Shown here piece after piece: positions 1-64,000 of a DNA stretch of 64,000 bases. The position numbers were made by a program, and so were the translations under genes. This stretch comes from an uncultured Myxococcales bacterium (GTDB lineage Bacteria > Myxococcota_A > UBA9042 > DTJE01): contig CAINDP010000075.1 of NCBI GenBank assembly GCA_903847405.1, positions 47,331-111,330 of the forward strand, given 5' to 3'. The notes under the pieces are model-generated. The model saw nothing but the letters and a program-made list of their open reading frames with translations, had not been told where the DNA came from and ran no database searches. Positions within the stretch are counted from its first letter, which is position 1, and each line of letters starts with the position of its first letter.

Positions 1-39
1 ATTCCGTTCAGCGGGCTGGCGCGGGTGGTGGTGGAATGA
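1..39 (+). CDS. 3' end of an upstream gene, probably another minor pseudopilin
   Basis: Frame 1 is open from the window edge for twelve codons and ends in TGA at 37-39, overlapping the ATG of the next gene as ATGA. Later junctions in this pilin operon use the same kind of overlap, so this is probably the tail of a co-transcribed gene. A FimT/GspH-type pseudopilin is often found before pilV, but twelve residues cannot identify the family. Confidence 0.4.
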   Translation: MPFSGLARVVVE

Positions 40-698
40 CATCCCGACCCGACGACACGCTCCCGGATCGCAGCCAGGCCGCCCACGACCGCGGGTACAC
101 GCTGGTCGAGGTCATGGTGGTCCTGGTCATCACGATCGTCGGGTTCCTGGCGATGACCCACCTGCAGGCCTCCGTCCTCCGGGCGAACGAGAATTCGTGG
201 AACGCCGCCGGCGCCGTCGAGCTGGCGCGCCACCTCCAGGAAACCATCCGCATGGAGGGCCTGGAGTGGACGAACGACACCCAGAACCTGGTGGGTGGCG
301 TGAACCAGGCGAAATTCGTGTACCTCAAGAACGTGGGCGGCCCCGTCGCGGGACAGGGCTCGGGGTGGCTGGACGCGGGCTACTACCCGGCCAACACCTC
401 GTTCGCGCTGGTGAACCAACTGGGCTACCAGACGGCCTACGATTCCGGCGCCCACCAGGCGTTTCCTCCCGACCGGAACCGGCGCTATTGCGTGCGGTAT
501 CGCCTGACCTGGGTGGTGCCGAACTTCCTGATCCGGTCGGACGTCCGTGTCCTGTGGGTCCGCCACGAGGGCAAGGCGGGCGACTACGATACGTGCCCGG
601 GTCCCGAGGGTGACGACAGCATGGAACGGCACCCCCAGGACGTGTTCACGGTTTCCTTCCCGGCAACGGTGATGAAGAATGTATTCGTCGCTCCATGA
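36..698 (+). CDS. pilV: Type IV pilus minor pilin, PilV-like
   Basis: Predicted 220-residue minor pilin that would be cleaved by the prepilin peptidase and help prime type IV pilus assembly at the inner membrane. The class III leader ends at Gly20, followed by YTLVE with Glu at mature position 5 and a hydrophobic helix to about residue 45. The globular region is poorly conserved, as is usual for PilV. The ATG overlaps the previous stop (ATGA), and its own stop lies inside pilW. The order V-W-X-Y1 matches the minor-pilin operons of Pseudomonas and many former Deltaproteobacteria, which is the main reason for calling PilV rather than another pseudopilin. Confidence 0.8.
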   Translation: MTSRPDDTLPDRSQAAHDRGYTLVEVMVVLVITIVGFLAMTHLQASVLRANENSWNAAGAVELARHLQETIRMEGLEWTNDTQNLVGGVNQAKFVYLKNVGGPVAGQGSGWLDAGYYPANTSFALVNQLGYQTAYDSGAHQAFPPDRNRRYCVRYRLTWVVPNFLIRSDVRVLWVRHEGKAGDYDTCPGPEGDDSMERHPQDVFTVSFPATVMKNVFVAP

Positions 699-1857
699 CC
701 GGCCCCGCGCCCCGCGGGACCGAGGCTTCACCATGGTCGAGCTGCTGGTGGCTTCGACCATCGCCATGATCCTGATGGTGTCGGTGTACTCCGTCTACAC
801 CATCAGCACCCGCGGATACCGCGTGCAGCAGCAGTTCATGGGGGCCATGCAGCAGGCCCGGTTCGGGATGGGACAGTTGCAGCGCGACATTTCCGCGGCG
901 GGCTTCCTGGCGACGCCCATGTCCACCGCCGACAGCAGCGTCTGTCCGAAGCCCACGACGAACCTGCCCGGGCTGGCGATCGTGAAGGGTGGCGCCGTGG
1001 GGGAACCCACGTTGAACCTGAAGGTCGAGCCCCAGCAGATCACCCTGTTCGGCGCCTTCTGGAGCCCGCGGATCTACTTCACCCAGAGCGTCGCGGGCAA
1101 CGTCGTCACCTTCCAGGGCGGGAACCTCGCGTCGGGCTGGCCCCAGACCGACGACGAGTTCCGGCGCATCTTCCTGCCGGGACGCTTCCTGCGGCTGGTC
1201 AACGCCGACCAGTTCGAGATGTACATCGCCATCAGTTCCAGGACCTTCATCCCGGCGGCGGGCGCGAATCCGCCCGGCGGCACGGTCACCCTGGTGTCCC
1301 CCGTGCCGGTGGCGTCGCCGCCGGACTTCTGCGGCGTCCAGGGGTTCGGGGTGGGCCTGGAGGCGAACGTCGCCGGGTACGTCCGGTACCTTCTGGTGGC
1401 GGACCCCAGCGAGCCGGCCAAGGTGGACCTGATCCGCCAGGAACTGGACGGCAGCGACGGAACCCTGGCGACGGTCATGGCGCAATCGACCATCCGCGTG
1501 GCCGAGTACGTGGCCGACCTGCAGTTCTACGACTTCGCGCTGGACGTGGACCGCACCGGCCGCCAGCCCACGATCGGGGTGTACCCCACCCTGGAGGGCG
1601 CGACGCCGGCCGGGCTGCAGCCCCTGGTGCTGAACGTTTCCGCCGGGTCGCGTCCGCAGGACCTTCGCTTTGTCACCGTGAAGCTGACGACGCGGACCCG
1701 GGACGAGGACGAATCGTTCCGCTTCGTTCAGCGGACCGCCCTGGACAAGCCCCTGGATACCTACGAGGTCGATCCGGCCATGGCCGGCGCGGCGCACACG
1801 GTGTCCCTGGCCGCCCGCATCGGGTTCCCGTCCTTCCAGGTGAGGAACGTGAAGTGA
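679..1857 (+). CDS. pilW: Type IV pilus minor pilin, PilW-like
   Basis: Predicted 392-residue prepilin-like protein of the PilW family, a minor pilin thought to work with PilV, PilX and PilY1 in initiating the fibre. The leader ends at Gly16, followed by FTMVE with the conserved Glu at +5 and a hydrophobic stretch. The following segment RFGMGQLQRDISAAGF is typical of PilW (an LxxDIxxAGF-like motif). The start lies 20 bases inside pilV and the stop overlaps the GTG start of the next gene, so translation of the operon is probably coupled. The length is at the upper end for the family. Confidence 0.85.
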   Translation: MYSSLHDRPRAPRDRGFTMVELLVASTIAMILMVSVYSVYTISTRGYRVQQQFMGAMQQARFGMGQLQRDISAAGFLATPMSTADSSVCPKPTTNLPGLAIVKGGAVGEPTLNLKVEPQQITLFGAFWSPRIYFTQSVAGNVVTFQGGNLASGWPQTDDEFRRIFLPGRFLRLVNADQFEMYIAISSRTFIPAAGANPPGGTVTLVSPVPVASPPDFCGVQGFGVGLEANVAGYVRYLLVADPSEPAKVDLIRQELDGSDGTLATVMAQSTIRVAEYVADLQFYDFALDVDRTGRQPTIGVYPTLEGATPAGLQPLVLNVSAGSRPQDLRFVTVKLTTRTRDEDESFRFVQRTALDKPLDTYEVDPAMAGAAHTVSLAARIGFPSFQVRNVK

Positions 1858-2414
1858 GACGCCGCGACACGACAGGCCGGAACGATCGGGGCGCGATCCT
1901 GATCATCGCCCTGCTGCTGCTGCTGGCCCTGACCAGCATCGGGCTGGTGGCCATGCAGGCGGCCTCCAACGACCTGAACCTGACCGGAAACGCCCGCGTG
2001 GCCCAGGTGGCCCGGAACATCGCCATGTCCGGCGCCGAGGGGACCATGGCGTTCGCCGGGATGAACCCGTCGGGCTTCAACCAGTTCGTCGCCACGAACG
2101 CGAGCATCCTGATGACCAGCCTCAGCGACGCGTTCTTCGACACGACCGCGACCGACGGCACCGGGTCCTTCGGACGCGAAGGCGCCGCCATGAGCACGGC
2201 CCTGTGGCAGAGCCGGATGCTGGCGGCGCTGACCACCCACCGGGCCCCGGGGTTCCAGATGGGCGAATTCTGCTTCCGCCGGTACATCACCCAGACGGAT
2301 GGCCTCTACTCGAGCGACCCCCTGGGCGCGGCCGCGACGGCCCTGACCGTCGAGCGGAACGCCCAGGCCCGGGCGATGACGGCGATGTTCGTGGGCCCGG
2401 TGGCGTGCCCATGA
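1854..2414 (+). CDS. pilX: Type IV pilus minor pilin, PilX-like
   Basis: Predicted 186-residue protein with a short basic leader ending at Gly13 and a very hydrophobic helix (AILIIALLLLLALTSIGLVA). As is usual for PilX, the Glu at mature position 5 is absent. The helix is followed by MQAASNDLNLTGN, close to the PilX N-terminal consensus MQ---N--M-GN. PilX caps or primes the pilus with PilV, PilW and PilY1. The start is GTG in a GTGA overlap with pilW, and the stop overlaps the pilY1 ATG (ATGA), which also fixes the pilY1 start. Confidence 0.8.
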   Translation: MRRRDTTGRNDRGAILIIALLLLLALTSIGLVAMQAASNDLNLTGNARVAQVARNIAMSGAEGTMAFAGMNPSGFNQFVATNASILMTSLSDAFFDTTATDGTGSFGREGAAMSTALWQSRMLAALTTHRAPGFQMGEFCFRRYITQTDGLYSSDPLGAAATALTVERNAQARAMTAMFVGPVACP

Positions 2415-5400
2415 GGTGTGCGATGCGACGACTCCTCCCCGTCCTCTTCGCGGCCGCGGTCCTGGGAATGGCCTTCCGTCCGGCGACAGGCCTCGCCGTG
2501 CCGGCCCACGAGGTCAAGCCCCTGGTCCTGCTGCTGCTGGACACGTCGGGTTCGATGGAATACGACGCGGTCAGCCCGGGCGTGGAAACCGGCGACGAGG
2601 ACAACCTGGCGCCCCCGGTGTGCAACGGGGTCGGCGACTCCGGCAAGAGCCGCTACATCGTCGCCCTGGAAGTGCTGACCGGCACGTATGATGGCTACAG
2701 TTGCGCCGTCCAGGACCGCTCGAACCCCCTCGTGGCGCCCTGCCCCCGCGAGGATTGTCCCTACATCGTCCCGCACATCGTGCCCCAGGGGACGCAGGCG
2801 GCCGACGGCCTGATCGATCGCAGCATCGAGTCCTTCAAGTTCGGCGTGATGACCTTCGACACCCGGGCCAACCCCAGCCCCACAGAGCCCGGCGGCTACT
2901 CCTACGGCGGCGAAACGGGCACGCCGAACTACGGCGCCCGGAACGAAAACGCCCCGACGGGCGGATTCGTGCACCCGACGACCTCCGACGATCCCGACGA
3001 CATCCGGCTGAGGAACCTGGAAGTGCAGCAGTCCATCCTGTCGGCGATCCCGTTCGGGGGCACGCCGATTTCGCCGCTGCTGTACGACGCGTTGCACTAT
3101 TTCGAATCGGACGAGGTCCTGCTGGACCCGTACACCGCGTGCCGGCCGAAGAGCGTGGTCCTGATCACCGACGGCCGCGCCAACCTGGGCGAAAACGAAA
3201 CGCCCTACAAGGATTCGGTTGCCCAGGCCCAGGCCCTGCGCGACGCGGGCATCAACGTCTACGTGATCGGCTTCAAGCTGGCGCCGAACGTGGCCAGCAT
3301 CGCCGAGAACATCGCCACCAACAACCACACACTGGACGCGCCGTTCTTCCGCGCCGACAACAGCGTGGACCTGGTGCGGGCGTTCACGGAAATCCTGGGG
3401 AACCTGTCCGTGCAGACCCAGAGCCGCACCCGGACGGTCGTGACGAACGAGACCGGCAACACCGTGGACGTGCAGTACCAGTTCAACGCGGCGCACGCCA
3501 AGGTCCCGAACGGCAACGGCGTCGGGGACGTCCCGGGCCTGCGCCAGGGCCTGCTGGAGCGCTCCGTCTACCAGTGCGGACTGGACGAGGACAACCCGGG
3601 CCAGGCGACCCTGGCCAGCATCCAGCGCCTGTCGGACCTCCTGAACGCGCGGACCGACGAACGCGGCATCTTCACGGCCCTCGCCGGCGCCCTGGTGCCC
3701 TTCAAGACCGATTCCGCCGACCTCACGGCGCAGATCCTGGGGGTCCCGACGGGCGGCGCCTCGATCCCGGACTTCTCGCGGGATCCGTCCACGGGCCTGT
3801 GCAGGACAGGCTTCCTGACCGGGGACACCAAGGTGGAGGACTTCCGGACGAACCTGATCGAGTACGTCCGGGCCGAGGACACGTCCTGCAGGCACGTGGA
3901 AGGAAGTTCCGGGAATCCGACGGTCACGTACCGGACGGGCGCCTTCGACCACGGGACGCCGGTGATCCAGGGCCGGTTGACCGACGTGGACCTGTCGATC
4001 CCGTCGTTCAACCTGTACAAGCAATCGATCGCGAACCGGCCCGTGATGCTGTACATCCCCAGCCACGACGCCCTGCTGCACGCGTTCCGGGTCGATCGGA
4101 CGAACGGCACGGTCGAGGATCCCTCGTGGGGCCGGGAGGAATGGGCCTTCATTCCGCCGCACACCCTGTCGCGCCTGCCCCTGCTGCCCCAGGGCCAGCG
4201 CACCCTGCTGGACGGGTCCCCGGTCGTCAAGGACGTGCTGTTCAGCCGCATGTACGGTGGCGTCACCGGCGAAACGGCGTCGGCCTGGCATTCGGTCCTG
4301 GTGGTCGGGGACCGCGACGGCGGCCGGGGCCTGACGGCGCTGGACGTGACGGACCCGACGCCGTCCAACTGGAAGTTCCTGTGGGACATTTCGGCCGAGG
4401 GTGGCCGGTGCCTGCACGACTCCGCGGACTGCAACCCCGGGGGGGCCGCCCTGTACGCGAACGACTATACGGCCCTGGGCAAGACGTGGGGCAAGCCCGA
4501 GATCGGAACCGTCCAGGTCTGCCCCGACAACGCCGCCACGTGCACGACCGACCAGATCGAGGAGGTCGCGGTGGCCGTCCTGCCGGGCGGCAGCGGGAAG
4601 GACCTTCCCGCCGGGGCCGGACGGACCGTCGTGGTGATCCGCCTGGACACCGGGGAGAAGCTGGCCGAGTTCAAATCGGGCAACAGCAACGTGGACAACA
4701 GTTGCACGGGAGCCGGGAACCTCATCGACGCCGACATGGTCGGGAACGTCGCATGCTATTCGACCTTCCAGGGCACGTTCATGTCGCGCTGCTTCATGGG
4801 CGATGCCGCGGGACGCCTGTGGCGCCTGGAGATCGGGTCGATCGGGGTGCCCGACTGGAACCTCACGCTGTTCTACGATCCCTACGCGTCGATCACGCCC
4901 GTTCCCGACCTGGATTCGCCCGTCCGGTCGCCGGTGTACGAAGCGCCTTCCCTCGCGGTCGCAGGCGGCAAGAACCAACTGGTGGTCCTGTACGGCAGCG
5001 GCGAGATGGATTCGCTGGACTGCACGACGGAGCAGGCCCTGCGCCGGGATTTCGTGGTTTCGCTGCTGGAAAGCGTCGAGGACTACCCCCTGGCGATCGA
5101 ACCCCTCCGGACCTGCACGCCCTGGAACGACAGCGCCTGCCGCAAGATCTTCGCCGCGAAGGCCCGCCAGATCGGGCCGTCGGTGATCTGGAAGAAGTTC
5201 CTGGGCTATACCTCGAGCCTGATCCTCGAGACCGGCGCCAAGCCCTGCGAACGCATGATGGGTCCGCCGGTGATCTTCAGCAGCGTCGCGTACTTCACGA
5301 CGTTCACGCCCGACCTCGACGTGCCGTGCAGCCCGGGCATCGGGAAACTGTACGGCACGGCCTTCGATCGCCACGACGATGCCGGGAACTGTTCGACCCT

Positions 5401-5752
5401 CCTGCCGCGCCTTCCGGACCCGAACGATCCGACGGGCTACGTCCTGTCGGAGCGGATCGGCGACGGGACCACCGGGGCGATCCCCTACGGCCTGACCATC
5501 GTGACGCGGCCCGCGTGCAGCGCCGGCAGCAGCATTTCCGGGTCGTCCTCGGGGGCCGACGGCTTCACGCCATTCGGCGCCTCCGGGGCCCCGTCGCCGC
5601 AGATCGTCGTGCAGACCGGCGTATTTTCCGAGGCGGCGAAGGAGGCCCCCGCGACGGGCAGCACGCAGCGGAAGATCAACGAGACATCGCGAACCATCCG
5701 GCGTGCGGTGGAATCCATCTTCGTTTCCGCCTGGGGCAACCTGCTGGACTGA
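2411..5752 (+). CDS. pilY1: Type IV pilus tip adhesin PilY1 (VWA domain plus PilC beta-propeller)
   Basis: Predicted 1,113-residue exported protein, the usual size of PilY1. It has a signal peptide (about residues 1-29) and a von Willebrand A domain whose MIDAS motif DTSGS is at 44-48, with a second VWA element LITDGRANLGE near 255. The C-terminal part (about 540-1050) looks like the Neisseria PilC/PilY1 propeller, with WHSVLVVGDRDGGRGL and ALDVTDP. PilY1 sits at the pilus tip and acts in extension, adhesion and, in some species, surface sensing. I chose the ATG at 2411, which overlaps the pilX stop and precedes a good signal peptide; the frame is open further upstream, but only across pilX. 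Confidence 0.9.
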   Translation: MRCAMRRLLPVLFAAAVLGMAFRPATGLAVPAHEVKPLVLLLLDTSGSMEYDAVSPGVETGDEDNLAPPVCNGVGDSGKSRYIVALEVLTGTYDGYSCAVQDRSNPLVAPCPREDCPYIVPHIVPQGTQAADGLIDRSIESFKFGVMTFDTRANPSPTEPGGYSYGGETGTPNYGARNENAPTGGFVHPTTSDDPDDIRLRNLEVQQSILSAIPFGGTPISPLLYDALHYFESDEVLLDPYTACRPKSVVLITDGRANLGENETPYKDSVAQAQALRDAGINVYVIGFKLAPNVASIAENIATNNHTLDAPFFRADNSVDLVRAFTEILGNLSVQTQSRTRTVVTNETGNTVDVQYQFNAAHAKVPNGNGVGDVPGLRQGLLERSVYQCGLDEDNPGQATLASIQRLSDLLNARTDERGIFTALAGALVPFKTDSADLTAQILGVPTGGASIPDFSRDPSTGLCRTGFLTGDTKVEDFRTNLIEYVRAEDTSCRHVEGSSGNPTVTYRTGAFDHGTPVIQGRLTDVDLSIPSFNLYKQSIANRPVMLYIPSHDALLHAFRVDRTNGTVEDPSWGREEWAFIPPHTLSRLPLLPQGQRTLLDGSPVVKDVLFSRMYGGVTGETASAWHSVLVVGDRDGGRGLTALDVTDPTPSNWKFLWDISAEGGRCLHDSADCNPGGAALYANDYTALGKTWGKPEIGTVQVCPDNAATCTTDQIEEVAVAVLPGGSGKDLPAGAGRTVVVIRLDTGEKLAEFKSGNSNVDNSCTGAGNLIDADMVGNVACYSTFQGTFMSRCFMGDAAGRLWRLEIGSIGVPDWNLTLFYDPYASITPVPDLDSPVRSPVYEAPSLAVAGGKNQLVVLYGSGEMDSLDCTTEQALRRDFVVSLLESVEDYPLAIEPLRTCTPWNDSACRKIFAAKARQIGPSVIWKKFLGYTSSLILETGAKPCERMMGPPVIFSSVAYFTTFTPDLDVPCSPGIGKLYGTAFDRHDDAGNCSTLLPRLPDPNDPTGYVLSERIGDGTTGAIPYGLTIVTRPACSAGSSISGSSSGADGFTPFGASGAPSPQIVVQTGVFSEAAKEAPATGSTQRKINETSRTIRRAVESIFVSAWGNLLD

Positions 5753-5813
5753 CCTCGCAATGCTTGCCGAACCGTGCCGTTGATGGTAGAAAGCCTCCGC
5801 CTGAGGGGCGTGC

Positions 5814-5884
5814 TCTCCGGTCGTCCAATGGCAGGACACAGGACTTTGGCTCCTGGTATCGGGGTTCGAATCCCTGCCGGAGAA
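5814..5884 (+). tRNA. tRNA-Gln (anticodon UUG)
   Basis: All four arms can be folded by eye. The acceptor stem TCTCCGG pairs perfectly with CCGGAGA, the D-stem is GTCC/GGAC, and the anticodon stem CAGGA/TCCTG carries loop CTTTGGC with anticodon TTG. The T-arm is CGGGG/CCCTG (one G-U pair) around TTCGAAT, and A5884 is the discriminator base. The 3' CCA is not encoded. A perfect 7-bp hairpin (5899-5917) follows but has no T-tract. Confidence 0.95.
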
Positions 5885-5943
5885 CTGGTTTTCACGGTGT
5901 CCGGCGCTGGGCCGGACGCCGACCTTGAACAGGACAGGCACCG

Positions 5944-6729
5944 ATGGCGGCACAGAAGGTCACCAAGGTCACCAAGAAGGAACTGGCAGCCCCGGACGAA
6001 TTCCAGGAGTCCATGGGCAAGCTGGTCGAATTCTTCCGTCTGTACGGCGCCTGGGTCGGCGCCGGCGCGGCGCTGATCGTCATCGGCATCGTGGGCGGCG
6101 TGCTGCTGTCGCGGATGAACACCGGCAAGTCCCTGGACCGCTCCAATGCGTTCCTGAAGGCGGCCGCACCCCTGGCTGCGCAGCCCGCACCGAAGGAAGC
6201 GCAGGACGCCGAAGCCCTGAAGAAGGCGGCGGACGCGGAAAAGACGCGCGCGGCGCAGGCCCTGGCCGAACTGGACAAGTTCCTGGCCGCCAACCCGAAG
6301 TCCGACCTGGCCGGCGCGGCGCAGATGACGAAGGGCGCCGCGGCCATGACGGCCGGCGATGCCGCCGCCGCGGCGACCGCGTGGAAGACCTACCTGGACG
6401 CGAACGCGACGTCCCCCTACGCCTGGCTGGCGTGGGAGTCCTACGGAATCGCGTCCGACCAGGCCGGCAATCGCGCGGAAGCCGAAAAGGCGTTCGGCGA
6501 ACTGGCGAAGTCCGAGTCCGGGCTGGCCCGCGCGTATGCGTTCCTGCACCTGGGCGACCTGTACAACCCGAACGCGAAGGCCCGCCCGAACGACCCGTCG
6601 GATCCGGCCAAGGCCAAGGAATTCTACCAGAAGGGCGTGGACGCGCTGAACGGGCCCCTCGATCGCATGCCCGGTCCGCAGCTGGTTGCGCGCAAGACCC
6701 TCGATGAACGTCTGCAGACGGTGCGCTGA
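5944..6729 (+). CDS. YfgM-like membrane-anchored TPR protein
   Basis: Predicted 261-residue protein with a Lys-rich cytoplasmic N-terminus, one transmembrane helix (about residues 35-55) and an Ala-rich helical region with the rhythm of tetratricopeptide repeats (about 75-250). This layout matches YfgM, which associates with the SecYEG translocon and hands clients to periplasmic chaperones. The next gene is BamB-like, and yfgM-bamB adjacency is common in Gram-negative bacteria, which supports the call. The protein lies 59 bases after tRNA-Gln. Sequence similarity alone would only justify calling it a TPR protein. Confidence 0.65.
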   Translation: MAAQKVTKVTKKELAAPDEFQESMGKLVEFFRLYGAWVGAGAALIVIGIVGGVLLSRMNTGKSLDRSNAFLKAAAPLAAQPAPKEAQDAEALKKAADAEKTRAAQALAELDKFLAANPKSDLAGAAQMTKGAAAMTAGDAAAAATAWKTYLDANATSPYAWLAWESYGIASDQAGNRAEAEKAFGELAKSESGLARAYAFLHLGDLYNPNAKARPNDPSDPAKAKEFYQKGVDALNGPLDRMPGPQLVARKTLDERLQTVR

Positions 6730-6749
6730 AGGGCTGTTGTGGGGGCCTG

Positions 6750-7898
6750 ATGATGCGCACGTCCGCCGCGACGCTCCTGCTTGCACTGCTGGTTCCCGCC
6801 TCGCTGCTGGCCCAGGTCCCGCCCGCACCCCCGGCGATGCCTGCCGGCTCCCAGGGCGTCGACACCTCCTTCGCCCCGGCCTGGGGATTCCTGGCCTACG
6901 ACAATGATTCCTTCGCGTTGACGCCCAGCGATTTCGGCCAGTGCCTGGCGCCTGCAGGGGGCGCGCTGGTGTACTGCGGCGTCAAGAGCGGCCACCTGAT
7001 CGCCTTCCAGGCCGCGGACGGCCGCGTCGCGTGGGAGTTCAAGACCCGCGGCGCCGTCCGCAGCAAGCCGGCGATGGTCGGCCCCAACCTGTTCGTCGCC
7101 TCGTCCGACGGCTGCATGTACCGGCTGGACGCCACGACGGGCAAGGCCACCTGGGACAAGCCGTTCTGCGCCGACGCCGCCTTCTACGGCGACCTGGCCA
7201 CCTGGCAGGGGCTGGTCTTCGCGGCCAACACGATCGACAAGGTCTATGCCATCGACTCAACCACCGGCACCTTCAAGTGGGAAGCGCATCGGGAACGCCC
7301 CCGGCTGATGAGCGCCGAAGGCGTGGCCTCCCCGACCGTCGTGGGGGACCGGGTGCTGGCCGGCTTTTCCGACGGCGCGCTGATGGCGCTGGATGCCGCA
7401 ACGGGCAAGGTCCTGTGGGAGTCGGACCTTTCGGCCGACGTCCGCGGCGCGACCGACGTCGACACGACCGCGGTGGTCGCCGACGGCGTGGTCTACTCCT
7501 CGGCCTTCGGCGAGGGGCCGGCCGCGCTGCGCCTGTCCGACGGCGAGCGCCTCTGGCGGGCCCGCGAGTTCGGACCCAGCCGTCCCCTCGTGATGGGCGA
7601 CCTGCTGATCACCGGCACGGCGGACGGGACCGTGGTGGCCCTGCGACGGGCCGACGGAACGATGAAGTGGCGCACGCGCCTGGCCACGACGGCCGCCTGG
7701 TCGCCGGTGGCGGTGGCCGACGCGATCGTGGTCGGCGGCGACCGCGGCCTGTGGCTGCTGCGCACGTCAGACGGCGCCCCCATGGTCCGCCTGTCCATGA
7801 TCCATGGCGCCCGGGGCACCCCCGAGGTCGCGGGTCGACGCATTTTCTTCGTGGGTGGCGGCGGCACCGTGAACGCGGTGGACGTCCTGGCTCCCTGA
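6750..7898 (+). CDS. BamB-like PQQ-repeat beta-propeller protein
   Basis: Predicted 382-residue exported protein with a signal peptide (about residues 1-22, ending SLLAQ) and at least six PQQ-like blades of the form LDATTGK-W (for example YRLDATTGKATW, YAIDSTTGTFKW, MALDAATGKVLW). BamB is the propeller lipoprotein of the outer-membrane beta-barrel assembly machine; length and neighbouring YfgM-like gene agree. Unlike typical BamB there is no lipobox cysteine after the signal sequence, so the protein should be soluble in the periplasm or held by partners. It could instead be an unrelated PQQ-like propeller. Confidence 0.65.
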   Translation: MMRTSAATLLLALLVPASLLAQVPPAPPAMPAGSQGVDTSFAPAWGFLAYDNDSFALTPSDFGQCLAPAGGALVYCGVKSGHLIAFQAADGRVAWEFKTRGAVRSKPAMVGPNLFVASSDGCMYRLDATTGKATWDKPFCADAAFYGDLATWQGLVFAANTIDKVYAIDSTTGTFKWEAHRERPRLMSAEGVASPTVVGDRVLAGFSDGALMALDAATGKVLWESDLSADVRGATDVDTTAVVADGVVYSSAFGEGPAALRLSDGERLWRAREFGPSRPLVMGDLLITGTADGTVVALRRADGTMKWRTRLATTAAWSPVAVADAIVVGGDRGLWLLRTSDGAPMVRLSMIHGARGTPEVAGRRIFFVGGGGTVNAVDVLAP

Positions 7899-7925
7899 CA
7901 GTTCCCTCGACTACGGAGGACGCGA

Positions 7926-9395
7926 ATGAATCGCTGGGTTGGCAGGCTGGTGGCCCTGGTCGCGTTCGCGACGATCTTCGGCGTGGCCGCGTGCGGCGGA
8001 TCCAAGGGCAAGACCGACACGGGCGACCCGGCGGACGTGACCGTGCTGGTGGACGGCGTCGATCCCAGCGACCTGGCCGACGGGGCCACGACCCGGGACC
8101 CGGGGACGCCCCACGAGTGCGAAACCGACCAGAACTGCATCGACACGAAGGGCGCCACCTTCGCCTGCAACTGCGAGTTCAAGTGCATCGAGGTGCCCGA
8201 CGCCAAGACCGCCAACGGCTGCCGCGAGGACAAGAACTGCGGCTCCGAAGCCTATTGCGAGGAGTGCACCAAGACCTGCAGCCCGCTGCTGCCCGCCTGT
8301 GCGTCCTGCGTTTCGGACCGGCAGTGCACGGGCCAGATGTCCCACTGCGTGGACACGATCACGGTCGCCGGCCTGACGACGACGCTGCCCGGCAAGGTCT
8401 GCGCCCCGTGGTGCCCCCTGAGCACCGGCGCCTGCGCGGTCCAGGGTTCGATTCCCGGTTCCTACATGTGCGCCCAGTTGGGGGACGACACCAAGAACGG
8501 CGTCTGCATCCCCGGGAACATGAACTGCGGCGGGCTGCAGGTGCGCTGCGAGTCGGACGCCGACTGCGGCCAGGAAGAAAAGTGCTGGCTGGACCTGCAC
8601 AAGTGCGGCTGCCGCGACGCCCTGTCCTGCGGCTTCGGCGAAGCCTGCCTGCCCACCACGCACAACTGCGTGGACGGCTGCACCGCCGACACCGAGTGCG
8701 GGTCGCAGAAGGTCTGCAACGCCGGACTGTGCCAGGACGCCTGCACGGGCACCCTGGCCGACAAGAACGTCGTGGGTTGCGACGACCCGGTGCCCATGGA
8801 AGACAAGGAGTGGGACTGCGTCAAGGGCCACTGCTCCGTGCCGGGCATGTGCTTTTCGGCCATCGACTGCCGCGATCCGGAAACCTATTGCGACGCCACG
8901 ACGCGGACCTGCATCGCGGGCTGCCTGATCGACTACGACTGCAAGCAGGCCGCGAAGCTGTGCGACACGACCGCCAACGTGTGCATCGACCGCGGTTGCG
9001 ACGCGAACTACTGGTGCAGTTGCGGCCAGGTCTGCAACCTCGGCGAATCGAAGTGCGAAACGGCCGTGGGCAAGTACTGCGACGTGTGCGACCAGCAGGC
9101 CGACGACCCCTGCGGCGACAAGAACACGCTGTGCATCGGGTTCAAGGATCCGAAGACCGACGAGGACAAGGGTTCCTACTGCATGCCGCCGTGCAGCACG
9201 GACACCAAGAACCCCTGCCCCCAGGGCTGGCAGTGCCAGGACGTCCAGGACCAGAACGGCGCGTCCCAGGGCAAGAAGTGCATCCGGTTCTGCTACCAGA
9301 AGGTCGCGGGCGGCTGCGCGATGGGCGACGCTCCGGACCCGGTGGTCGGCGACGCGACACCCGGCGAGGACACGGCGTCGGTCGGCGATCCGTGA
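7926..9395 (+). CDS. Cysteine-rich lipoprotein
   Basis: Predicted 489-residue lipoprotein: signal peptide with a lipobox ending at Cys23 (GVAAC-GG), a short Asp/Thr-rich linker, then a body with dozens of cysteines in irregular Cx3-9C patterns (CETDQNC, CREDKNCGSEAYCEEC and similar). The pattern recalls small disulfide-bonded EGF- or Dickkopf-like modules common in Myxococcota surface lipoproteins. Gly at +2 gives no reason to expect inner-membrane retention. ACGGAGG lies just before the ATG. It differs from the CDDGN-type proteins at 45-54 kb in lacking that repeat. Function unknown; an adhesive or structural surface role is only a guess. Confidence 0.7.
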   Translation: MNRWVGRLVALVAFATIFGVAACGGSKGKTDTGDPADVTVLVDGVDPSDLADGATTRDPGTPHECETDQNCIDTKGATFACNCEFKCIEVPDAKTANGCREDKNCGSEAYCEECTKTCSPLLPACASCVSDRQCTGQMSHCVDTITVAGLTTTLPGKVCAPWCPLSTGACAVQGSIPGSYMCAQLGDDTKNGVCIPGNMNCGGLQVRCESDADCGQEEKCWLDLHKCGCRDALSCGFGEACLPTTHNCVDGCTADTECGSQKVCNAGLCQDACTGTLADKNVVGCDDPVPMEDKEWDCVKGHCSVPGMCFSAIDCRDPETYCDATTRTCIAGCLIDYDCKQAAKLCDTTANVCIDRGCDANYWCSCGQVCNLGESKCETAVGKYCDVCDQQADDPCGDKNTLCIGFKDPKTDEDKGSYCMPPCSTDTKNPCPQGWQCQDVQDQNGASQGKKCIRFCYQKVAGGCAMGDAPDPVVGDATPGEDTASVGDP

Positions 9396-9440
9396 CCGGG
9401 GATCGGGAACCCTGACGCACGTCTTCCAGCGCCCCGCCTT

Positions 9441-10082
9441 CTAGCGACCGCCCTTCTTCCCTTCCCCCACCCACGTCGTTTCGACCACCACGGTGTACGG
9501 GCCGCACTGCAACCGGTGCGGGCCGTCGGCCGGGGGCCAGGCCAGGCGGATCCGGCAATGGACCCGGCGGGCGCCGGACGGGAACGGGGACGGGCCGGTC
9601 AGCCCGGCGTCGATCGCGCGCCCCGGCGATTCCCCGGGGTCGGTGAGGGTCCCGGTGCCATAGTCCGACACCAGGTCGGGCATCGCGGAAGCGAGGGCCG
9701 CGTCCTGCTCGCGAAGGCTGCGCGAACGGCGGGCCGGACGGGGGGACGAACGGTCGTGCCGGCTGGAGACGACCGAATCGACGGACACGACGTCGAACAC
9801 CAGGGGGTGGTCCTTCGCGGTGTAGGCCCGCAGGCGGACCGGCCAGGACGCCGGCGCGACGGCCGTTGCAGGCGAGTGCCACAGGGCGCGCTGGCCGATG
9901 GACACGGTCACCGAAAGACGGCGGTCCAGGGGGGTTCCGGGCGCTTCCAGGCGCACCGGGCCGACCCGCACCGACCCGGCGGTTTCCCCGGCCCGGGCGG
10001 GCGAGGCCAGGACGGCCAGGACCAGGGCCAGGATCAGGACCCGTGGCGCCGGGCCGAGGATCGGGGGATTGGCGATCCGCAA
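9441..10082 (-). CDS. Exported protein of unknown function
   Basis: Predicted 213-residue protein. I chose a TTG start because AAGGAG lies seven bases before it and a convincing signal peptide follows (hydrophobic core VLILALVLAVLAS, cleavage probably after ARA near residue 31). The mature part is rich in beta-type segments and Arg/Pro, and ends with a basic tail GEGKKGGR. I recognise no domain. The frame stays open upstream past 10400, but that part antisense-overlaps the divergent lipoprotein and lacks coding character. A promoter-like pair lies at 10108-10137. Confidence 0.6.
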   Translation of the reverse strand: MRIANPPILGPAPRVLILALVLAVLASPARAGETAGSVRVGPVRLEAPGTPLDRRLSVTVSIGQRALWHSPATAVAPASWPVRLRAYTAKDHPLVFDVVSVDSVVSSRHDRSSPRPARRSRSLREQDAALASAMPDLVSDYGTGTLTDPGESPGRAIDAGLTGPSPFPSGARRVHCRIRLAWPPADGPHRLQCGPYTVVVETTWVGEGKKGGR

Positions 10083-10107
10083 GGGCGGGCTCCTTCCGTT
10101 CGCGGGG

Positions 10108-10137
10108 ATCCTACTGCCGGCGCCCGTCAACCCGCAA
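10108..10137 (-). promoter_or_regulatory. Promoter of the exported protein at 9441-10082
   Basis: Read on the minus strand, TTGCGG (10132-10137) and TAGGAT (10108-10113) are separated by 18 bp. The -10 element ends 25 bases before the TTG start codon, leaving room for the AAGGAG site. A TTGACG also occurs but only 11 bp from the -10. Confidence 0.45.
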
Positions 10138-10190
10138 TCCATCCGGCAGCGACCGTGGTAGGATCCCGCGCCCCCGAACGGAGCCGCTCC

Positions 10191-10757
10191 ATGACGCGAA
10201 CCTGCTTCCTGCGAACGATCCTTGTGGTACTGGCGGCGCTGTCGTTCGGGGCCTGCGCGGGCGCCGACTGCTCGAAGGGGAAGGACTACTGCGAGGGCAA
10301 CGTCGCCTGGGCATGCGTCGGTGGCGGCGACCAGGGTGCCTTGAAATGGCAGACCAGCACATGCGGGGAGGACGCGGAGTGCAAGAACGGCGTCTGCTTT
10401 TCGAAACCCGTGCTCGCCTGCCCGCCCGAGCGGATCGGAACGTGGGGATGCCACTTGCAGAGCACCTACCCGGGACTGTGTACCGAGGCCGGCTACTGGG
10501 CCTGGGATCTCGATCGCAACTGCGATCTGCCGGACTTCCAGTGCAATGCGCACGTGGTCAAACAGGACGGCGTCGATGCGTGGATGGCGGACTGCGTGAT
10601 GATGTCCATCTGCTCCCTGGGCGCCTCGGCCCCGGCCCCGTCCTGCCACAACGACGTCCTGACCGTCTGCACGGCCCTGAACTACCAGACCCTGGTGAAG
10701 GACTGCGCCGCCGAGGGGAAGGTCTGCCTCCAGGGCGAGTGCTCGGCCGTCCAGTGA
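10191..10757 (+). CDS. Small cysteine-rich lipoprotein
   Basis: Predicted 188-residue lipoprotein with a lipobox ending at Cys22 (FGAC-AG). The mature part has about 20 cysteines, mostly in spaced pairs (CSKGKDYC, CGEDAECKNGVC, CAAEGKVC), which suggests a disulfide-stabilised extracytoplasmic domain similar in style to the lipoprotein at 7926-9395. Divergent from the gene at 9441-10082, with 108 bp between them. CGGAG lies nine bases before the ATG, and a possible -10 (TAGGAT, 10159-10164) lies upstream with no clear -35. Function unknown. Confidence 0.7.
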   Translation: MTRTCFLRTILVVLAALSFGACAGADCSKGKDYCEGNVAWACVGGGDQGALKWQTSTCGEDAECKNGVCFSKPVLACPPERIGTWGCHLQSTYPGLCTEAGYWAWDLDRNCDLPDFQCNAHVVKQDGVDAWMADCVMMSICSLGASAPAPSCHNDVLTVCTALNYQTLVKDCAAEGKVCLQGECSAVQ

Positions 10758-10804
10758 CGGGGACGCGAAGCGCGTGTCGGGAGCCGCCCGGGCGGGTGCG
10801 ATCG

Positions 10805-10834
10805 TTGCGCCGGGGGGGGCTGGGCCGCTAGACT
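10805..10834 (+). promoter_or_regulatory. Promoter of the YdbH-like operon
   Basis: TTGCGC (10805-10810) and TAGACT (10829-10834) with an 18-bp spacer, placed 53 bases before the ATG at 10888. The same -10 hexamer TAGACT occurs before glgA. The region upstream (10758-10804) holds GC-rich palindromes such as CCGCCCGGGCGG at 10784-10795. Confidence 0.45.
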
Positions 10835-10887
10835 AGCGCTGGCGGCCTTGCGGTCGGCACCCGGATGTTTCCCTTTCGGACGGATGG

Positions 10888-13800
10888 ATGGCGAACGATT
10901 CTGCCAGCGCAGGGACACCCGTCAGGCGCCGATCCCACCGGCTCGCAGGCGGTCTGGTCATCGCGGCCGCAGCCCTTCTGCTGGCGGTGCTGGTCACGGT
11001 CGGCGCCGCCGCATGGGTCCTGGCGCACCTGGATCATCCGGACGTGAAGGCCCGATGGGTCGCGGCCGTGCACGATGCCACGGGCCTGGACGTCGACGTC
11101 GACTCCCTGTCCGTCACGCTGGCCGGGCGGGTGGCGCTGACCGGCCTCCGCATCGCCCAACCGCCTCCCCAACGCCCCTTCGCCCCGACCCTGGCGGTCG
11201 TCGAGGCCTTCGAGGCGGGTGTGGACGTGCCCGAATTGTTCGCAGGCCGCCTGCGCCTGGACCCGATCGCGATTCGTGGCGTGTCGGTGACGGTCGTGAC
11301 GGACGCCTCCGGCCGGACGTCCTTCGACGACCTGGTGCCCGCCGCCGCACCGGCCCCGGCCCCCGCCGGTCCGCCCTCCGCACCTGTCCCCCGGTCCCGG
11401 CTCCTCGAGGTCGAAGGCCTGGACCTGGAGGTCACGTCGTTCGCGCTCCGGGAGGTCCACCTGGCGCAGGTCCTGACCCGCGACGGGACGCTGGTCGCGA
11501 CCCGGACGGTCGAGGGCCTGTCCCTGGATGCCGCGGTCCGGATCGCCGGGGGGTGCCTGGACGCGACGGTGGACCTGTCCTCCCCCGACGACGGTACGCG
11601 CCTGACCCTCCGTCCCACGAATACCTCCGGCGCCGATGCGTCCCAGACCGGCGCCCGGGTCCGCCTTCGGATGTCGGCATCCGTGCGCGAGTCCCGGGAA
11701 GCCCGCCTGACCGTGGAGGCCGACCTGCTGGAACAGTCCTTCGACACCCGGTTGCCTGCCGCATCCCCCGGCCTGCGGGCCGAGGCGACCGCCACCTTCG
11801 ACCCGTCGGCCGGCGAGATCCGCGCGCACCTGGTCCGCCTGGACGCGGTCGGCGGCGCCGTGACGGCCTCGGGACGCGCGACCGTTCCCGACGCGAACCG
11901 GGATGGCGTGACGGCGGTCGTGGAGGAGGCGCGGGTCGAGGCCCGCACGGAAGGGATCGTGGAAATCCTCCGGGCGTTCGTCCCCGGGATGAACGCGGCC
12001 GACGGCACCCTGTCGGCGGACGTGTCGGGGATGGCCCTGCTGGATCGCGCCCCGGGCGTGGCGCTCCGGGGGCCGGCATCGGTCCGCGTGGCCCTGTCGC
12101 AGGGGTCCTTCGACCGGGAGGGCCTGCGCGCCGAGGGTTCCGGCATCGAGGGGCGACTGGATGCGAGCCTGGGACCGGACGGCGTCATGACGTCGGATCT
12201 GCGCCTGGCCGCGAAGGCCCTGGGGGCCCGGGTCGGAACGTCGCAGTTCGACGCGGGTGGACTGTCCGTCGAGGGGCACGTCGGCGACGTCCCCCTGTGG
12301 AATGCCCTGTCCGGCAGTCCCATCGGCCGGGTCCACCTGACGGTTTCGGCGACGTCCCTGGACGCCCGCACGGCCGAGGCGGCGGTCGCGATGGTCCGGC
12401 CCTCGGCCGTCGTCGACGCCCGCCGCGGTGCGGACGGCCGTGTCGGGGCCCGCCTGGACCTGCCGCTGGAACGACTGTCGGTACGCCTGGCGGACGGCCG
12501 CGGACTGGGCCCCGTGGGACCGACCCGCCTCACGGCCTCCACCGAGGACCTGTCCGTGATCGGCAATGACCCGTGGGCCTGGACCGGCAGCGCGAACCTC
12601 CTGGCCGCCCTGCCCGGCGTGCGCGTGGACGCGTCGGCACGCAAGCCGTCCGATGTCGTGTCCTGGAACGTGGCCCTGGACGGCGTGCTGCCCGGTGCGT
12701 TCGCCGGCCTCCTGCCGTCGTCGGCGCACCGGATGCTGGAGGGGTCGGGCCCCGCGGTCGTTTTGAAGGCCTCGGGCAGCGCCTCCCGCGGCGACGGCAA
12801 GGGCCTGCCCACGGTGTCCGCCACGGCGTCGCTCGATGTCACGCGCCTGGGGCTCAGGCCCCCGGGACACCGCCTGATCCTTCCGTCCACCCGGATCCGC
12901 CTGGACCTGTCCGGGACGCGCCCCGAACCGGAACTGAACGCCAGCCTGACGCTGGAACGGGCGCAACTGGACGGCCGCGCGCTGCCCGACCGGGTGGTCG
13001 TGACGGCAACCTCCCGGGGAACCTCCGGAGGCCGTTCGGCACGGGTCACGCTGGTGGCCGACACGGGCTTGCGGCCGACGGCGTCCCCCGTCCTCGACGC
13101 CCGCCTGGACGCCGACTGGCGACGGGCCCCGCGGCGCCTGGAATGGACCCTCCACGGCGCCCTGCGCCGGGTCGCCAGCCTCCGGGACTCCCTCCCGGCC
13201 GACCTGGCGGCGCGCGTGGCCGGCATCGAGTGCGAGGAAGTTTCGCTGGACGGCAAGGGCCGGCTGGACGGCCTGCGGGTCGGGGTGGCGGGCCTGCCCG
13301 CGCTGCCGGCCGACCTGGTCCAATCCCTGAGGGGCGATGCGGCCCTGGCGTTCCTGCTGAAGGGCCTGAAGGTCACGTCCGGCGAGATCCGCGTGGACGT
13401 CCCGGAACTGGGCGTGACGTCCCGCATCGACGCCCGCGAGGCAGAGGTCGAGGCTTCCCTGGTCCTGGCCCAGCCCTCCCTGGCCGTGAAGTCCGGCACC
13501 CAGGCCTTCGCCGCCTCCACGATCGCCGCCGAGGCCCGGGTTCGCCTGCCCCGCGATCAGGGCTTCCGGCAGGCCACGGTGTCCCTGTCGGCCTCCGTCG
13601 CCGAGGCGTCCCAGGACCTCTGGGCGCCCTACCCCGTCAAGGGGCTGGCGCTGTCCGCCCGGGCCGACGTGTCCCCCGGTGTCCTGCGTCTGGACAAACT
13701 GGTCCTGGATCACCCGGGCGGCGGGACGCGCCTGGAACTGTCGGCCGATGCCGAGGCCGCCTCATCGGGCAACACCGGGGCCGGCGACGCGGGCGGAACC

Positions 13801-14706
13801 CTGCGCCCCCGCTCGCTGCGGATCGAAGGCTCCCTGGACCAGGATCTGGGGGCCATCAACGGCGCCCCCGACACCTTCCACGGCAAGGGGCGAATCCGGG
13901 TGCCCTTCCGGATCGAATCGGGCAACGGCAACCGGCTGAACGTGCTGGCCTCCGTGGAATCCACGGACGTTTCCGTGGAGATCCCCGGCGCGGGATTCGC
14001 CCTGGTCGGCGCCCGCGGACGCATGCCCGTGTCCGAGGAAATCGAGTTCAGCCCCGAGGGCAGGCTGTCCATCGTCCAGGGCCCCGGCGGGAGCCCCTGG
14101 TCCCGCGTGCGGTTCCACGACATGAACCCCTACCTGAAGGGCGGCTGGTTCGCGACGGACCGCGTGACGTGGGGACGCGTCGAGGCCGGCCCCCTGGCGG
14201 GCAACCTGCGGCTGGACCGGACCGTCCTGGCCCTGGACCAGATGCAGGCCACCTGGCGCGGCGGAACCGTGACCGGGCAGGTCGTCGTCGAACGCGGGTC
14301 CGACGACACGCGGGCCTGGTTCAAGGGCGACGTGACCGGCGTCGAGGCCGGGTCCGACGGGGAAAGCCTGGACGCCAATGCCGCGTTGCGGGTGTCGCTG
14401 CGCCACCTGGAGGTGGACGGGCGGGTGCAGTTGATCCGCCTGGGCCGCCGGCACCTTCGCAGCCTGCTGGACCTGTGGGACCCGACCCTGGAAAACGTGT
14501 CGGCGAACCGCATCCGCAAGGTGCTGGTCGTCGGGTATCCCAGGTCGGCCCGCGTTCGCCTGGACGGAGGCTTCCTGTCGGCCCGCGTGGAACTGGGCGG
14601 CATCGCGTCCGTGATCCGCATCGACGAGATCCGGGGCATCCCGGTGGGGCCGCTGATCCGGCGGTTCGTGGGCGGGATGGTCCCGGTTGCTGGAGGGTTG
14701 CCGTGA
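10888..14706 (+). CDS. YdbH/AsmA-like inter-membrane lipid transport protein
   Basis: Predicted 1,272-residue protein with one N-terminal transmembrane helix (about residues 22-46), then a very long periplasmic region of repeating short beta segments (LDVDVDSLSVTLAGRVALTGLRI and similar) as in AsmA-superfamily proteins. These form hydrophobic-groove bridges that carry phospholipids towards the outer membrane. The conserved-looking C-terminus (GGIASVIRIDEIRGIPVG) and the following DUF1318-like lipoprotein gene, joined by a GTGA overlap, favour the YdbH branch over TamB or YhdP. The E. coli order is ydbH-ynbE-ydbL. An Ala/Pro spacer near 150-170 is unusual. Confidence is high for the superfamily and moderate for the branch. 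Confidence 0.7.
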   Translation: MANDSASAGTPVRRRSHRLAGGLVIAAAALLLAVLVTVGAAAWVLAHLDHPDVKARWVAAVHDATGLDVDVDSLSVTLAGRVALTGLRIAQPPPQRPFAPTLAVVEAFEAGVDVPELFAGRLRLDPIAIRGVSVTVVTDASGRTSFDDLVPAAAPAPAPAGPPSAPVPRSRLLEVEGLDLEVTSFALREVHLAQVLTRDGTLVATRTVEGLSLDAAVRIAGGCLDATVDLSSPDDGTRLTLRPTNTSGADASQTGARVRLRMSASVRESREARLTVEADLLEQSFDTRLPAASPGLRAEATATFDPSAGEIRAHLVRLDAVGGAVTASGRATVPDANRDGVTAVVEEARVEARTEGIVEILRAFVPGMNAADGTLSADVSGMALLDRAPGVALRGPASVRVALSQGSFDREGLRAEGSGIEGRLDASLGPDGVMTSDLRLAAKALGARVGTSQFDAGGLSVEGHVGDVPLWNALSGSPIGRVHLTVSATSLDARTAEAAVAMVRPSAVVDARRGADGRVGARLDLPLERLSVRLADGRGLGPVGPTRLTASTEDLSVIGNDPWAWTGSANLLAALPGVRVDASARKPSDVVSWNVALDGVLPGAFAGLLPSSAHRMLEGSGPAVVLKASGSASRGDGKGLPTVSATASLDVTRLGLRPPGHRLILPSTRIRLDLSGTRPEPELNASLTLERAQLDGRALPDRVVVTATSRGTSGGRSARVTLVADTGLRPTASPVLDARLDADWRRAPRRLEWTLHGALRRVASLRDSLPADLAARVAGIECEEVSLDGKGRLDGLRVGVAGLPALPADLVQSLRGDAALAFLLKGLKVTSGEIRVDVPELGVTSRIDAREAEVEASLVLAQPSLAVKSGTQAFAASTIAAEARVRLPRDQGFRQATVSLSASVAEASQDLWAPYPVKGLALSARADVSPGVLRLDKLVLDHPGGGTRLELSADAEAASSGNTGAGDAGGTLRPRSLRIEGSLDQDLGAINGAPDTFHGKGRIRVPFRIESGNGNRLNVLASVESTDVSVEIPGAGFALVGARGRMPVSEEIEFSPEGRLSIVQGPGGSPWSRVRFHDMNPYLKGGWFATDRVTWGRVEAGPLAGNLRLDRTVLALDQMQATWRGGTVTGQVVVERGSDDTRAWFKGDVTGVEAGSDGESLDANAALRVSLRHLEVDGRVQLIRLGRRHLRSLLDLWDPTLENVSANRIRKVLVVGYPRSARVRLDGGFLSARVELGGIASVIRIDEIRGIPVGPLIRRFVGGMVPVAGGLP

Positions 14707-15257
14707 GAAGGATCGTGCTGGCACTGGCCCTGGCGGGCGCGGGATGCATTTCGGTCCCGTCGGTGGTCGTCGTTGACCGCAAGACCGCCCTGGAGATGCA
14801 GGCCGCCGGCGAATACGCGCCGTCCGCGGCCGCGTCCACGGGCAACGGCATGTCCCCGGGCGCCACGGCGCTGTCCCGGGCGACCCTCCTGGAGGCGGGC
14901 GCCGAATCGAGGGCCGGGTTCGACGGCCTGACCGAGCCGTGGACGGTGTTCCGCACCGACGCCGACGCCACCGACGAACTGATGACGCGCAAGTGCCTGG
15001 GGGAATCCCGGGATGCAACGATCGTCGAGCGGCGCGAAACGTGCCTCGGCGAGGTGGACGCGGCCGTCGTCGCCGGGCTGGTCCAGCGGGCGAACCGGGC
15101 CCGCGAGCAGGTGTGGCGCTGGCTGGCCGCGAAGGCCCCGGGCAGGGACGAGACCGCGGTCCGCGCCGCATGGCGGTCGATCCGCCTGGACGAGGTCCCC
15201 TGCGGCGCCCCGGTCCAGGCCGGCGACGGGCGCTGGGAGTCCAAGGCATGCCCATGA
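14703..15257 (+). CDS. DUF1318 (YdbL-like) lipoprotein
   Basis: Predicted 184-residue protein starting at GTG in a GTGA overlap with the YdbH-like gene. The signal sequence is short and ends LALAGAG-Cys15; Gly rather than Leu/Val at -3 makes it a weak lipobox. The mature start VVVVDRKTALEMQAAGEY and the C-terminal part, with RANRAREQVW followed by DGRWESK near the end, fit my memory of DUF1318 proteins of former Deltaproteobacteria. In E. coli the lipoprotein YnbE and the DUF1318 protein YdbL are separate partners of YdbH; here both traits may sit on one chain. Its stop overlaps the next start. Confidence 0.6.
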   Translation: MRRIVLALALAGAGCISVPSVVVVDRKTALEMQAAGEYAPSAAASTGNGMSPGATALSRATLLEAGAESRAGFDGLTEPWTVFRTDADATDELMTRKCLGESRDATIVERRETCLGEVDAAVVAGLVQRANRAREQVWRWLAAKAPGRDETAVRAAWRSIRLDEVPCGAPVQAGDGRWESKACP

Positions 15258-18200
15258 ACGTCCGGATTGTCCTCGCGATGCTGCCGGTCCTGCTGGCCGC
15301 AGGGCCCGTGCGCGCCGCCACTGCCGGGCAGGACGTCCTGCCCGAGGCCGGGCTGCGGGTCCCGGTCCGCATCACCGCCGGCGCCGCGAACCAGTTCCTG
15401 GGGATGCCCTTTCCCGACGGCTCCCGGATCGCCTTCGCCTCGGACGAGCGGGCAACCACGGAAATCTACCTGCAGGACCTGTCGGGCGGGGGCCCCCGCC
15501 TGCTGTTCGACCGCGAAGCCGACGCCACCTGGCCCCGTCCGTCGCCCGACGGCGGTCGCGTCCTGTACCTGTCCTTCCGCGAAGACGCCCGGGGCGACGC
15601 CTGCGTGTTCGACCTGCAGTCCGGCAGGCACACGTGCCTGACGGGTCCGTCCACGGCCGAGGTGCAGGCGCTGTGGTTCCCGGACGGCGACGTGGGCGTG
15701 GTCCAGCGGGACTCGCTGCACGCCGACTTCCGCCTGGTCCGCATGTCCGGGGACGGCCGGAACGCCCGGACCCTGGTGGCCCACAGCCTGTCCAGCCCGG
15801 CCGTGTCGCCGGACGGAAGGATCCTGGTCTACGTGCCCATCGAACGCGTCCTGCCGGCCGTGGGGGTCACGTTCGCGCCGCGGACGGGAACCGGCCTGGC
15901 ATTCCAGCGCCTGGATCGCGACGAACCGGCCCACCCGTGGCGGCCCGACCTGCCGGGCGCCCTGGGGTTCCCCGGCTTTTCCGTGGACGGGCGGTGGCTG
16001 GTCTTCGCGCAGTACCGGAACGATACCAACGGCGACGGCTCCATCGACGGCTCGGACAACGGCGTGGTCTTCCGCGTCGCCTTCGACCCGGCCGGGGGCA
16101 CGCCGGAGGCCGGAGCCCTGCCGGAACAGTTGACCTCGGCGGCGTGGAACTGCCAGTACCCGGTGGCCGGCCGCGACACGCTGTTCGTCACCTGCAGCCA
16201 CGAAGGGTCCCTGGACGTGTACCGGTTGCCGCTGGACGGCGCGGTGCCGCCGGGCTGGGACCTGGCCCGACTGGATGCCGAGGTCCGCGCCTCCCGGGAC
16301 CCGTGGGAACGCCTGCTGATCATGACCCGGGCGATGCCTCTGGACGTCGATCCGACGGGCCGAAGGACGCGCCTGCGCTCGATCGCGTTCGCCGAGGCGG
16401 ATGCCGGGGACCTGTCGTCCGCCGACCACCATGCCCGGGCCCTGCGCCGCGACGCGGGGGCCGGCGCACCGGCCGCCGAGGCCGACGCGCTGCTGGAACT
16501 GGTCGATCACCGCCGCGACGAGCAGCGCTTCCAGCGCGGCGCGATGCCCGAGGAGCGGTTCCAGGCTCTTGCCCGTGCTCGGGCCGCACGCGTGCGCGCC
16601 CTGGCCGGGCGGGACGGGGACGCCGTGCCCCTGGCCCGGCTGGCCCTGTCCGAGATCCTGGACGCCGCCGGCGACGAGGAGGCCGCGCGGACGACCTTCC
16701 TGTCGGTGCCGCTGCCGTCCCTGGCCGACGGGGACCTGGTCCGCCTGTGGGCGCGGCGAGGCGTGGAACTGCGGGACGCCGACGGCGATCGGGCCGGTCT
16801 GCTGACCCTGCTGGGCGACCTGTCCGCCCACCCGACCCTGGACGCCCCCGACCGCCTGGCGTTCGCCGAGCGCTATGTGGCGGCCCTCCTGCGCGGCCGC
16901 CCCGCCTCCCGCCGGGCAGCCGTCCTGGCCCCGGCCCTGGCCGCCGCCGCGCCCGGTTCCGACCTCGCCTTCCGCCTGGATCTGGAACTGCGCCTGTCCC
17001 CCCTGGGCCAGGGCGACCCCGAGGCCGTGCGCAAGGCCGTGTTCGACCTGTACCGCGGGACGCTGGAAGGGGGCGGGAAGGACGGGGGCGGAAGCGGCCC
17101 GGATCGCCGCAAGGTCCTGGCCCTGGCGACGGCCCGCCGCGCGGCCGCGGTGGACGCCGATGTCGTGACCTACAACTTCGCCAACACCTGGGCCTCGGGC
17201 GTGAAGCGCGGCACCGCGGATCGGAAGACCGCCGAGGCCCTGTACCGGGCGGTGGTGCTGGACCGGGCCTGGGGCGACCTGGCGGACGGGACCCTCGCGG
17301 ACGCCCGGGGCCGCTTCTGGGAAGTGACGCTGCAGACCGGCGCCCTGGAGGCCCACGGCGGGTTCGTCGAGGCCCGGCTGGCGGAAGGGAAGGACGACCT
17401 GGAAACCCTGTACGGGAACCGGTTCAAGGACGAACCGTACAACCCCGCGTTCGCGTTCATGCGGGCCTACCGCATCGCCCGGGACCTGCCGCAGATCGCG
17501 GATCCCGGGGAAGCCCTGCAGGCCACGGCGCGCGCCGACGCGATCGCCCGGCAGGTCGCCCAGGCCCGCCCCAACACCTGGGAGGTACACCTGCTGCGCG
17601 GCTACCTCGCGCACCGCCGCCACCTCGGAACCGGGGACCCGGGCGCCGCGGTGGATGCGACGGCCGAGTACGCCCTGGCCCTGGACCTGGCCCGCGACGC
17701 GCCCCGGGCCCGGGCCGCGATCCTCCTGGAGGCCGGCCTGCTGCAGGCGGACGTCGGAAACACGGCCGCCGCCCTGCGCCATCTGGACGACCGCGCCCGG
17801 CTGCCCTTCGCGACCCCTGCCGCCGAACTGGCGATGCGGCTGGGGCGGGCCCGGTGCCTGTTCCTGTCGGACCGCGACACCGAGGCGGCCCAGGAAGCCG
17901 ACCGGGCCGTCGCCCTGGTCGATGCCCACGGCGAACTCGCCGTCCACCGGGCCCGGGCCCTGGATCGTGCCGCCCTGTACGCCATCGCCGCCGGGCGGCC
18001 CGACCTCGCCATGGAACGGTACGCGCGCCTTCGCCCGCTGGCCGAGGCCGCCGCGGGGACCCCCATCGGCCGGCTGAACCTGGCCCGCCTGGACCTGGCC
18101 ATGGGCGCGGCCGCCCTGACCGCCGGGAGCCTCCCGGACGCCCTGCCCCTCCTGGCCCGTGCCCGGCAGGCGTTCACCGGGATGGACGCGCTGCCCGTGC

Positions 18201-18751
18201 CCCAGGCGGAATTCCCCGGGCGCACGCCGCCCCCCCGCGCCTTCGACCGCCTGGACTTCGTGGTCCTGGCCACCGCCCTGGAGGCCCGCGCCCTGGAAGC
18301 CTCGGGGCGCCTGGACGAGGCCGCCGCCCGGACCGACGACGTCGTCCGACTGCGATCCGCCCGTCTGGCCGCCCGGGACCTGGACGAGGACGTGCTGGCC
18401 CTGGCGGAAGCGGAGTACCATCAGGCCGCAACCGCGGGACGCCGGGGGGACATCGAAGGCGCGGCGGTCCACGCCCGGAACGCGCTGGCGCGGGCACGCG
18501 AATATGCGCAACGGACGGGAACGCCGTTCACGACCGCGGAGGTCCAGGCGCTGGCAGGACTGGCCGAAGCGCACCTGCTGGGAGGCCTTCCCCGCAGCAA
18601 GGTCGAAGCCGGCCTGGGCACGGCCCTGCTGGCCGCACACGCGTTCCTGTCGGCCCACCCGTCGCGGACCCGGGATGCCGACCGGTTCCGGTCCGGCCTG
18701 CTGGCGGCCCTGTGGCGCCTTCGGAACGCCGATGCCTCGTTGAAGAAGTGA
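15248..18751 (+). CDS. Exported PD40 (TolB-like) beta-propeller and TPR protein
   Basis: Predicted 1,167-residue protein. A signal peptide (about residues 1-25) is followed by TolB/PD40-type propeller repeats to about residue 340: FPDGSRIAFASDER, SPDGGRVLYLSFRED, SPDGRILVYVP and VDGRWLVFAQY. The rest, about 800 residues, is Ala/Arg/Leu-rich helical repeat, probably degenerate TPRs. It could bind envelope or polymer components, or act as a scaffold for the upstream lipid-transport proteins. Either ATG, 15248 or 15254, is possible; the second overlaps the previous stop as ATGA, the first has GGGAG at good spacing. No enzymatic motif seen. Confidence 0.65.
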   Translation: MPMNVRIVLAMLPVLLAAGPVRAATAGQDVLPEAGLRVPVRITAGAANQFLGMPFPDGSRIAFASDERATTEIYLQDLSGGGPRLLFDREADATWPRPSPDGGRVLYLSFREDARGDACVFDLQSGRHTCLTGPSTAEVQALWFPDGDVGVVQRDSLHADFRLVRMSGDGRNARTLVAHSLSSPAVSPDGRILVYVPIERVLPAVGVTFAPRTGTGLAFQRLDRDEPAHPWRPDLPGALGFPGFSVDGRWLVFAQYRNDTNGDGSIDGSDNGVVFRVAFDPAGGTPEAGALPEQLTSAAWNCQYPVAGRDTLFVTCSHEGSLDVYRLPLDGAVPPGWDLARLDAEVRASRDPWERLLIMTRAMPLDVDPTGRRTRLRSIAFAEADAGDLSSADHHARALRRDAGAGAPAAEADALLELVDHRRDEQRFQRGAMPEERFQALARARAARVRALAGRDGDAVPLARLALSEILDAAGDEEAARTTFLSVPLPSLADGDLVRLWARRGVELRDADGDRAGLLTLLGDLSAHPTLDAPDRLAFAERYVAALLRGRPASRRAAVLAPALAAAAPGSDLAFRLDLELRLSPLGQGDPEAVRKAVFDLYRGTLEGGGKDGGGSGPDRRKVLALATARRAAAVDADVVTYNFANTWASGVKRGTADRKTAEALYRAVVLDRAWGDLADGTLADARGRFWEVTLQTGALEAHGGFVEARLAEGKDDLETLYGNRFKDEPYNPAFAFMRAYRIARDLPQIADPGEALQATARADAIARQVAQARPNTWEVHLLRGYLAHRRHLGTGDPGAAVDATAEYALALDLARDAPRARAAILLEAGLLQADVGNTAAALRHLDDRARLPFATPAAELAMRLGRARCLFLSDRDTEAAQEADRAVALVDAHGELAVHRARALDRAALYAIAAGRPDLAMERYARLRPLAEAAAGTPIGRLNLARLDLAMGAAALTAGSLPDALPLLARARQAFTGMDALPVPQAEFPGRTPPPRAFDRLDFVVLATALEARALEASGRLDEAAARTDDVVRLRSARLAARDLDEDVLALAEAEYHQAATAGRRGDIEGAAVHARNALARAREYAQRTGTPFTTAEVQALAGLAEAHLLGGLPRSKVEAGLGTALLAAHAFLSAHPSRTRDADRFRSGLLAALWRLRNADASLKK

Positions 18752-18772
18752 CCCACCCACGGAGGAACGACC

Positions 18773-19327
18773 ATGACCATCCGCACGTCCCGTCCCCGCG
18801 CTGCCGCGCTGCGCGCCGTCGTCGCCGCCACCCTGGCCCTGGCCGCCGCCGGAACGGGGTGCAACACGGTGACGTCGACCGACGAACTGCCCGGCGGTGA
18901 CGTCGGCGACATCCCGGCGGCCGACACGCCCGCGGTCGTCACGTTCCAGGCGCTGTACGACGGCTATTTCCAGAACTGTGTCAGTTGCCACACGCCCGCC
19001 GGCCCCGGCCGCGTCACGGGCACCGAAACGACCCTGGACCTTTCCACCGTCCAGACGGCGTACGCCACCCTGACCCAGGGGACGGCCGCGGGCCTCATCG
19101 GCAACGTCGAGTCCTGCAACGGCGTGCCCCTTCTGGGGAGCACCTACGAAACCAGCCTGGTCGTGGCGACGATCGACGACGCCGTCCGCACCGGTTTCCT
19201 GGCCACGGGCCAGGGCCAATGCGACCAGGCGGCCGTGACCGACATGACCCTGAAGGTGGGCACGGCACCCTCGCCCGCGTTCCTGCGCGACCTGAAGGCG
19301 TGGATCGACGCCGGCGCGCTGCAGTAG
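18773..19327 (+). CDS. Cytochrome c-like lipoprotein (single CxxCH)
   Basis: Predicted 184-residue lipoprotein with lipobox Cys30 (AAGTGC-N) and one heme-attachment motif CVSCH at 69-73 in the context YFQNCVSCHTPAGPG. The rest (LDLSTVQTAYATL, then a C-terminal FLRDLKAWIDAGAL) resembles the domain found in many lipoproteins of Myxococcota and Planctomycetes, where a c-type heme site is followed by a WIDAGA-like end. A C-terminal Met that could ligand the iron is not certain. It follows the PD40/TPR gene by 21 bases, with CGGAGGA before the ATG, so it is probably the last gene of the operon. Confidence 0.7.
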   Translation: MTIRTSRPRAAALRAVVAATLALAAAGTGCNTVTSTDELPGGDVGDIPAADTPAVVTFQALYDGYFQNCVSCHTPAGPGRVTGTETTLDLSTVQTAYATLTQGTAAGLIGNVESCNGVPLLGSTYETSLVVATIDDAVRTGFLATGQGQCDQAAVTDMTLKVGTAPSPAFLRDLKAWIDAGALQ

Positions 19328-19368
19328 TCCGATTCACTTCACGGTTCGTGGGTTTTCGTCGGCGACGA

Positions 19369-20727
19369 TCAGTCGCGACGGCGCAGTCGCGTGGCAGACA
19401 GCAGCAGAAGGCCCAGCAGCGCCGGAATCGCCGTGGCGGCCCCGGGCACGGTCCCGGCGACGCAGCCGGACTTGCCGCCGGTGCTGGACGTGTCCCAGTA
19501 GCCGTTCAGGTCCTGGGGCACGTATCCATCGTTGACCAGGACGTCATTCGCCACGTCCGAGCCCGCCACGTCGCCGCCCGTCGTCGTGTCCGAGGGCGGC
19601 GCCACGGTCGTGTCCTCGTACTTCAGGATCGTCCCGGTCGAGCCCCCCATCCAGCAGGTCCCCGTCGCGGTGCAGGACAAACCGTACATGGAACCGGCGT
19701 TGTTCACCGGATCGGACGTCATCTCGGCGAGCGCTCCGCCCCGGATCTCGAAGATCACGTGCGCCCACTGCTCCTGGCTGATCTTGTAGTTCGCGACCAG
19801 CAGGCCGTCCTGGGCATTGAACATCCAGAGCCCGTCGATGCTGGTCAGCGCGGGCACCGAGGCCACGGGCGTGGGGATCGCCACGTCGTCCCAGGTCTGG
19901 CCGCCGTCCGTCGTCTTGCGCAGGAACGGCCCCGCCGCCGTGTGGCCCGCCAGCCAACCCACCTGTTCCGAGGCCATTTCCAGCCGGCCGTAGGCCTCGG
20001 TCTTGTCGGTGAACAGCGCCGTCCAGGTGGCCCCGCCGTCCGTCGTCTTCAACAGGGCACCCTCGGGGGAGATCGTCTCGACACCCGCGTCGGTCGTTTC
20101 CGCCTTCGCGTTCAGCACGTAGCCCGTCGTCGCGCTGAGGAACGCCGTTTCGACGATGGCCATGTACTTCTTGTCACCGACCTGGGGCACCTTCCACTGG
20201 AAGGTCTTGCCGCCGTCCGTCGAATGCACGATCACGTTGGCACCGGAAGACAGCCAGATGTCCTGCTCGGTCACGACGTCGATGCGGCTGAACGACCACG
20301 ACTTCAACTGGGTCTTGGCCGGCCAGGCCCACGTCTTGCCGCCGTCTGCCGACGAAATCAGGTTGTTCTGGATGACCGGGAAGCCTCCCCCGCTCATGTC
20401 GATGCTGCTGGCCAGCGCCAGGCACTTGCCGGCACTCGGGCAGATCGCGTCGTTCAGGATCAGCATCGCGCCGGCGGTCAACCCCTGTGCCGGCGTCATG
20501 TCCCAGGTCGCCCCGCCGTCGCTGGTCAGCAGCGACATCATCTGCGAGTTGCCCTGGCCGTCGTCCTTGGCGCCCAGGGCGAACGCGTGCGTTTCGTCGG
20601 CGGCGCCCGTCAGCATGATCCCCTTGGCCGCCCCGGTCGTCTGGGCGCTCAACGTGCCCGCCGCCCGTGCGATCGGCGACGCCGCCACCACGAGGGCCAG
20701 TCCCAACAGTCCCATCGAGCGCACCAT
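19369..20727 (-). CDS. BNR/Ycf48-like beta-propeller protein with a MYXO-CTERM-like sorting tail
   Basis: Predicted 452-residue exported protein: signal peptide (ending ARAAG), then at least five BNR/sialidase-type repeats with the Asp box S-DGG-TW (TSDGGATWD, SADGGKTWAW, STDGGKTFQW, TTDGGATWTA, TTDGGQTWDD). The fold should be a beta-propeller of the Ycf48 type, not necessarily a sialidase. The C-terminus has a Thr/Asp-rich linker, then GGKSGC, a hydrophobic stretch (TAIPALLGLLLLSA) and RLRRRD. This has the order of MYXO-CTERM-type sorting signals (Gly-Cys, membrane segment, Arg cluster), so the protein is probably processed and lipid-anchored on the surface. AGGAGG lies four bases before the chosen ATG. 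Confidence 0.7.
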   Translation of the reverse strand: MVRSMGLLGLALVVAASPIARAAGTLSAQTTGAAKGIMLTGAADETHAFALGAKDDGQGNSQMMSLLTSDGGATWDMTPAQGLTAGAMLILNDAICPSAGKCLALASSIDMSGGGFPVIQNNLISSADGGKTWAWPAKTQLKSWSFSRIDVVTEQDIWLSSGANVIVHSTDGGKTFQWKVPQVGDKKYMAIVETAFLSATTGYVLNAKAETTDAGVETISPEGALLKTTDGGATWTALFTDKTEAYGRLEMASEQVGWLAGHTAAGPFLRKTTDGGQTWDDVAIPTPVASVPALTSIDGLWMFNAQDGLLVANYKISQEQWAHVIFEIRGGALAEMTSDPVNNAGSMYGLSCTATGTCWMGGSTGTILKYEDTTVAPPSDTTTGGDVAGSDVANDVLVNDGYVPQDLNGYWDTSSTGGKSGCVAGTVPGAATAIPALLGLLLLSATRLRRRD

Positions 20728-20818
20728 GATGCCTCCTGCAAGTGGCAAACCTGGGGCGTATTCTAGGCGAATCGGCCGCACTGGGGAGATGCTTTTCGGC
20801 AGGCTCGTGCCGCGGGGG

Positions 20819-21559
20819 CTACTCGTCCCCGAACCCGAGGATTTCCTCGATGTTCGGAACCAGGACGATCTCGATGCGGCGGTTCTGGGCGCGGCCCTCG
20901 GGCGTGTCGTTCACCGCGACGGGCTGGAACTTGCCGTACCCGGCGGCCGACAGGCGCTCCGGCTGCATGCCCATTTCCACCATGTACAGCACCACCTCGC
21001 GGGCGCGGTTCAGCGACAGCGTCCAGTTCATGTCGTCGGCGCCCACGTTGTCCGTGTGCCCCGCGACCTGGAACGCGCGCCCCTCGATGGACCGCAGGAT
21101 CCCCGTCAACTGCGCCAGGGCCTCCAGGCCCTCGGCCTTCAGCTTGAACTTGCCCGTGTCGAACAGCACCTTTTCGGCCATTTCCACGATCATGCGGCCC
21201 TTGTCGGTGCGGATCTTCAACTGGCCCGCGGCGACCATGGCCTGCAGCTTGCCCTTCAGTTCGGCCATCTTCGCCCGGCGGCGCTCGGCCTGGGCCTTCA
21301 GTTCTTCCATCTTGGTCAGGGCCTGCCTCAGGGTGTCCGACAGCGCGCTCTTTTCGCCGCCCATCGCGGACAGTTCGGCCGCCAGCCGGGCCTTTTCGCC
21401 CTCCAGGCGCGTCCGCTCGCCGACGCACTTGCCCTTTTCGCCTTCCAGGCTGCCGATCTGGTCCTTCAGGGCTCCCGTGTCCTTCAGGTAGACCTCTTCC
21501 TTGATACCGCAGCCCATGGCGGACACAGCGATCAGCGTTCCCAGGATCCACCGCTTCAT
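20819..21559 (-). CDS. OmpA-domain lipoprotein with coiled coil
   Basis: Predicted 246-residue lipoprotein (lipobox SAMGC, Cys17). Residues about 25-110 form a charged Glu/Lys/Arg/Leu helix, probably coiled coil. The C-terminal OmpA/MotB-like domain shows LFDTGKFKL, the core GHTDN and the typical ending NRRIEIVL, which bind peptidoglycan diaminopimelate in this family. The likely job is to tie the outer membrane to the cell wall. GGGAGG lies before the ATG. It begins three bases after the stop of the AarF/UbiB-like gene and is the last gene of a three-gene unit. It resembles Pal/OmpA but is not adjacent to tol genes. Confidence 0.85.
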   Translation of the reverse strand: MKRWILGTLIAVSAMGCGIKEEVYLKDTGALKDQIGSLEGEKGKCVGERTRLEGEKARLAAELSAMGGEKSALSDTLRQALTKMEELKAQAERRRAKMAELKGKLQAMVAAGQLKIRTDKGRMIVEMAEKVLFDTGKFKLKAEGLEALAQLTGILRSIEGRAFQVAGHTDNVGADDMNWTLSLNRAREVVLYMVEMGMQPERLSAAGYGKFQPVAVNDTPEGRAQNRRIEIVLVPNIEEILGFGDE

Positions 21560-21562
21560 TTC

Positions 21563-23245
21563 CTACCTCCCGTCCCCGCGCAGCAGGGACCATGACAGCC
21601 CGAGGAAGAACATCCAGGACAACCCCGCCGAAACCCAGCCGGCCACCGTTCGCGCGGTTCCGCCCTGGTCCAGCAGGATCACGGCACCGAAGAAGAACGT
21701 CGCGAACAGGCCCCCCAGCAGGGCCCGGTTGACCACCGACGCCGCGTGCTGCTGCCGGGACTCCTCGTCCGCCGACCGCAGGGCGATCGTCAGTTCGCCG
21801 CGACGCAGCTTGCGCAGGACCCGCCGGATGTCGAACGGCGCGTCCTTCAAGAGGGTCAGGCCGTCCATCACCGACCGGGCCACCACCTGGGAGTGGCGCT
21901 TGGCGTCCAGCAGGCGCCGGACGTAGACCTCGGTCAGGTAGGGACGGATGGCCTCCAGCGGCTTGAACTCGGGGTAGATCTGGTGGCCGATGCCTTCCAT
22001 CGTCGCGATGGACTTGCCGACCAGCAGCAGGTCCGCCGGCAGGAAGACGTGGTGCCGGATGTTGACGGCCATGACTTCCACCAGGAACGCCGCCACGTCC
22101 ACGCTGCCCAGGTCGGCGTCCGCGTACCGGAACAGGATGGAACGCAGGTCCGACCGCAGGCCGCGCAGGTCGGTGTCGTCCCCGATCAGGTCGGCGTCCA
22201 GCAACTGGTCCACGACCATGTCCACGTCGCCGGTCAGCACCGCCACCATGAAGGACAGCATCTCGTCCACGCGCCGGGGCTCGATGGTGCCCATCATCCC
22301 GAAGTCCAGCAGGATGATGACGCCGTCCTTGCGCACGAAGAAGTTGCCGGGATGGGGGTCGGCGTGGAAGAACCCGAATTCGAAGATGGACCGCAGGGTG
22401 ATCCGCATGCCGATTTCGACGATCGACTTCAGGTCCACGCCCATGGCGACCAGCGCCTGGCGATCCGAAACCTTCACGCCCTCCAGGCGCTCCATGGTCA
22501 GCACGCGCCGGCGGGTCCACTCGGGGTAGTGGCGCGGGACGACCAGGCCGGGCTCGTCCTCGAACATCTTGCGATACCGCTCCATGCTGGCGGCCTCGGC
22601 CACGAAGTCCGTTTCCCGGTTCAGCGACTTGGTGAACTCCTCGACGATGGCCCGGGGCCGGAAGGGACGGGTTTCGGGGACGCGGGACTCCAGCAGCCGG
22701 GCGATGCCCGCCAGGATCCGCAGGTCCGCGGTGATCTGCTCGTTCAGGCGCGGGCGCTGGACCTTGATGACCACCGGTTCGCCCGTCCGGAGGATCGCGC
22801 TGTGCACCTGGGCGATCGACGCCGCCGCGATGGGCACCTCGTCGACGTGCGAGTACACATCCCCCATCGGGAGACCCATTTCGGCTTCGATGATCGACTT
22901 GACGTCGTCGAACGGGAACGGCGGGACCTCGTCCTGCAGGTGCCGCAGCTCGTCCACCAGCGCCATGGGCACCAGGTCGGGCCGCGTGGCCAGCATCTGG
23001 CCCAGCTTGATGAACGTGGGGCCCAGTTCTTCCAGGACCTGCCGCAGGCGCCGCTCGACCGGGATCGGGGACGATTTCGGGCGGCGCAGGACGGCACGGA
23101 TGACCCCGCGCACCCAGGCGCCCGGCCCCAGGCGTGCGGCGATGTCCGCGAACCCGTGACGGGCCAGGACCCCGGCGATGCGACGCACGCGCCCCAGGTC
23201 CCGCAGGCGCCAGGTCATCAGCACCAGGTCGACCGCGCCGCTCAT
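21563..23245 (-). CDS. AarF/ABC1/UbiB family atypical kinase
   Basis: Predicted 560-residue member of the UbiB/ADCK family, ATP-binding proteins needed for isoprenoid-quinone synthesis or distribution in many bacteria. Visible hallmarks: FIKLGQML (KxGQ motif), the Ala-rich loop AAASIAQVHSA replacing a P-loop, HADPHPGNFF (catalytic-loop equivalent) and LLDFGMMG (metal-binding DFG). Two hydrophobic helices at the C-terminus (VNRALLGGLFATFFFGAVIL and the following segment) would anchor it in the membrane. The start overlaps the stop of the small gene before it (ATGA) and has GGAGGAG nearby. No other quinone gene is present here, so the substrate is unknown. Confidence 0.85.
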   Translation of the reverse strand: MSGAVDLVLMTWRLRDLGRVRRIAGVLARHGFADIAARLGPGAWVRGVIRAVLRRPKSSPIPVERRLRQVLEELGPTFIKLGQMLATRPDLVPMALVDELRHLQDEVPPFPFDDVKSIIEAEMGLPMGDVYSHVDEVPIAAASIAQVHSAILRTGEPVVIKVQRPRLNEQITADLRILAGIARLLESRVPETRPFRPRAIVEEFTKSLNRETDFVAEAASMERYRKMFEDEPGLVVPRHYPEWTRRRVLTMERLEGVKVSDRQALVAMGVDLKSIVEIGMRITLRSIFEFGFFHADPHPGNFFVRKDGVIILLDFGMMGTIEPRRVDEMLSFMVAVLTGDVDMVVDQLLDADLIGDDTDLRGLRSDLRSILFRYADADLGSVDVAAFLVEVMAVNIRHHVFLPADLLLVGKSIATMEGIGHQIYPEFKPLEAIRPYLTEVYVRRLLDAKRHSQVVARSVMDGLTLLKDAPFDIRRVLRKLRRGELTIALRSADEESRQQHAASVVNRALLGGLFATFFFGAVILLDQGGTARTVAGWVSAGLSWMFFLGLSWSLLRGDGR

Positions 23246-23553
23246 CGCTCCTCCCGGTTCCGGGGAGCCAGGCGTTCCCAGCCGGCCTTCAGCAGCGACT
23301 TGATCATGGCGCCCGCCGGCCCGGCGGCACCCAGCGCGGCATCCAGCACTTCCTCGACCTCGCCGCGGTTGGCCCGGCCTTCCTCCTCGGAAGCCTTCAG
23401 GCGGTCCAGGACGTCCCGGCGGATGCGCTCGATCGCCTCGGGGGACAGGCCCCGGCGGACCTCCGGACGACCCAGGACGTTTTCCAGCAGGTGGACGCGC
23501 ACGACCTCGGCCACGATCGATTCGATCCCGCGCTGGAGCGGCGCACCGGACAT
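23242..23553 (-). CDS. Small conserved-type helical protein upstream of the UbiB-like kinase
   Basis: Predicted 103-residue soluble protein, mostly charged helix (RGLSPEAIERIRRDVLDRLKA, then GEVEEVLDAALGAAGPAGAM). Its stop overlaps the kinase start as ATGA and it has GGAGAAGG before its own ATG, so it is real and co-translated with the kinase. I do not recognise the family. Its size and helix pattern recall phasin-like or quinone-accessory small proteins, but that is weak. A regulator or partner of the kinase is a fair inference from position. Confidence 0.65.
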   Translation of the reverse strand: MSGAPLQRGIESIVAEVVRVHLLENVLGRPEVRRGLSPEAIERIRRDVLDRLKASEEEGRANRGEVEEVLDAALGAAGPAGAMIKSLLKAGWERLAPRNREER

Positions 23554-23629
23554 GACCTTCTCCTTCCCCCCCGCCCATGAGGGGTCCCAACGGCAACGGA
23601 CCCGAAGGAAGCGGGGGGTTCAAGCGCGC

Positions 23630-24331
23630 CTAGGATACCGCGAGACCCCGTCGGAGGGCCAGCATCTCCCGGACGACGAGTGCCACGCGCCCAGTGGACA
23701 GCACCTTGGAACGGCCATGGGCCCTGGGCAGTGGCGCCGAAATGGTGACCCACCCGGGAACCACTCCCAGGCGCATCAGTTTCAGGGGCAGTTCGACGTT
23801 GACGATGAAGGAATCGCAGGTCAGGCGGACCCGCTGCAGCCAACTGCGCCGGAACAGCATGGTGCCGGTGAAGCGGCAGCGGTCCCCCAGGAGCGCCAGT
23901 GCCGTGGCCTGGTAGCCCATCGTGACCAGGACGCGGACCAGGCCGTCACCCCGGTGCTCGTAGGTGGACAGCACCAGGTCGTGGCCGTCCCGCAGCGGCA
24001 GGAATCGTTCCAGGGTGCCGGGCGCGATCTGGCCGTCGCCGGGCAACTGGGTGACCCACTCGCAGGTGGCGGCGCCGTACCCGCTGCGGATGGCCGTCCC
24101 CATCCCCAGGTTGCGCGGGTGGCGAACGACCGTGACGCGCCGATCCTCCCGGGCGATGGCTTCCGCCAGTTCGCCGGTGCCGTCGGTCGATCCGTCGTCC
24201 ACCACCACGACCTGCCCGGCCTCCACCGTGGCGTCCAGGAACGCCAGGGTGGCCCGCACCTGCCCGGGCAGCGAGTCGCGCTCGTTGAACGCCATGATCA
24301 CGACCGACAGGGAACCGGGATGCCGCGGCAC
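23630..24331 (-). CDS. Family 2 glycosyltransferase
   Basis: Predicted 233-residue GT-A fold glycosyltransferase. The N-terminal SVVIMAFNERDSL, the acidic VVVVDDGSTDGTGELAEAI and the metal/sugar-nucleotide motif region QLPGDGQIAPG are typical of GT2 enzymes related to dolichol-phosphate mannose synthase. There is no C-terminal transmembrane pair, so it is cytoplasmic or peripheral. The GTG start was chosen because CGGAGG precedes it and the protein then begins just before the first beta strand. The acceptor cannot be told from sequence. It faces the amidohydrolase gene across 112 bp, with a -10-like TACAAT (24358-24363, minus strand). Confidence 0.8.
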   Translation of the reverse strand: MPRHPGSLSVVIMAFNERDSLPGQVRATLAFLDATVEAGQVVVVDDGSTDGTGELAEAIAREDRRVTVVRHPRNLGMGTAIRSGYGAATCEWVTQLPGDGQIAPGTLERFLPLRDGHDLVLSTYEHRGDGLVRVLVTMGYQATALALLGDRCRFTGTMLFRRSWLQRVRLTCDSFIVNVELPLKLMRLGVVPGWVTISAPLPRAHGRSKVLSTGRVALVVREMLALRRGLAVS

Positions 24332-24357
24332 GGGCGCCTCCGTCCTGGACGTTGGCG

Positions 24358-24417
24358 ATTGTAGCCCAGTAGAGAGCGGGAGCCTGCGTTCCCGCCCGAG
24401 CGCGAAGGCGCTACACT
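24358..24417. promoter_or_regulatory. Divergent -10 elements between GT2 and amidohydrolase genes
   Basis: TACAAT on the minus strand (24358-24363) faces the glycosyltransferase, and TACACT on the plus strand (24412-24417) faces the amidohydrolase. They lie 26-27 bases from the respective GTG start codons. No convincing -35 hexamers are present at 16-19 bp. Confidence 0.35.
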
Positions 24418-24443
24418 GTCCCCGGTTCACCGCGGAGGCCCCC

Positions 24444-25214
24444 GTGCCGATCGACACCTTCGACCGCTTCGACGCCCACGTCCACGTCGGGCGCTGGCAG
24501 CTTCCGGACTTCGGGGGCCACGGCAGCGACCTCGACGATGTTTCCGGCGTCCTGTCCGCCACGGGGTTCACGGGCGCGCTGGTCATGCCCACGGACGCAG
24601 GCGACAACGCGGGCACGCTGGCCGCCCTGGATGCCTACCGCGGTCCTCTGTCCTTCCTGTTCGCCCCCTGGATCGACCCCCGGGACGCGTCGCTGCCGGC
24701 GTTCCTGGACGCCAACGCGGGGCGCATCGCGGCCCTCAAGTTCCACCCGTCCTTCTGCCGCCTGCCCCTGACCGCGCCCGAGTTCCGCCCGTTCCTGCAG
24801 CATGCCGCGGACCGGGGCCTGCCCTGCGTGGTCCATTGCGGGCGCTGGCAGGAGGTGGCCGGCTGGTCGATCACCCTGCAGGTCGTCGAATCCCTGCCCC
24901 GGGTCCCGTTCATCCTGTCGCACATGGGCGGCGATTCGCCGGGCCTGGTCGCGGGCGCCGCCGCGGCCATCCACGAACGCCACCTGGACAACGCGTACCT
25001 GGGGACCGAAAGCATCCGCGAGCCCTGGGTGGTGGGCCGCGCCCTGGCCGTGCTGGGGTCCGAACGCCTGGTGTTCGGCAGCGACCACAACCTGAACCAC
25101 CCCGGGTCGTTCCTGGCCGTGATCGAGGCGCTGGGGCTGTCCGCAGCCCAGCGGGCCGCGATCCTGGGCGGCAACGCGCGCCGGATCCTGGCCCTCCACG
25201 CGGGCAGTCATTGA
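24444..25214 (+). CDS. Amidohydrolase-family (amidohydro-related) metal hydrolase
   Basis: Predicted 256-residue TIM-barrel metal hydrolase of the amidohydrolase-2 type. The N-terminal DAHVHVG provides two metal-binding histidines; later elements are KFHPSF, the strand ending [14 protein letters not shown] and the catalytic acid in FGSDHN. These match decarboxylase- and lactonase-like members of the family, but the substrate cannot be deduced. GCGGAGG precedes the GTG start by five bases. It is divergent from a GT2 gene and followed by an FmdB-type gene; there is no pathway context. Confidence 0.75.
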
Positions 25215-25278
25215 CAAGTCCGTTCCGGAACCCCATCATGCCGCCGCGGAAGAAGCCCCGTGACAGGGGGAGGTCGCG

Positions 25279-25674
25279 ATGCCAACGTACGAATATCGCT
25301 GCGATGCCTGTGAACGCGAATTCGAGGTCGAAAAGCGGATGTCGGACCCCGTCGAGGCCCCGTGCCCGGCGTGCGACTCCGACCAGACGCACCGATTGAT
25401 CAGCCATTCGTCCTTCGTCCTGAAGGGCACCGGCTGGTACGTCACCGACTACGCCCGCAAGAACGGCAAGAGCGACGGCGCCGGGACGCACGGGAAGCCC
25501 GCCGGCGACGGACGGAAGGACGGGACGTCGGAACCGGCCGCGGCGGCGCCTGCCAACTCGGATGCGACGACGACACCGTCCGCGCCGGCCGCGTCGCCCG
25601 CCCCTGCGGCCGGCAGCCCCGCGACGTCGTCCGGGTCCGCCGGGACCGGCTCCGCGGCGTCCCCATCGTCCTAG
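25279..25674 (+). CDS. FmdB-type zinc-ribbon protein with an Ala/Pro-rich tail
   Basis: Predicted 131-residue protein. Residues 1-45 (MPTYEYRCDACEREFEVEKR, then CPACDSD) are a classic FmdB/CxxC-CxxC zinc ribbon, followed by SSFVLKGTGWYVTDY, which is typical of the family. Residues 70-131 are low-complexity Ala/Pro/Ser/Thr and probably disordered. FmdB proteins are proposed regulators (originally of the fmd formamidase operon), but their function is mostly unknown. GGGGGAGG lies before the ATG. It is followed by the rplC promoter. Confidence 0.85.
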   Translation: MPTYEYRCDACEREFEVEKRMSDPVEAPCPACDSDQTHRLISHSSFVLKGTGWYVTDYARKNGKSDGAGTHGKPAGDGRKDGTSEPAAAAPANSDATTTPSAPAASPAPAAGSPATSSGSAGTGSAASPSS

Positions 25675-25692
25675 CCACCCGATCAATTCCGT

Positions 25693-25721
25693 TTGACGCG
25701 GGTACCGTTCCGTTGTATCCT
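25693..25721 (+). promoter_or_regulatory. Sigma-70-like promoter of rplC
   Basis: TTGACG (25693-25698), a 17-bp spacer and TATCCT (25716-25721) give one of the best promoter matches in the window. Transcription would begin near 25728, leaving a leader of about 70 bases before the rplC ATG that could hold an autogenous regulatory site; I see no certain structure in it. The same hexamer pair (spacer 18) occurs before the gene at 60849. Confidence 0.6.
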
Positions 25722-25798
25722 CCGCCGCCTTGTGAGCATGGCCCGGCCGTGAGTTGCCGGATCTTGTTGGAACCTTAGGACAGTTCGGGAGTCAGCCA

Positions 25799-26458
25799 AT
25801 GTCGATCGCAATCATCGGTAAGAAGATCGGGATGACCCAGTACTTCGACGAGCTCGGGAACCGCATTGGCGCGACCGTCGTCCAGGCGGGTCCCTGCTCG
25901 GTGCTGAAGGTCAAGTCCGCCGAGGGCAGTGATGGCTACGACGCCGTCGTCCTGGGTCTGGGCGCGGGGCGACTGAAGTCCATGACCAAGGCGGAAAAGG
26001 GTGTGTTCGAGAAGCTGGGCGTCGATGCGGCGGCCGTGGTCAAGGAGATCCGCGTCACTCAGGACGAGGCGCTCCTCTACACCCAGGGCGGCACCGTCGA
26101 CGTGACCCTGTTCCAGGCCGGCGAGAAGGTCGACGTCATCGGCCTGACCCGCGGTCGCGGCTTCACGGGCGTCATGAAGCGGCACGGGATGCACGGCTTC
26201 CCCCGCACCCACGGCGTTCACGAGGTCCAGCGCCACGGTGGTTCGATCGGCTGCCGCACGTGGCCGGGCCGCGTCGTGAAGGGCATGAAGATGCCCGGTC
26301 AGCACGGCAACTCGAAGCACACCGACCTGAACCACAAGGTCGTCGCGGTGTTCCCCGCCCAGAACCTGATCCTGATCGAGGGCGGCATCCCCGGCGCCCC
26401 GAACAGCATCGTGACCATCCGCAAGGCGATCAAGGTCCGCATCAAGAAGAACGGCTGA
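25799..26458 (+). CDS. rplC: 50S ribosomal protein uL3 (L3)
   Basis: Predicted 219 residues, full length for bacterial L3. Typical sequence throughout: the N-terminal IGKKIGMTQYFDE, the central RGFTGVMKRHGMHGFPRTHG (part of the extension reaching the peptidyl-transferase centre) and GRVVKGMKMPGQHGNSKHT, which includes the glutamine methylated by PrmB in other bacteria (inside MPGQHG). GGGAG precedes the ATG. L3 is normally the second gene of the S10 operon (rpsJ-rplC-rplD-rplW-rplB), but here it stands alone with its own promoter: an FmdB gene lies before it and an unrelated exported protein after it. Confidence 0.97.
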   Translation: MSIAIIGKKIGMTQYFDELGNRIGATVVQAGPCSVLKVKSAEGSDGYDAVVLGLGAGRLKSMTKAEKGVFEKLGVDAAAVVKEIRVTQDEALLYTQGGTVDVTLFQAGEKVDVIGLTRGRGFTGVMKRHGMHGFPRTHGVHEVQRHGGSIGCRTWPGRVVKGMKMPGQHGNSKHTDLNHKVVAVFPAQNLILIEGGIPGAPNSIVTIRKAIKVRIKKNG

Positions 26459-26562
26459 CCGCGCCACCCCGCACTTCTCAACAATTTCAAGCCCTGACGA
26501 AAGCCCGGGAACATCCGTACCCGTCGGAAGGTTTATCATCGAATCGGTACGAGGACGACGCC

Positions 26563-28095
26563 GTGGATCGTGACGTCCCAGGGGCTTCGCGGATCGTGGC
26601 TGCGGCCCTTCTCCTGCTGGCCGGCCTGGTGGCGCCTGCCGCCGCCCTCGCCACGCCAGGCGCTTCCCGTCTGACCGTCCAGTCCGTCGGTGCGGCGACC
26701 GGTGGCCGCGCGACCCCGACCCCCGGGGACACCGCGGCCGTACGGAACCTCCTGGCGCCGCACCTGTCCCCGGCCGATCTCCGGACCGTGCTGGGCAGTC
26801 CGACGACCGTGGCCCGCGTGTCGCGCCTGCTGGACGTCATGGCCTCGCCGGCCGGCCGGGAACAGTTCGTGGCGGTGGAAATCACCCCGGTGCCGGGAGG
26901 CGGCCGGACCGTGTACGTTTCCCTGCGTCACCGCGGCACCCTGGAGCGCCAGGAGGCCGACCGGTCGTACCGCCAGGAATCCGCCGTGACGGTGGGCGAG
27001 GTGGCCATCACCCTCCGGCCGCCCCCGCCGCCCGCGCCGATGATCGCGATGCCCGCCCCCCGCACGGTCCCCGACGCCCTTCCGACCGGTCCGGCGCCCT
27101 GCCCTCCCGGCGACGCGGCCTGCTGGCGCCACGACACGATGCGGGAGTTGTTCGACAACCCGCCGACGTGCGAGCCGTACCTCGTCGAGCAGACGCAGCA
27201 CCTGAAGCGCCTGGCCCAGGACTACGATCCGAACGGCCGGGCGGTGCCGTCTGCGTTCGTCGATCTGGCCGCGCCGGAAAAGGACCGGCAGGCGCGCGTC
27301 CGGGAGTGGGCAGGCGCCTACCCGGACGGCGCGGTGGTCCAGGGATTCGAGGGACTGGCCCGCCGGGACATCCGGTTGACCAACGGCCCCCCCTGCGCGG
27401 CCCCTCAGCCCGCCCGCCCCACGGACGGCTGCAGCGCCGAGTGGGCCGAGCGCTCCATCGAGGCCGTGCCGACCCTCGCCTGCACCCGCGAGATCGTGGA
27501 CCACGAACACTGGCGGGTGGGCGACGCGCTGGTCCGGGCGGCGGAAATCCCCTTTTCCCCCATCGCCAGCCTCCCCATCGTCAGCCAGATCCTGGCGGCC
27601 AAGGCCCGGCGCGTCGCGGATGACACGTCCTGGCGCGGGGTGTTCGCGATCCGCTGGATCGAGCGCCTGGCGGACGCACGGGCCCGGGGGGACACGGGCT
27701 ACCTGGATCGGGCGGCCGCGAACCTGGCCGGCGCCCCCGAGGAGCGCCGCATCCTGGCGACGAACCTGAGGAAGTGGCTGGCGTCCACCGTCAACGCCCC
27801 GTGGCACCCTGCCATCCGGTCCTTCTACGAGGAGCGGTTCACGGCCCTGTATCCCGAGGCGGTCGATTCCTGCGGGATGCCCCTGCTGGATCGGTTCCCC
27901 ACGCGCCTCTGGTGGGCGACGAACTGGCTGGCGGCGGCCCAGCGACGGGGGTTGGAACCCGAAGCGGCCGCGGCGATGCTGCAGTGCGCGCCGGATTCCG
28001 GGCAGGCGGTGGCCGTGCTGAAGGACCTGGCGCCTCATTTGTCCGCGGATGCGCGGTTCGCGCCGATGGTCGGGAAGCTGGTCGCGCTGTTGTAG
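26563..28095 (+). CDS. Exported protein of unknown function
   Basis: Predicted 510-residue protein with a signal peptide (hydrophobic IVAAALLLLAGLVAPAAALA, cleavage near residue 31) and no membrane segment after it. The mature part begins with an ATP/Thr-rich stretch, has a Pro-rich linker near 150-180 (PPPPPAPMIAMPAP), then a helical region with scattered conserved-looking cysteines (CPPGDAACW, PTCEPYL, CSAEW, LACTREI). I recognise no domain. GTG was chosen as it begins the signal peptide; GAGG lies nine bases upstream and a TATCAT -10-like site precedes it. It follows rplC by 104 bp and probably has its own promoter. Confidence 0.6.
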   Translation: MDRDVPGASRIVAAALLLLAGLVAPAAALATPGASRLTVQSVGAATGGRATPTPGDTAAVRNLLAPHLSPADLRTVLGSPTTVARVSRLLDVMASPAGREQFVAVEITPVPGGGRTVYVSLRHRGTLERQEADRSYRQESAVTVGEVAITLRPPPPPAPMIAMPAPRTVPDALPTGPAPCPPGDAACWRHDTMRELFDNPPTCEPYLVEQTQHLKRLAQDYDPNGRAVPSAFVDLAAPEKDRQARVREWAGAYPDGAVVQGFEGLARRDIRLTNGPPCAAPQPARPTDGCSAEWAERSIEAVPTLACTREIVDHEHWRVGDALVRAAEIPFSPIASLPIVSQILAAKARRVADDTSWRGVFAIRWIERLADARARGDTGYLDRAAANLAGAPEERRILATNLRKWLASTVNAPWHPAIRSFYEERFTALYPEAVDSCGMPLLDRFPTRLWWATNWLAAAQRRGLEPEAAAAMLQCAPDSGQAVAVLKDLAPHLSADARFAPMVGKLVALL

Positions 28096-28097
28096 CC

Positions 28098-28122
28098 GAA
28101 AATGGGGACAGACACCGATTTC
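28098..28122. repeat. Dispersed repeat with core GGGGACAGACACC (locus A)
   Basis: The sequence around 28099-28116 reads AAAATGGGGACAGACACC and fills nearly the whole 27-bp gap between two convergent genes, the exported protein (stop 28095) and dapF (stop 28123). The same core is at 38701-38767 and 63966-63990. It is AT-richer than its surroundings. Confidence 0.7.
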
Positions 28123-28977
28123 CTACACGACCAGCGCGGACAGATCGATGTCCCCCTCGAACACGCGCGTCGCAGGCCCCTCCAGGGTCACGCCGGACAG
28201 GTCCCGGGCCACGGTCAGTCGGAGGGGACCGCCCGGCAGGTCCAGGCGGATCGGCTGACCCGCTGTGGCCCGACCGGTCAGGACCGCGGCGACGGCCGTC
28301 GCGCCCGCGCCGGTCCCGCACGCCAGGGTCAGGCCGCACCCCCGTTCGTACACGATGACGCGGAAATGGGCGGGCCCGATCGCCTCGGCGAACTCGATGT
28401 TGGCGTGACGCGGAAACAGCGGGGACGTGGACAGCACCGCGCCGAAGCGCTGGGCCTCGGCGGTATCGACGCCCTCGAAGATCACGAAATGGGGGTTGCC
28501 CATGCTGACGCCGTTGCCGACGAACGGGCGCCCCATGGCGCTGGTGTTCACGGCCAGGGAATCGCCCGCGCCGCCCATGGGGATGCTGGCACGGTCCAGG
28601 ATCGGCGCACCCAGGCCCACCGCCACACTCTGGACGCTGCCGTCGGCGCCCATGCGGATTTCGCACTGCTTGACGCCGGCGAGGGTTTCGATCGCGAACG
28701 CGTCCTGTTCCACGCCCATCAGTTCCCGCAGGTGACGCGCCACGCACCGGATCCCGTTGCCGCACATCTCGGCCTCGGACCCGTCGGCGTTCAGGACCCG
28801 CATGAACCACGGGGCCAGGCGGCCGCGCTCGATCAGCAGGATCCCGTCGGCGCCCACGCCGAAATGCCGGTCGCAGACCGCCCGGACCAGCGCGTCCGTC
28901 ATCCATTCCGGTCGGCCGTCCAGGGCCTCGACGACGACGAAGTCGTTCCCGGTGCCCTGGTACTTCACGAATCGCAT
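28123..28977 (-). CDS. dapF: Diaminopimelate epimerase
   Basis: Predicted 284 residues, the normal length. DapF interconverts LL- and meso-diaminopimelate, the last step before lysine and the source of the peptidoglycan cross-linking residue. Both catalytic-cysteine motifs are present: EMCGNGIRC (general base) and LACGTGAGA (general acid). The N-terminal KYQGTGNDFVV and GVGADGIL are also typical. No other lysine gene is adjacent; the gene is monocistronic with its own promoter (29005-29033), and divergent from folE. Confidence 0.96.
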   Translation of the reverse strand: MRFVKYQGTGNDFVVVEALDGRPEWMTDALVRAVCDRHFGVGADGILLIERGRLAPWFMRVLNADGSEAEMCGNGIRCVARHLRELMGVEQDAFAIETLAGVKQCEIRMGADGSVQSVAVGLGAPILDRASIPMGGAGDSLAVNTSAMGRPFVGNGVSMGNPHFVIFEGVDTAEAQRFGAVLSTSPLFPRHANIEFAEAIGPAHFRVIVYERGCGLTLACGTGAGATAVAAVLTGRATAGQPIRLDLPGGPLRLTVARDLSGVTLEGPATRVFEGDIDLSALVV

Positions 28978-29004
28978 GGCAACCCCGCAAAGGACCCGGT
29001 GGAC

Positions 29005-29033
29005 ATCCTAAGGGCGACTCCCTTGGAGGGCAA
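29005..29033 (-). promoter_or_regulatory. Promoter of dapF
   Basis: On the minus strand TTGCCC (29028-29033), a 17-bp spacer and TAGGAT (29005-29010). The -10 element ends 27 bases before the dapF ATG. It partly overlaps the region feeding folE on the other strand, so the two promoters may interfere with each other. Confidence 0.5.
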
Positions 29034-29039
29034 GGGTGG

Positions 29040-29045
29040 TACAAT
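29040..29045 (+). promoter_or_regulatory. -10 element before folE
   Basis: TACAAT followed by CCCGC, the same string as before the membrane protein at 36262. It ends 28 bases before the folE ATG. No good -35 at the right spacing (TTGGAG lies only 11 bp upstream). Confidence 0.4.
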
Positions 29046-29073
29046 CCCGCCCGTCTGGGACGGGGCCTTGGCG

Positions 29074-29640
29074 ATGGCGTGGGACGACGCGGGATACGAG
29101 CGGCACATGCGGGACTTCCTGCGGCAACTGGGCGAGGACCCCGACCGGCCCGGGCTGGAGAAGACGCCCTCCCGCGTGCTGGACAGCATGCTGTACCTGA
29201 CGCGGGGCCAGCGCGAGCGCCTGGAGGACGTCGTCGAGGACGGCATCTTCGAGGAGCACACCCGCGACCTCGTGCTGCTGCGCGACATGGAGTTCGTGTC
29301 GCTGTGCGAGCACCACATGCTCCCGTTCACGGGCCACGCCCACGTCGGCTACGTGCCCGACGGCCGCATCCTGGGCCTGTCCAAGATCGCCCGCATCGTG
29401 GACCACTTCGCCTGCCGCATGCAGGTCCAGGAGCGCCTGTGCGCGCAAATCGCCGACTGTCTGATGGAGGTCCTGAAGCCCAAGGGCCTTGGCGTCGTCA
29501 TGACCGCGACCCACATGTGCATGGTGGCCCGCGGTGTCCGGAAGCAGGACGCCGACGTCCTGACCTCGGCGTGGCGCGGTTCCTTCGCGGGTGACGACCG
29601 GGCGCGGGAGGAGTTCCTCCGCGGCCTGGGAAAACCATGA
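29074..29640 (+). CDS. folE: GTP cyclohydrolase I
   Basis: Predicted 188 residues, typical for FolE. The enzyme converts GTP to 7,8-dihydroneopterin triphosphate, the first step to folate (and to queuosine precursors in many bacteria). The zinc and substrate motifs are visible: SLCEHHMLPFTGHAHVGY and the C-terminal THMCMVARGVRK, with SKIARIVDHFA between them. ATG at 29074 fits family length; a TTG six bases earlier is possible. The stop overlaps the NUDIX gene as ATGA, so folE heads a three-gene operon. Confidence 0.95.
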   Translation: MAWDDAGYERHMRDFLRQLGEDPDRPGLEKTPSRVLDSMLYLTRGQRERLEDVVEDGIFEEHTRDLVLLRDMEFVSLCEHHMLPFTGHAHVGYVPDGRILGLSKIARIVDHFACRMQVQERLCAQIADCLMEVLKPKGLGVVMTATHMCMVARGVRKQDADVLTSAWRGSFAGDDRAREEFLRGLGKP

Positions 29641-30251
29641 CGGAGCGATTCGTGATCGACGCGCCCCTCCCGCATACCTCCCCGGACCCGCGGTATACGC
29701 TGGACCGGGTGGCTTCGCACCTGGACGCCCGGACCCCGCTCGAGGAGTCGGTTCCCGACGGCATCCGGCGGGCCGCCGTCCTGATCCTGCTGCGCGACGG
29801 CCCCCAGGGACTGGAGGTGCTGCTGACGCGCCGGTCCCGGGAAGTCAGCGACCACAAGGGCCAGGTCAGCCTGCCGGGCGGCGCCGTGGAGCCCGAGGAT
29901 GCCGACAGCTCCGCCGCCGCCCTGCGCGAGGCGAACGAGGAGGTCGGGCTGGACCCGACGCGCGTCCGCATGCTGGGCCGCCTGGACGACTACGTGACCA
30001 TCACGGGGTTCCACATCGTCCCTTGGGCCGCCGCGATCGACGACTTCGACGGCCTGGGCCCCCGCACCGGGGAAATCGACGAGGTGTTCACCTTCCCCCT
30101 GGCCTACCTGGCCGACGATCGACACGTCCTGCACCTGCCCTGGGTACGCCACGGCAACGCCGAGGAAGTCCTGTTCATCCCGTATGGCGATCAACTGCTG
30201 TGGGGCGTGACCGCACGGATTCTTTACCGTCTGCTGGAGATCCTCTCGTGA
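29637..30251 (+). CDS. NUDIX hydrolase, CoA pyrophosphatase type
   Basis: Predicted 204 residues. The Nudix box (G-x5-E-x7-REANEEVG, about residues 80-103) is complete, preceded by the CoAse-type LLTRRSREVSDHKGQVSLPG, which matches the NuCoA signature upstream of the box. Members such as NudL/YeaB cleave coenzyme A to 4'-phosphopantetheine and 3',5'-ADP. The next gene encodes an NrnA-type enzyme that can remove the 3' phosphate of such nucleotides, which is consistent with a shared turnover role. Start and stop overlap both neighbours by four bases. Confidence 0.85.
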   Translation: MTERFVIDAPLPHTSPDPRYTLDRVASHLDARTPLEESVPDGIRRAAVLILLRDGPQGLEVLLTRRSREVSDHKGQVSLPGGAVEPEDADSSAAALREANEEVGLDPTRVRMLGRLDDYVTITGFHIVPWAAAIDDFDGLGPRTGEIDEVFTFPLAYLADDRHVLHLPWVRHGNAEEVLFIPYGDQLLWGVTARILYRLLEILS

Positions 30252-31255
30252 CGACGTTCCGCAAGCCCGCGATTTTCGACACCGCCGAAGGCACCGCCGT
30301 CCTCCAGGCCCTGAAGGCCGCGAAGACGGTCGTCCTGACGACCCACGAAGGCCCCGACGCCGACGGCATCGGGTCCGAAATCGCCCTGGCCCGCGCCCTG
30401 CGACGCCTGGGCAAGCGCGTGTGGATCCGCAACCAGGACCAGATGGCGCGGCGCTTCCGGTTCCTGGACCGGGACGATGACGTCGTCTGCTACAAGCCGA
30501 CCGTGGACGCGGCCATCCTGCAGGCCGCGGACCTGTGCCTGCTGGTGGACACCGGCGAGTTCCGGCGCGCGGGCGCGGTGGGCGAGGCCATGGCGACCCG
30601 CACGCACCCGACGCTGGCCCTGGACCACCACGCGCCGAACGGCGGCACCATCCACGGCATCCTGGGCCACGAGTTCTCGTCCACGGGCGAACTGGTCACG
30701 CACCTGCTGTCCCGCCTGGGCATCGCCCTGTCGAAGGACATCGCCGATCCGCTGTTCGCGGCGATCCTGTTCGACACGGCCCAGTTCCGCTTCTGCCGCA
30801 ACGACGCCGAGGTGTTCGCGACGGCCACGCTGCTGGTCGAGGCGGGCGCCGACGCCGAGGGCATCGGCAAGGCCCTGTTCGGCGCGAACTCGAAGGACGC
30901 CAAGCTGCTGGAATCCCGGGTCCTGAACACGGCGCGCTTCGAGTGCGGCGGGCGCCTGGTGTGGTCGGTGATCGGCGCCGACACGACCGCGGGCCTGTCC
31001 GTCGATCGCGACGAGGTCCGCAGCATGGTCAACATCCTGGGCGACATCGACGGCGTGGAAATCGCCTGCCTGTTCAAGGCCGACTTCAACCGCATCAAGA
31101 TCAGCATGCGCAGCCGCGGCACGGTCCCGATCGTGGACGTGGCCGAGGCCCTGGGCGGTGGCGGGCATCCCTTCGCCGCCGGCGGGGAGTCCACCTCGGA
31201 CCTGGAAACCGCCATTGCCACGGCGCTGCCGATGCTGCGGGCGAAGATGACCTGA
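30248..31255 (+). CDS. nrnA: DHH-family oligoribonuclease / pAp phosphatase, NrnA-type
   Basis: Predicted 335 residues. The DHH phosphoesterase domain shows THEGPDADGIGSE (DxD), VDTGEF and the name-giving ALDHHAPNG; the C-terminal DHHA1 domain has GGGGHPFAAG. NrnA-type enzymes degrade nanoRNA of 2-5 nucleotides and dephosphorylate 3'-phosphoadenosine 5'-phosphate. The GTG start sits in a GTGA overlap with the CoA pyrophosphatase gene, whose 3',5'-ADP product is a plausible substrate. It ends the folE operon. Confidence 0.9.
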   Translation: MTTFRKPAIFDTAEGTAVLQALKAAKTVVLTTHEGPDADGIGSEIALARALRRLGKRVWIRNQDQMARRFRFLDRDDDVVCYKPTVDAAILQAADLCLLVDTGEFRRAGAVGEAMATRTHPTLALDHHAPNGGTIHGILGHEFSSTGELVTHLLSRLGIALSKDIADPLFAAILFDTAQFRFCRNDAEVFATATLLVEAGADAEGIGKALFGANSKDAKLLESRVLNTARFECGGRLVWSVIGADTTAGLSVDRDEVRSMVNILGDIDGVEIACLFKADFNRIKISMRSRGTVPIVDVAEALGGGGHPFAAGGESTSDLETAIATALPMLRAKMT

Positions 31256-31279
31256 ACCGGGGCTGCTGCGCGCGAACGA

Positions 31280-31789
31280 TCACGGCACGGGCTTCTTCGC
31301 CTCGGTGCTGATGTCCGCATCCACTTCGTAGTTTTCCGGCTTGATGGTCAACACCATGCAGTGGGCGCGCCGGACGACCTTTTCGGTCTGGCTGCCCAGC
31401 AGCATGTGCTTGACGCCCGTGTACCCGTGGGAGCCCAGCACGATCAGGTCGGCGCTGCGCTCCCAGGCGTACCGGCAGATCTCGAGGTAGGGCTTGCCCG
31501 CCCGGATCTCGACGTGAACCTTCCGGCGGTCCACTTCGGCCAGCCCGCCGTCCTCGAACAGCTCGTTCACGCGACGGTTGACGCCCGCCTGGATGCGGTC
31601 CATTTCCGACGCCTGCCGCTCCATGTCCTCGCCCGTGTCGAAACTGGCGATGGGCTCCACGACGTGCAGGATGTCGACGGCCGCGTCGTACTGCCGCGCG
31701 AACTTCAGGCCGACGTAGAAGGCCCGACGCGAGGTGTCCGAAAAATCGATGGGAATGAGGATCCGCTCGACCTTGAATTTCACGTCCAT
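31280..31789 (-). CDS. Universal stress protein (UspA family)
   Basis: Predicted 169-residue single-domain Usp. The N-terminal RILIPIDFSDTSRRA with VDILHVVEP and the C-terminal ATP-binding motif G-2x-G-9x-G-S (GSHGYTGVKHMLLGSQTEKV) indicate the ATP-binding class. The last 18 residues are a short charged tail. GGAG lies before the ATG, and a TA-rich CATAATAG sits 30 bases upstream. It follows the carboxylase gene on the same strand by 36 bp, so it may be co-transcribed. Confidence 0.9.
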   Translation of the reverse strand: MDVKFKVERILIPIDFSDTSRRAFYVGLKFARQYDAAVDILHVVEPIASFDTGEDMERQASEMDRIQAGVNRRVNELFEDGGLAEVDRRKVHVEIRAGKPYLEICRYAWERSADLIVLGSHGYTGVKHMLLGSQTEKVVRRAHCMVLTIKPENYEVDADISTEAKKPVP

Positions 31790-31825
31790 GATGCGCTCCT
31801 TGATTGCGACGTCCCTATTATGCCA

Positions 31826-33385
31826 TCAGAGCGGAATGTTCCCATGCTTCCTGGGGGGATTGGTGTCCCGCTTGTCCCCCATCGTGGCCAGGGCCGCGGC
31901 CAGGTAGCGCCGCGTGTCGCGCGGCCGGATGACGGCGTCCACGAATCCCCACTCGGCGGCCTGGTAGGGGTTCGCGAAACGCTCGCGATAGGCGTCGGTG
32001 CGTTCCTTCCGGGCGGCGTCCGGATCGGGCGCTGCATCGATTTCGCGGCGGTTCAGGATGTTCACGGCGCCGTCAGGCCCCATGACCGCGATTTCCGCCG
32101 TCGGGTACGCCAGGTTGAAATCGCCCCGCATGTGGCGCGAGGACATCACGATGTACGCCCCGCCGTAGGCCTTGCGGCAGATGACCGTCAGTTTGGGCAC
32201 CGTGGCTTCCGCGTAGGCGTACACCAGTTTGGCGCCGTGGCGGATGATGCCGCCGCCCTCCTGGTCGGTGCCGGGCAGGAACCCGGGCGTGTCCACGAAG
32301 GTCACCAGGGGGATGCCGAACGCGTCGCAGAACCGCACGAAGCGGGCCGCCTTGACCGCGGCGTCGATGTCCAGGCATCCGGCCAGCACGGCGGGCTGGT
32401 TCGCCACCACGCCGATCGTCCTGCCGGCCAGGCGCGCGAAGGCGCACACGATGTTTTCGGCGTGGTACTGGTGGACCTCCAGGAACCGCCCGTCGTCCAC
32501 CACGCGGCCGATGATCTCGCGGATGTCGTAGGGGTGCGCCGATTCGGCGGGCACGATGTCGTCCAGCGAGGCGTCCACGCGATCCGGCGGATCCTGGGTG
32601 GGGACCACGGGGGCATCCGAGGCGTTGTTCTGGGGCAGGAAGGACATCAGTTCGCGGATCAGTTCCAGGACGCCTTCCTCGTCCGGCGCCACGAAATGCG
32701 CGACGCCGCTCTTGCGGGCGTGCATGGCCGCGCCGCCCAGGGCCTCCTTGGTCACCTCCTCGTGCGTCACCGTCCGGATGACGTCGGGGCCCGTGATGAA
32801 CATGTGGGAGCCCCGTTCGGCCATCAGCACGAAGTCCGTGATGCCGGGGGAGTAGACGGCGCCGCCCGCGCAGGGGCCCAGGATGGCGCTGATCTGGGGG
32901 ATGACGCCGGAGGCCAGGGCGTTGCGCAGGAAGATTTCGGCGTAGCCCGCCAGGGCCACCACGCCTTCCTGGATGCGGGCGCCGCCGGAGTCGTTCAGGG
33001 CGATGATCGGCACGCCGGCCTTCACGGCCATGTCCTGGATCTTGGTGATCTTCCGGGCGTGGGCCAGGCCCAGGCTGCCGCCCAGCACGGTGAAATCCTG
33101 GGCGTATACGAACACGGGCCGGTTGTCGATCCGCCCGAATCCCGTGACGACGCCGTCCCCGGGGACGACCTGCTTGTCCATGCCGAAGTCGTCGCAGTGG
33201 TGCGACACGAAGGCGTCCATCTCGACGAAGGAACCGGCGTCCAGCAGCAGGCCGATGCGCTCGCGCGCCGTCAACCGCCCCTCCTGGTGCCTCTTCGCAA
33301 CGCGGTCCGCCCCACCCCCGGCCTGGGCGGCCGCCTCCAGCGTTTCCAGCCGCGCCAGCATGCGCTCCCGGTCTTCGAACGCCAT
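31826..33385 (-). CDS. Biotin-dependent acyl-CoA carboxylase, carboxyltransferase (beta) subunit
   Basis: Predicted 519 residues, typical of propionyl-CoA carboxylase beta, of AccD5-like enzymes and of methylmalonyl-CoA decarboxylase alpha. Both crotonase-fold halves are present: SGGARIQEGV and GPCAGGAVYSPGITDF in the N half, and DTPGFLPGTDQEGGGIIRHG and GGAYIVMSSRHM in the C half. These form the oxyanion holes for acyl-CoA and biotin. AAAGGAG precedes the ATG. No biotin carboxylase, biotin-carrier or decarboxylase gamma gene is in the window, so carboxylase versus sodium-pump decarboxylase cannot be decided. Confidence 0.9.
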   Translation of the reverse strand: MAFEDRERMLARLETLEAAAQAGGGADRVAKRHQEGRLTARERIGLLLDAGSFVEMDAFVSHHCDDFGMDKQVVPGDGVVTGFGRIDNRPVFVYAQDFTVLGGSLGLAHARKITKIQDMAVKAGVPIIALNDSGGARIQEGVVALAGYAEIFLRNALASGVIPQISAILGPCAGGAVYSPGITDFVLMAERGSHMFITGPDVIRTVTHEEVTKEALGGAAMHARKSGVAHFVAPDEEGVLELIRELMSFLPQNNASDAPVVPTQDPPDRVDASLDDIVPAESAHPYDIREIIGRVVDDGRFLEVHQYHAENIVCAFARLAGRTIGVVANQPAVLAGCLDIDAAVKAARFVRFCDAFGIPLVTFVDTPGFLPGTDQEGGGIIRHGAKLVYAYAEATVPKLTVICRKAYGGAYIVMSSRHMRGDFNLAYPTAEIAVMGPDGAVNILNRREIDAAPDPDAARKERTDAYRERFANPYQAAEWGFVDAVIRPRDTRRYLAAALATMGDKRDTNPPRKHGNIPL

Positions 33386-33485
33386 TCGGATTCTCCTTTC
33401 CTCCCGAGCGCGCAGGCGTAGGCGATGGGTTTCCGCAGGAAACTCTCGCCGGAGCCGAAGCAGCCTCGGGACGCTCCAAGACTCG

Positions 33486-34919
33486 TCAGCGCGCGACCCG
33501 TTCGTACAGCGCTTCGTAGGCCCGCGCCGAGGCCTCCCACGAAAAGTCCTCGGCCATCGCGCGGCGCCGGGTTTCCGCGAACCGGGCCTTGTCGTCCCAC
33601 AGGTCCCGGGCCCGTCGGATCGACCACGCCAGGGCCGCCCGCTCGAACGCCCGGAACTTGAGGCCCGTCCCGCGACCGGGCTCCTCGTCCACGTCCCGCA
33701 CCGTGTCCTCCAGCCCGCCGGTCGCATGGACCATGGGCAGGGTTCCGTAGCGCATCGAGTAGATCTGGTTCAACCCGCACGGCTCGAACCGCGACGGCAT
33801 CACGAAGAAGTCCGACCCCGCCTCGACGAGGTGCGCCAGGGGCTCGTCGTAGGCCACGCGCAGCGCCACACGCCCGGGATGGCGCGCGGCGGCCGCACGG
33901 AACTGGTCCTCCACGATGCGCTCGCCCGTGCCCAGCACCACCAGGGAACCGCCGGCGTCCACCAGGTCGTCCAGGCACTGTGCCAGCAGGTCATGGCCCT
34001 TCTGGGAGGTCAGGCGCCCCACGACGCCGAACATCGGGCCACCGGCGTCGGGCAACCCGAACTCGGCCAGCAGACGGCCGCGACAGATCGCCTTCCCGGA
34101 CATGTCGGCCGCGGAGTACCGTGCGGGGAGCAGCGTGTCGGTCGACGGGTCCCAGGCCCCGTAGTCCGCGCCGTTGAGGATGCCCGTGAAGCGATCGCCC
34201 AGCGCCCGGAGGATCCCGTCCATGCCGACGCCGCCCGCCCGGGTGCAGACCTCCCGGGCGTAGGTCGGGCTGACGGTCGTCACGGCGTCGGCGTTCACCA
34301 GGCCCGCCTTCAGGAACGACAGGCGTCCCCAGAACTCGGCGCCGCCGTAGGCCCGGAAGGATTCCCACGGGAGTCCGACGGCGGGCACGACCTCGGCGGG
34401 GAACAGCCCCTGGTACGCCAGGTTGTGGATCGTCAGGACGGTTCCGGACAGTTCCAGGTGGGTCAGGCGGTTGAACGCCGGGACCAGGCCGGCCTGCCAG
34501 TCGTGGCCGTGGATCACGTCGGGACGACGCTGGAGGGCGCGCACCAGGCGGAACGTGGCAGCCGCAAAGAAGGCGAACCGCAGGTGATTGTCGGGATAGT
34601 CGCCGTCGCGGGTGCCATATAGTTCGGCCCGCCCGTACAATGCGTCACATTCCAGGAAATACACGATCGTTCCGCCGGGCAGGGCGACCTCGTGCACCGT
34701 GAAGTCGCACGTCCGCCCCCCCAGCGTCACCGGGAACCGGAGCCCCGCGGGCCGGATGCCGTGCCGTGCCACGTCGATCGTGCGGTAGAGCGGCGTGACC
34801 ACGGCGACCTTGTTGCCGCGCCTGGCCAGGGCCTCGGGCAGGGCGGCCGACACGTCGGCCAGACCCCCCGTCTTGCTGAAGGGGACCACCTCGGAAGTGA
34901 CGTGCAGCACGTCCGCCAT
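33486..34919 (-). CDS. glgA: Glycogen synthase (ADP-glucose type)
   Basis: Predicted 477 residues, the same length as E. coli GlgA. This GT5 enzyme adds glucose from ADP-glucose to alpha-1,4-glucan. Key motifs: KTGGLADV (nucleotide-sugar phosphate binding) near the N-terminus, HGHDWQAGL, GVVGRLTSQKGHDLL and the C-terminal FVMPSRFEPCGLNQIYSMRYG with TGGLEDTV. The ATG at 34919 was preferred over one 42 bases upstream because of GGAGG and because the protein then starts at the first beta strand. No other glycogen gene is nearby. Confidence 0.95.
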   Translation of the reverse strand: MADVLHVTSEVVPFSKTGGLADVSAALPEALARRGNKVAVVTPLYRTIDVARHGIRPAGLRFPVTLGGRTCDFTVHEVALPGGTIVYFLECDALYGRAELYGTRDGDYPDNHLRFAFFAAATFRLVRALQRRPDVIHGHDWQAGLVPAFNRLTHLELSGTVLTIHNLAYQGLFPAEVVPAVGLPWESFRAYGGAEFWGRLSFLKAGLVNADAVTTVSPTYAREVCTRAGGVGMDGILRALGDRFTGILNGADYGAWDPSTDTLLPARYSAADMSGKAICRGRLLAEFGLPDAGGPMFGVVGRLTSQKGHDLLAQCLDDLVDAGGSLVVLGTGERIVEDQFRAAAARHPGRVALRVAYDEPLAHLVEAGSDFFVMPSRFEPCGLNQIYSMRYGTLPMVHATGGLEDTVRDVDEEPGRGTGLKFRAFERAALAWSIRRARDLWDDKARFAETRRRAMAEDFSWEASARAYEALYERVAR

Positions 34920-34951
34920 GTCGCAGAGCCTCCAGCCGCCTTCGGGGCGGG

Positions 34952-34957
34952 AGTCTA
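34952..34957 (-). promoter_or_regulatory. -10 element before glgA
   Basis: TAGACT on the minus strand followed by CCCGCCCC, 32 bases before the glgA ATG. The hexamer equals the one before the YdbH-like operon. No clear -35. Confidence 0.35.
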
Positions 34958-34996
34958 GCATGACACCGCCGACTCGGGCCGCCTAATGAACCATGG

Positions 34997-35320
34997 TCAA
35001 CGGGTGGGCTGGGCCGGGGGCGGTTCCAGGGCCGGAACGGCAAGCCAGTCCTGCCAGACCATGCCCTCGCGCAGTCGATACCTCACGGGCTCGAATCCGC
35101 GATGCGCCAACTCCCCCTGGAATTTCTGCAGCAGGGACTGGAAGTCGGGGGCGTCGCGAACGACGAACTGCAGCAGGAAGTGCAGCGGATCCGAGCATTG
35201 CGTTTCGGCGTACAGCCGCGGCCGCGCGGCGTCGCCACGCGAGAATACCGTGACCTGGAAGACCACGGTCCGGGCCAGCTTGGTGGCCTCCAACTGGAAT
35301 CGACTGTGTTCCTGCATCAT
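34997..35320 (-). CDS. Small protein of unknown function
   Basis: Predicted 107-residue soluble protein with an alternating strand/helix pattern (LARTVVFQVTVFSR, then FQSLLQKFQGELAHRGFEPVRY) and a Pro-rich tail. Codon use is ordinary for the window. Two adjacent ATG codons could start it, and the Shine-Dalgarno site is poor. It lies between glgA and the repeat-rich region at 35402-35491. Family not recognised; the pattern of FEPVRYRL near the end hints at a small alpha/beta fold. Confidence 0.5.
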   Translation of the reverse strand: MMQEHSRFQLEATKLARTVVFQVTVFSRGDAARPRLYAETQCSDPLHFLLQFVVRDAPDFQSLLQKFQGELAHRGFEPVRYRLREGMVWQDWLAVPALEPPPAQPTR

Positions 35321-35401
35321 CGGGCGGATTGTCGCACTGCCCGCTTCGCCCCGTCAAGACGAGGCTCTGGACGACGCAGCATTGACGGCACCTTGCTTCG
35401 C

Positions 35402-35457
35402 TTGATAATGTCGCGCCGAAGGCTTTTCCTTGATATTGTCGCGCCGAAGGCTTTTCC
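35402..35457. repeat. Two tandem copies of a 28-bp repeat
   Basis: Units 35402-35429 and 35430-35457 are identical except for one base (A in the first, T in the second at unit position 7). Each contains GTCGCGCCGAAGGCTTTTCC. They lie 70 bases upstream of the PilZ-domain gene and are directly followed by two palindromes. Confidence 0.85.
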
Positions 35458-35459
35458 GG

Positions 35460-35491
35460 GGGGCGAATTCGCCCCGCTTCGCCGCGGCGAA
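35460..35491. repeat. Two adjacent perfect palindromes
   Basis: GGGGCGAATTCGCCCC at 35460-35475 and TTCGCCGCGGCGAA at 35478-35491 are both perfect inverted repeats with shared GCGAA/TTCGC elements. They could form hairpins in RNA or bind a dimeric regulator. They end 35 bases before the PilZ-gene ATG. Confidence 0.75.
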
Positions 35492-35526
35492 ACGGGAAGT
35501 GCCGGCCTCTTGCTCCGGGGGACCCC

Positions 35527-36210
35527 ATGGCTCACGACCGCTCCCGTTCCGGCGACTTTCGCCTGCCCGTCACCTTCTCGGCCCGGTTCCTCGTTCGCGG
35601 CCAGCCGGCGACCGGGGTCGCCGTCAACGTGTCGCCCGAGGGCCTGTGCCTGCGAACCGACCAGCAGTTGAAGGAAGGGCAGGTCCTGGTCCTGGAACTT
35701 TCGGCGCCCGGCTACGGCGACGTGGAAGTCCAGGCACACGTGCGCTGGGTGCAGGAAATGTCGCCGATGCTGCAGCCCACGTTTCCGTGGGAAGCCGGCA
35801 TGCGCATCGAAGACCCGTTGCCCGGCTACCTGGATCTGTTCCATCGCGAAAACATCCGGTTCGTGGACTATCGCGACGCGCCCCGCTATCCCAACCTGAT
35901 GCGGGTCATGCTGGCGGGACCGGGCACGTGGGAAACGACCTTCGCCCTGAACATCGGGCGCCGCGGATTGTTCGTTCGTACCGAACAGATTCTGGATCAG
36001 GGTGCACTGGTCGAGGTCCGGGTCCACCTGCCCGGCGTCGGCGACGCGATCCCGATTCGCGCCGAGGTGGTGCACCGGATGACCCGCGAGCAGGCCAAGG
36101 AGGTCGGGGCGGAACCCGGGATCGGCGCCCGCGTCGTCACCCTGCCCGCCTGGGCCCGGGAGGCCTGGCAGACCTACGTCACCGCCCTGGAAGAGCGCTA
36201 CGCAATCTAG
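35527..36210 (+). CDS. Tandem PilZ-domain protein
   Basis: Predicted 227-residue cytoplasmic protein made of two PilZ-like beta-barrels: the first about residues 5-95 (RLPVTFSARFLV, NVSPEGLCLRT), the second about 110-210 (RYPNLMRVML, NIGRRGLFVRTE). PilZ domains bind cyclic-di-GMP through RxxxR and (D/N)xSxxG. The first barrel keeps NxSxxG but its Arg motif is reduced; the second has NIGRRG in place of NxSxxG. Binding is therefore uncertain. It may link c-di-GMP to motility or the pilus; an HD-GYP protein that could degrade the signal is at 59070-60632. The upstream region has tandem repeats and palindromes. Confidence 0.8.
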   Translation: MAHDRSRSGDFRLPVTFSARFLVRGQPATGVAVNVSPEGLCLRTDQQLKEGQVLVLELSAPGYGDVEVQAHVRWVQEMSPMLQPTFPWEAGMRIEDPLPGYLDLFHRENIRFVDYRDAPRYPNLMRVMLAGPGTWETTFALNIGRRGLFVRTEQILDQGALVEVRVHLPGVGDAIPIRAEVVHRMTREQAKEVGAEPGIGARVVTLPAWAREAWQTYVTALEERYAI

Positions 36211-36247
36211 TCCCGACACGCCCCTCCCCGGGGCGCTCCATCCGCGC

Positions 36248-36253
36248 TACAAT
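36248..36253 (+). promoter_or_regulatory. -10 element directly before the membrane-protein gene
   Basis: TACAAT followed by CCCGCGCC and then the ATG: only eight bases separate the hexamer from the start codon, so transcription would begin at or next to the ATG and give a leaderless mRNA. No -35 is evident, and there is no Shine-Dalgarno site. Confidence 0.45.
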
Positions 36254-36261
36254 CCCGCGCC

Positions 36262-37956
36262 ATGACGGACACCGACCGCAGTCGCAGGGCCTCCGCGATC
36301 GTCCTGCTGGGGATCTTCCTGTACCTCGGGGGGATCGTTGCGACGCGGTGGCAGCCCCATACGTTCCTGTTCCGGGACGGCTCCTTCTACGCCCAGACGA
36401 ACCGGTCGATCGCCGAGGGCGCGACCCTGCGCCAGGAAGCCGTGCAGCCGAAATCGTGGTACGACGGCAGCCTTCCGTGGCTGCGGACCGTTGACGACGC
36501 CTGGTCGAACCTGTCGATGGGCCAGGACGGCGAATGGTTTCCGAAGCACTCCTACCTGATGCCCGTGGCGTCGACGCCGCTGTACCTGATCTTCGGGCCC
36601 GCCGGACTGCTGCTGTTCAACGTCCTCGCGATGGGGCTGGGATTCTTTGCCGCGTACCGACTGGGAGCAAGGGCGGTCGGCGAACTGCCGGCGACGGTGG
36701 CCGTCTTCGGCGTCATGACCAGCCCCATCGTGCCGCACCTCGCCTACGCCTACAGCCATGACGTGTTCTACGGCGCACTGGTGGCCGGCGGGGCCGCAAC
36801 GCTGGTCGCCGGTCGGCACCGGACGGCCGGACTGTTGATGGGGCTGGCGGTGTTCGCGAAAGCCACGAACATCGTCCTGGTCGTGCCGATGGCCCTGCTG
36901 CTGTTCCGCGGCGATCGAAGGGCCTTCCTCCGGATGACGGTGGCCGGTGCGATTCCCCTGGCGGTGTACGCGGTCGCGAACTGGGCGATGTACGGTGCGC
37001 CCTGGATCGCCGGGTACAACCGGATCCTGATCGTGAAGAACGGCGTCCAGGAGGTCGTGTCGTACTCGGACGCCTTCGACACCGGGCTGGTGCCCGGCCT
37101 GCTGCGGTACTTCCAGCCCTCGGCGGAAGGCGAGGTGTGGCAGATGGCCGCGGTCGCCGTGATCGCGTTTGCGGGACTGGTGCCACTGGCGTTCGCGTCC
37201 TGGCGCCTGGCGGCAGCCCTGGCCGTAGGGGCCTCCCTGTTCGCCGTCGTGTTCGCGCTGTACCACTACGGCGGCGGACGCTTTGCGCTGCCCCTGGTGA
37301 TGCTGGCGGTGGTCCCTGGTGCAGCGCTGGTGGATGCGCTGGCCCGGGGCCTGCGCGCGCTGGGTGACGGGTGGGACGCGATCCTCCGCGCCCGACGGGC
37401 GGCCTGGGTCCTGGGAATCCTGATCGGCGCACCCGTGATCGGGATCGGAGCGGCGTGGGTGGTCCAGGGGTCGGGCGGGCACTCCGGGGCGACGATGGCG
37501 GCCGACGTCGAGCGCCTGGTCGTCACGTCGGACGAGGCGCCGTGCGACTACTTCAACATGTCGCGCCAGAAGTGGGAATGCAGCGGGATCGACCGCGACG
37601 ACCCGTTCTTCACCGGGAGCGCCCTGGGCGCCCAGTGCGCGTTCGCGGACCACCCGGTCCTGCGGGTGCCGCCGGGCACCGCGAAACGCACGCGCGCCCT
37701 CCTGTGGCGCCCCTCCACCGGCGGCAACCGCCTGGTCCTGTCCTTCGGCCTCGACACCGGGTCCCGGGGCGGGCCGATCCGCTTCACGGTGCTGGTCGCG
37801 GGTGTCCCGACGTTCGAAGGCACCGCGTCGGTCGTGGGGAAGATGGAGCGGGCGGAGGTCACCGTCCCGATCGGCCCCGGCCTCCCGGTCGTGGTCCGGG
37901 TTCAGCCAACGACAGCCGACGGGGCGTTGTGCCTGGATGCCACCGTCCTCGAGTAG
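36262..37956 (+). CDS. Multipass membrane protein, GT-C-like
   Basis: Predicted 564-residue inner-membrane protein with roughly ten hydrophobic helices between residues 10 and 410 and a soluble beta-rich C-terminal domain (about 420-564) that should be periplasmic. The first periplasmic loop starts FRDGSFYAQTNRSIAEG, an acidic Asp close to the first helix as in GT-C glycosyltransferases that use polyprenyl-phosphate sugars. That is a resemblance of layout only; I see no family signature. No Shine-Dalgarno site; a -10 element lies eight bases before the ATG. The membrane protein at 54512 has a similar design. Confidence 0.6.
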   Translation: MTDTDRSRRASAIVLLGIFLYLGGIVATRWQPHTFLFRDGSFYAQTNRSIAEGATLRQEAVQPKSWYDGSLPWLRTVDDAWSNLSMGQDGEWFPKHSYLMPVASTPLYLIFGPAGLLLFNVLAMGLGFFAAYRLGARAVGELPATVAVFGVMTSPIVPHLAYAYSHDVFYGALVAGGAATLVAGRHRTAGLLMGLAVFAKATNIVLVVPMALLLFRGDRRAFLRMTVAGAIPLAVYAVANWAMYGAPWIAGYNRILIVKNGVQEVVSYSDAFDTGLVPGLLRYFQPSAEGEVWQMAAVAVIAFAGLVPLAFASWRLAAALAVGASLFAVVFALYHYGGGRFALPLVMLAVVPGAALVDALARGLRALGDGWDAILRARRAAWVLGILIGAPVIGIGAAWVVQGSGGHSGATMAADVERLVVTSDEAPCDYFNMSRQKWECSGIDRDDPFFTGSALGAQCAFADHPVLRVPPGTAKRTRALLWRPSTGGNRLVLSFGLDTGSRGGPIRFTVLVAGVPTFEGTASVVGKMERAEVTVPIGPGLPVVVRVQPTTADGALCLDATVLE

Positions 37957-37977
37957 GACGGACGACGGACTGCCGGG

Positions 37978-38685
37978 TCAGCCCGGCAGCGGCAGGGGTG
38001 CGGCGAACCTCTTCAGCACATCGGGCCACAGCAGCGCCTCGGGGTCGTCCATCACCTCTCCCCGCAGCAACCGCATCCGGATCGTGGACCCGGCAATCCG
38101 CAGGACGTCCCCGTCCTTCACGCGCACCCGGCGGACGACGGGCGACTCGTTCAGGTACGCCGCCGTGGCGCCTTCGACCGGCATGGCATAGGTCCCGGCC
38201 AGGCCGAAGTTTTCGATCACCAGGCACGGCCCGTCCACACCCGGCAGGACCAGGTCGGCGTTGGGTCCCCCGATGCCGATCTCGCTCCGCTGCGTCGCCA
38301 CCGCCTGCCAGGGACGCGTCCCCGCGCCGGTCGGCGGCGTGACCAGCAGCAGCGCCGCGACATCCGACGTCCTGCCCCCCTCGCCCAGGCGCAACCGGAC
38401 GTCGCCGATGCGCACCACGTCCCCCCAGCGCATCTCCTCGGACCACGTCTCCAGACGCTCGCCGTTCAGGTGGACCGCCGCCTCCTCCACGCGCCGCAGG
38501 TGGAACTGGCCCTCGGCCCAGGTGATCAGCAGGTGATGGGCGGCGACGGACGGCTCCTTGATGCGGACGTTGTTGTCCTCGGCCGACCCGACCGAGGTGA
38601 CGGCGTCCCGGAACCGGTAGCGGTAGATGCGATCCCGGACCTCGATGAACAGGGTCGCCTCGACCGGCAGCGCAGGGTCGTTCAT
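37978..38685 (-). CDS. Protein with two FHA-like domains
   Basis: Predicted 235-residue soluble protein. The first domain (about residues 10-105) shows the FHA pattern: SVGSAEDNNVRIKEPSVAAHHLLI with Ser and His of the phosphothreonine-binding face, then VHLNGERL. The second (about 115-215) has the same strand order (EIGIGGPNADLVL, AAYLNESPV, GDVLRIAGSTIRM) but lacks the Ser-x-x-His motif. It may recognise phosphothreonine partners of a Ser/Thr kinase, none of which is in the window. GGAGG precedes the ATG. It follows valS on the same strand, separated by the hairpin repeat at 38701-38767. Confidence 0.75.
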   Translation of the reverse strand: MNDPALPVEATLFIEVRDRIYRYRFRDAVTSVGSAEDNNVRIKEPSVAAHHLLITWAEGQFHLRRVEEAAVHLNGERLETWSEEMRWGDVVRIGDVRLRLGEGGRTSDVAALLLVTPPTGAGTRPWQAVATQRSEIGIGGPNADLVLPGVDGPCLVIENFGLAGTYAMPVEGATAAYLNESPVVRRVRVKDGDVLRIAGSTIRMRLLRGEVMDDPEALLWPDVLKRFAAPLPLPG

Positions 38686-38700
38686 CGCGATTCCTCCGGA

Positions 38701-38767
38701 AAAATGGGGACAGAAAATGGGGACAGACACCATTTTTCCGGAAATGGTGTCTGTCCCCATTTTCCGG
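38701..38767. repeat. Dispersed GGGGACAGACACC repeat, locus B, with a perfect 22-bp inverted pair
   Basis: Three copies: a truncated direct copy (38701-38713), a full copy (38714-38735) and an exact reverse complement (38742-38763). The last two form a 22-bp stem with the six-base loop TTCCGG; CCGG also flanks the outside. The element separates the end of valS (38784) from the start of the FHA gene (38685) and would form a strong hairpin in their mRNA just before the FHA ribosome-binding site. Confidence 0.9.
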
Positions 38768-38783
38768 ATGCTGGCCCCATTTC

Positions 38784-41453
38784 TCAGGACCGCAGGACGG
38801 CGAGGGCCTCGTCGATGCGGGCCATGGTGGCAACCAGGTCGACTTCCTTTTCGCGCTCGCCCTCGACGACCTCTTCCTTGGCCCGCGCCACGAACTCGGG
38901 ATTCGTCAGCTTGCGCTGGACGACTTCCAGGTCCTTGCGGGACTTTTCGCGCTCGCGCTCCAGGCGCACGACCTCGGCGGCCAGGCGGTCGGCGCCGATC
39001 AGCACGTAGCAGTCGGCCGATCCGCCCACCGATACCGCGGCGCCCGACGGGCGGGTCGCGTTGGCGTCGATGACCAGGTTGGCCGTGCGCCCCAGGCGCG
39101 TCACGTCGTCGGCGTGGGACTGAAGGTGCGCGGCAACCTCGATGGAGTGGGGCCGAACCACGACGTCCACGCGATCGGACGCCGGGACACCGGCCTGGGA
39201 CCGCACGCCGCGGATGGCGGTGATGACTTCCAGCACCTCGTCCAGCACCAGGGCGTCCAGGGTGAACGCCGGCACGCCCGCGCCCGTCGGGTACGGCGCG
39301 ATCATGATGCTGTCCGCGGGGTTCGGCAGCATGGGCCGCAGGCGCTGCCACAGTTCTTCCGTCACGTAGGGCATGAACGGGTGCAGCGCGCGCAGGATGT
39401 TGTCCATCGCGATGATCAGCACGGCCTGCGTGGCCTTCTTGCGCTCGCCCCCTTCGTACAGCGCGCCCTTCGCCAGTTCCAGGTACCAGTCGCAGAAGCG
39501 GTGCCAGGTGAACTGGTACAGGGTGGACGCCGCCTCGTTGAAGCGGAACTCGCCCAGGGCCTTGTCGGTTTCCGCCAGCGCCTCGTTCAGGCGCGTCAGG
39601 ATCCAGCGGTCGGCCGGGGACAGCAGCGATTCGTCCGGCAGGGTCGCGGTGCCCTCGAAGTCCTCGAGGTTCATGTACACGAACCGCGCGGCGTTCCACA
39701 GCTTGTTCACGAACTCGCGATAGCCCTTCAGGCGGTCCACGGACAGCTTGATGTCGCGCCCCTGGGCCGTCATGTTCGCCAGGGTGAAGCGCAGCGCGTC
39801 CGCGCCCACCTCGTCCACGACCTCCAGCGGGTCGATGACGTTGCCCTTCGTCTTGGACATCTTGAGGCCCTTTTCGTCGCGCACCATGGCGTGCAGGAAC
39901 ACGGTGCGGAAGGGCACGTCCCCCATGAAGTGCAGGCCCATCATCATCATCCGGGCGACCCAGAAGAAGATGATGTCGAAGCCCGTTTCCATGACGGCGT
40001 TCGGGTAGAACGTCTTCAGCGCCTTCGTTTCGTCCGGCCAGCCCAGCGTCGAGAAGGGCCACAGCCCCGACGAGAACCACGTGTCCAGGACGTCCGCGTC
40101 CTGGCGCCACGCGGTGCCGCCGCACTTCGGGCAGGCCATCCCCTCGGCGGGGGCCTCGGTGGCGACGTGCATGTGCTCGCATCCACTGGCGGTGCAATAC
40201 CACACGGGGATCTGGTGGCCCCACCACAACTGGCGGCTGATGCACCAGTCGCGGATGTTTTCCATCCAGTTCATGTAGGTCTTTTCCCAGGAATTCGGGA
40301 TGAAGACCGTGCGCCCGTCCTTCACCGCGGCGATGGCGGCCTCGGCCAGCGGCTTGGTGCGGACGTACCACTGCAGGCTGACGGTGGGCTCGACCACGAC
40401 GCCCGAACGCTGGCAGTGGCCCACCCGGTGCGTGTAGTCTTCCGTCTTGACCAGGAACCCCTGCTCCTCCAGGTCCGCCACGACCTGCTTGCGGGCGGCG
40501 GATCGCTCCAGGCCGCGATAGGCTTCCGGCACGTTGTCGTTCAGGTGCGCGTCCGGCGTCAGGATGCTGATGATCGGCAGGTTGTGCCGCAGCCCCGTTT
40601 CGAAGTCCGCGAAGTCGTGCCCGGGGGTGATCTTCAGGGCGCCGGTACCGAAGGTCAGGTCCACGGCCTCGGCGTCCGCGATGATCGGGATGTGGCGGTC
40701 GGTCAGGGGCAGGAACACGGTACGACCGATCAGGTGCTGGTGCCGCGGGTCGTCGGGATGCACGGCCACCGCGCTGTCCCCGAACAGGGTTTCCGGGCGG
40801 GTCGTGGCCAGCACCAGGCGCTCGTCGCTGCCGTCCACCGGGTACGCGATGTGCCACAGGTGGCTCTTCACTTCCTTTTCTTCGACTTCCAGGTCCGACA
40901 GCACCGTCAGGATCCCCGGGGACCAGTTGACCATGCGCTGGGCGCGGTAGATCAGGCCCTCGTTGAACAACTGCACGAACACGTGGCGGACGGCCCGGGA
41001 AAGGCCCTCGTCCAGCGTGAAGCGCTCGCGGTCCCAGTCGACGGACACGCCCAGGGCGGTCATCTGCACCGTGATGCGGGCGTGGCAGGCCTCCTTCCAC
41101 TTCCAGACTTCCGCCAGGAAGGCCTCGCGGCCCAGGTCGTGGCGGCTGATGCCCTTCTTCTGCAGTTCGCGCTCCACGACCATCTGGGTCGCGATGCCGG
41201 CGTGATCCGTGCCGGGCAGCCACAGCGTGTTGAAGCCGCTCATGCGCTTCCAGCGGATCAGCAGATCCTGGATGGCGAAGGTCAGGCCGTGGCCCATGTG
41301 GAGGTGCCCGGTGACGTTCGGCGGCGGGATGACGATGCAGTAGGGTTCCTTGGTGCTTTCGTCTTCCGCGTGGAAGTATCCGGCGTCGCGCCAGACCTTG
41401 TACCAACGCTCCTCGACCGCCTTGTGCTCGTATCCTTTGGACAACGGCTCCAT
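38784..41453 (-). CDS. valS: Valyl-tRNA synthetase
   Basis: Predicted 889 residues, class Ia synthetase that charges tRNA-Val. The catalytic signatures are clear: PPPNVTGHLHMGHG (HIGH region, about residues 43-56) and KMSKTKGN (KMSKS, about 535). The editing domain contains TTRPETLFGD and TPGHDFADF. The C-terminal 60 residues form the coiled-coil tRNA-binding arm (ERELEREKSRKDLE-like), complete with EVVEGEREKEVDLV. A canonical -10 TATAAT lies 29 bases upstream. Confidence 0.98.
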   Translation of the reverse strand: MEPLSKGYEHKAVEERWYKVWRDAGYFHAEDESTKEPYCIVIPPPNVTGHLHMGHGLTFAIQDLLIRWKRMSGFNTLWLPGTDHAGIATQMVVERELQKKGISRHDLGREAFLAEVWKWKEACHARITVQMTALGVSVDWDRERFTLDEGLSRAVRHVFVQLFNEGLIYRAQRMVNWSPGILTVLSDLEVEEKEVKSHLWHIAYPVDGSDERLVLATTRPETLFGDSAVAVHPDDPRHQHLIGRTVFLPLTDRHIPIIADAEAVDLTFGTGALKITPGHDFADFETGLRHNLPIISILTPDAHLNDNVPEAYRGLERSAARKQVVADLEEQGFLVKTEDYTHRVGHCQRSGVVVEPTVSLQWYVRTKPLAEAAIAAVKDGRTVFIPNSWEKTYMNWMENIRDWCISRQLWWGHQIPVWYCTASGCEHMHVATEAPAEGMACPKCGGTAWRQDADVLDTWFSSGLWPFSTLGWPDETKALKTFYPNAVMETGFDIIFFWVARMMMMGLHFMGDVPFRTVFLHAMVRDEKGLKMSKTKGNVIDPLEVVDEVGADALRFTLANMTAQGRDIKLSVDRLKGYREFVNKLWNAARFVYMNLEDFEGTATLPDESLLSPADRWILTRLNEALAETDKALGEFRFNEAASTLYQFTWHRFCDWYLELAKGALYEGGERKKATQAVLIIAMDNILRALHPFMPYVTEELWQRLRPMLPNPADSIMIAPYPTGAGVPAFTLDALVLDEVLEVITAIRGVRSQAGVPASDRVDVVVRPHSIEVAAHLQSHADDVTRLGRTANLVIDANATRPSGAAVSVGGSADCYVLIGADRLAAEVVRLEREREKSRKDLEVVQRKLTNPEFVARAKEEVVEGEREKEVDLVATMARIDEALAVLRS

Positions 41454-41482
41454 TGCGTCTCCCGGTGTGTCAATGGCTGGGG

Positions 41483-41488
41483 ATTATA
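41483..41488 (-). promoter_or_regulatory. Consensus -10 element (TATAAT) before valS
   Basis: Perfect TATAAT on the minus strand, ending 29 bases before the valS ATG and 26 bases after the ftsY stop. The -35 region reads TCGCCC at 17 bp, a poor match, so activity may rest on the -10 element. Confidence 0.5.
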
Positions 41489-41514
41489 GGTCGGAAAGGG
41501 CCCGCGGGCGAGAT

Positions 41515-42795
41515 TCAGTCCGTGGCGAACAGCGCCTCGGCGAATTCCTTCGGGTCGAAGGGACGGAGGTCCTCGATGCCTTCGCCGACACCGACGAAGC
41601 GGATCGGGAGGCCCAGATCCCGGGCGATCGACAGGACCACGCCGCCCTTGGCGGTGCCGTCCAGCTTGGCCAGCACGATGCCGGTCACGTCCACGGCCTG
41701 CTGGAACACGTCCGCCTGGCGGATGGCGTTCTGGCCCATCGTCGCGTCCAGGACCAGCAGCACCTCGTGGGGCGCGCCCGGAATGGCCTTGCCGAAGACC
41801 TTGTGGACCTTCTTCAGTTCGTCCACCAGGTTCACGTTCGTGTGCAGGCGGCCCGCCGTGTCGGCGATGACAAGGTCGGCGCCGTCGGTGACGGCCTTCC
41901 TGCAGGCGTCGAACATCAGCGACGCCGGGTCCTGGCCCGGGTTGCCCGCCAGGACCGGAACGCCCACGCGGCCGCCCCAGATCACCAACTGGTCCATGCC
42001 CGCGGCCCGGTACGTGTCGCCCGCGGCCAGCAGCATGCTGTGGCCCCGGTTCTTGTAGAAGTGCGCCATCTTGCCGATGGTGGTGGTCTTGCCCGTGCCG
42101 TTGACGCCCACGACCATGATGACCGAGGGCTCACCCGCGCGACCCGCGATCTTCGGGACGCCGTGATGCAAGGGTTCCAGGATTTCCAGCGTCTTCTTCC
42201 GGAAGAACTCCATCACCTGGGGCCCCAGGTCGCCCCCCGAGGGCTTGAACTCGGTCTTGAGCGCCTCGATCAGTTGCGTCGCGGTCTTGACGCCGATGTC
42301 GGCGGTCAGCAGGGCTTCTTCCGCCTGGGCCAGCAGGGCGTCGTCCACGGTCCCGCGCTTGAAGGCGTCCAGCAGGCGGGCGACGAAGCCCTCCTTCCGG
42401 GTGCGCTCGAGGCCCGCGCCCAGGGGCCGGACGACCGGCAGCGCCACGACCAGCTTCGGGGCGGGCGGCGGCGGGGGCTCGACCGGTGCAACCACCTTCC
42501 GCTTGGCGTCGACCATCGGGATCGGACGGCCGGGCGCCGGGGCCGGGCCGGACGGTCGCTGGGGCTGACCCGGACTGGGCGGCGGGCCCTTGAACGGCGG
42601 CTGACCCGGGCGGGGCGGCTGAGGCGGCGCCTTGGCCGGGGGCGCCGGCGGGGTCCGTGGCGGCGCGACGCGCTCGTCATCCTCTTCGGGAAGAGTGCGG
42701 CCGGGCTTCTTCTTGGACATGCGGACGGCGGCCATGCCGATCAGGGCGGCAAGGCCGATGGCCAGCAGCAACGCGACAATCGCGGAGGGTTCCAT
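41515..42795 (-). CDS. ftsY: Signal recognition particle receptor FtsY
   Basis: Predicted 426 residues. The NG domain (about 125-426) carries GVNGTGKTTT (G1), DTYRAAGMDQL (G2 region/insertion box), IADTAGRLHTN (G3) and the closing LAKLDGTAKGG, GVGEGIEDLRPFD. It receives SRP-ribosome complexes at the membrane. The N-terminus is unusual: one hydrophobic helix (IVALLLAIGLAALIGMAAV), a short acidic stretch, then about 75 residues rich in Pro (PPRPGQPPFKGPPPSPG). The ATG at 42795 has GGAGG upstream; another in-frame ATG at 42810 is possible. Confidence 0.95.
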   Translation of the reverse strand: MEPSAIVALLLAIGLAALIGMAAVRMSKKKPGRTLPEEDDERVAPPRTPPAPPAKAPPQPPRPGQPPFKGPPPSPGQPQRPSGPAPAPGRPIPMVDAKRKVVAPVEPPPPPAPKLVVALPVVRPLGAGLERTRKEGFVARLLDAFKRGTVDDALLAQAEEALLTADIGVKTATQLIEALKTEFKPSGGDLGPQVMEFFRKKTLEILEPLHHGVPKIAGRAGEPSVIMVVGVNGTGKTTTIGKMAHFYKNRGHSMLLAAGDTYRAAGMDQLVIWGGRVGVPVLAGNPGQDPASLMFDACRKAVTDGADLVIADTAGRLHTNVNLVDELKKVHKVFGKAIPGAPHEVLLVLDATMGQNAIRQADVFQQAVDVTGIVLAKLDGTAKGGVVLSIARDLGLPIRFVGVGEGIEDLRPFDPKEFAEALFATD

Positions 42796-42827
42796 GGGAC
42801 CTCCAGACATCCGGAAAACCGGGGCGC

Positions 42828-42856
42828 ATGGTAGTCGACGGGGGGTCGATCGTCAA
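42828..42856 (-). promoter_or_regulatory. Promoter of ftsY
   Basis: On the minus strand TTGACG (42851-42856), 17-bp spacer, TACCAT (42828-42833). The -10 ends 32 bases before the preferred ftsY ATG. It lies between ftsY and the hexamer hairpin array. Confidence 0.55.
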
Positions 42857-42906
42857 GCAACGGCGCGGGGGAACGGCAACTGAAGCCGGGGGTTGCGGTG
42901 GCAAGC

Positions 42907-43030
42907 GTGGACCTCGACGTGGACGTGCAGGTGGACGTGGACGTAGACGTGGACGAACCGAACGGCTTGGCGACTGGTCCACGTCGACGTAGACGTCCAC
43001 GTCCACGTGCACGTCTACGACCACGACGAC
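42907..43030. repeat. Inverted hexanucleotide array (GTGGAC / GTCCAC)
   Basis: The first arm, 42907-42954, is eight hexamers, five of them exactly GTGGAC and the rest one or two bases away. After 22 unrelated bases the second arm, 42977-43030, has nine hexamers of the complement type GTCCAC, three exact. The arms can pair over about 45 bp. It fills most of the gap between rlmI (stop 43056) and ftsY. I see no gene in it; the short open frame coding for alternating Val-Asp is a by-product of the repeat. Confidence 0.85.
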
Positions 43031-43055
43031 AGGTACACCTGGGCAAGCGCGACCG

Positions 43056-44228
43056 TCAGTCCAGGCCGGCCAGCACGCACTTGAGGTACTCGCCCTCGGG
43101 GAACGCGGGGTGGACCGGGTGATCGGGCGCCGCGCCCCGGACCGACAGCAGCGACAGGCGCCGCCCGGCCTGGGTCGCCGCATCCCGCAGGACCTCCAGG
43201 AACAGGTCGCGGCGCACGGCGGAACTGCACGAGCAGGTCAGCAGCATCCCGCCCGGCGCCACGGCCGTGATGGCGTCGCGGTTCAGGTACAGGTAGCGCT
43301 GGAGAGCGGCGTCCAGGTCCGACCGGCCGCCGGCCAACTTGGGCGGGTCGCAGATGACCAGGTCCCACTGCCCCAGGTGCGGCAGACGCTCGCGGACGTC
43401 GGCTTCCTCGAAGCGGGGCGCCAGGCCGTTCTTCGCAGCGGCGGCCGTCGCAAGGGCCAGCGCAGGGCCCGACGAATCGATTCCCAGCACGTCGCTGGCG
43501 CCGCCCGCCGCGGCACTGAGGGAGAATCCGCCCGTGAAGCAGAACAGGTCCAGCACGCGCCGGTTCGGGGCCAGGGTCCGGACCAGGGCGCGGCTGTCCC
43601 GCTGGTCGCAGTAGAACCCCGTCTTCTGGCCCCGCCAGGGGTCCGCCAGGTAGGTGATGCCCGCCTCGCGCAGTGGAATGGTGTCCCGGGGTTCCGGCAC
43701 CGGGAGGGGCGTCATGGACTCCTCCCGCCGCAGGGCCGTGGGCACGCGGTGGACAACCTCCACGTCCCCGACCGCCGTCCGGATGGCCGCCTCGATTTCC
43801 GGCCGGTAGCGCTCGGTCCACAGGGCCGTTTCGGACGCGACGGCAACCCGCCCCAGGACGTCCACGGTCAGGCCGGACAGGCCGTCGCCCTCGCTGTTGA
43901 TCAGGCGCCAGACGTCGGTGGCTTCGCTGGGCAGGCCCAGGCGTCCGCGCATCGCCGCCGCCGCCGCAACCCGGGCCGCGATCACGCCCTCGGGCGCGTC
44001 GGGGAGCGCCTCCTCCCGGGCCAGGCGGGTGATGCGCACCCGGTACAGGGACCCCGGGTGGTACCAGCCCGAGCCGATCCGGCGATCCTCGGCGTCATGG
44101 ACGTCCACCCAGTCGGCAGGCTGCGGCGCGCCGACAACCTCCGCCACGGCGCCGGAAAAGACCAGCGGGTTGCCGTGCCAGAAGGGGCGCGCGCGGCCCG
44201 GGCGCAGGCGGACGATCGGTCGAGCCAT
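43056..44228 (-). CDS. rlmI: Class I SAM methyltransferase, RlmI-like (23S rRNA m5C1962)
   Basis: Predicted 390 residues, close to RlmI (396). The N-terminal PUA domain (about 1-75: VRLRPGRARPFWHGNPLVFSG) is followed by an EEHEE-like subdomain with NSEGDGLSGLTVDVLG and the Rossmann methyltransferase domain: WRGQKTGFYCDQRDSR, VLDLFCFTGGFSL (SAM loop), ICDPPKLA and the catalytic-cysteine region LTCSCSSAV. GGAG precedes the ATG. Convergent partner none; it is transcribed towards the hexamer array and ftsY. Confidence 0.85.
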   Translation of the reverse strand: MARPIVRLRPGRARPFWHGNPLVFSGAVAEVVGAPQPADWVDVHDAEDRRIGSGWYHPGSLYRVRITRLAREEALPDAPEGVIAARVAAAAAMRGRLGLPSEATDVWRLINSEGDGLSGLTVDVLGRVAVASETALWTERYRPEIEAAIRTAVGDVEVVHRVPTALRREESMTPLPVPEPRDTIPLREAGITYLADPWRGQKTGFYCDQRDSRALVRTLAPNRRVLDLFCFTGGFSLSAAAGGASDVLGIDSSGPALALATAAAAKNGLAPRFEEADVRERLPHLGQWDLVICDPPKLAGGRSDLDAALQRYLYLNRDAITAVAPGGMLLTCSCSSAVRRDLFLEVLRDAATQAGRRLSLLSVRGAAPDHPVHPAFPEGEYLKCVLAGLD

Positions 44229-44413
44229 GCCGTTTCTCCGGCCGACGCAGGGGCGCGGGCCATACCATTCAATGACACCAACTTGGCGCCCTGATGCGGG
44301 CGATCCTACGATCGCCGCGCGGCCGTGGCAAAGGCGACGCAGGCCGGGGGCGTCGAAAGGTGTCCCCCGGGGGCCTGCGATTCCGGGGCCTGCCGCGGCG
44401 CCAGGGAGTCGGG

Positions 44414-44968
44414 ATGCACGGAAAGACCACGGCATTGCTGGTGATTGCGGCCTTCGCGGCGGCCTGCGCGACGACCTCGACGACCACGAACGCCGGCCGC
44501 TCGCCGGCCCAGGCCCGTCGCCCCGCACCCAAGGTCGAAACCCCCAACCCGAAGGCCTCCGACCGCTGCCGGGACCTCCTGCCCCTGATCCGCACGGCGG
44601 CCTCCGAGGCGAACATGGACCCGGCGCTGCTGGTCGGCCTGGTCCGCACCGAAAGCAACTTCCGCCCCGACGCCCGCAGCCCGGTCGGCGCCATGGGCCT
44701 GACGCAGGTCATGCCCCTGACCGGCCGGGCCAAGAAGTGCGGCGACCTGTCGAACCCCATGGAAAACCTGCGCTGCGGCCTCCGCGTCCTGGGGGCGTTC
44801 ATGAAGTGGTACAAGGGCGACATCTACCTGTCGCTGTCGGGCTACAACGCAGGCCACGGCATGCCGGACAAGGCGGCACGCACCCACGGCCTCCCCGCGA
44901 ACGCCGACTATGTCGAAGCGGTCCTGTGGGGACGGGCGAGGTTCCTGAACCGCGGGTGCGACTTCTGA
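44414..44968 (+). CDS. Lytic transglycosylase-type lipoprotein
   Basis: Predicted 184-residue lipoprotein (lipobox FAAAC, Cys18) with a Pro/Arg spacer and an SLT domain (about 60-175). The catalytic Glu is in LVRTESNFRP, followed by SPVGAMGLTQVMP and the late motif LSGYNAGHG, all typical of family 1 lytic transglycosylases that cut peptidoglycan to 1,6-anhydro-muramic ends. AGGGAG lies before the ATG. It precedes the group of large lipoproteins on the other strand, with 24 bp between convergent stops. Confidence 0.9.
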   Translation: MHGKTTALLVIAAFAAACATTSTTTNAGRSPAQARRPAPKVETPNPKASDRCRDLLPLIRTAASEANMDPALLVGLVRTESNFRPDARSPVGAMGLTQVMPLTGRAKKCGDLSNPMENLRCGLRVLGAFMKWYKGDIYLSLSGYNAGHGMPDKAARTHGLPANADYVEAVLWGRARFLNRGCDF

Positions 44969-44992
44969 CGCGGATTGCGACGTCGACGCCCC

Positions 44993-45409
44993 CTACTCCG
45001 CAAACAGCAGCAGGAACGCGACGACCTTGCGCTTCATGGACTCGCTGTCCGTGAAGCCGTCCACCGTGTAGAAGATCGACCCGTGGCGACGGACCGTGCC
45101 GTTTCCCTCGATCTCCCACTCGATCGACCCGCTCTTGCGCACGTAGCGACCGTCGATTTCCGCGACGATCGAACCCCGCTGGCGGACGTACCGCCCGTCG
45201 AACTCCATCACGATCGACCCGGACCGACGGACGTTGTTCCCGTCGAATTCGGCGACGATGGACCCCCGCTGGCGCAGATGGTTGCCGTCGATTTCGGCCA
45301 CGATCGAGCCGCTCTTGCGGATGTTCGCGCCGGCCTGCGCCAGGCCTGGGAGCAGCAGTACCAGGGCCAGGGCGATCCCGGCCGCAGCGCCACGCGTCGT
45401 CGTCGCCAT
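44993..45409 (-). CDS. Exported protein of six 15-residue beta repeats (beta-flower-like)
   Basis: Predicted 138 residues: signal peptide (about 1-26, ending LAQA), then six tandem repeats of consensus xxRxxGSIxxExDGx (for example NIRKSGSIVAEIDG, HLRQRGSIVAEFDG, YVRQRGSIVAEIDG) to about residue 118, then a short helix. Each repeat should be a beta hairpin, and together they would close into a small ring. The layout recalls the 5-fold beta-flower family of periplasmic proteins, whose role is unknown. Repeats are also visible in the DNA with a 45-bp period. The gene lies directly downstream of the large cysteine-rich lipoprotein genes on the same strand. Confidence 0.75.
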   Translation of the reverse strand: MATTTRGAAAGIALALVLLLPGLAQAGANIRKSGSIVAEIDGNHLRQRGSIVAEFDGNNVRRSGSIVMEFDGRYVRQRGSIVAEIDGRYVRKSGSIEWEIEGNGTVRRHGSIFYTVDGFTDSESMKRKVVAFLLLFAE

Positions 45410-45492
45410 CGTGCTTTTCCTCGGGGAGGGGGTGAAAGAACCGGACCGGGCGGGCCCCCGGGCAACAACCCCGGGAGCCCGCCGGCGCCGCG

Positions 45493-47649
45493 TCAGTAGA
45501 CGTTCGTGATCGTGCCCGCGATGGCGCTGAACTTGATGCCGATCGACGCGGACTCCAGTTCGCCGTCCCCGTCGCCGTCGATGTCCGGCACCACCAGGAT
45601 ATCGATGAAGGACAGGATCGTCGCCTTGTCGATCTGCTCGATGGTCCACGGTTCGATCGCCGTGATGGCATCGATCATCTGCTGCTTGGGCACCGCGCCG
45701 CCCAGGATGCCGGTCATGTTCGTGACCTTGCCGCCGGCCACGACGACGTTCGCCTCCAACCGGGTCATGTAGAGATCGACGTGCAGGTTGATGCCCGCCA
45801 GGGGCAGATCGAACGGGAAGCGGTAGTTCATGCCGCCTGCCGTCAGCTTGGTGCCGACGATCTTGGCGTTGTCCAGGGTGACCAGCGGCGAGCATTCCGG
45901 CCAGTCCTTGAAGATGGCCTTGTCCACGATGTACTGGCAGTTCTGGGTCTTGAAGTCGCAGGTCGCGTTGGCCGGGTCCAGCTTGCCGGCATAGAAGGCC
46001 AGGGTGTAGGCGCCGCCGTCGGTCCGCAGGTTGCGGTGCTCGAACAGCAGGATGATCGAACCGTCATCCATGGCCTTGGTGATGCCTTCCTGGGCCACGG
46101 GCAGCCCCGCCAGCGGGCCCAGGGCGTTGTCCAGGCCGCAGCAGCAGTCGTCCGCGGGCCCGCACGTCGCAAGGTCCTCGTCCAGGTTCAAACCGTTGCC
46201 GGCATTCCCGTTGTCGGCGATGCCCATCGTGACGAACTTGCTGACCGCCGGCGCGAACGTGTAGGTGCACACGTCGCACGCCGAGGTGTCGGCGACGCAG
46301 GCGCCGGCCGCGCAGTGGTCGCCGGTGGAGCAGTCGCGGCCGTCGTCGCAGGTCAGGGTGTCCTGGGCCGTGTGGATGCACTTGCCCGCTTCGCAGGAGT
46401 CCAGCGTGCACTCGTTGCCGTCGTTGCAGTTCTTGGACACGCCCGAGCAGTAGCCGGCCTCGCACGAATCGTTGACCGTGCAGGAGTTGCCGTCGTTGCA
46501 GGAGGCCGTGTTGTTCGTGTTGATGCACGCCAGCGTGATCGGGTCGCAGTCGTCGTTGGTGCAGGGGTTGTTGTCGTCGCACTTGCTGACGCCACCCTCG
46601 CAGCACGTGTTGTCGGTGATGTCGTGCCAGCACCCGGTGATCAGGTTGCAGCCGTCCAGCGTGCAGATGTTGCCGTCGTCGCAGTTCGTGGGCAGGCCCG
46701 TGCAGGTGCCGCCGAAGCACGTGTCGTCCAGCGAACAGGCGCTGCCGTCGTCGCAGGGAATGTCGCTGAGCGCCGTGTGCTCGCACCCGGTCGCCGCGTT
46801 GCAGGAATCCTGCGTGCAGGCGTTCCCGTCATCGCACCCGGCGGTCAGCGGGATGATGCACTTGCCTTCCATGCACGTGCCCGCCTTGCAGCGGTCGTCC
46901 AGGACGCACGCCTCGCCGCCCGGGGACGCCGCGTGCACGCAGGCGCCGGTGACCGCGTCGCAACTGTCGGCGGTACAGGTGCTGTTGTCGTCGCAGGCAT
47001 TGGGGAACGTCGCGTCCGGCACGCACACGCCGGCGGCGCACTTGCCCGACAGGGCGATCTGGCACATCGGCATGATGGTCGACGGGTCGCAGGCGGTGTC
47101 GTCGGCCTGGGCCTGGAACGCCCCCTTGTCCGAACCGGGCTGGCACGAAAGGCAGGGATTGTAGGGATCCAGGTCGTCCTTGGCCCGGCAGATGCCGTTG
47201 ACCAGGCAGGTGGTGGCCTGGATGGTGAACTGGCAGTTCCCCTTGCCGTCGCAGGTGTCGTCCGTGCAGTCGCGCCCGTCGTCACAGGTGTAGGTCGTGC
47301 CGCCGACGCACTCGCCGGCCGCGTTGCAGGCTTCGCCCCAGGTGCAGGCGCTTTCGTCGTCACAGGGGTCGCCTTCCTTGCACGTGGGCACCACGTCGAC
47401 CGGCGTGTCGGTCACGACGCCCTCGTCGGCAACCGGCAGGTCCCCGGGCACGTCCAGACCGTCGTCGGTCCCCGGATCGCGTCCCGGATCCCCGACCGCG
47501 TCCGGCACGTCCGTCAGCAGGACGTCCAGCACGTCGTCGCCCGGATCCGTCCCGGGACCATTGTCGGTCGCGGGCGTCGAGGAATCCCCGCAGGCAGCCA
47601 GGGCCAGCACGGCCCACAGCATCACGGTCGTCATCAGCATGCGTCGCAT
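45493..47649 (-). CDS. CDDGN-repeat cysteine-rich lipoprotein with a distinct C-terminal domain
   Basis: Predicted 718 residues. Lipobox LALAAC (Cys20), a spacer rich in Asp/Pro/Val (25-85), then about ten disulfide-type modules of the form CDDGNxCTxDxC...GCxH (about 90-460). The C-terminal part (463-718) is different from that of the two following paralogues: it has paired cysteines (CGPADDCCCGL, CDFKTQNC) and ends in strands around DILVVPDIDGDGDGELESA, a possible calcium-binding Asp loop. GGAGGTGACC precedes the ATG. Such repeats occur in large surface lipoproteins of Myxococcota; binding partner unknown. Confidence 0.75.
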   Translation of the reverse strand: MRRMLMTTVMLWAVLALAACGDSSTPATDNGPGTDPGDDVLDVLLTDVPDAVGDPGRDPGTDDGLDVPGDLPVADEGVVTDTPVDVVPTCKEGDPCDDESACTWGEACNAAGECVGGTTYTCDDGRDCTDDTCDGKGNCQFTIQATTCLVNGICRAKDDLDPYNPCLSCQPGSDKGAFQAQADDTACDPSTIMPMCQIALSGKCAAGVCVPDATFPNACDDNSTCTADSCDAVTGACVHAASPGGEACVLDDRCKAGTCMEGKCIIPLTAGCDDGNACTQDSCNAATGCEHTALSDIPCDDGSACSLDDTCFGGTCTGLPTNCDDGNICTLDGCNLITGCWHDITDNTCCEGGVSKCDDNNPCTNDDCDPITLACINTNNTASCNDGNSCTVNDSCEAGYCSGVSKNCNDGNECTLDSCEAGKCIHTAQDTLTCDDGRDCSTGDHCAAGACVADTSACDVCTYTFAPAVSKFVTMGIADNGNAGNGLNLDEDLATCGPADDCCCGLDNALGPLAGLPVAQEGITKAMDDGSIILLFEHRNLRTDGGAYTLAFYAGKLDPANATCDFKTQNCQYIVDKAIFKDWPECSPLVTLDNAKIVGTKLTAGGMNYRFPFDLPLAGINLHVDLYMTRLEANVVVAGGKVTNMTGILGGAVPKQQMIDAITAIEPWTIEQIDKATILSFIDILVVPDIDGDGDGELESASIGIKFSAIAGTITNVY

Positions 47650-47704
47650 CGGTCACCTCCCATCAACCCGGTCGGCCGCCGTGGCGACCGCCCCGTCGCA
47701 AACC

Positions 47705-50700
47705 CTACTTCACGTTGCCCGACAGAACGTTGTACGCGTTGGCCCGCAGGATCTCGCGGATCTCGATCGAAATGGCCGTGCCCGCCGGCAGGCCCTCGAT
47801 CATCCCCGAAAGGTCCAGGGACGGGATCGGGAAGGTGCCCAGGGACTCGCCCGTCAGCGACGCCAGCAACTGCGGGATCAGCGTCGTGCGGATCAGGTTG
47901 CCCAGGGTGTCCTCGGCGCCGACCAGGCCGCCCGACAGGCTGGCGATCTCGATGTCGATGAACGACGGCGAATCCACCGCGATGGAGATCTGCTTGCCGG
48001 TGGGAGTATCCACCGCTTCCAGGCGGGCCGCGGCTTCCAGCGACGCGAACATCTGCATCTGGACCGGGGTCCCGAACAGTTTCATGTCGACCACGACGCC
48101 CAGGTCGCCGATCTGCAGGCGCAGGGCGTTCTGGTCGTTGCAGGTGGACAGGATCGGCGGCAGCATCAGGTCGATGCTCAGGTTCATGTCGGTGATTCCA
48201 TAGGACGACAGGTCCACGCTGCCCAGCATGGAGGCCGGAACCGGCAGCGTCAGCGCCCCCGCCCAGAACAGGGCGTAGGGGATCTGGTTGAAGAAGTCGT
48301 CGTGCAGCCCGATTTCCAGCGCGGGGGGCGTCGGGGTCTGGGAGCCGACCGGGTACGAGGGCACGGGTTCCACGACGCCGGTCAGGCACCCGGCCCGCCC
48401 GATCGACCCCAGCACCGCATGCTGCACGCCGTGGGTCGTGACGATGGTCGCCTTCAGGCCCACGGTACAGCCCGTGGTGTGGCACAGGATGGTCGACAAG
48501 GTGGATCGCAGCCCCAGCGAGGTGGCGGCGCCCCCGGGAATGAACGCCGGGATGTCGAAGTCCGTGTTCAGCGCCAGGCTGGACAGCGCGTCCTGCAGCG
48601 TCGGCACGATCTGGTCGATCTGATCCTGGAAGGCGGACACCAGCGCATCCTGCAGCGTGCTCTTCAGCAGCGGCATGATCAGGTTGATCAGCCAGTTGCT
48701 GGTGTCGACGTTCAGGGTGCCCATCGTCACCGAAGAGGTCCCTGGGGTGACGACCGCCTGGCCGTTCGCGTCCACCGACAGGCCCAGCGACGCCGCGATC
48801 TTCAGCCAGTCCACCGTCGCCGTGCCGTCGAAATCGCCCAGCACGCAGAACGTGCCGCTCATGTCCGCGTGGAACTTCACCACGATGTTGTTCAACTGCG
48901 CCACCAGGCTGAGGCCGCCCTCGACCGGCGCGATCGACACGCCGATGTTGTTGGTGTTGAACGTGATGCTGTTCACGTTGATCTTGTAGTTGCATCCGAC
49001 CTGCGAACCCGTCGCCATCGGGTTGGTGATGAACGACATCAGGTCCATGGTCTTGAGGTACAGCACGATGATGTCGGCGATGCTGTTCGGGGTGCCGGTG
49101 CGGTCGCTGTCGTCCCAGACCTTCGGGCCCAGGAACATCATCAGGCCGTCGTTCACCATCGACTGCGCCGGGTTCGTGTCATCCACCGGGTACCACTGGC
49201 TGCTGAAGTAGTACGACTGCACCACGTGGTCCTTCAGCCCCTGGATGTCCTCGGCGTCCACCACGATCGGGTTGAAGCCCTGGTGCGAGTCGATGTCGAA
49301 GGTGAACGAGTTGTCCACCGGGTTCGCCAGGACCGGCTGGCCGTTGATCATCAGGGACGGGATCATCCAGCCGTCGAGGCCCGACGTGATGTGCCCGACC
49401 ACCGTGACGGTCTTGGTCGTTCCCAGTTTCGCCGACAGCGGGTCCAGCGTGGCGCCGCGGGGCGGGTAGTCGATGACGACCTGCGGGCGGCACTCGGGGC
49501 GGTTTTCCACCTTGTGCTGGCAGCCGTTCAGCGGATGGCACGTGTCGGTGGTGCACTGCATCCCGTCATCGCACCAGTCCGCCGGGACCGTCCCCTTGCA
49601 GACGCCGTCGCCATGGCAGACGTCGTCCTGGGTGCAGACGTTGTTGTCGTCGCAGGTGGCCGTGTTGAAGGGATGCGTGCAGCCTTCGCCCGCCGCGCAG
49701 ACGTCGTCCGTGCAGGGGTCCTCGTCCTCGCAGCTCAGCGCGCCCGTGCCGTGCTGGCACTCGCCGCCGCCGCACGTGTCGTTCAGCGTGCAGGGATCGG
49801 CGTCGTCGCAGCCCTCGGTGTTGTTGACGAACACGCACCCGACGCCGGGCTCGCAATGGTCGGTGGTGCAGGGGTTGAGGTCGTCGCAGGGCAGCGCGTC
49901 CTTGCCCGCCTCGCAACCGGCCTTGCGACAGGTGTCGCCGACGGTGCAGGGGTCGTTGTCGTTGCACGGGGCCACGTTCGGGATGTGGACGCAGCCGCCC
50001 ACGCGGTCCGGCACGCAGCCGTCGTCGGTGCAGGGGTTGAGGTCGTCACAGGCCAGGCGCTGGTCGCCCGAGGTGCAGACGCCCTGGACGCAGGCGTCGC
50101 CGACCGTGCAGACGTTCCCGTCGTCACAGGTCTTTTCGATGGGCTCGTGGCTGCACCCGGTCGCGGGCGAGCAGGAGTCCAGGGTGCATTCGTTGTCGTC
50201 GCTGCAATCGGTCGCTACGGTTGCGCAGTCCCCGCTCTGGCAGTGGTCGCCGGTCGTGCAGGCGTTCCCGTCGCTGCAGGCCGTGCCCGTCAGCGCCGTG
50301 TTGACGCACTCGCCGTCGATGCACGCGTCGGAGGTGCACTCCTCGCCGTCGTCGCAGCTCATCGCGCCGGGCTTGCAGATGCCGCCCAGGCAGCGATCGC
50401 CCATGGTGCAGCCGTTGCCGTCGGTACACGGCAGAGTGTCGTCCGCCAGGAAGTGATCGCCGGCCAGGGCGCTGACGCATCCCATGCAGGCGTTGGCCGG
50501 GTCGACCTCGCCGTCCTCGTAGCAGGATTCCCCCACCAGGCACCAGCCCGGCTTCACGACGTGCGTGCACTCGGTCGCGGTCGAACAGGCGTCCGCGGTG
50601 CAGTCGAAGGTGTCGTCACAGGCCGCGACGACCGTGCCCTTGCAGACGGCGTCCACGCAGATGTCGCCCACCGTGCAGGGATTGCCGTCGTCGCAGGGGT

Positions 50701-50959
50701 CCCCTTCCGTGCAGGCCGGGGGGGTCGTCGTGTCGACCGCATCGGCGTCGTCCGTGACGTCGTCGACCGGGATCACGTCGGGCCGGACGCTGGTGTCCGA
50801 GGTCCCGTCGTCCCCGGCCGGCACGTCCAGCGTGTCCATCACGACGTCCGGGACGACGGTCGTGTCCGCCGTGTCGGTCCCTCCACCGCAGGACGACGTC
50901 CCCATCCCCATCACCAGTGCCGCGACCGCGATCCATCCGGCTCCGCGTACCCGCATCAT
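47705..50959 (-). CDS. CDDGN-repeat lipoprotein with a BPI/TULIP-like C-terminal half
   Basis: Predicted 1,084 residues: lipobox-like GTSSC (Cys24), Asp/Thr/Val spacer to about 80, at least twelve cysteine-rich CDDGN-CT modules (82-490), then about 590 residues with few cysteines starting VVIDYPPRGATL. That part alternates beta strands with two amphipathic helices: near 756-785 (NWLINLIMPLLKSTLQDALV) and near 1,030 (TLGNLIRTTLIPQLLASL), the latter ending FPIPSLDLS. Motifs LHDDFFNQIPYALFW (about 886) and the final FPIP resemble, in order and spacing, the second barrel of BPI/LBP lipid-binding proteins. This is a pattern match by eye. GGAGGAG precedes the ATG; an upstream ATG is less likely. 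Confidence 0.75.
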   Translation of the reverse strand: MMRVRGAGWIAVAALVMGMGTSSCGGGTDTADTTVVPDVVMDTLDVPAGDDGTSDTSVRPDVIPVDDVTDDADAVDTTTPPACTEGDPCDDGNPCTVGDICVDAVCKGTVVAACDDTFDCTADACSTATECTHVVKPGWCLVGESCYEDGEVDPANACMGCVSALAGDHFLADDTLPCTDGNGCTMGDRCLGGICKPGAMSCDDGEECTSDACIDGECVNTALTGTACSDGNACTTGDHCQSGDCATVATDCSDDNECTLDSCSPATGCSHEPIEKTCDDGNVCTVGDACVQGVCTSGDQRLACDDLNPCTDDGCVPDRVGGCVHIPNVAPCNDNDPCTVGDTCRKAGCEAGKDALPCDDLNPCTTDHCEPGVGCVFVNNTEGCDDADPCTLNDTCGGGECQHGTGALSCEDEDPCTDDVCAAGEGCTHPFNTATCDDNNVCTQDDVCHGDGVCKGTVPADWCDDGMQCTTDTCHPLNGCQHKVENRPECRPQVVIDYPPRGATLDPLSAKLGTTKTVTVVGHITSGLDGWMIPSLMINGQPVLANPVDNSFTFDIDSHQGFNPIVVDAEDIQGLKDHVVQSYYFSSQWYPVDDTNPAQSMVNDGLMMFLGPKVWDDSDRTGTPNSIADIIVLYLKTMDLMSFITNPMATGSQVGCNYKINVNSITFNTNNIGVSIAPVEGGLSLVAQLNNIVVKFHADMSGTFCVLGDFDGTATVDWLKIAASLGLSVDANGQAVVTPGTSSVTMGTLNVDTSNWLINLIMPLLKSTLQDALVSAFQDQIDQIVPTLQDALSSLALNTDFDIPAFIPGGAATSLGLRSTLSTILCHTTGCTVGLKATIVTTHGVQHAVLGSIGRAGCLTGVVEPVPSYPVGSQTPTPPALEIGLHDDFFNQIPYALFWAGALTLPVPASMLGSVDLSSYGITDMNLSIDLMLPPILSTCNDQNALRLQIGDLGVVVDMKLFGTPVQMQMFASLEAAARLEAVDTPTGKQISIAVDSPSFIDIEIASLSGGLVGAEDTLGNLIRTTLIPQLLASLTGESLGTFPIPSLDLSGMIEGLPAGTAISIEIREILRANAYNVLSGNVK

Positions 50960-51000
50960 TGCTGCTCCTCCCAACCCGCCCATCCCCGGGCGAGCATTGC

Positions 51001-54000
51001 CTACTTGATCTGTCCCGAAACGACGGTGTTGCCCGTGATCCTCAGAAGTTCCCGGATGTCGATCGCGATCTTGCTGCCGGCCGGCAACTGCGGCGCGATG
51101 GCATGCAGATCGATTTCCGGGATCGGGAACGATGCCAGGGTGTTGCCCGAAAGCGCCTTCAGCACCATCGGGATCGCAGTGTCCCGGATCAGCTTGCCCA
51201 GGGTGTCTTCCGCCCCGACCAGGCCGCCGGACAGGCTGGCGATTTCAATGTCGATGAAGACCGGCTCGCTGATCGCCAGGGCCAGTTCGTTGCCCCCCGA
51301 CGCGCCCACCTGGATGAAGACCTTGGCCTCGGAGTTCAGCGATGCGTACATCAGCATGGTCACCGGGGTGCCGAACAGCTTCATGTTCACCAGGACGCTG
51401 ACGTCGCCGCACTGCAGCATCAGCTTGCCCTGGGGATTGCAGGCCGACAGGATCGGCGGCAGCAGGAAGTCGATCTGCAGGGTCATTTCGCTGATGCCGT
51501 AGGCGCTGAGGTCCACGTTCGCACCCAGGGCCGCGGGATCCAGCGGCAGGTTCAGGCCGCCGCCCCAGAACAGGGCGTAGGGGATCAGGTTGAAGAAGTC
51601 GTCGTGCAGCCCGATTTCCAGAGGCCCGTGCTTCGGGAAGACCAGGGCGCCTTCCGGGGCGCCCAGGCACGACGCGCGGCCGATGGAGCCCAGCGGGGAA
51701 TGGGGCGTGCCCCGGGGCGTCAGGATCGTCGCCTTCATCCCGATGGTCCCGCCGGCCGGCGTGAAGTCCAGGATCGACGGCTTGGCCACGATGTGCAGGC
51801 TGAGGGGGTTCGTCCCGGGCAGGAACGCCGGCAGGGCGAAGGTCTGATCCAGGGCCAGGCCCGAGATGGCGTCGGCGATCGCCGACCCGATCTGGTCCGC
51901 CAGCACGGCCTCGAACTGCGTTTCGATCATCGTCGTGAACGTGCCCTCGAAGAACCCGATGATCCAGTTCAGCAGGAAGCCCCACAGCCCGTCCAGCGAG
52001 ACGCTGAGGCCGCTGACGACCACGTCCGGGTTGACGACGGAGGCCTGGGGGTTGCCGTTGGCGTCCATGGACAGCAGCGCCGTCGCGGAAATCGTGATCG
52101 ACGACATGCTGGCGTTGCCGCTGAAGTCCGGGCAAGCGAACCCGCTGATCGGGACGTCGATGTCGACGCGGAAGTTCGGGATCGTGGCCTTGAAGAACAG
52201 GCCGCCCCAGGTCGGGACCAGGTCCACGGCGATCTGGCCGAAACGGATGTGGTTCAGGTTCACCCGGTAGCTGCACCAGCCGAACTTGCCGCTGGTCACC
52301 GGGTTCTGGATCAGGCTGCCGATGTCCATGTTCTGCACGAACAGCGTCAGGATGGTCGCGATGTCGTCGGGCGTGCTGGTGTCGTTGTCGTCCCAGACTT
52401 CCGGGCCCAGGAACATTTCCAGGCCGTTGTTGATCATCGACTTGTCGGGAGTGGCCTCGTTCACCGGGTACCAGGTCGTCGAGTGGTAGAACGACTGCAC
52501 GAGGTGATCGGAGTAGCAGGTCTGGCCGGGAATCTGGCAGCCCACGTCCTCGGCGTTGACCACGATCGGGTTGAAGCCCTGGTTCACGGTGTAGGCATAG
52601 CCCGCCAGGGTTTCACCCGCGTCGCCGCGGCACGCGAAGGTGTTGTCGATGGGGCTGACGGCGCAGTCGCGGCCGTTGATGGTGACGAACGGCACCAGCA
52701 GCCCGGGCTTCGGGTACTCGATGTGTCCCCGGACCCCCAGCTTGGTGCGGCCCGCGGCGTCGCGGATCGGGAGGCCGTCGGCCCCGGCGATCGTCTGGTA
52801 GCTGTTCAAGGTGGCGGCGCGGGGCGGGTAGTCGATGACGATGCCGGGACGGCACTCGGGAAGGCCCTTGTGGCCGCAGCCGCCCTCGGGCCGGCAGAAG
52901 TCGCCGGTGCAGTCGTTGCCGTCGTCGCAGATGCCGGGCAGCAACTGGCCGATGCACACGCCCGCCGTGCAGGTGTCCGTCATCGTGCAATCGTTGTTGT
53001 CCTCGCACGGGTCGGCGTTCGGCCGGTTGATGCAGCCGATGCCCACCTCGCACGAGTCGTCGGTGCAGACGTTGCTGTCCTCGCACACCAGCGGCGTCGG
53101 GCCGGGGGCGCACGCGCCCTCCTTGCAGACGTCGTTCAGGAAGCACGGCTCGCCGTCGTCGCACGGGTCGGTGTTGGCCACGGTGGCGCAGCCCACGCCG
53201 CGCAGGCACCGATCGTCGGTGCAGGGGTTGAGGTCGTCGCAGGCCAGCGTGTCCAGGCCGGGCTGGCACGCCCCGCGGCGGCAGGCGTCGCCCAGGGAGC
53301 AGGGGTCGCCGTCCTCGCACGGGGCGATGTTCGGAATGTTCACGCAGCCGTCCGGGCGGGTGGGGACGCACCCGTCGTCCGTGCAGGCATTTTCGTCGTC
53401 GCAGTTCAGGCGGTCCGCGCCCGACTGGCAGATGCCCAGCCCGCAACGATCGCCCGAGGTGCAGATGTTGCCGTCGTCGCAGGGGTCCGTGTTGAACTCG
53501 TGGACGCACCCGAACTGCCCGTCGCACCGGTCGGCCGTGCACGGGTTGTCGTCGTCGCAGTCGAGGGCCTGGCCCTGGCATACGCCGGCGGCGCAGGCGT
53601 CCTGCACGGTGCAGATGTTGCCGTCCTCGCAGGGGCCTTCGACGTTTTCGTGCGTGCAGGTTCCGCTGCTGCAGGCGTCGCGGGTGCAGGCGTTCCGGTC
53701 GTCGCAGTCCAGCGGGGCGGACAGGCAGGCGCCGGCCCGGCAGTGGTCGCCGGAGGTGCAGGGGTTGCCGTCGTCGCAGGCCACGTTGTCGTCCGGGATC
53801 AGGTCGTCCTGAACCAGGGCGGTGACGCAGGAACGGCAGGGCCGGGCGGGGTCCACGGCGCCCTCGGCAAAGCAGAGGCCCTCGACCAGGCACCAGCCGG
53901 GCAGGGTCGCGTGGGTGCAGTCCGCCGCGGTCGTGCAGACGTCCTGGGTGCAGTCGATGCCGTCGTCGCAGGCCTCGGCCAGGGTCCCGACGCACGTTTC

Positions 54001-54327
54001 GTCGTCCTGGCACTGGTCGTCGAAGGTACAGGAATCGTTGTCGTCACAGGCCGTCCCCGGCACGCACGGCGGCGGCGGCGGCACGTCCTGGCCCGGGTCC
54101 ACGGCGGTTCCGTCCGGACCGGTGTCCCGGACGGTGGGAGTGTCGTCCTGCAGCCGGTCCTCGGGCACGGTCCCGTCGGCACCGTCCGCCGGTTCGACGT
54201 CCATCGTGGGGGGCAGGTCGTTCCCGGGGAGGTCCTTCGAGGCGGGCGATCCTCCGCCGCACCCCGCCAGGGCCAGCGCCGCGATGGCGAACGCAAGGCA
54301 TGCCAACAGGTTGCCGCGCTGACGCAT
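51001..54327 (-). CDS. CDDGN-repeat lipoprotein with a BPI/TULIP-like C-terminal half (paralogue)
   Basis: Predicted 1,108 residues, a clear paralogue of the next gene: lipobox LALAGC (Cys21 or near), spacer, cysteine-rich modules (about 88-489) and a C-terminal half beginning VIDYPPRAATL. Shared motifs include SFYHSTTWYPVNEA (here) against SYYFSSQWYPVDDT, GLEMFLGPEVWDDNDT against GLMMFLGPKVWDDSDR, LHDDFFNLIPYALFWGG, and a final FPIPEIDL. It has one extra disulfide insert (CRGDAG, CQIPGQTC) near 570-610. GAGGAGG precedes the ATG; the open frame extends upstream without support. Only 41 bp separate it from the second copy, which fits tandem duplication. Confidence 0.75.
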   Translation of the reverse strand: MRQRGNLLACLAFAIAALALAGCGGGSPASKDLPGNDLPPTMDVEPADGADGTVPEDRLQDDTPTVRDTGPDGTAVDPGQDVPPPPPCVPGTACDDNDSCTFDDQCQDDETCVGTLAEACDDGIDCTQDVCTTAADCTHATLPGWCLVEGLCFAEGAVDPARPCRSCVTALVQDDLIPDDNVACDDGNPCTSGDHCRAGACLSAPLDCDDRNACTRDACSSGTCTHENVEGPCEDGNICTVQDACAAGVCQGQALDCDDDNPCTADRCDGQFGCVHEFNTDPCDDGNICTSGDRCGLGICQSGADRLNCDDENACTDDGCVPTRPDGCVNIPNIAPCEDGDPCSLGDACRRGACQPGLDTLACDDLNPCTDDRCLRGVGCATVANTDPCDDGEPCFLNDVCKEGACAPGPTPLVCEDSNVCTDDSCEVGIGCINRPNADPCEDNNDCTMTDTCTAGVCIGQLLPGICDDGNDCTGDFCRPEGGCGHKGLPECRPGIVIDYPPRAATLNSYQTIAGADGLPIRDAAGRTKLGVRGHIEYPKPGLLVPFVTINGRDCAVSPIDNTFACRGDAGETLAGYAYTVNQGFNPIVVNAEDVGCQIPGQTCYSDHLVQSFYHSTTWYPVNEATPDKSMINNGLEMFLGPEVWDDNDTSTPDDIATILTLFVQNMDIGSLIQNPVTSGKFGWCSYRVNLNHIRFGQIAVDLVPTWGGLFFKATIPNFRVDIDVPISGFACPDFSGNASMSSITISATALLSMDANGNPQASVVNPDVVVSGLSVSLDGLWGFLLNWIIGFFEGTFTTMIETQFEAVLADQIGSAIADAISGLALDQTFALPAFLPGTNPLSLHIVAKPSILDFTPAGGTIGMKATILTPRGTPHSPLGSIGRASCLGAPEGALVFPKHGPLEIGLHDDFFNLIPYALFWGGGLNLPLDPAALGANVDLSAYGISEMTLQIDFLLPPILSACNPQGKLMLQCGDVSVLVNMKLFGTPVTMLMYASLNSEAKVFIQVGASGGNELALAISEPVFIDIEIASLSGGLVGAEDTLGKLIRDTAIPMVLKALSGNTLASFPIPEIDLHAIAPQLPAGSKIAIDIRELLRITGNTVVSGQIK

Positions 54328-54498
54328 TCCAGTCCTCCTCGACGAGGGACCCGGCTTGGAGCGCCTGGCCACCTGCGTGCCCGCCATCGCCCGCGTATAC
54401 GGATCCGCCGGAATTCTAGGGAATCGGGAGCATTCGCACAACCGAAGATTGCATTTCGGGTACGGCCGGAGGGGGAGCAACCCCGGGTCCAACCACGC

Positions 54499-54504
54499 TA
54501 TACT
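54499..54504 (+). promoter_or_regulatory. -10 element directly before the 54512 membrane-protein gene
   Basis: TATACT followed by GCGCCCG and the ATG, a gap of seven bases, so the transcript is probably leaderless. The 184-bp region between this gene and the divergent lipoprotein gene shows no other clear element. Confidence 0.45.
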
Positions 54505-54511
54505 GCGCCCG

Positions 54512-56686
54512 ATGAACGGTCTCCTGGAAACCCTCCCGGGCCTCGCGTGGACCGCGGCGATCAACGGACCGCTGGTATGGGGGGCGATCCTCCTTGCCGG
54601 CCGGCTCCCGTCCTCCCATGGGGCGGCGGATCGCGCCGCGGCGGCGATCGGGCTGTGGGTTGCCGGTGCAATCCTGTGCGGACTGGGGACCGCGACCCTG
54701 GGCGTGTTCGGCAGGCCCGGGCTGCTGGCGGCGTCGCTGGCCGTGGCGGCCGTCGCCGGGTTCGCCACGCGCGGGACCACTTCGATGCCGTGGCTCGCGG
54801 CGTTCGGCCGCGCCCTGAAACGCCGCGCGGCCGTGCATCCCTGGGAACTCCTCGCCGGACTGCCGGTCATGGCCGTCACGGTCCTGGCCGTCGCCTGGGC
54901 GGCCGGTCGCCCGCCGTTCGGTTTCGACGCCGTGAACTACCACATGGCCCTCGCCTGGGGCTTCGTGCATTCCGGGGGCCTGGGACCCACGGACTTCCCC
55001 GGGTGGATCGGGCACTTCGGCTGGTTCCCGGCGAACGGCGAGTTGTGGACGGCCTGGTGGCTGGCTGCGGCGGGTTCCGACCTGTGGATTCCCTTCGCCA
55101 ACCTCCCCTTCGCGGCCCTCCTGGTCCTGGCGACCTACGGCGCCGCCCGGGATCTGGGCGTCGGGCGGGGGGGCGCCGCGTCCCTGGCCGCCCTGGTCCT
55201 TTCCTTCCCCATGACGTTCCGGGCCCTGCCCGAGCCCTATGTCGAACTGGCCTACTGGGCGTGCCTGGCCGGCGCCCTGCGCTTCGCGCTGCTGGCGGCC
55301 CGGCCGCCTGCTCCTGCGTGCTCAGGCGGCGGCATTGTTCGACCGGGGGCGTTCGCCGTGGCCGCGGTCTTCGGGGGCCTGCTGGTGGGCACGAAGCCCC
55401 TGGGGGTCGTGCACCTGGCCCTGGTCCTGGGCGTGATGCTGGCGGCGTCCACGCGGCTGCCGGCCCGGGCCTGGGCGGTGCGCGCCGGCGTCCTGGCCGC
55501 GGCGGTCCTGGCCCTGGGAACCGCGTTCTACGTCCGGAACCTGGTCCTGACCGGCAACCCGCTGTACCCGATGCCCCTGCGGATCGGCGGCGTCGAGGTG
55601 TTTCCGGGCCTGGCCGACTGGGCGGACAACCTGAAGCGCACCGTCCTCTGGCCCCACCTGGGCATGCTGTGGACCACCGGCTTCCTCCCGGAGGCGCTGG
55701 TCGGCACGATCGAGCCGCCCAACGGGTCCTGGGGGTTCGGGGCGGGGGGCGTCCTGGCGCTGGCCCTGGGCGTGGCGACGACGCTGGCGCTGGCGGTCCG
55801 GGCAGCCATGGCGCCGTCACGTAATCGCCGCCGGAACCTGGCAATCGGGATCGCCGGGCTGCTGGCGGCCGGCTTCTACCTGGTGCTGCCGTGGTGCGGG
55901 CAGTTCCTGCAGGGAAACGTGCGCTTCGCCTGGCCGGCGGCCCTGCTTCTGGTCCTGGCGTCCGGGGCCCTGGCGGCCGACCTGGGGGTGCCCGATCGCG
56001 TCGTGGCGATCGCGGCGTTCCTGCTGCAGGCAGCCAACCTCCTGTTCGTGCGCCTGCCGATCGACACGCCGTCCCTGGTGCTGGCCGCGGGCCTCCCCCT
56101 GGGGGTCGTCGCGTGGATCCTCGCGCTGCGGTTCGCCGGCCGGAACCGCCCGGTCCGGGTCGCCGGCGCAAGCTTCCTCCTGCTCCTGCTGGCGGTCGGG
56201 TGCGCCGCCCTCCTGGACCCGGAACGCGCCGACACGGCACAGGCCTGGCGCCTGGCCGAAGGCGATACGGGCCCCCTGCCCTGGGCCCGGGAGCGCGCCG
56301 ACTGCGTCGCTGCGGTGCAGGCCGGCGTCCCCGGCGGAACTCTCGCCGTGACCCTGTCCCGTGCGACCTGGCACGCATTCCCGCTGGGCGCCCTGATCGG
56401 CCGGACGGGCGAACGCCGCCTGGTGTACGTGCCGATCGACACCGGACCCACGCCCCTCTTCGGGCCGTCACCGGATCGGGACCCGGGCGTCCCGGGCGAC
56501 GCCGACGCCTGGGCAGGCCGAATCGTGGAGGCCCGACCGGATGCGCTGGTGGTCCTGTCCGACCCTGAGGACGCCGTGACCGGCCAGGTGCCGCCCGAGG
56601 GCGACTGGGCCCGGAACCGGCCGGAACTGTTCCGACCCGTGGCCTCGACCCCCTACTGCGACGTGTTCCTGATCCGGCCGCGTTGA
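54512..56686 (+). CDS. Large multipass membrane protein, GT-C-like
   Basis: Predicted 724-residue inner-membrane protein with about twelve hydrophobic helices between residues 10 and 570 and a soluble C-terminal part (about 580-724). The loop after the third or fourth helix reads FGFDAVNYHMALAWGFVHSG and GHFGWFPANGELWTAWWL, which recalls mannosyl- or arabinosyl-transferase-like GT-C enzymes (an acidic residue just outside the membrane and a Tyr-His pair). No family signature is certain. The start has no Shine-Dalgarno site but a -10 element seven bases upstream. Confidence 0.6.
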   Translation: MNGLLETLPGLAWTAAINGPLVWGAILLAGRLPSSHGAADRAAAAIGLWVAGAILCGLGTATLGVFGRPGLLAASLAVAAVAGFATRGTTSMPWLAAFGRALKRRAAVHPWELLAGLPVMAVTVLAVAWAAGRPPFGFDAVNYHMALAWGFVHSGGLGPTDFPGWIGHFGWFPANGELWTAWWLAAAGSDLWIPFANLPFAALLVLATYGAARDLGVGRGGAASLAALVLSFPMTFRALPEPYVELAYWACLAGALRFALLAARPPAPACSGGGIVRPGAFAVAAVFGGLLVGTKPLGVVHLALVLGVMLAASTRLPARAWAVRAGVLAAAVLALGTAFYVRNLVLTGNPLYPMPLRIGGVEVFPGLADWADNLKRTVLWPHLGMLWTTGFLPEALVGTIEPPNGSWGFGAGGVLALALGVATTLALAVRAAMAPSRNRRRNLAIGIAGLLAAGFYLVLPWCGQFLQGNVRFAWPAALLLVLASGALAADLGVPDRVVAIAAFLLQAANLLFVRLPIDTPSLVLAAGLPLGVVAWILALRFAGRNRPVRVAGASFLLLLLAVGCAALLDPERADTAQAWRLAEGDTGPLPWARERADCVAAVQAGVPGGTLAVTLSRATWHAFPLGALIGRTGERRLVYVPIDTGPTPLFGPSPDRDPGVPGDADAWAGRIVEARPDALVVLSDPEDAVTGQVPPEGDWARNRPELFRPVASTPYCDVFLIRPR

Positions 56687-56693
56687 CGCCGGC

Positions 56694-56724
56694 TTGCCCC
56701 TTCGCCCCCGCCCTGCCCTACCAT
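56694..56724 (+). promoter_or_regulatory. Promoter of the Slt-type gene
   Basis: TTGCCC (56694-56699), 19-bp spacer, TACCAT (56719-56724). Only six bases separate the -10 from the ATG, again suggesting a leaderless message. It begins eight bases after the preceding stop codon. Confidence 0.4.
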
Positions 56725-56730
56725 CAGACC

Positions 56731-59073
56731 ATGAAGACCGGAATCAAGCCCCCGTTTTCCCCGTCCTGGACCCTCCTGGCGTTCGCCGCGCTGTGGATCG
56801 CCGCCGCAACGCCACGGGTCGCCCTGGCCGGGAAGGGCGTGGCGCCCCACGCACCCGCCGCGGCGCCGCTGTCGGTGGACGACCTGTCGCCGCAGTACCG
56901 CACGCCGGCGGCGCAGGCCGCCGCGGAACGTGCCGGCGCGGGCGACTGGGCTGGTGCGCGGACGGCCCTCCTGGCTCTGGCCGCGGACGGCCGCCTCCCC
57001 GAACAGCCCGAGCGGCTCCGCTTCCTGCTGGGGATGGCGTGCCTGAAGACGGGCGACCTGATCGGCGCCGCGGCCGTCCTGGACGGGCTGGAAGGCGAAC
57101 TCCCGCTGCTGGCGGACCGGATCCTGTGGATGCGCGGGACGGCGCTGGCGGGACTGGGCCGGGCTGCGGAGGCCGCCGAGGCGTTCGCCCGCGTGCCCGA
57201 AACCTCGCTGCTGGCGGCCCAGGCCCGGGATGCCCGTGCCGACGCCCTCCTGGCCGCGGGCAATGCCGCCGAGGCGGCCGGCCTGCTGCAGAAGGCCCTG
57301 GCCGTGACCGGGGATGCCGGGCTTGCGCACCGTCTGGCCGGGGCCCTCCAGGCGGCCGGGGACAAGGCCGGGGCGGAAAGAGCCCTGCGCACCGCGTTCG
57401 ATCGGGCGTCCTCCTCCGGGCGTCGGGCCCTGCGTGCGGCCCTCGAAGCCCTCGGGGCCGACCTCCCGCCCCCCAACGGCGAAGCCGACGCCCTGGAAGC
57501 AGCCCGGGACCTGCTGGACGCCCAGCGCAGCGAGGAAGCGGTCAAGGCGGCGGGCGCCCTGCTGGAAAGCGCCGACCCGACGGTGCGCTGCGAGGCGCGG
57601 AAGATCCGCGCCGGGGCGCTGAGCAAGCTGCGACGCCACCCCGAGGCGCTGGTGGACTACCGGGGCGCCCTGTCGGTCTGCCAGGACACCACCGACCTGG
57701 CCCGACTGCTGTTCAACGCGACCCGCAGCGCCTACCGGGCCGGCGAGACGTCCGAGGGCGATCGCACCGCGAATCGCCTGGCCGCCGAGTTCCCGACCGC
57801 GACCTTCAACGACGACGTCGCCGTCATGCGGGCCCGGCAGGCCATCGGCCGGGGCGACGCCGGCAGCGCGGACGCCCTGCTCCTGGCCTCGATCCGGGCC
57901 TGGCCGACCGGCGACATGGCGAACGAGTCCCGGTGGCTGCTGGCGTGGGCCGCCTGGACGTCGGGCGACCGGGCGCTGGCGGCACAACGCTGTCGCGACG
58001 GGCGGAAGGACGCGGGCGACGACCCCGACTATGGCTCCCGGTTCGCCTACTGGGAGGCCCGCGCGCTGCAGAAGGCCGGTCGGCGCAAGGAGGCCGACGC
58101 GGCCTTCGCGTCCACAGCGTCGTCCTACCCGATGACGTTCTATGCCGTCCTGGCGCTGGACCGGCTGGCGTCCCTGCGCCGTTCGACCCCCGAAGACGTC
58201 CTGAAGGAGGTGACGGTCGGTGCGGCGCGGCCCGGGCCGTTCTTCACGCCCTCCTCGCCGAGCGCCCTCGAGGAGGGCCCGGCGGCGCGAATCCTGTGGC
58301 TGGCCCGCACCGGGCTGCCGGATCTGGCCCGGGACGAGGCGATCGCGACCGCGGATCGGGACGGCGACGCGGGCTGGCTGGCGGCGATGCTGCTGGACGC
58401 GGCGGGCCTGTACACGCGGTCGCACCGCACCGCCGCGGCGCAACTGAAGGCGATGGGAGCGTTCTGGCCCGACGCCCGGACCGCGGGCTACATGCGCCTG
58501 GCCTGGCCCCGTCCGTTCAAGGACATCGTCGAGCGGGCGGCCCGGGAGTCCGCGGTCGACCCGATGCTGATCTGGGCGGTCATGCGGCAGGAAAGCGCCT
58601 TCGTCACCGGGGTCGAGTCCCGTGCGAACGCCATCGGCCTGATGCAGTTGATCCTGCCCACGGCCCGCAGCATGGCGAAGGTCCTGCGCCTGGAGGCGAC
58701 GCCCGAGACCCTGCGGCGCCCCGAGGTCAACGTGCGCCTGGGCGCGGCGTACCTGTCCCGACTGATTCGCGACCTGCACGAAACCCTGCTGGCGATCCCC
58801 GGGTACAACGCGGGCGGCGGCGCGATCGCGCGGAAACTGACCGAACTGCCCGGGGCGCCCCTGGACGAGGTCGTGGAGTCGATCGGAGCCACGGAAACCC
58901 GCGACTACGCCCGGAAGGTCTTCGAGAACTGGTCGGCCTACCGCTGGTTGTATGCGACGGGCAAGGACCGCCTGCCCCGGGTGTCGTTCGATCGTGGAAA
59001 GGCCGAAAAGGCCGCGAAACCCGCAAAGCCCGCAAAGCCCTCGAAGGCCAGCCGCGGAACTCGACGACGCTAG
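56731..59073 (+). CDS. Soluble lytic transglycosylase with TPR-like superhelix (Slt70-type)
   Basis: Predicted 780 residues: signal peptide (about 1-33), a long Ala-rich helical superhelix (about 50-590) and a C-terminal SLT domain (about 600-745). The catalytic Glu is in VMRQESAFVTGVESRANAIG, followed by LMQLILPTA and the YNAGGG motif. The fold and length match E. coli Slt70, which degrades uncross-linked glycan strands. A Lys/Pro/Ala-rich tail closes it. Its stop TAG and the stop of the convergent HD-GYP gene share the four bases CTAG (59070-59073). Confidence 0.9.
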   Translation: MKTGIKPPFSPSWTLLAFAALWIAAATPRVALAGKGVAPHAPAAAPLSVDDLSPQYRTPAAQAAAERAGAGDWAGARTALLALAADGRLPEQPERLRFLLGMACLKTGDLIGAAAVLDGLEGELPLLADRILWMRGTALAGLGRAAEAAEAFARVPETSLLAAQARDARADALLAAGNAAEAAGLLQKALAVTGDAGLAHRLAGALQAAGDKAGAERALRTAFDRASSSGRRALRAALEALGADLPPPNGEADALEAARDLLDAQRSEEAVKAAGALLESADPTVRCEARKIRAGALSKLRRHPEALVDYRGALSVCQDTTDLARLLFNATRSAYRAGETSEGDRTANRLAAEFPTATFNDDVAVMRARQAIGRGDAGSADALLLASIRAWPTGDMANESRWLLAWAAWTSGDRALAAQRCRDGRKDAGDDPDYGSRFAYWEARALQKAGRRKEADAAFASTASSYPMTFYAVLALDRLASLRRSTPEDVLKEVTVGAARPGPFFTPSSPSALEEGPAARILWLARTGLPDLARDEAIATADRDGDAGWLAAMLLDAAGLYTRSHRTAAAQLKAMGAFWPDARTAGYMRLAWPRPFKDIVERAARESAVDPMLIWAVMRQESAFVTGVESRANAIGLMQLILPTARSMAKVLRLEATPETLRRPEVNVRLGAAYLSRLIRDLHETLLAIPGYNAGGGAIARKLTELPGAPLDEVVESIGATETRDYARKVFENWSAYRWLYATGKDRLPRVSFDRGKAEKAAKPAKPAKPSKASRGTRRR

Positions 59074-60632
59074 CCCAGGGCGGGAACCGCCATCCGGTGC
59101 GCCAGGCAGTCCATTTCCAGCCTCACGCCGATCGTGGCCAGGAACGCACGAACGACGGCGGGGTCGAAGTGGTGGCCGGAGCCGTTCCGGATTTCGTTCA
59201 CGGCCACCGCCGAGTCCATGGCCTGGCGGTAGGGGCGGTCCGACGTCATCGCATCGTAGGCGTCGGCGACCGCGATGATGCGGGCGACCAGCGGAATCTC
59301 CTCGCCCTTCTGCCCTGACGGGTACCCGTTACCATCCCAGTGCTCGTGGTGGTGCAGGACGGATTCGAGGGCCTCGCGCAGGAAGCCCACCGGGTGCAGG
59401 ATGCTGTCGCCGATCACCGGGTGGCGCTCGATGATCGCCCGCTCCTCGTCATTCAGGCTGGCGGTCTTCAGCAGCACCGAGTCCCGCACGCCGATCTTGC
59501 CGATGTCGTGCAGCAGCGCGGCCTGCTCCAGGATCTCGATGTCGCGGGGCGACAACTCCATCAGCCGCGCGATTTCCGTTGCGTAGGTCCGCACGCGCTC
59601 GGAGTGCCCGTGGGTGTACGAGTCGCGCATTTCCAGGGCCTGGGCCAGCGCACGGATGGTCTGGTAGAAGGTCTTCCGGTTCGTTTCATGCAGCCGGGCA
59701 TTTTCGATCGCCGACGCCACCTGGTGGGCGAACGTCGCGAACAGTTCCAGGCTGGTCGGGTTGAAGGCGTGGGACTTGGGGCTTTCCGCCATGATGACGC
59801 CGACCACGCCCTTGGGCCCGTGGATCGGGGCGGCCATCTCGCAACGGGCGTCGGACAGGCCGGCCACGTGGTCGGGGTCGGCGGACACATCGGGGACCAG
59901 GATCGCTTCGCCCTGCTCCAGGCACCGCCACGCGACGCCCTTGCCGCGCGGGATGCGCAGCCCCGTGCCGACCCCCTCCCCGAAGCCGTAGTGGCCCCGG
60001 ACGATCAGTTCCTCGCCCTCCCACAGCAGCAGCGCGCACGAGCGGAAGAAGAGGGTCTGGCGGGCCAGTCCCATCGCGCCGTCGATCAGGCTGTCCAGAT
60101 CCGTGAAGGTCGCGATGCGCATCCCGATTTCGTTCAGGGCTGCCAGGTCCCGGGCCCGCGTCTGCAAACGGGCCGCATCGGCGCTGGCGCGCTCGACCAG
60201 GCGGGCGTTGTGCAGGGAGGCCGACACGTTCACGGCGAACAGGCCCAGGAGGTCCAGTTCCTCGGCGGTCAGCGCGTCGGTCCGCGCCAGGTCGGCCGCC
60301 AGGACGCCCACGGCCCCGTCGTCCGTCACCAGGGGAACGCCGACCCGCACGCCCTCCAGCACCGCGCACTGCAGCGTGGCCCGCTCGGACAGGGCGCGTC
60401 CCTCGATCCCCTCGCCCGGACGCAGGCACAACCGGACCGCGTCGGACGGCCGATACCCCCGGGACTTGAACATCCGCAGGACCCCGGCGTCCTCGTCCAG
60501 CAGCAGGATGGCGCAGGAGGTCAGCCCGAAGATGCGCTCGGCCCACCAGAGCCCCTTTTCGAGGACCCCGTCGACGGTGCGGTCCGACTCGAACTCGCTG
60601 CCCGCCGCGGAAATCAATCGGAGCGCACGCAT
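59070..60632 (-). CDS. GAF-GAF-HD-GYP signalling protein
   Basis: Predicted 520-residue cytoplasmic protein. Two GAF-type sensor domains (about 15-160 and 175-325) precede an HD-GYP phosphodiesterase domain (about 340-510) with LLHDIGKIGV, LHHHEHWDGNGYP and ADAYDAMTSDRPYR. HD-GYP domains hydrolyse cyclic-di-GMP (or cGAMP in some lineages). All metal ligands visible here appear intact, so it is likely active. The promoter -10 overlaps an upstream ATG (60659), so the later ATG at 60632 is the better start. The input ligand is unknown. Confidence 0.9.
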   Translation of the reverse strand: MRALRLISAAGSEFESDRTVDGVLEKGLWWAERIFGLTSCAILLLDEDAGVLRMFKSRGYRPSDAVRLCLRPGEGIEGRALSERATLQCAVLEGVRVGVPLVTDDGAVGVLAADLARTDALTAEELDLLGLFAVNVSASLHNARLVERASADAARLQTRARDLAALNEIGMRIATFTDLDSLIDGAMGLARQTLFFRSCALLLWEGEELIVRGHYGFGEGVGTGLRIPRGKGVAWRCLEQGEAILVPDVSADPDHVAGLSDARCEMAAPIHGPKGVVGVIMAESPKSHAFNPTSLELFATFAHQVASAIENARLHETNRKTFYQTIRALAQALEMRDSYTHGHSERVRTYATEIARLMELSPRDIEILEQAALLHDIGKIGVRDSVLLKTASLNDEERAIIERHPVIGDSILHPVGFLREALESVLHHHEHWDGNGYPSGQKGEEIPLVARIIAVADAYDAMTSDRPYRQAMDSAVAVNEIRNGSGHHFDPAVVRAFLATIGVRLEMDCLAHRMAVPALG

Positions 60633-60663
60633 GGTCCCATTCGCCCGGCAGTAAACCATCCGC

Positions 60664-60693
60664 ACGATAGCACCGCGCCCGCGGCCGCACCAA
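60664..60693 (-). promoter_or_regulatory. Promoter of the HD-GYP gene
   Basis: On the minus strand TTGGTG (60688-60693), 18-bp spacer, TATCGT (60664-60669). Predicted start of transcription is near 60657, just after an in-frame ATG at 60659, which favours translation from 60632. Confidence 0.35.
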
Positions 60694-60769
60694 GCAGACG
60701 ACCTGCGTCCGCGAAACCCCGGAGCCCAACCGCCATGCCACGTTGCAGACGCTTCGTAGACGCTCCGCG

Positions 60770-60799
60770 TTGACGTGCCGCGGGATCGTCGCGTATCCT
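60770..60799 (+). promoter_or_regulatory. Promoter of the nucleotidyltransferase-HD gene
   Basis: TTGACG (60770-60775), 18-bp spacer, TATCCT (60794-60799). The two hexamers are the same as in the rplC promoter. The leader to the ATG is about 43 bases and contains AAGGA eight bases before the start. Confidence 0.6.
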
Positions 60800-60848
60800 C
60801 GCTGGCCGCTTCCTCGGGGAGGCGGGGAACGACAGAAGGATCTTGCCG

Positions 60849-62273
60849 ATGACGACGCCTCCGACTGCTGCGCCCGTCCGCTACCCCGACACCCTGCGGG
60901 CCGTGATCAACGCCTTCGAAACGTCCGGCAGCCGTGCCTACCTGATCGGCCCCCGGGCACGGGACCTGGCCCTGGGCCACCCGATCGACGAGGCCACCTC
61001 CTTCGACCTGACCGTGGACGGTTCGTTGTCGACCATCGACGCGACGATGCTGACCCTCCTGAACGTGACGGCCCAGGACGCCAAGGACGACCGCCCGCGC
61101 CTGCTGACCTTCCGCGTCCCCCGGGGCGAGGGCCACCTGACGTTCAACATCGGCCCGTTCCGGAACTACCTTCCGCCGCTGCGATCCCTGCGCGGCCAGA
61201 ACCTTTCGGGAATCATCCTGGATCTGGCGACCCGCGAAGTCACGATGCAGGCCTTCGGGTACGACGCCGACGGCGGACTGGTGGACCCCTTCGGGGGGAC
61301 CCTGGACCTGGCCGAGCGCGTCATCCGTCCGGTGTTCCCCGTGGACACCCTGTTCCGCGAAAGCGCGTCGTGGCTGCTGAAGGTGGCCCGGTACGTGGCG
61401 CGCTACGGGTTCGACGCGGCCCGGGAGGTGCGCCAGGCCGCCGACCGCGACGCCGCCGGCATCCTGGACGTGCCGCGCGAAATCTGGCGCAAGGAAATGG
61501 AAAAGATCCTGTGCGGGGCCTTCCCCGCCAAGGGTCTGCAATACATGGCCGACACGCGGGTGCTGGGGTTCCTGATCCCGGAAGCGGCGGCCCTGGTGTC
61601 GTTCGGCGAAAGCGCCAGCGGCCAGCACAAGGACATCTGGGCGCACACGAAGCAGGTCGTCGCGAACGCCGAGGCCACGCCCGTGGTCCGGTGGGCGGCC
61701 CTGTGCCACGACATCGGAAAGGTGTGGACCAAGCAGGTCTTCCGGGACGAAAAGGTCCACTTCTTCCGGCACGAGGACATGAGCGCCATGCTGTGGGAGG
61801 CGGTGGCCGCGCGGTTCGAGGTCCCGCCCCGCGACGCGACGCGGATCCACTACATCATCCAGAGCCACAGCCGCGTGAACCTGTACCGCGAGGAGTGGAC
61901 CGACAGCGCCGTCCGACGCCTGATGCGCGAGGTCGGCGAGCACCTGGACGACCTGATCGCCTTCAGCCGGGCGGACCTGACGTCCAAGCGCACCGAGCGG
62001 GTCGAAATGGTGCGGTCGCTGCTGACCGAACTGCAGATCCGCGTCCTGGAAATCCGGGAAGCCGACGCCCAGCAGAGCCCGCTGCCCAAGGGCATCGGGA
62101 ACGCGATCATGGCGCGCTTCGGCATCGCGGCGGGGCCCGAGGTCGGCCGCCTGCGCGACGTGCTGCTGTCCGGGGTCGAATCGGGCGCGCTGCCCGGCGG
62201 CGCCGAAGCGGACGTCTACCTGGAATGGCTGGCGCCCATCGTGGCCGAGCGGGCCTCCGACGGCGAGGCCTGA
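60849..62273 (+). CDS. CCA-adding/poly(A) polymerase-like protein with degenerate nucleotidyltransferase site and HD domain
   Basis: Predicted 474 residues with the layout of class II tRNA nucleotidyltransferases: head (1-140), neck/body (150-260) and an HD domain (about 265-370; LCHDIGKVWT). The family signatures are altered. GG-VRD reads IGPRARDLALG, the catalytic Asp-x-Asp region reads TSFDLTVDG with only one Asp in place, and the RRD motif reads ATREVTMQAFGYD. The enzyme may therefore not transfer nucleotides; the HD phosphohydrolase part looks intact. The head also retains LVDPFGGTLDL. ATG at 60849 has AAGGA upstream. A true CCA enzyme would be expected elsewhere in the genome because the tRNA here lacks CCA. 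Confidence 0.8.
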   Translation: MTTPPTAAPVRYPDTLRAVINAFETSGSRAYLIGPRARDLALGHPIDEATSFDLTVDGSLSTIDATMLTLLNVTAQDAKDDRPRLLTFRVPRGEGHLTFNIGPFRNYLPPLRSLRGQNLSGIILDLATREVTMQAFGYDADGGLVDPFGGTLDLAERVIRPVFPVDTLFRESASWLLKVARYVARYGFDAAREVRQAADRDAAGILDVPREIWRKEMEKILCGAFPAKGLQYMADTRVLGFLIPEAAALVSFGESASGQHKDIWAHTKQVVANAEATPVVRWAALCHDIGKVWTKQVFRDEKVHFFRHEDMSAMLWEAVAARFEVPPRDATRIHYIIQSHSRVNLYREEWTDSAVRRLMREVGEHLDDLIAFSRADLTSKRTERVEMVRSLLTELQIRVLEIREADAQQSPLPKGIGNAIMARFGIAAGPEVGRLRDVLLSGVESGALPGGAEADVYLEWLAPIVAERASDGEA

Positions 62274-62282
62274 ACCCGCCCC

Positions 62283-63047
62283 CTACATCGACATCACGAC
62301 GACGTCGTACAGGAAGTGGGTCCACGCCGCGACGGCGAAGCCCCGCGTCAGGAACAGCGAACTGAAGAACACGCCCGACAGGGCCCGGTACCAGAACGAG
62401 TAGGCCCCCGGAACCTCGTCGCCGCCCACGTAGTGCAGCGCCGAAAAGATCAGCGACGACGCGGCGACCGCCAGGAACCCGACGATCCCCACGCGAAGGA
62501 TCTTCGCACCGCGCTCCTGCGATCCGAAGCGGAGGGCCGAGTACACGGGGATGCCCACGGCGGCCAGGCGGAAGACCAGTTCCTCCCAGTACCCGGCGCC
62601 GGCCGAAAGGACCATGGCCCGGAACAGCGGAGTCCGGGGTGCGGCCTTCACGGCGTCGGCGGCCGCTGCCGCGCCGGACACGGCCTGGGCCGAGGCGCCG
62701 GCCACGTCCAGCAGGTGCGCCTGGCCCAGGATCCACTGGACGCCCAGGGCCATGATCACGCCGTAGACGATGCCTTCCAGGCACAGCAGCGCCCACCAGG
62801 ACAGGCGGAACAGGCCCCGGTGGAACACCAGGATCAGCATCGCCAGGGACGTCACCGCCAGGACCGCGTTGGCGATCAGCACCGCCTTCAGACCCCCGAA
62901 CTGGGGGACGATGCGGGTCAGCAGATCCGCCGCGTTCATGGTGTCGTTGCCGGGGACCAGGAGGCCCACGTTGTAGAGGAGAAGCAGGGGCAACGTCACG
63001 GCCACGCCCACCAGCGGAGAGCGCGTGGCCGCCCAGTAGCCCGTCAC
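62283..63047 (-). CDS. CPBP-family intramembrane metalloprotease (CAAX/Abi type)
   Basis: Predicted 254-residue membrane protein with about seven hydrophobic helices. The conserved CPBP motifs are visible: EELVFR after a Tyr-Trp (motif 1, EExxxR), FSALHYVG (motif 2, FxxxH) and HFLYD (motif 3). Members process CAAX-like prenylated proteins or small peptides and some are linked to bacteriocin immunity; the substrate here is unknown. The GTG start makes a GTGA overlap with the metallophosphatase stop, so the two are translationally coupled. Confidence 0.8.
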   Translation of the reverse strand: MTGYWAATRSPLVGVAVTLPLLLLYNVGLLVPGNDTMNAADLLTRIVPQFGGLKAVLIANAVLAVTSLAMLILVFHRGLFRLSWWALLCLEGIVYGVIMALGVQWILGQAHLLDVAGASAQAVSGAAAAADAVKAAPRTPLFRAMVLSAGAGYWEELVFRLAAVGIPVYSALRFGSQERGAKILRVGIVGFLAVAASSLIFSALHYVGGDEVPGAYSFWYRALSGVFFSSLFLTRGFAVAAWTHFLYDVVVMSM

Positions 63048-63913
63048 CCCGGGAGCGGTTCGAACCGATCGCCCTGATCCGCGACCTGCCATCGCTGCAC
63101 CGTCACCCGCCCGTCGGCGATGTCGTACACGTTGAAGCGGCCCCGCCTGCCCCGATCGGGCGCAAACAGGGTCGTCGAGCCGCACCCGATCACCGGCACC
63201 GGGCACCCGTCGGCGCCGGGGACGGTCATCTCGTGGGGATGGTGGTCGTGGCCGTGGAGGACCAGGCCGACGCCGGACGTCCGGACCACGTCGCGAAGAC
63301 GGCCCTTGTCCAGCAGGAAGCCGGTGATTTCGCGGACGCTGTGCTGCACGTGCATGTAGTGGTGGACCGCCAGGACCGGGAACAGGCCCTGGTCCCGCGC
63401 CTCCCGGGCCAGCGTGGCGATCCGGTCGGCCTGGGGCACGCCGATCCAGCCGTGGGCACACAGGGGCGGCGGCTTCGTGGCGCTGCAGGCCAGGATCAGG
63501 CGCACCCCGGGGAAGTCCTTCCACGCCGGGTAGTCGCCCTCCCCGGCCGCCCAGACGAACCGGCCGAACCAGTGCTCGAAGCGCCGCGCCGCGATGGCCG
63601 CGGGCGTGTAGTAGTCGTGGTTGCCGGGGATCATCGACAGGAAGTCCGGCCCGCCCAGGGGCGCCAGGACGTCGGCCGCCAGGGCGAACTCGGGTTCCAG
63701 GGCCAGGTTCGTCACGTCCCCGGTGACGATCACGTGGTCGACGCCCAGTTCCAGCGCCTTCGCCACGGCCAGCCGGGCGACGTCGTTGGAGTGGGACCGG
63801 GTCCGCATCAGGAACAGGTTCAGGGCACCCACGACCCGGCGACCCAGGAGGTCCGCCGGCCGCAGCGCGCCATGAGGATACAGGTGGAGGTCGGACAGGT
63901 GGGCCAGCCGCAT
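63044..63913 (-). CDS. Calcineurin-like metallophosphatase
   Basis: Predicted 289 residues with all five metallophosphoesterase blocks: HLSDLHL, VTGDVTN, IPGNHDYY, VHHYMHV and LHGHDHH. These bind two metals and hydrolyse phosphomono- or diesters. The length and end (GSTTLFAPDRGRRGRFNVYDI) resemble the LpxH-like and 3',5'-cyclic nucleotide phosphodiesterase-like branches, but specificity is not clear. ATG at 63913 begins the first strand; the upstream in-frame ATG is less likely. It shares a four-base overlap with the CPBP protease gene. Confidence 0.85.
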   Translation of the reverse strand: MRLAHLSDLHLYPHGALRPADLLGRRVVGALNLFLMRTRSHSNDVARLAVAKALELGVDHVIVTGDVTNLALEPEFALAADVLAPLGGPDFLSMIPGNHDYYTPAAIAARRFEHWFGRFVWAAGEGDYPAWKDFPGVRLILACSATKPPPLCAHGWIGVPQADRIATLAREARDQGLFPVLAVHHYMHVQHSVREITGFLLDKGRLRDVVRTSGVGLVLHGHDHHPHEMTVPGADGCPVPVIGCGSTTLFAPDRGRRGRFNVYDIADGRVTVQRWQVADQGDRFEPLPG

Positions 63914-63965
63914 CGAGGTCCCCCGCAGGCGGGGCGAGGATAACACGGCAGTTGCAGTGACGGGG

Positions 63966-63990
63966 AAATGGGGAAATGGGGACAGACACC
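63966..63990. repeat. Dispersed repeat with core GGGGACAGACACC (locus C)
   Basis: AAATGGGG occurs twice in a row (63966-63973 and 63975-63982 region) and the second continues as GGGGACAGACACC, reaching 63990. A further AATTTTGGCC follows to the window edge and may hold an inverted partner outside the window. It lies upstream of the metallophosphatase gene, 50 bp from its start. Confidence 0.7.
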
Positions 63991-64000
63991 AATTTTGGCC

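Follow-up and report, generated by a model that had tools for sequence, protein, structure and literature searches.

Tandem lipoproteins with a predicted BPI-type pair of TULIP barrels on a cysteine-rich stalk, encoded by an uncultured Myxococcota-type bacterium

We analysed a 64,000-nucleotide stretch of DNA from an uncultured Myxococcales bacterium (the window) and found two adjacent genes, A and B, for predicted lipoproteins in which a cysteine-rich stalk and an Ig-like domain precede a C-terminal part of BPI type. This part is predicted to form a head-to-head pair of tubular alpha/beta TULIP barrels, and at the level of the family profile its first barrel can firmly be placed as a homologue of LBP and BPI. 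We read the two products as predicted outer-membrane lipoproteins whose stalked barrels would serve as tethered carriers capturing lipids from outside, and we give this reading slightly less than an even chance. The features of the locus are as follows (A4 is a TULIP-only family profile):

51001..54327, minus strand: TULIP gene A (P0002), 1,108-residue predicted lipoprotein, lipobox Cys23
52861..54066, minus strand: cysteine-rich CDDGNxCT stalk of gene A, about residues 88-489
52465..52860, minus strand: Ig-like domain of gene A, placed by aligning it with the Ig-like domain modelled for gene B
51001..52464, minus strand: BPI-like double TULIP part of gene A, placed by profiles (PF01273 and A4)
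47705..50959, minus strand: TULIP gene B (P0001), 1,084-residue predicted lipoprotein, lipobox Cys24
49499..50713, minus strand: cysteine-rich stalk of gene B, residues 83-487
49199..49498, minus strand: Ig-like domain of gene B, residues 488-587
47705..49156, minus strand: BPI-like double TULIP part of gene B, residues 602-1084
45493..47649, minus strand: partner gene (P0003), 718-residue predicted lipoprotein with stalk and C-terminal domain X
45493..46287, minus strand: domain X of P0003, residues 455-718
44993..45409, minus strand: small secreted repeat protein, 138 residues, 6-fold beta-flower-like (PF21786, below cut-off)

Genes A and B are separated by 41 bases, and 55 bases lie between B and the start of P0003; from this spacing, A, B, P0003 and the small repeat gene read as a single operon. 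A scan of the region for promoters and terminators returned nothing exceeding chance. Lytic transglycosylase (SLT) genes flank the region on the plus strand (44384-44968 and 56731-59073), and a GAF and HD-domain protein is encoded on the minus strand at 59070-61943 (PF13487, PF13185).

The products of A, B and P0003 all begin with a signal and a lipobox cysteine, continue with an Asp-rich linker and then enter CDDGNxCT repeats; in gene A the complete order is signal with lipobox, acidic linker, stalk, Ig-like domain and double barrel. Pfam PF00526 (Dicty_CTDC) matched the stalks of gene B (E 8.5e-20, nine stretches), gene A (E 1.9e-10, seven stretches) and P0003 (E 1.2e-17), and the C-x5-C[TSF] motif occurs 16 times in the stalk of gene A and 17 times in that of gene B. 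These matches and counts bear out the CDDGN-CT stalk described for both proteins in the earlier note, whose two adjacent minus-strand lipoprotein genes of 1,084 and 1,108 residues were likewise recovered with their positions and lipobox-like signals. The stalk cysteines are probably joined by disulfide bonds. Among the window proteins, NCBIfam gave only weak sub-cut-off matches of a lipo-invert anchoring model, at the N-termini of P0002 and P0003. Similar stalks are widespread in the window's own genome, where 114 of 119 matches of profile A1 (built from 23 of the 48 proteins of the relative search, to which the window piece and P0002 were added) cover the stalk part alone, several per protein. 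P0091 (914 residues, from a Myxococcota bacterium) is a double-barrel relative that looks complete and contains no C-x5-C[TSF] motif, which means that N-terminal parts of more than one kind carry the barrels.

A simple pattern scan found a lipobox in 40 of 49 TULIP proteins and 35 of 37 X proteins, a count that excludes P0050 as too short and in which some of the matched cysteines may lie within the signal instead of being the lipid site. Of the nine TULIP proteins missed, P0005 and P0028 begin within the stalk. The residue after the lipobox cysteine was Gly in at least 27 of the 40 pattern matches. By the E. coli rule, Gly at +2, i.e. no Asp, is an outer-membrane type signal; the no-Asp rule is also applied in section 8 of PMC6791001. 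We infer that the A and B proteins sit in the outer membrane and face outward.

The sequence relation to BPI was measured with profiles. Pfam PF01273 (BPI N-terminal) scored the window proteins at 16.9 and 21.9 bits against a curated cut-off of 28.8 bits, and the double-barrel part of gene A reached E 1.5e-4, under the cut-off. The same part matched our TULIP profile at E 1.1e-240, in a profile that includes gene A itself. Profiles A3 and A4 contain 18 sequences each, chosen for spread, and the relative protein search behind the collection scored the 7,992 candidates with most shared words. When an 18-sequence stalk-free profile was compared with the PDB, LBP and BPI were found at 2.6e-11 to 2e-9, and the next PDB sequence stood at 0.21. 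The more diverse A4 returned LBP at 1.2e-13 and BPI at 4.3e-12 and 4.7e-12, and nothing else at E <= 10. PF01273 was found at E <= 0.1 in 17 of 18 family members. Among 52 related genomes it was present at E <= 0.001 in 37 and absent at that limit in 15, and it exceeded the curated cut-off in 17; none of 14 control genomes had a match at E <= 0.001, and only one had any at E <= 10, under the cut-off.

For the second barrel, a BPI relation is suggested by the structural model and by the LHDDFFNQ segment in the second stretch of A4, which aligns weakly (4.3-4.4 bits) with the start of the second half of BPI. Profile A6, built from the C half only, did not pick up BPI among PDB sequences at E <= 10, and the Pfam C-terminal BPI domain was unreported for P0001 and P0002 at the same limit. 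The cysteines of the BPI N-terminal barrel form a disulfide; in the A4 alignments they stand opposite non-cysteine consensus positions, and the family has conserved cysteines of its own. The double-barrel parts are acidic in all 18 members, with a pI of 4.05 to 5.68 and a net charge of -8 to -50. Whereas BPI, LBP, CETP and PLTP are eukaryotic, the proteins described here are bacterial predicted lipoproteins that have a cysteine-rich stalk and an Ig-like domain, and they differ further in being acidic, in having other cysteines and in lacking a match to the Pfam C-terminal BPI domain.

Structure prediction and structural comparison, the check proposed with the earlier note, gave a predicted BPI-type pair of TULIP barrels, each tubular and of alpha/beta type in the model; this double-barrel part has about 483 residues in both A and B. 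Structural alignments of this model with the BPI family had 14-17% identity. An Ig-like fold is predicted for the domain of about 100 residues between stalk and double barrel, and PF09136 (Glucodextran_B) matched in 6 of 18 A3 members. The BPI/TULIP-like reading is supported by both the A4 profile, which finds LBP and BPI, and the model with its two barrels. The half of about 600 residues previously likened to BPI/LBP holds up as far as the double barrel is concerned, by the model and the first-barrel homology, but it also contained the Ig-like domain, which had not been separated from it. When 14 strands were tested for the sequence alternation expected of a hydrophobic lining, 1 was significant; the second helix of the double-barrel part was not amphipathic (p 0.97). 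The double-barrel part is retained over nearly its full length in 17 of 18 aligned subfamily members.

A TULIP match was present in all 52 genomes up to class level, with 1 to 10 matches per genome. Across the phylum sample, 145 of 282 genomes matched at E <= 1e-5, namely every one of the 52 in the class and, outside it, 93 of 230; ten of the latter were strong (E < 1e-79), and the other 83 were weak (best E 1.3e-35 to 1e-5) and may match through Ig-like domains alone. The 14 named loci are titled as bins of Myxococcota, Myxococcales or Deltaproteobacteria, except for two of them, which are titled Oligoflexales or proteobacterium. The window's genome carries at least five such genes (A, B and one on each of contigs C120, C91 and C156), and six matches were counted. 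The tandem A-B pair lay on a single contig in seven genomes, all from the window's family; in a small tree the tandem A genes cluster together, and the tandem B genes cluster with the TULIP genes of loci L010 and L012. A search with A4 for stalkless or eukaryotic relatives gave seven matches, all of the TULIP family itself: P0091 and six that look like cut genes, four of which (P0005, P0028, P0029 and P0089) start within the stalk or at the Ig-like domain, while P0088 and P0090 start deeper in the protein. Since this search needs shared 5-residue words, the absence of eukaryotic matches means little. A plasmid collection queried with P0001 gave no match.

In 39 of the 52 class-level genomes, a TULIP match has the best X match immediately downstream, a count that uses the best X match of 48 genomes, set against selected TULIP matches among the matches listed, with G035, G041, G047 and G049 taken as not adjacent. 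The X profile (A2) was built from the window piece and 29 of the 36 proteins found. Domain X gave a high-scoring AlphaFold model (pLDDT 91.5, pTM 0.88), and a structure search of it against the PDB gave no convincing fold match; its C-terminal PDIDGDGDG stretch resembles a calcium-binding loop. X may be a physical partner of the TULIP proteins. The domain also occurs away from TULIP genes, e.g. at G000:C137:8592-11306, and one open frame of 3,466 residues holds at least three copies. The small repeat protein consists of recurring GSIVAEIDG-like units and matched PF21786 (Bflower_3) at E 4.6e-6, with 27 bits against a cut-off of 34; similar small flower-like genes adjoin the cassette in L006, L008, L011 and L049. 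No other neighbour recurred across groups in 16 loci and the window, using simple GC-position gene calls. In single loci, genes for an MMPL-type exporter, a LolA_like and a DUF1302-like protein stand in a row upstream of the TULIP gene (L052:522-5605), and a TonB-dependent receptor and a cytochrome D1 gene lie directly upstream of a TULIP-X pair (L054:10422-14070).

P47, OrfX2 and OrfX3 of Clostridium are not known to have a stalk or a lipoprotein anchor, and the match to this group was far weaker than that to BPI (rmsd 8.1). In 2019, DUF4403 (PF14356) was proposed by remote profile comparison as a full-length bacterial double TULIP, and the sections of that study cited here predict an outer-membrane acyl anchor for most members and give linkers of 20-25 residues (PMC6791001), as against more than 450 residues of linker and stalk in our proteins. 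We considered membership of DUF4403 and rejected it, as the hhalign probability between the profiles of the two families was 3.4%. As a control for the BPI link, a DUF4403 profile of 14 proteins from the same phylum (A5, from 14 of the 20 DUF4403 loci fetched) found neither BPI nor LBP in the PDB; searched for in the window's genome, DUF4403 gave nothing at E <= 1e-5, and PF14356 was unreported for P0001 and P0002 at E <= 10 and found in 1 of 18 A3 members, at E 0.086. TraA of Myxococcus is a secreted protein whose cysteine-rich repeats were proposed as a rigid stalk (PMC3325183, passages on TraA); it has a PA14-like receptor domain and MYXO-CTERM and no TULIP, and the likeness is one of plan only, by analogy.

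The absence of a fatty-acid synthesis pathway in M. xanthus is doubtful. A passage of PMC11509652 states that no such pathway was found in Bradymonadia, in wording that may include M. xanthus, and this statement together with the doubt led us to examine FabF and FabD across genomes. Within the class, not one of the 52 genomes had FabF over the curated cut-off, and 14 had FabD over its own; both were missing at E <= 1e-20 in 14 of 52, of which 8 are at least 90% complete, and a FabF-like match is retained in 36, the window's own genome included. Fatty-acid synthesis is likely altered or lost in parts of the class. In the window's genome FabD is over the cut-off (268.7 bits) and a FabF-like gene reaches 386.8 bits against a cut-off of 493.75, so that a need of this genome for outside lipid is unsupported. 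Since TULIP is universal in the class, an association with FabF can be tested only outside it, where 169 of 230 genomes had FabF over the cut-off. These were 3 of the 10 genomes with a strong TULIP match and 166 of the 220 without one (Fisher p 0.004), in a comparison that was made post hoc after reading the paper, covers about six lineages and is uncorrected for ancestry. For G085, G120, G149, G157 and G239 the below-cut-off status was taken from the best E-value, and G120 keeps a FabF-like gene (3.6e-109). The three genomes that combine strong TULIP with canonical FabF belong to family f39, and X was matched in none of them; among the 59 sampled genomes in which strong TULIP and X matches occur together, none carries FabF over the cut-off.

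TULIP barrels carry lipids in known cases, as described in part of PMC5507252. Here, the double barrel on its stalk would be a tethered lipid carrier at the cell envelope that captures lipids from prey, debris or neighbours and hands them to the membrane, and the two side-by-side genes may serve two kinds of lipid. Lipid as the cargo and uptake as the direction are suppositions of this scheme. The acidic charge speaks against LPS as the ligand and in favour of lipids that are neutral or zwitterionic, or of fatty acids or esters. Because the FabF link is post hoc and drawn from few lineages, and FabF-like genes are retained, lipid capture is held only at the tentative level given above and other explanations are kept. 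One of these, a BPI-like weapon or LPS binder that damages or recognises other Gram-negative cells, would suit LBP and BPI as the nearest solved relatives by sequence; it is nevertheless very improbable in view of the acidic double barrels, since BPI is cationic in the account excerpted from PMC11048543, and of the unshared BPI cysteines.

The barrels could also be anchored to the outer membrane on its inner leaflet, shuttling lipids across the periplasm between both membranes, with the stalk giving reach. The predominance of Gly after the lipobox cysteine and the gene row upstream of TULIP in L052 are in line with such a role, as are the inner-to-outer membrane traffic suggested for diderm TULIPs and the acyl anchors of most DUF4403 proteins in the relevant sections of PMC6791001. 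However, a linker and stalk of more than 450 residues should fit surface display better, judging from the role given to the TraA stalk in passages of PMC3325183, L052 is a single case, and up to 10 matches per genome are many for a housekeeping shuttle; we consider this explanation unlikely, if still worth keeping in view. Surface adhesins are commonly built from a stalk and an Ig-like domain, and this, with the wide genomic occurrence of similar stalk repeats, would agree with a tip for adhesion or structure whose barrels no longer carry lipid; such a tip is improbable, as a spacer would hardly need a double barrel kept near full length in 17 of 18 members. Exchange of membrane lipids between neighbouring cells or kin, like that by TraAB of myxobacteria, draws on the cysteine-rich repeat region of TraA and on the requirement of TraAB for outer-membrane lipid exchange (PMC3325183, in part). 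Yet PA14, OmpA and MYXO-CTERM were unreported by Pfam and NCBIfam in the three window proteins, and the class is known here from genomes only, so that presence throughout it is uninformative on social life; we hold this to be highly improbable. Capture of outside lipids by tethered carriers remains our preferred reading.

The fold, the superfamily and bacterial TULIPs are already known, and the Pfam model flags some members. New here are the tie, by sequence profile, of a bacterial double TULIP to BPI/LBP, the design as a lipoprotein on a stalk, the presence of the family throughout the class and its conserved partner X; in the open-licence PMC literature we found no paper on BPI/TULIP proteins of Myxococcota. 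It is conceivable, if doubtful, that these proteins are the closest known bacterial kin of eukaryotic BPI/CETP, with the double barrel pre-existing outside eukaryotes, and that TULIP-X is a lipid-scavenging system marking Myxococcota lineages that lack canonical fatty-acid synthesis and live on the lipids of others. If so, a double-barrel BPI protein would have come down from bacteria, or would have moved between them and early eukaryotes. As the homology to BPI/LBP is detectable by ordinary profile search, the origin of the BPI family is open to a tree test. The BPI design would extend beyond eukaryotes, and a whole Myxococcota-type class would gain a candidate system for handling lipids, together with its conserved partner gene.
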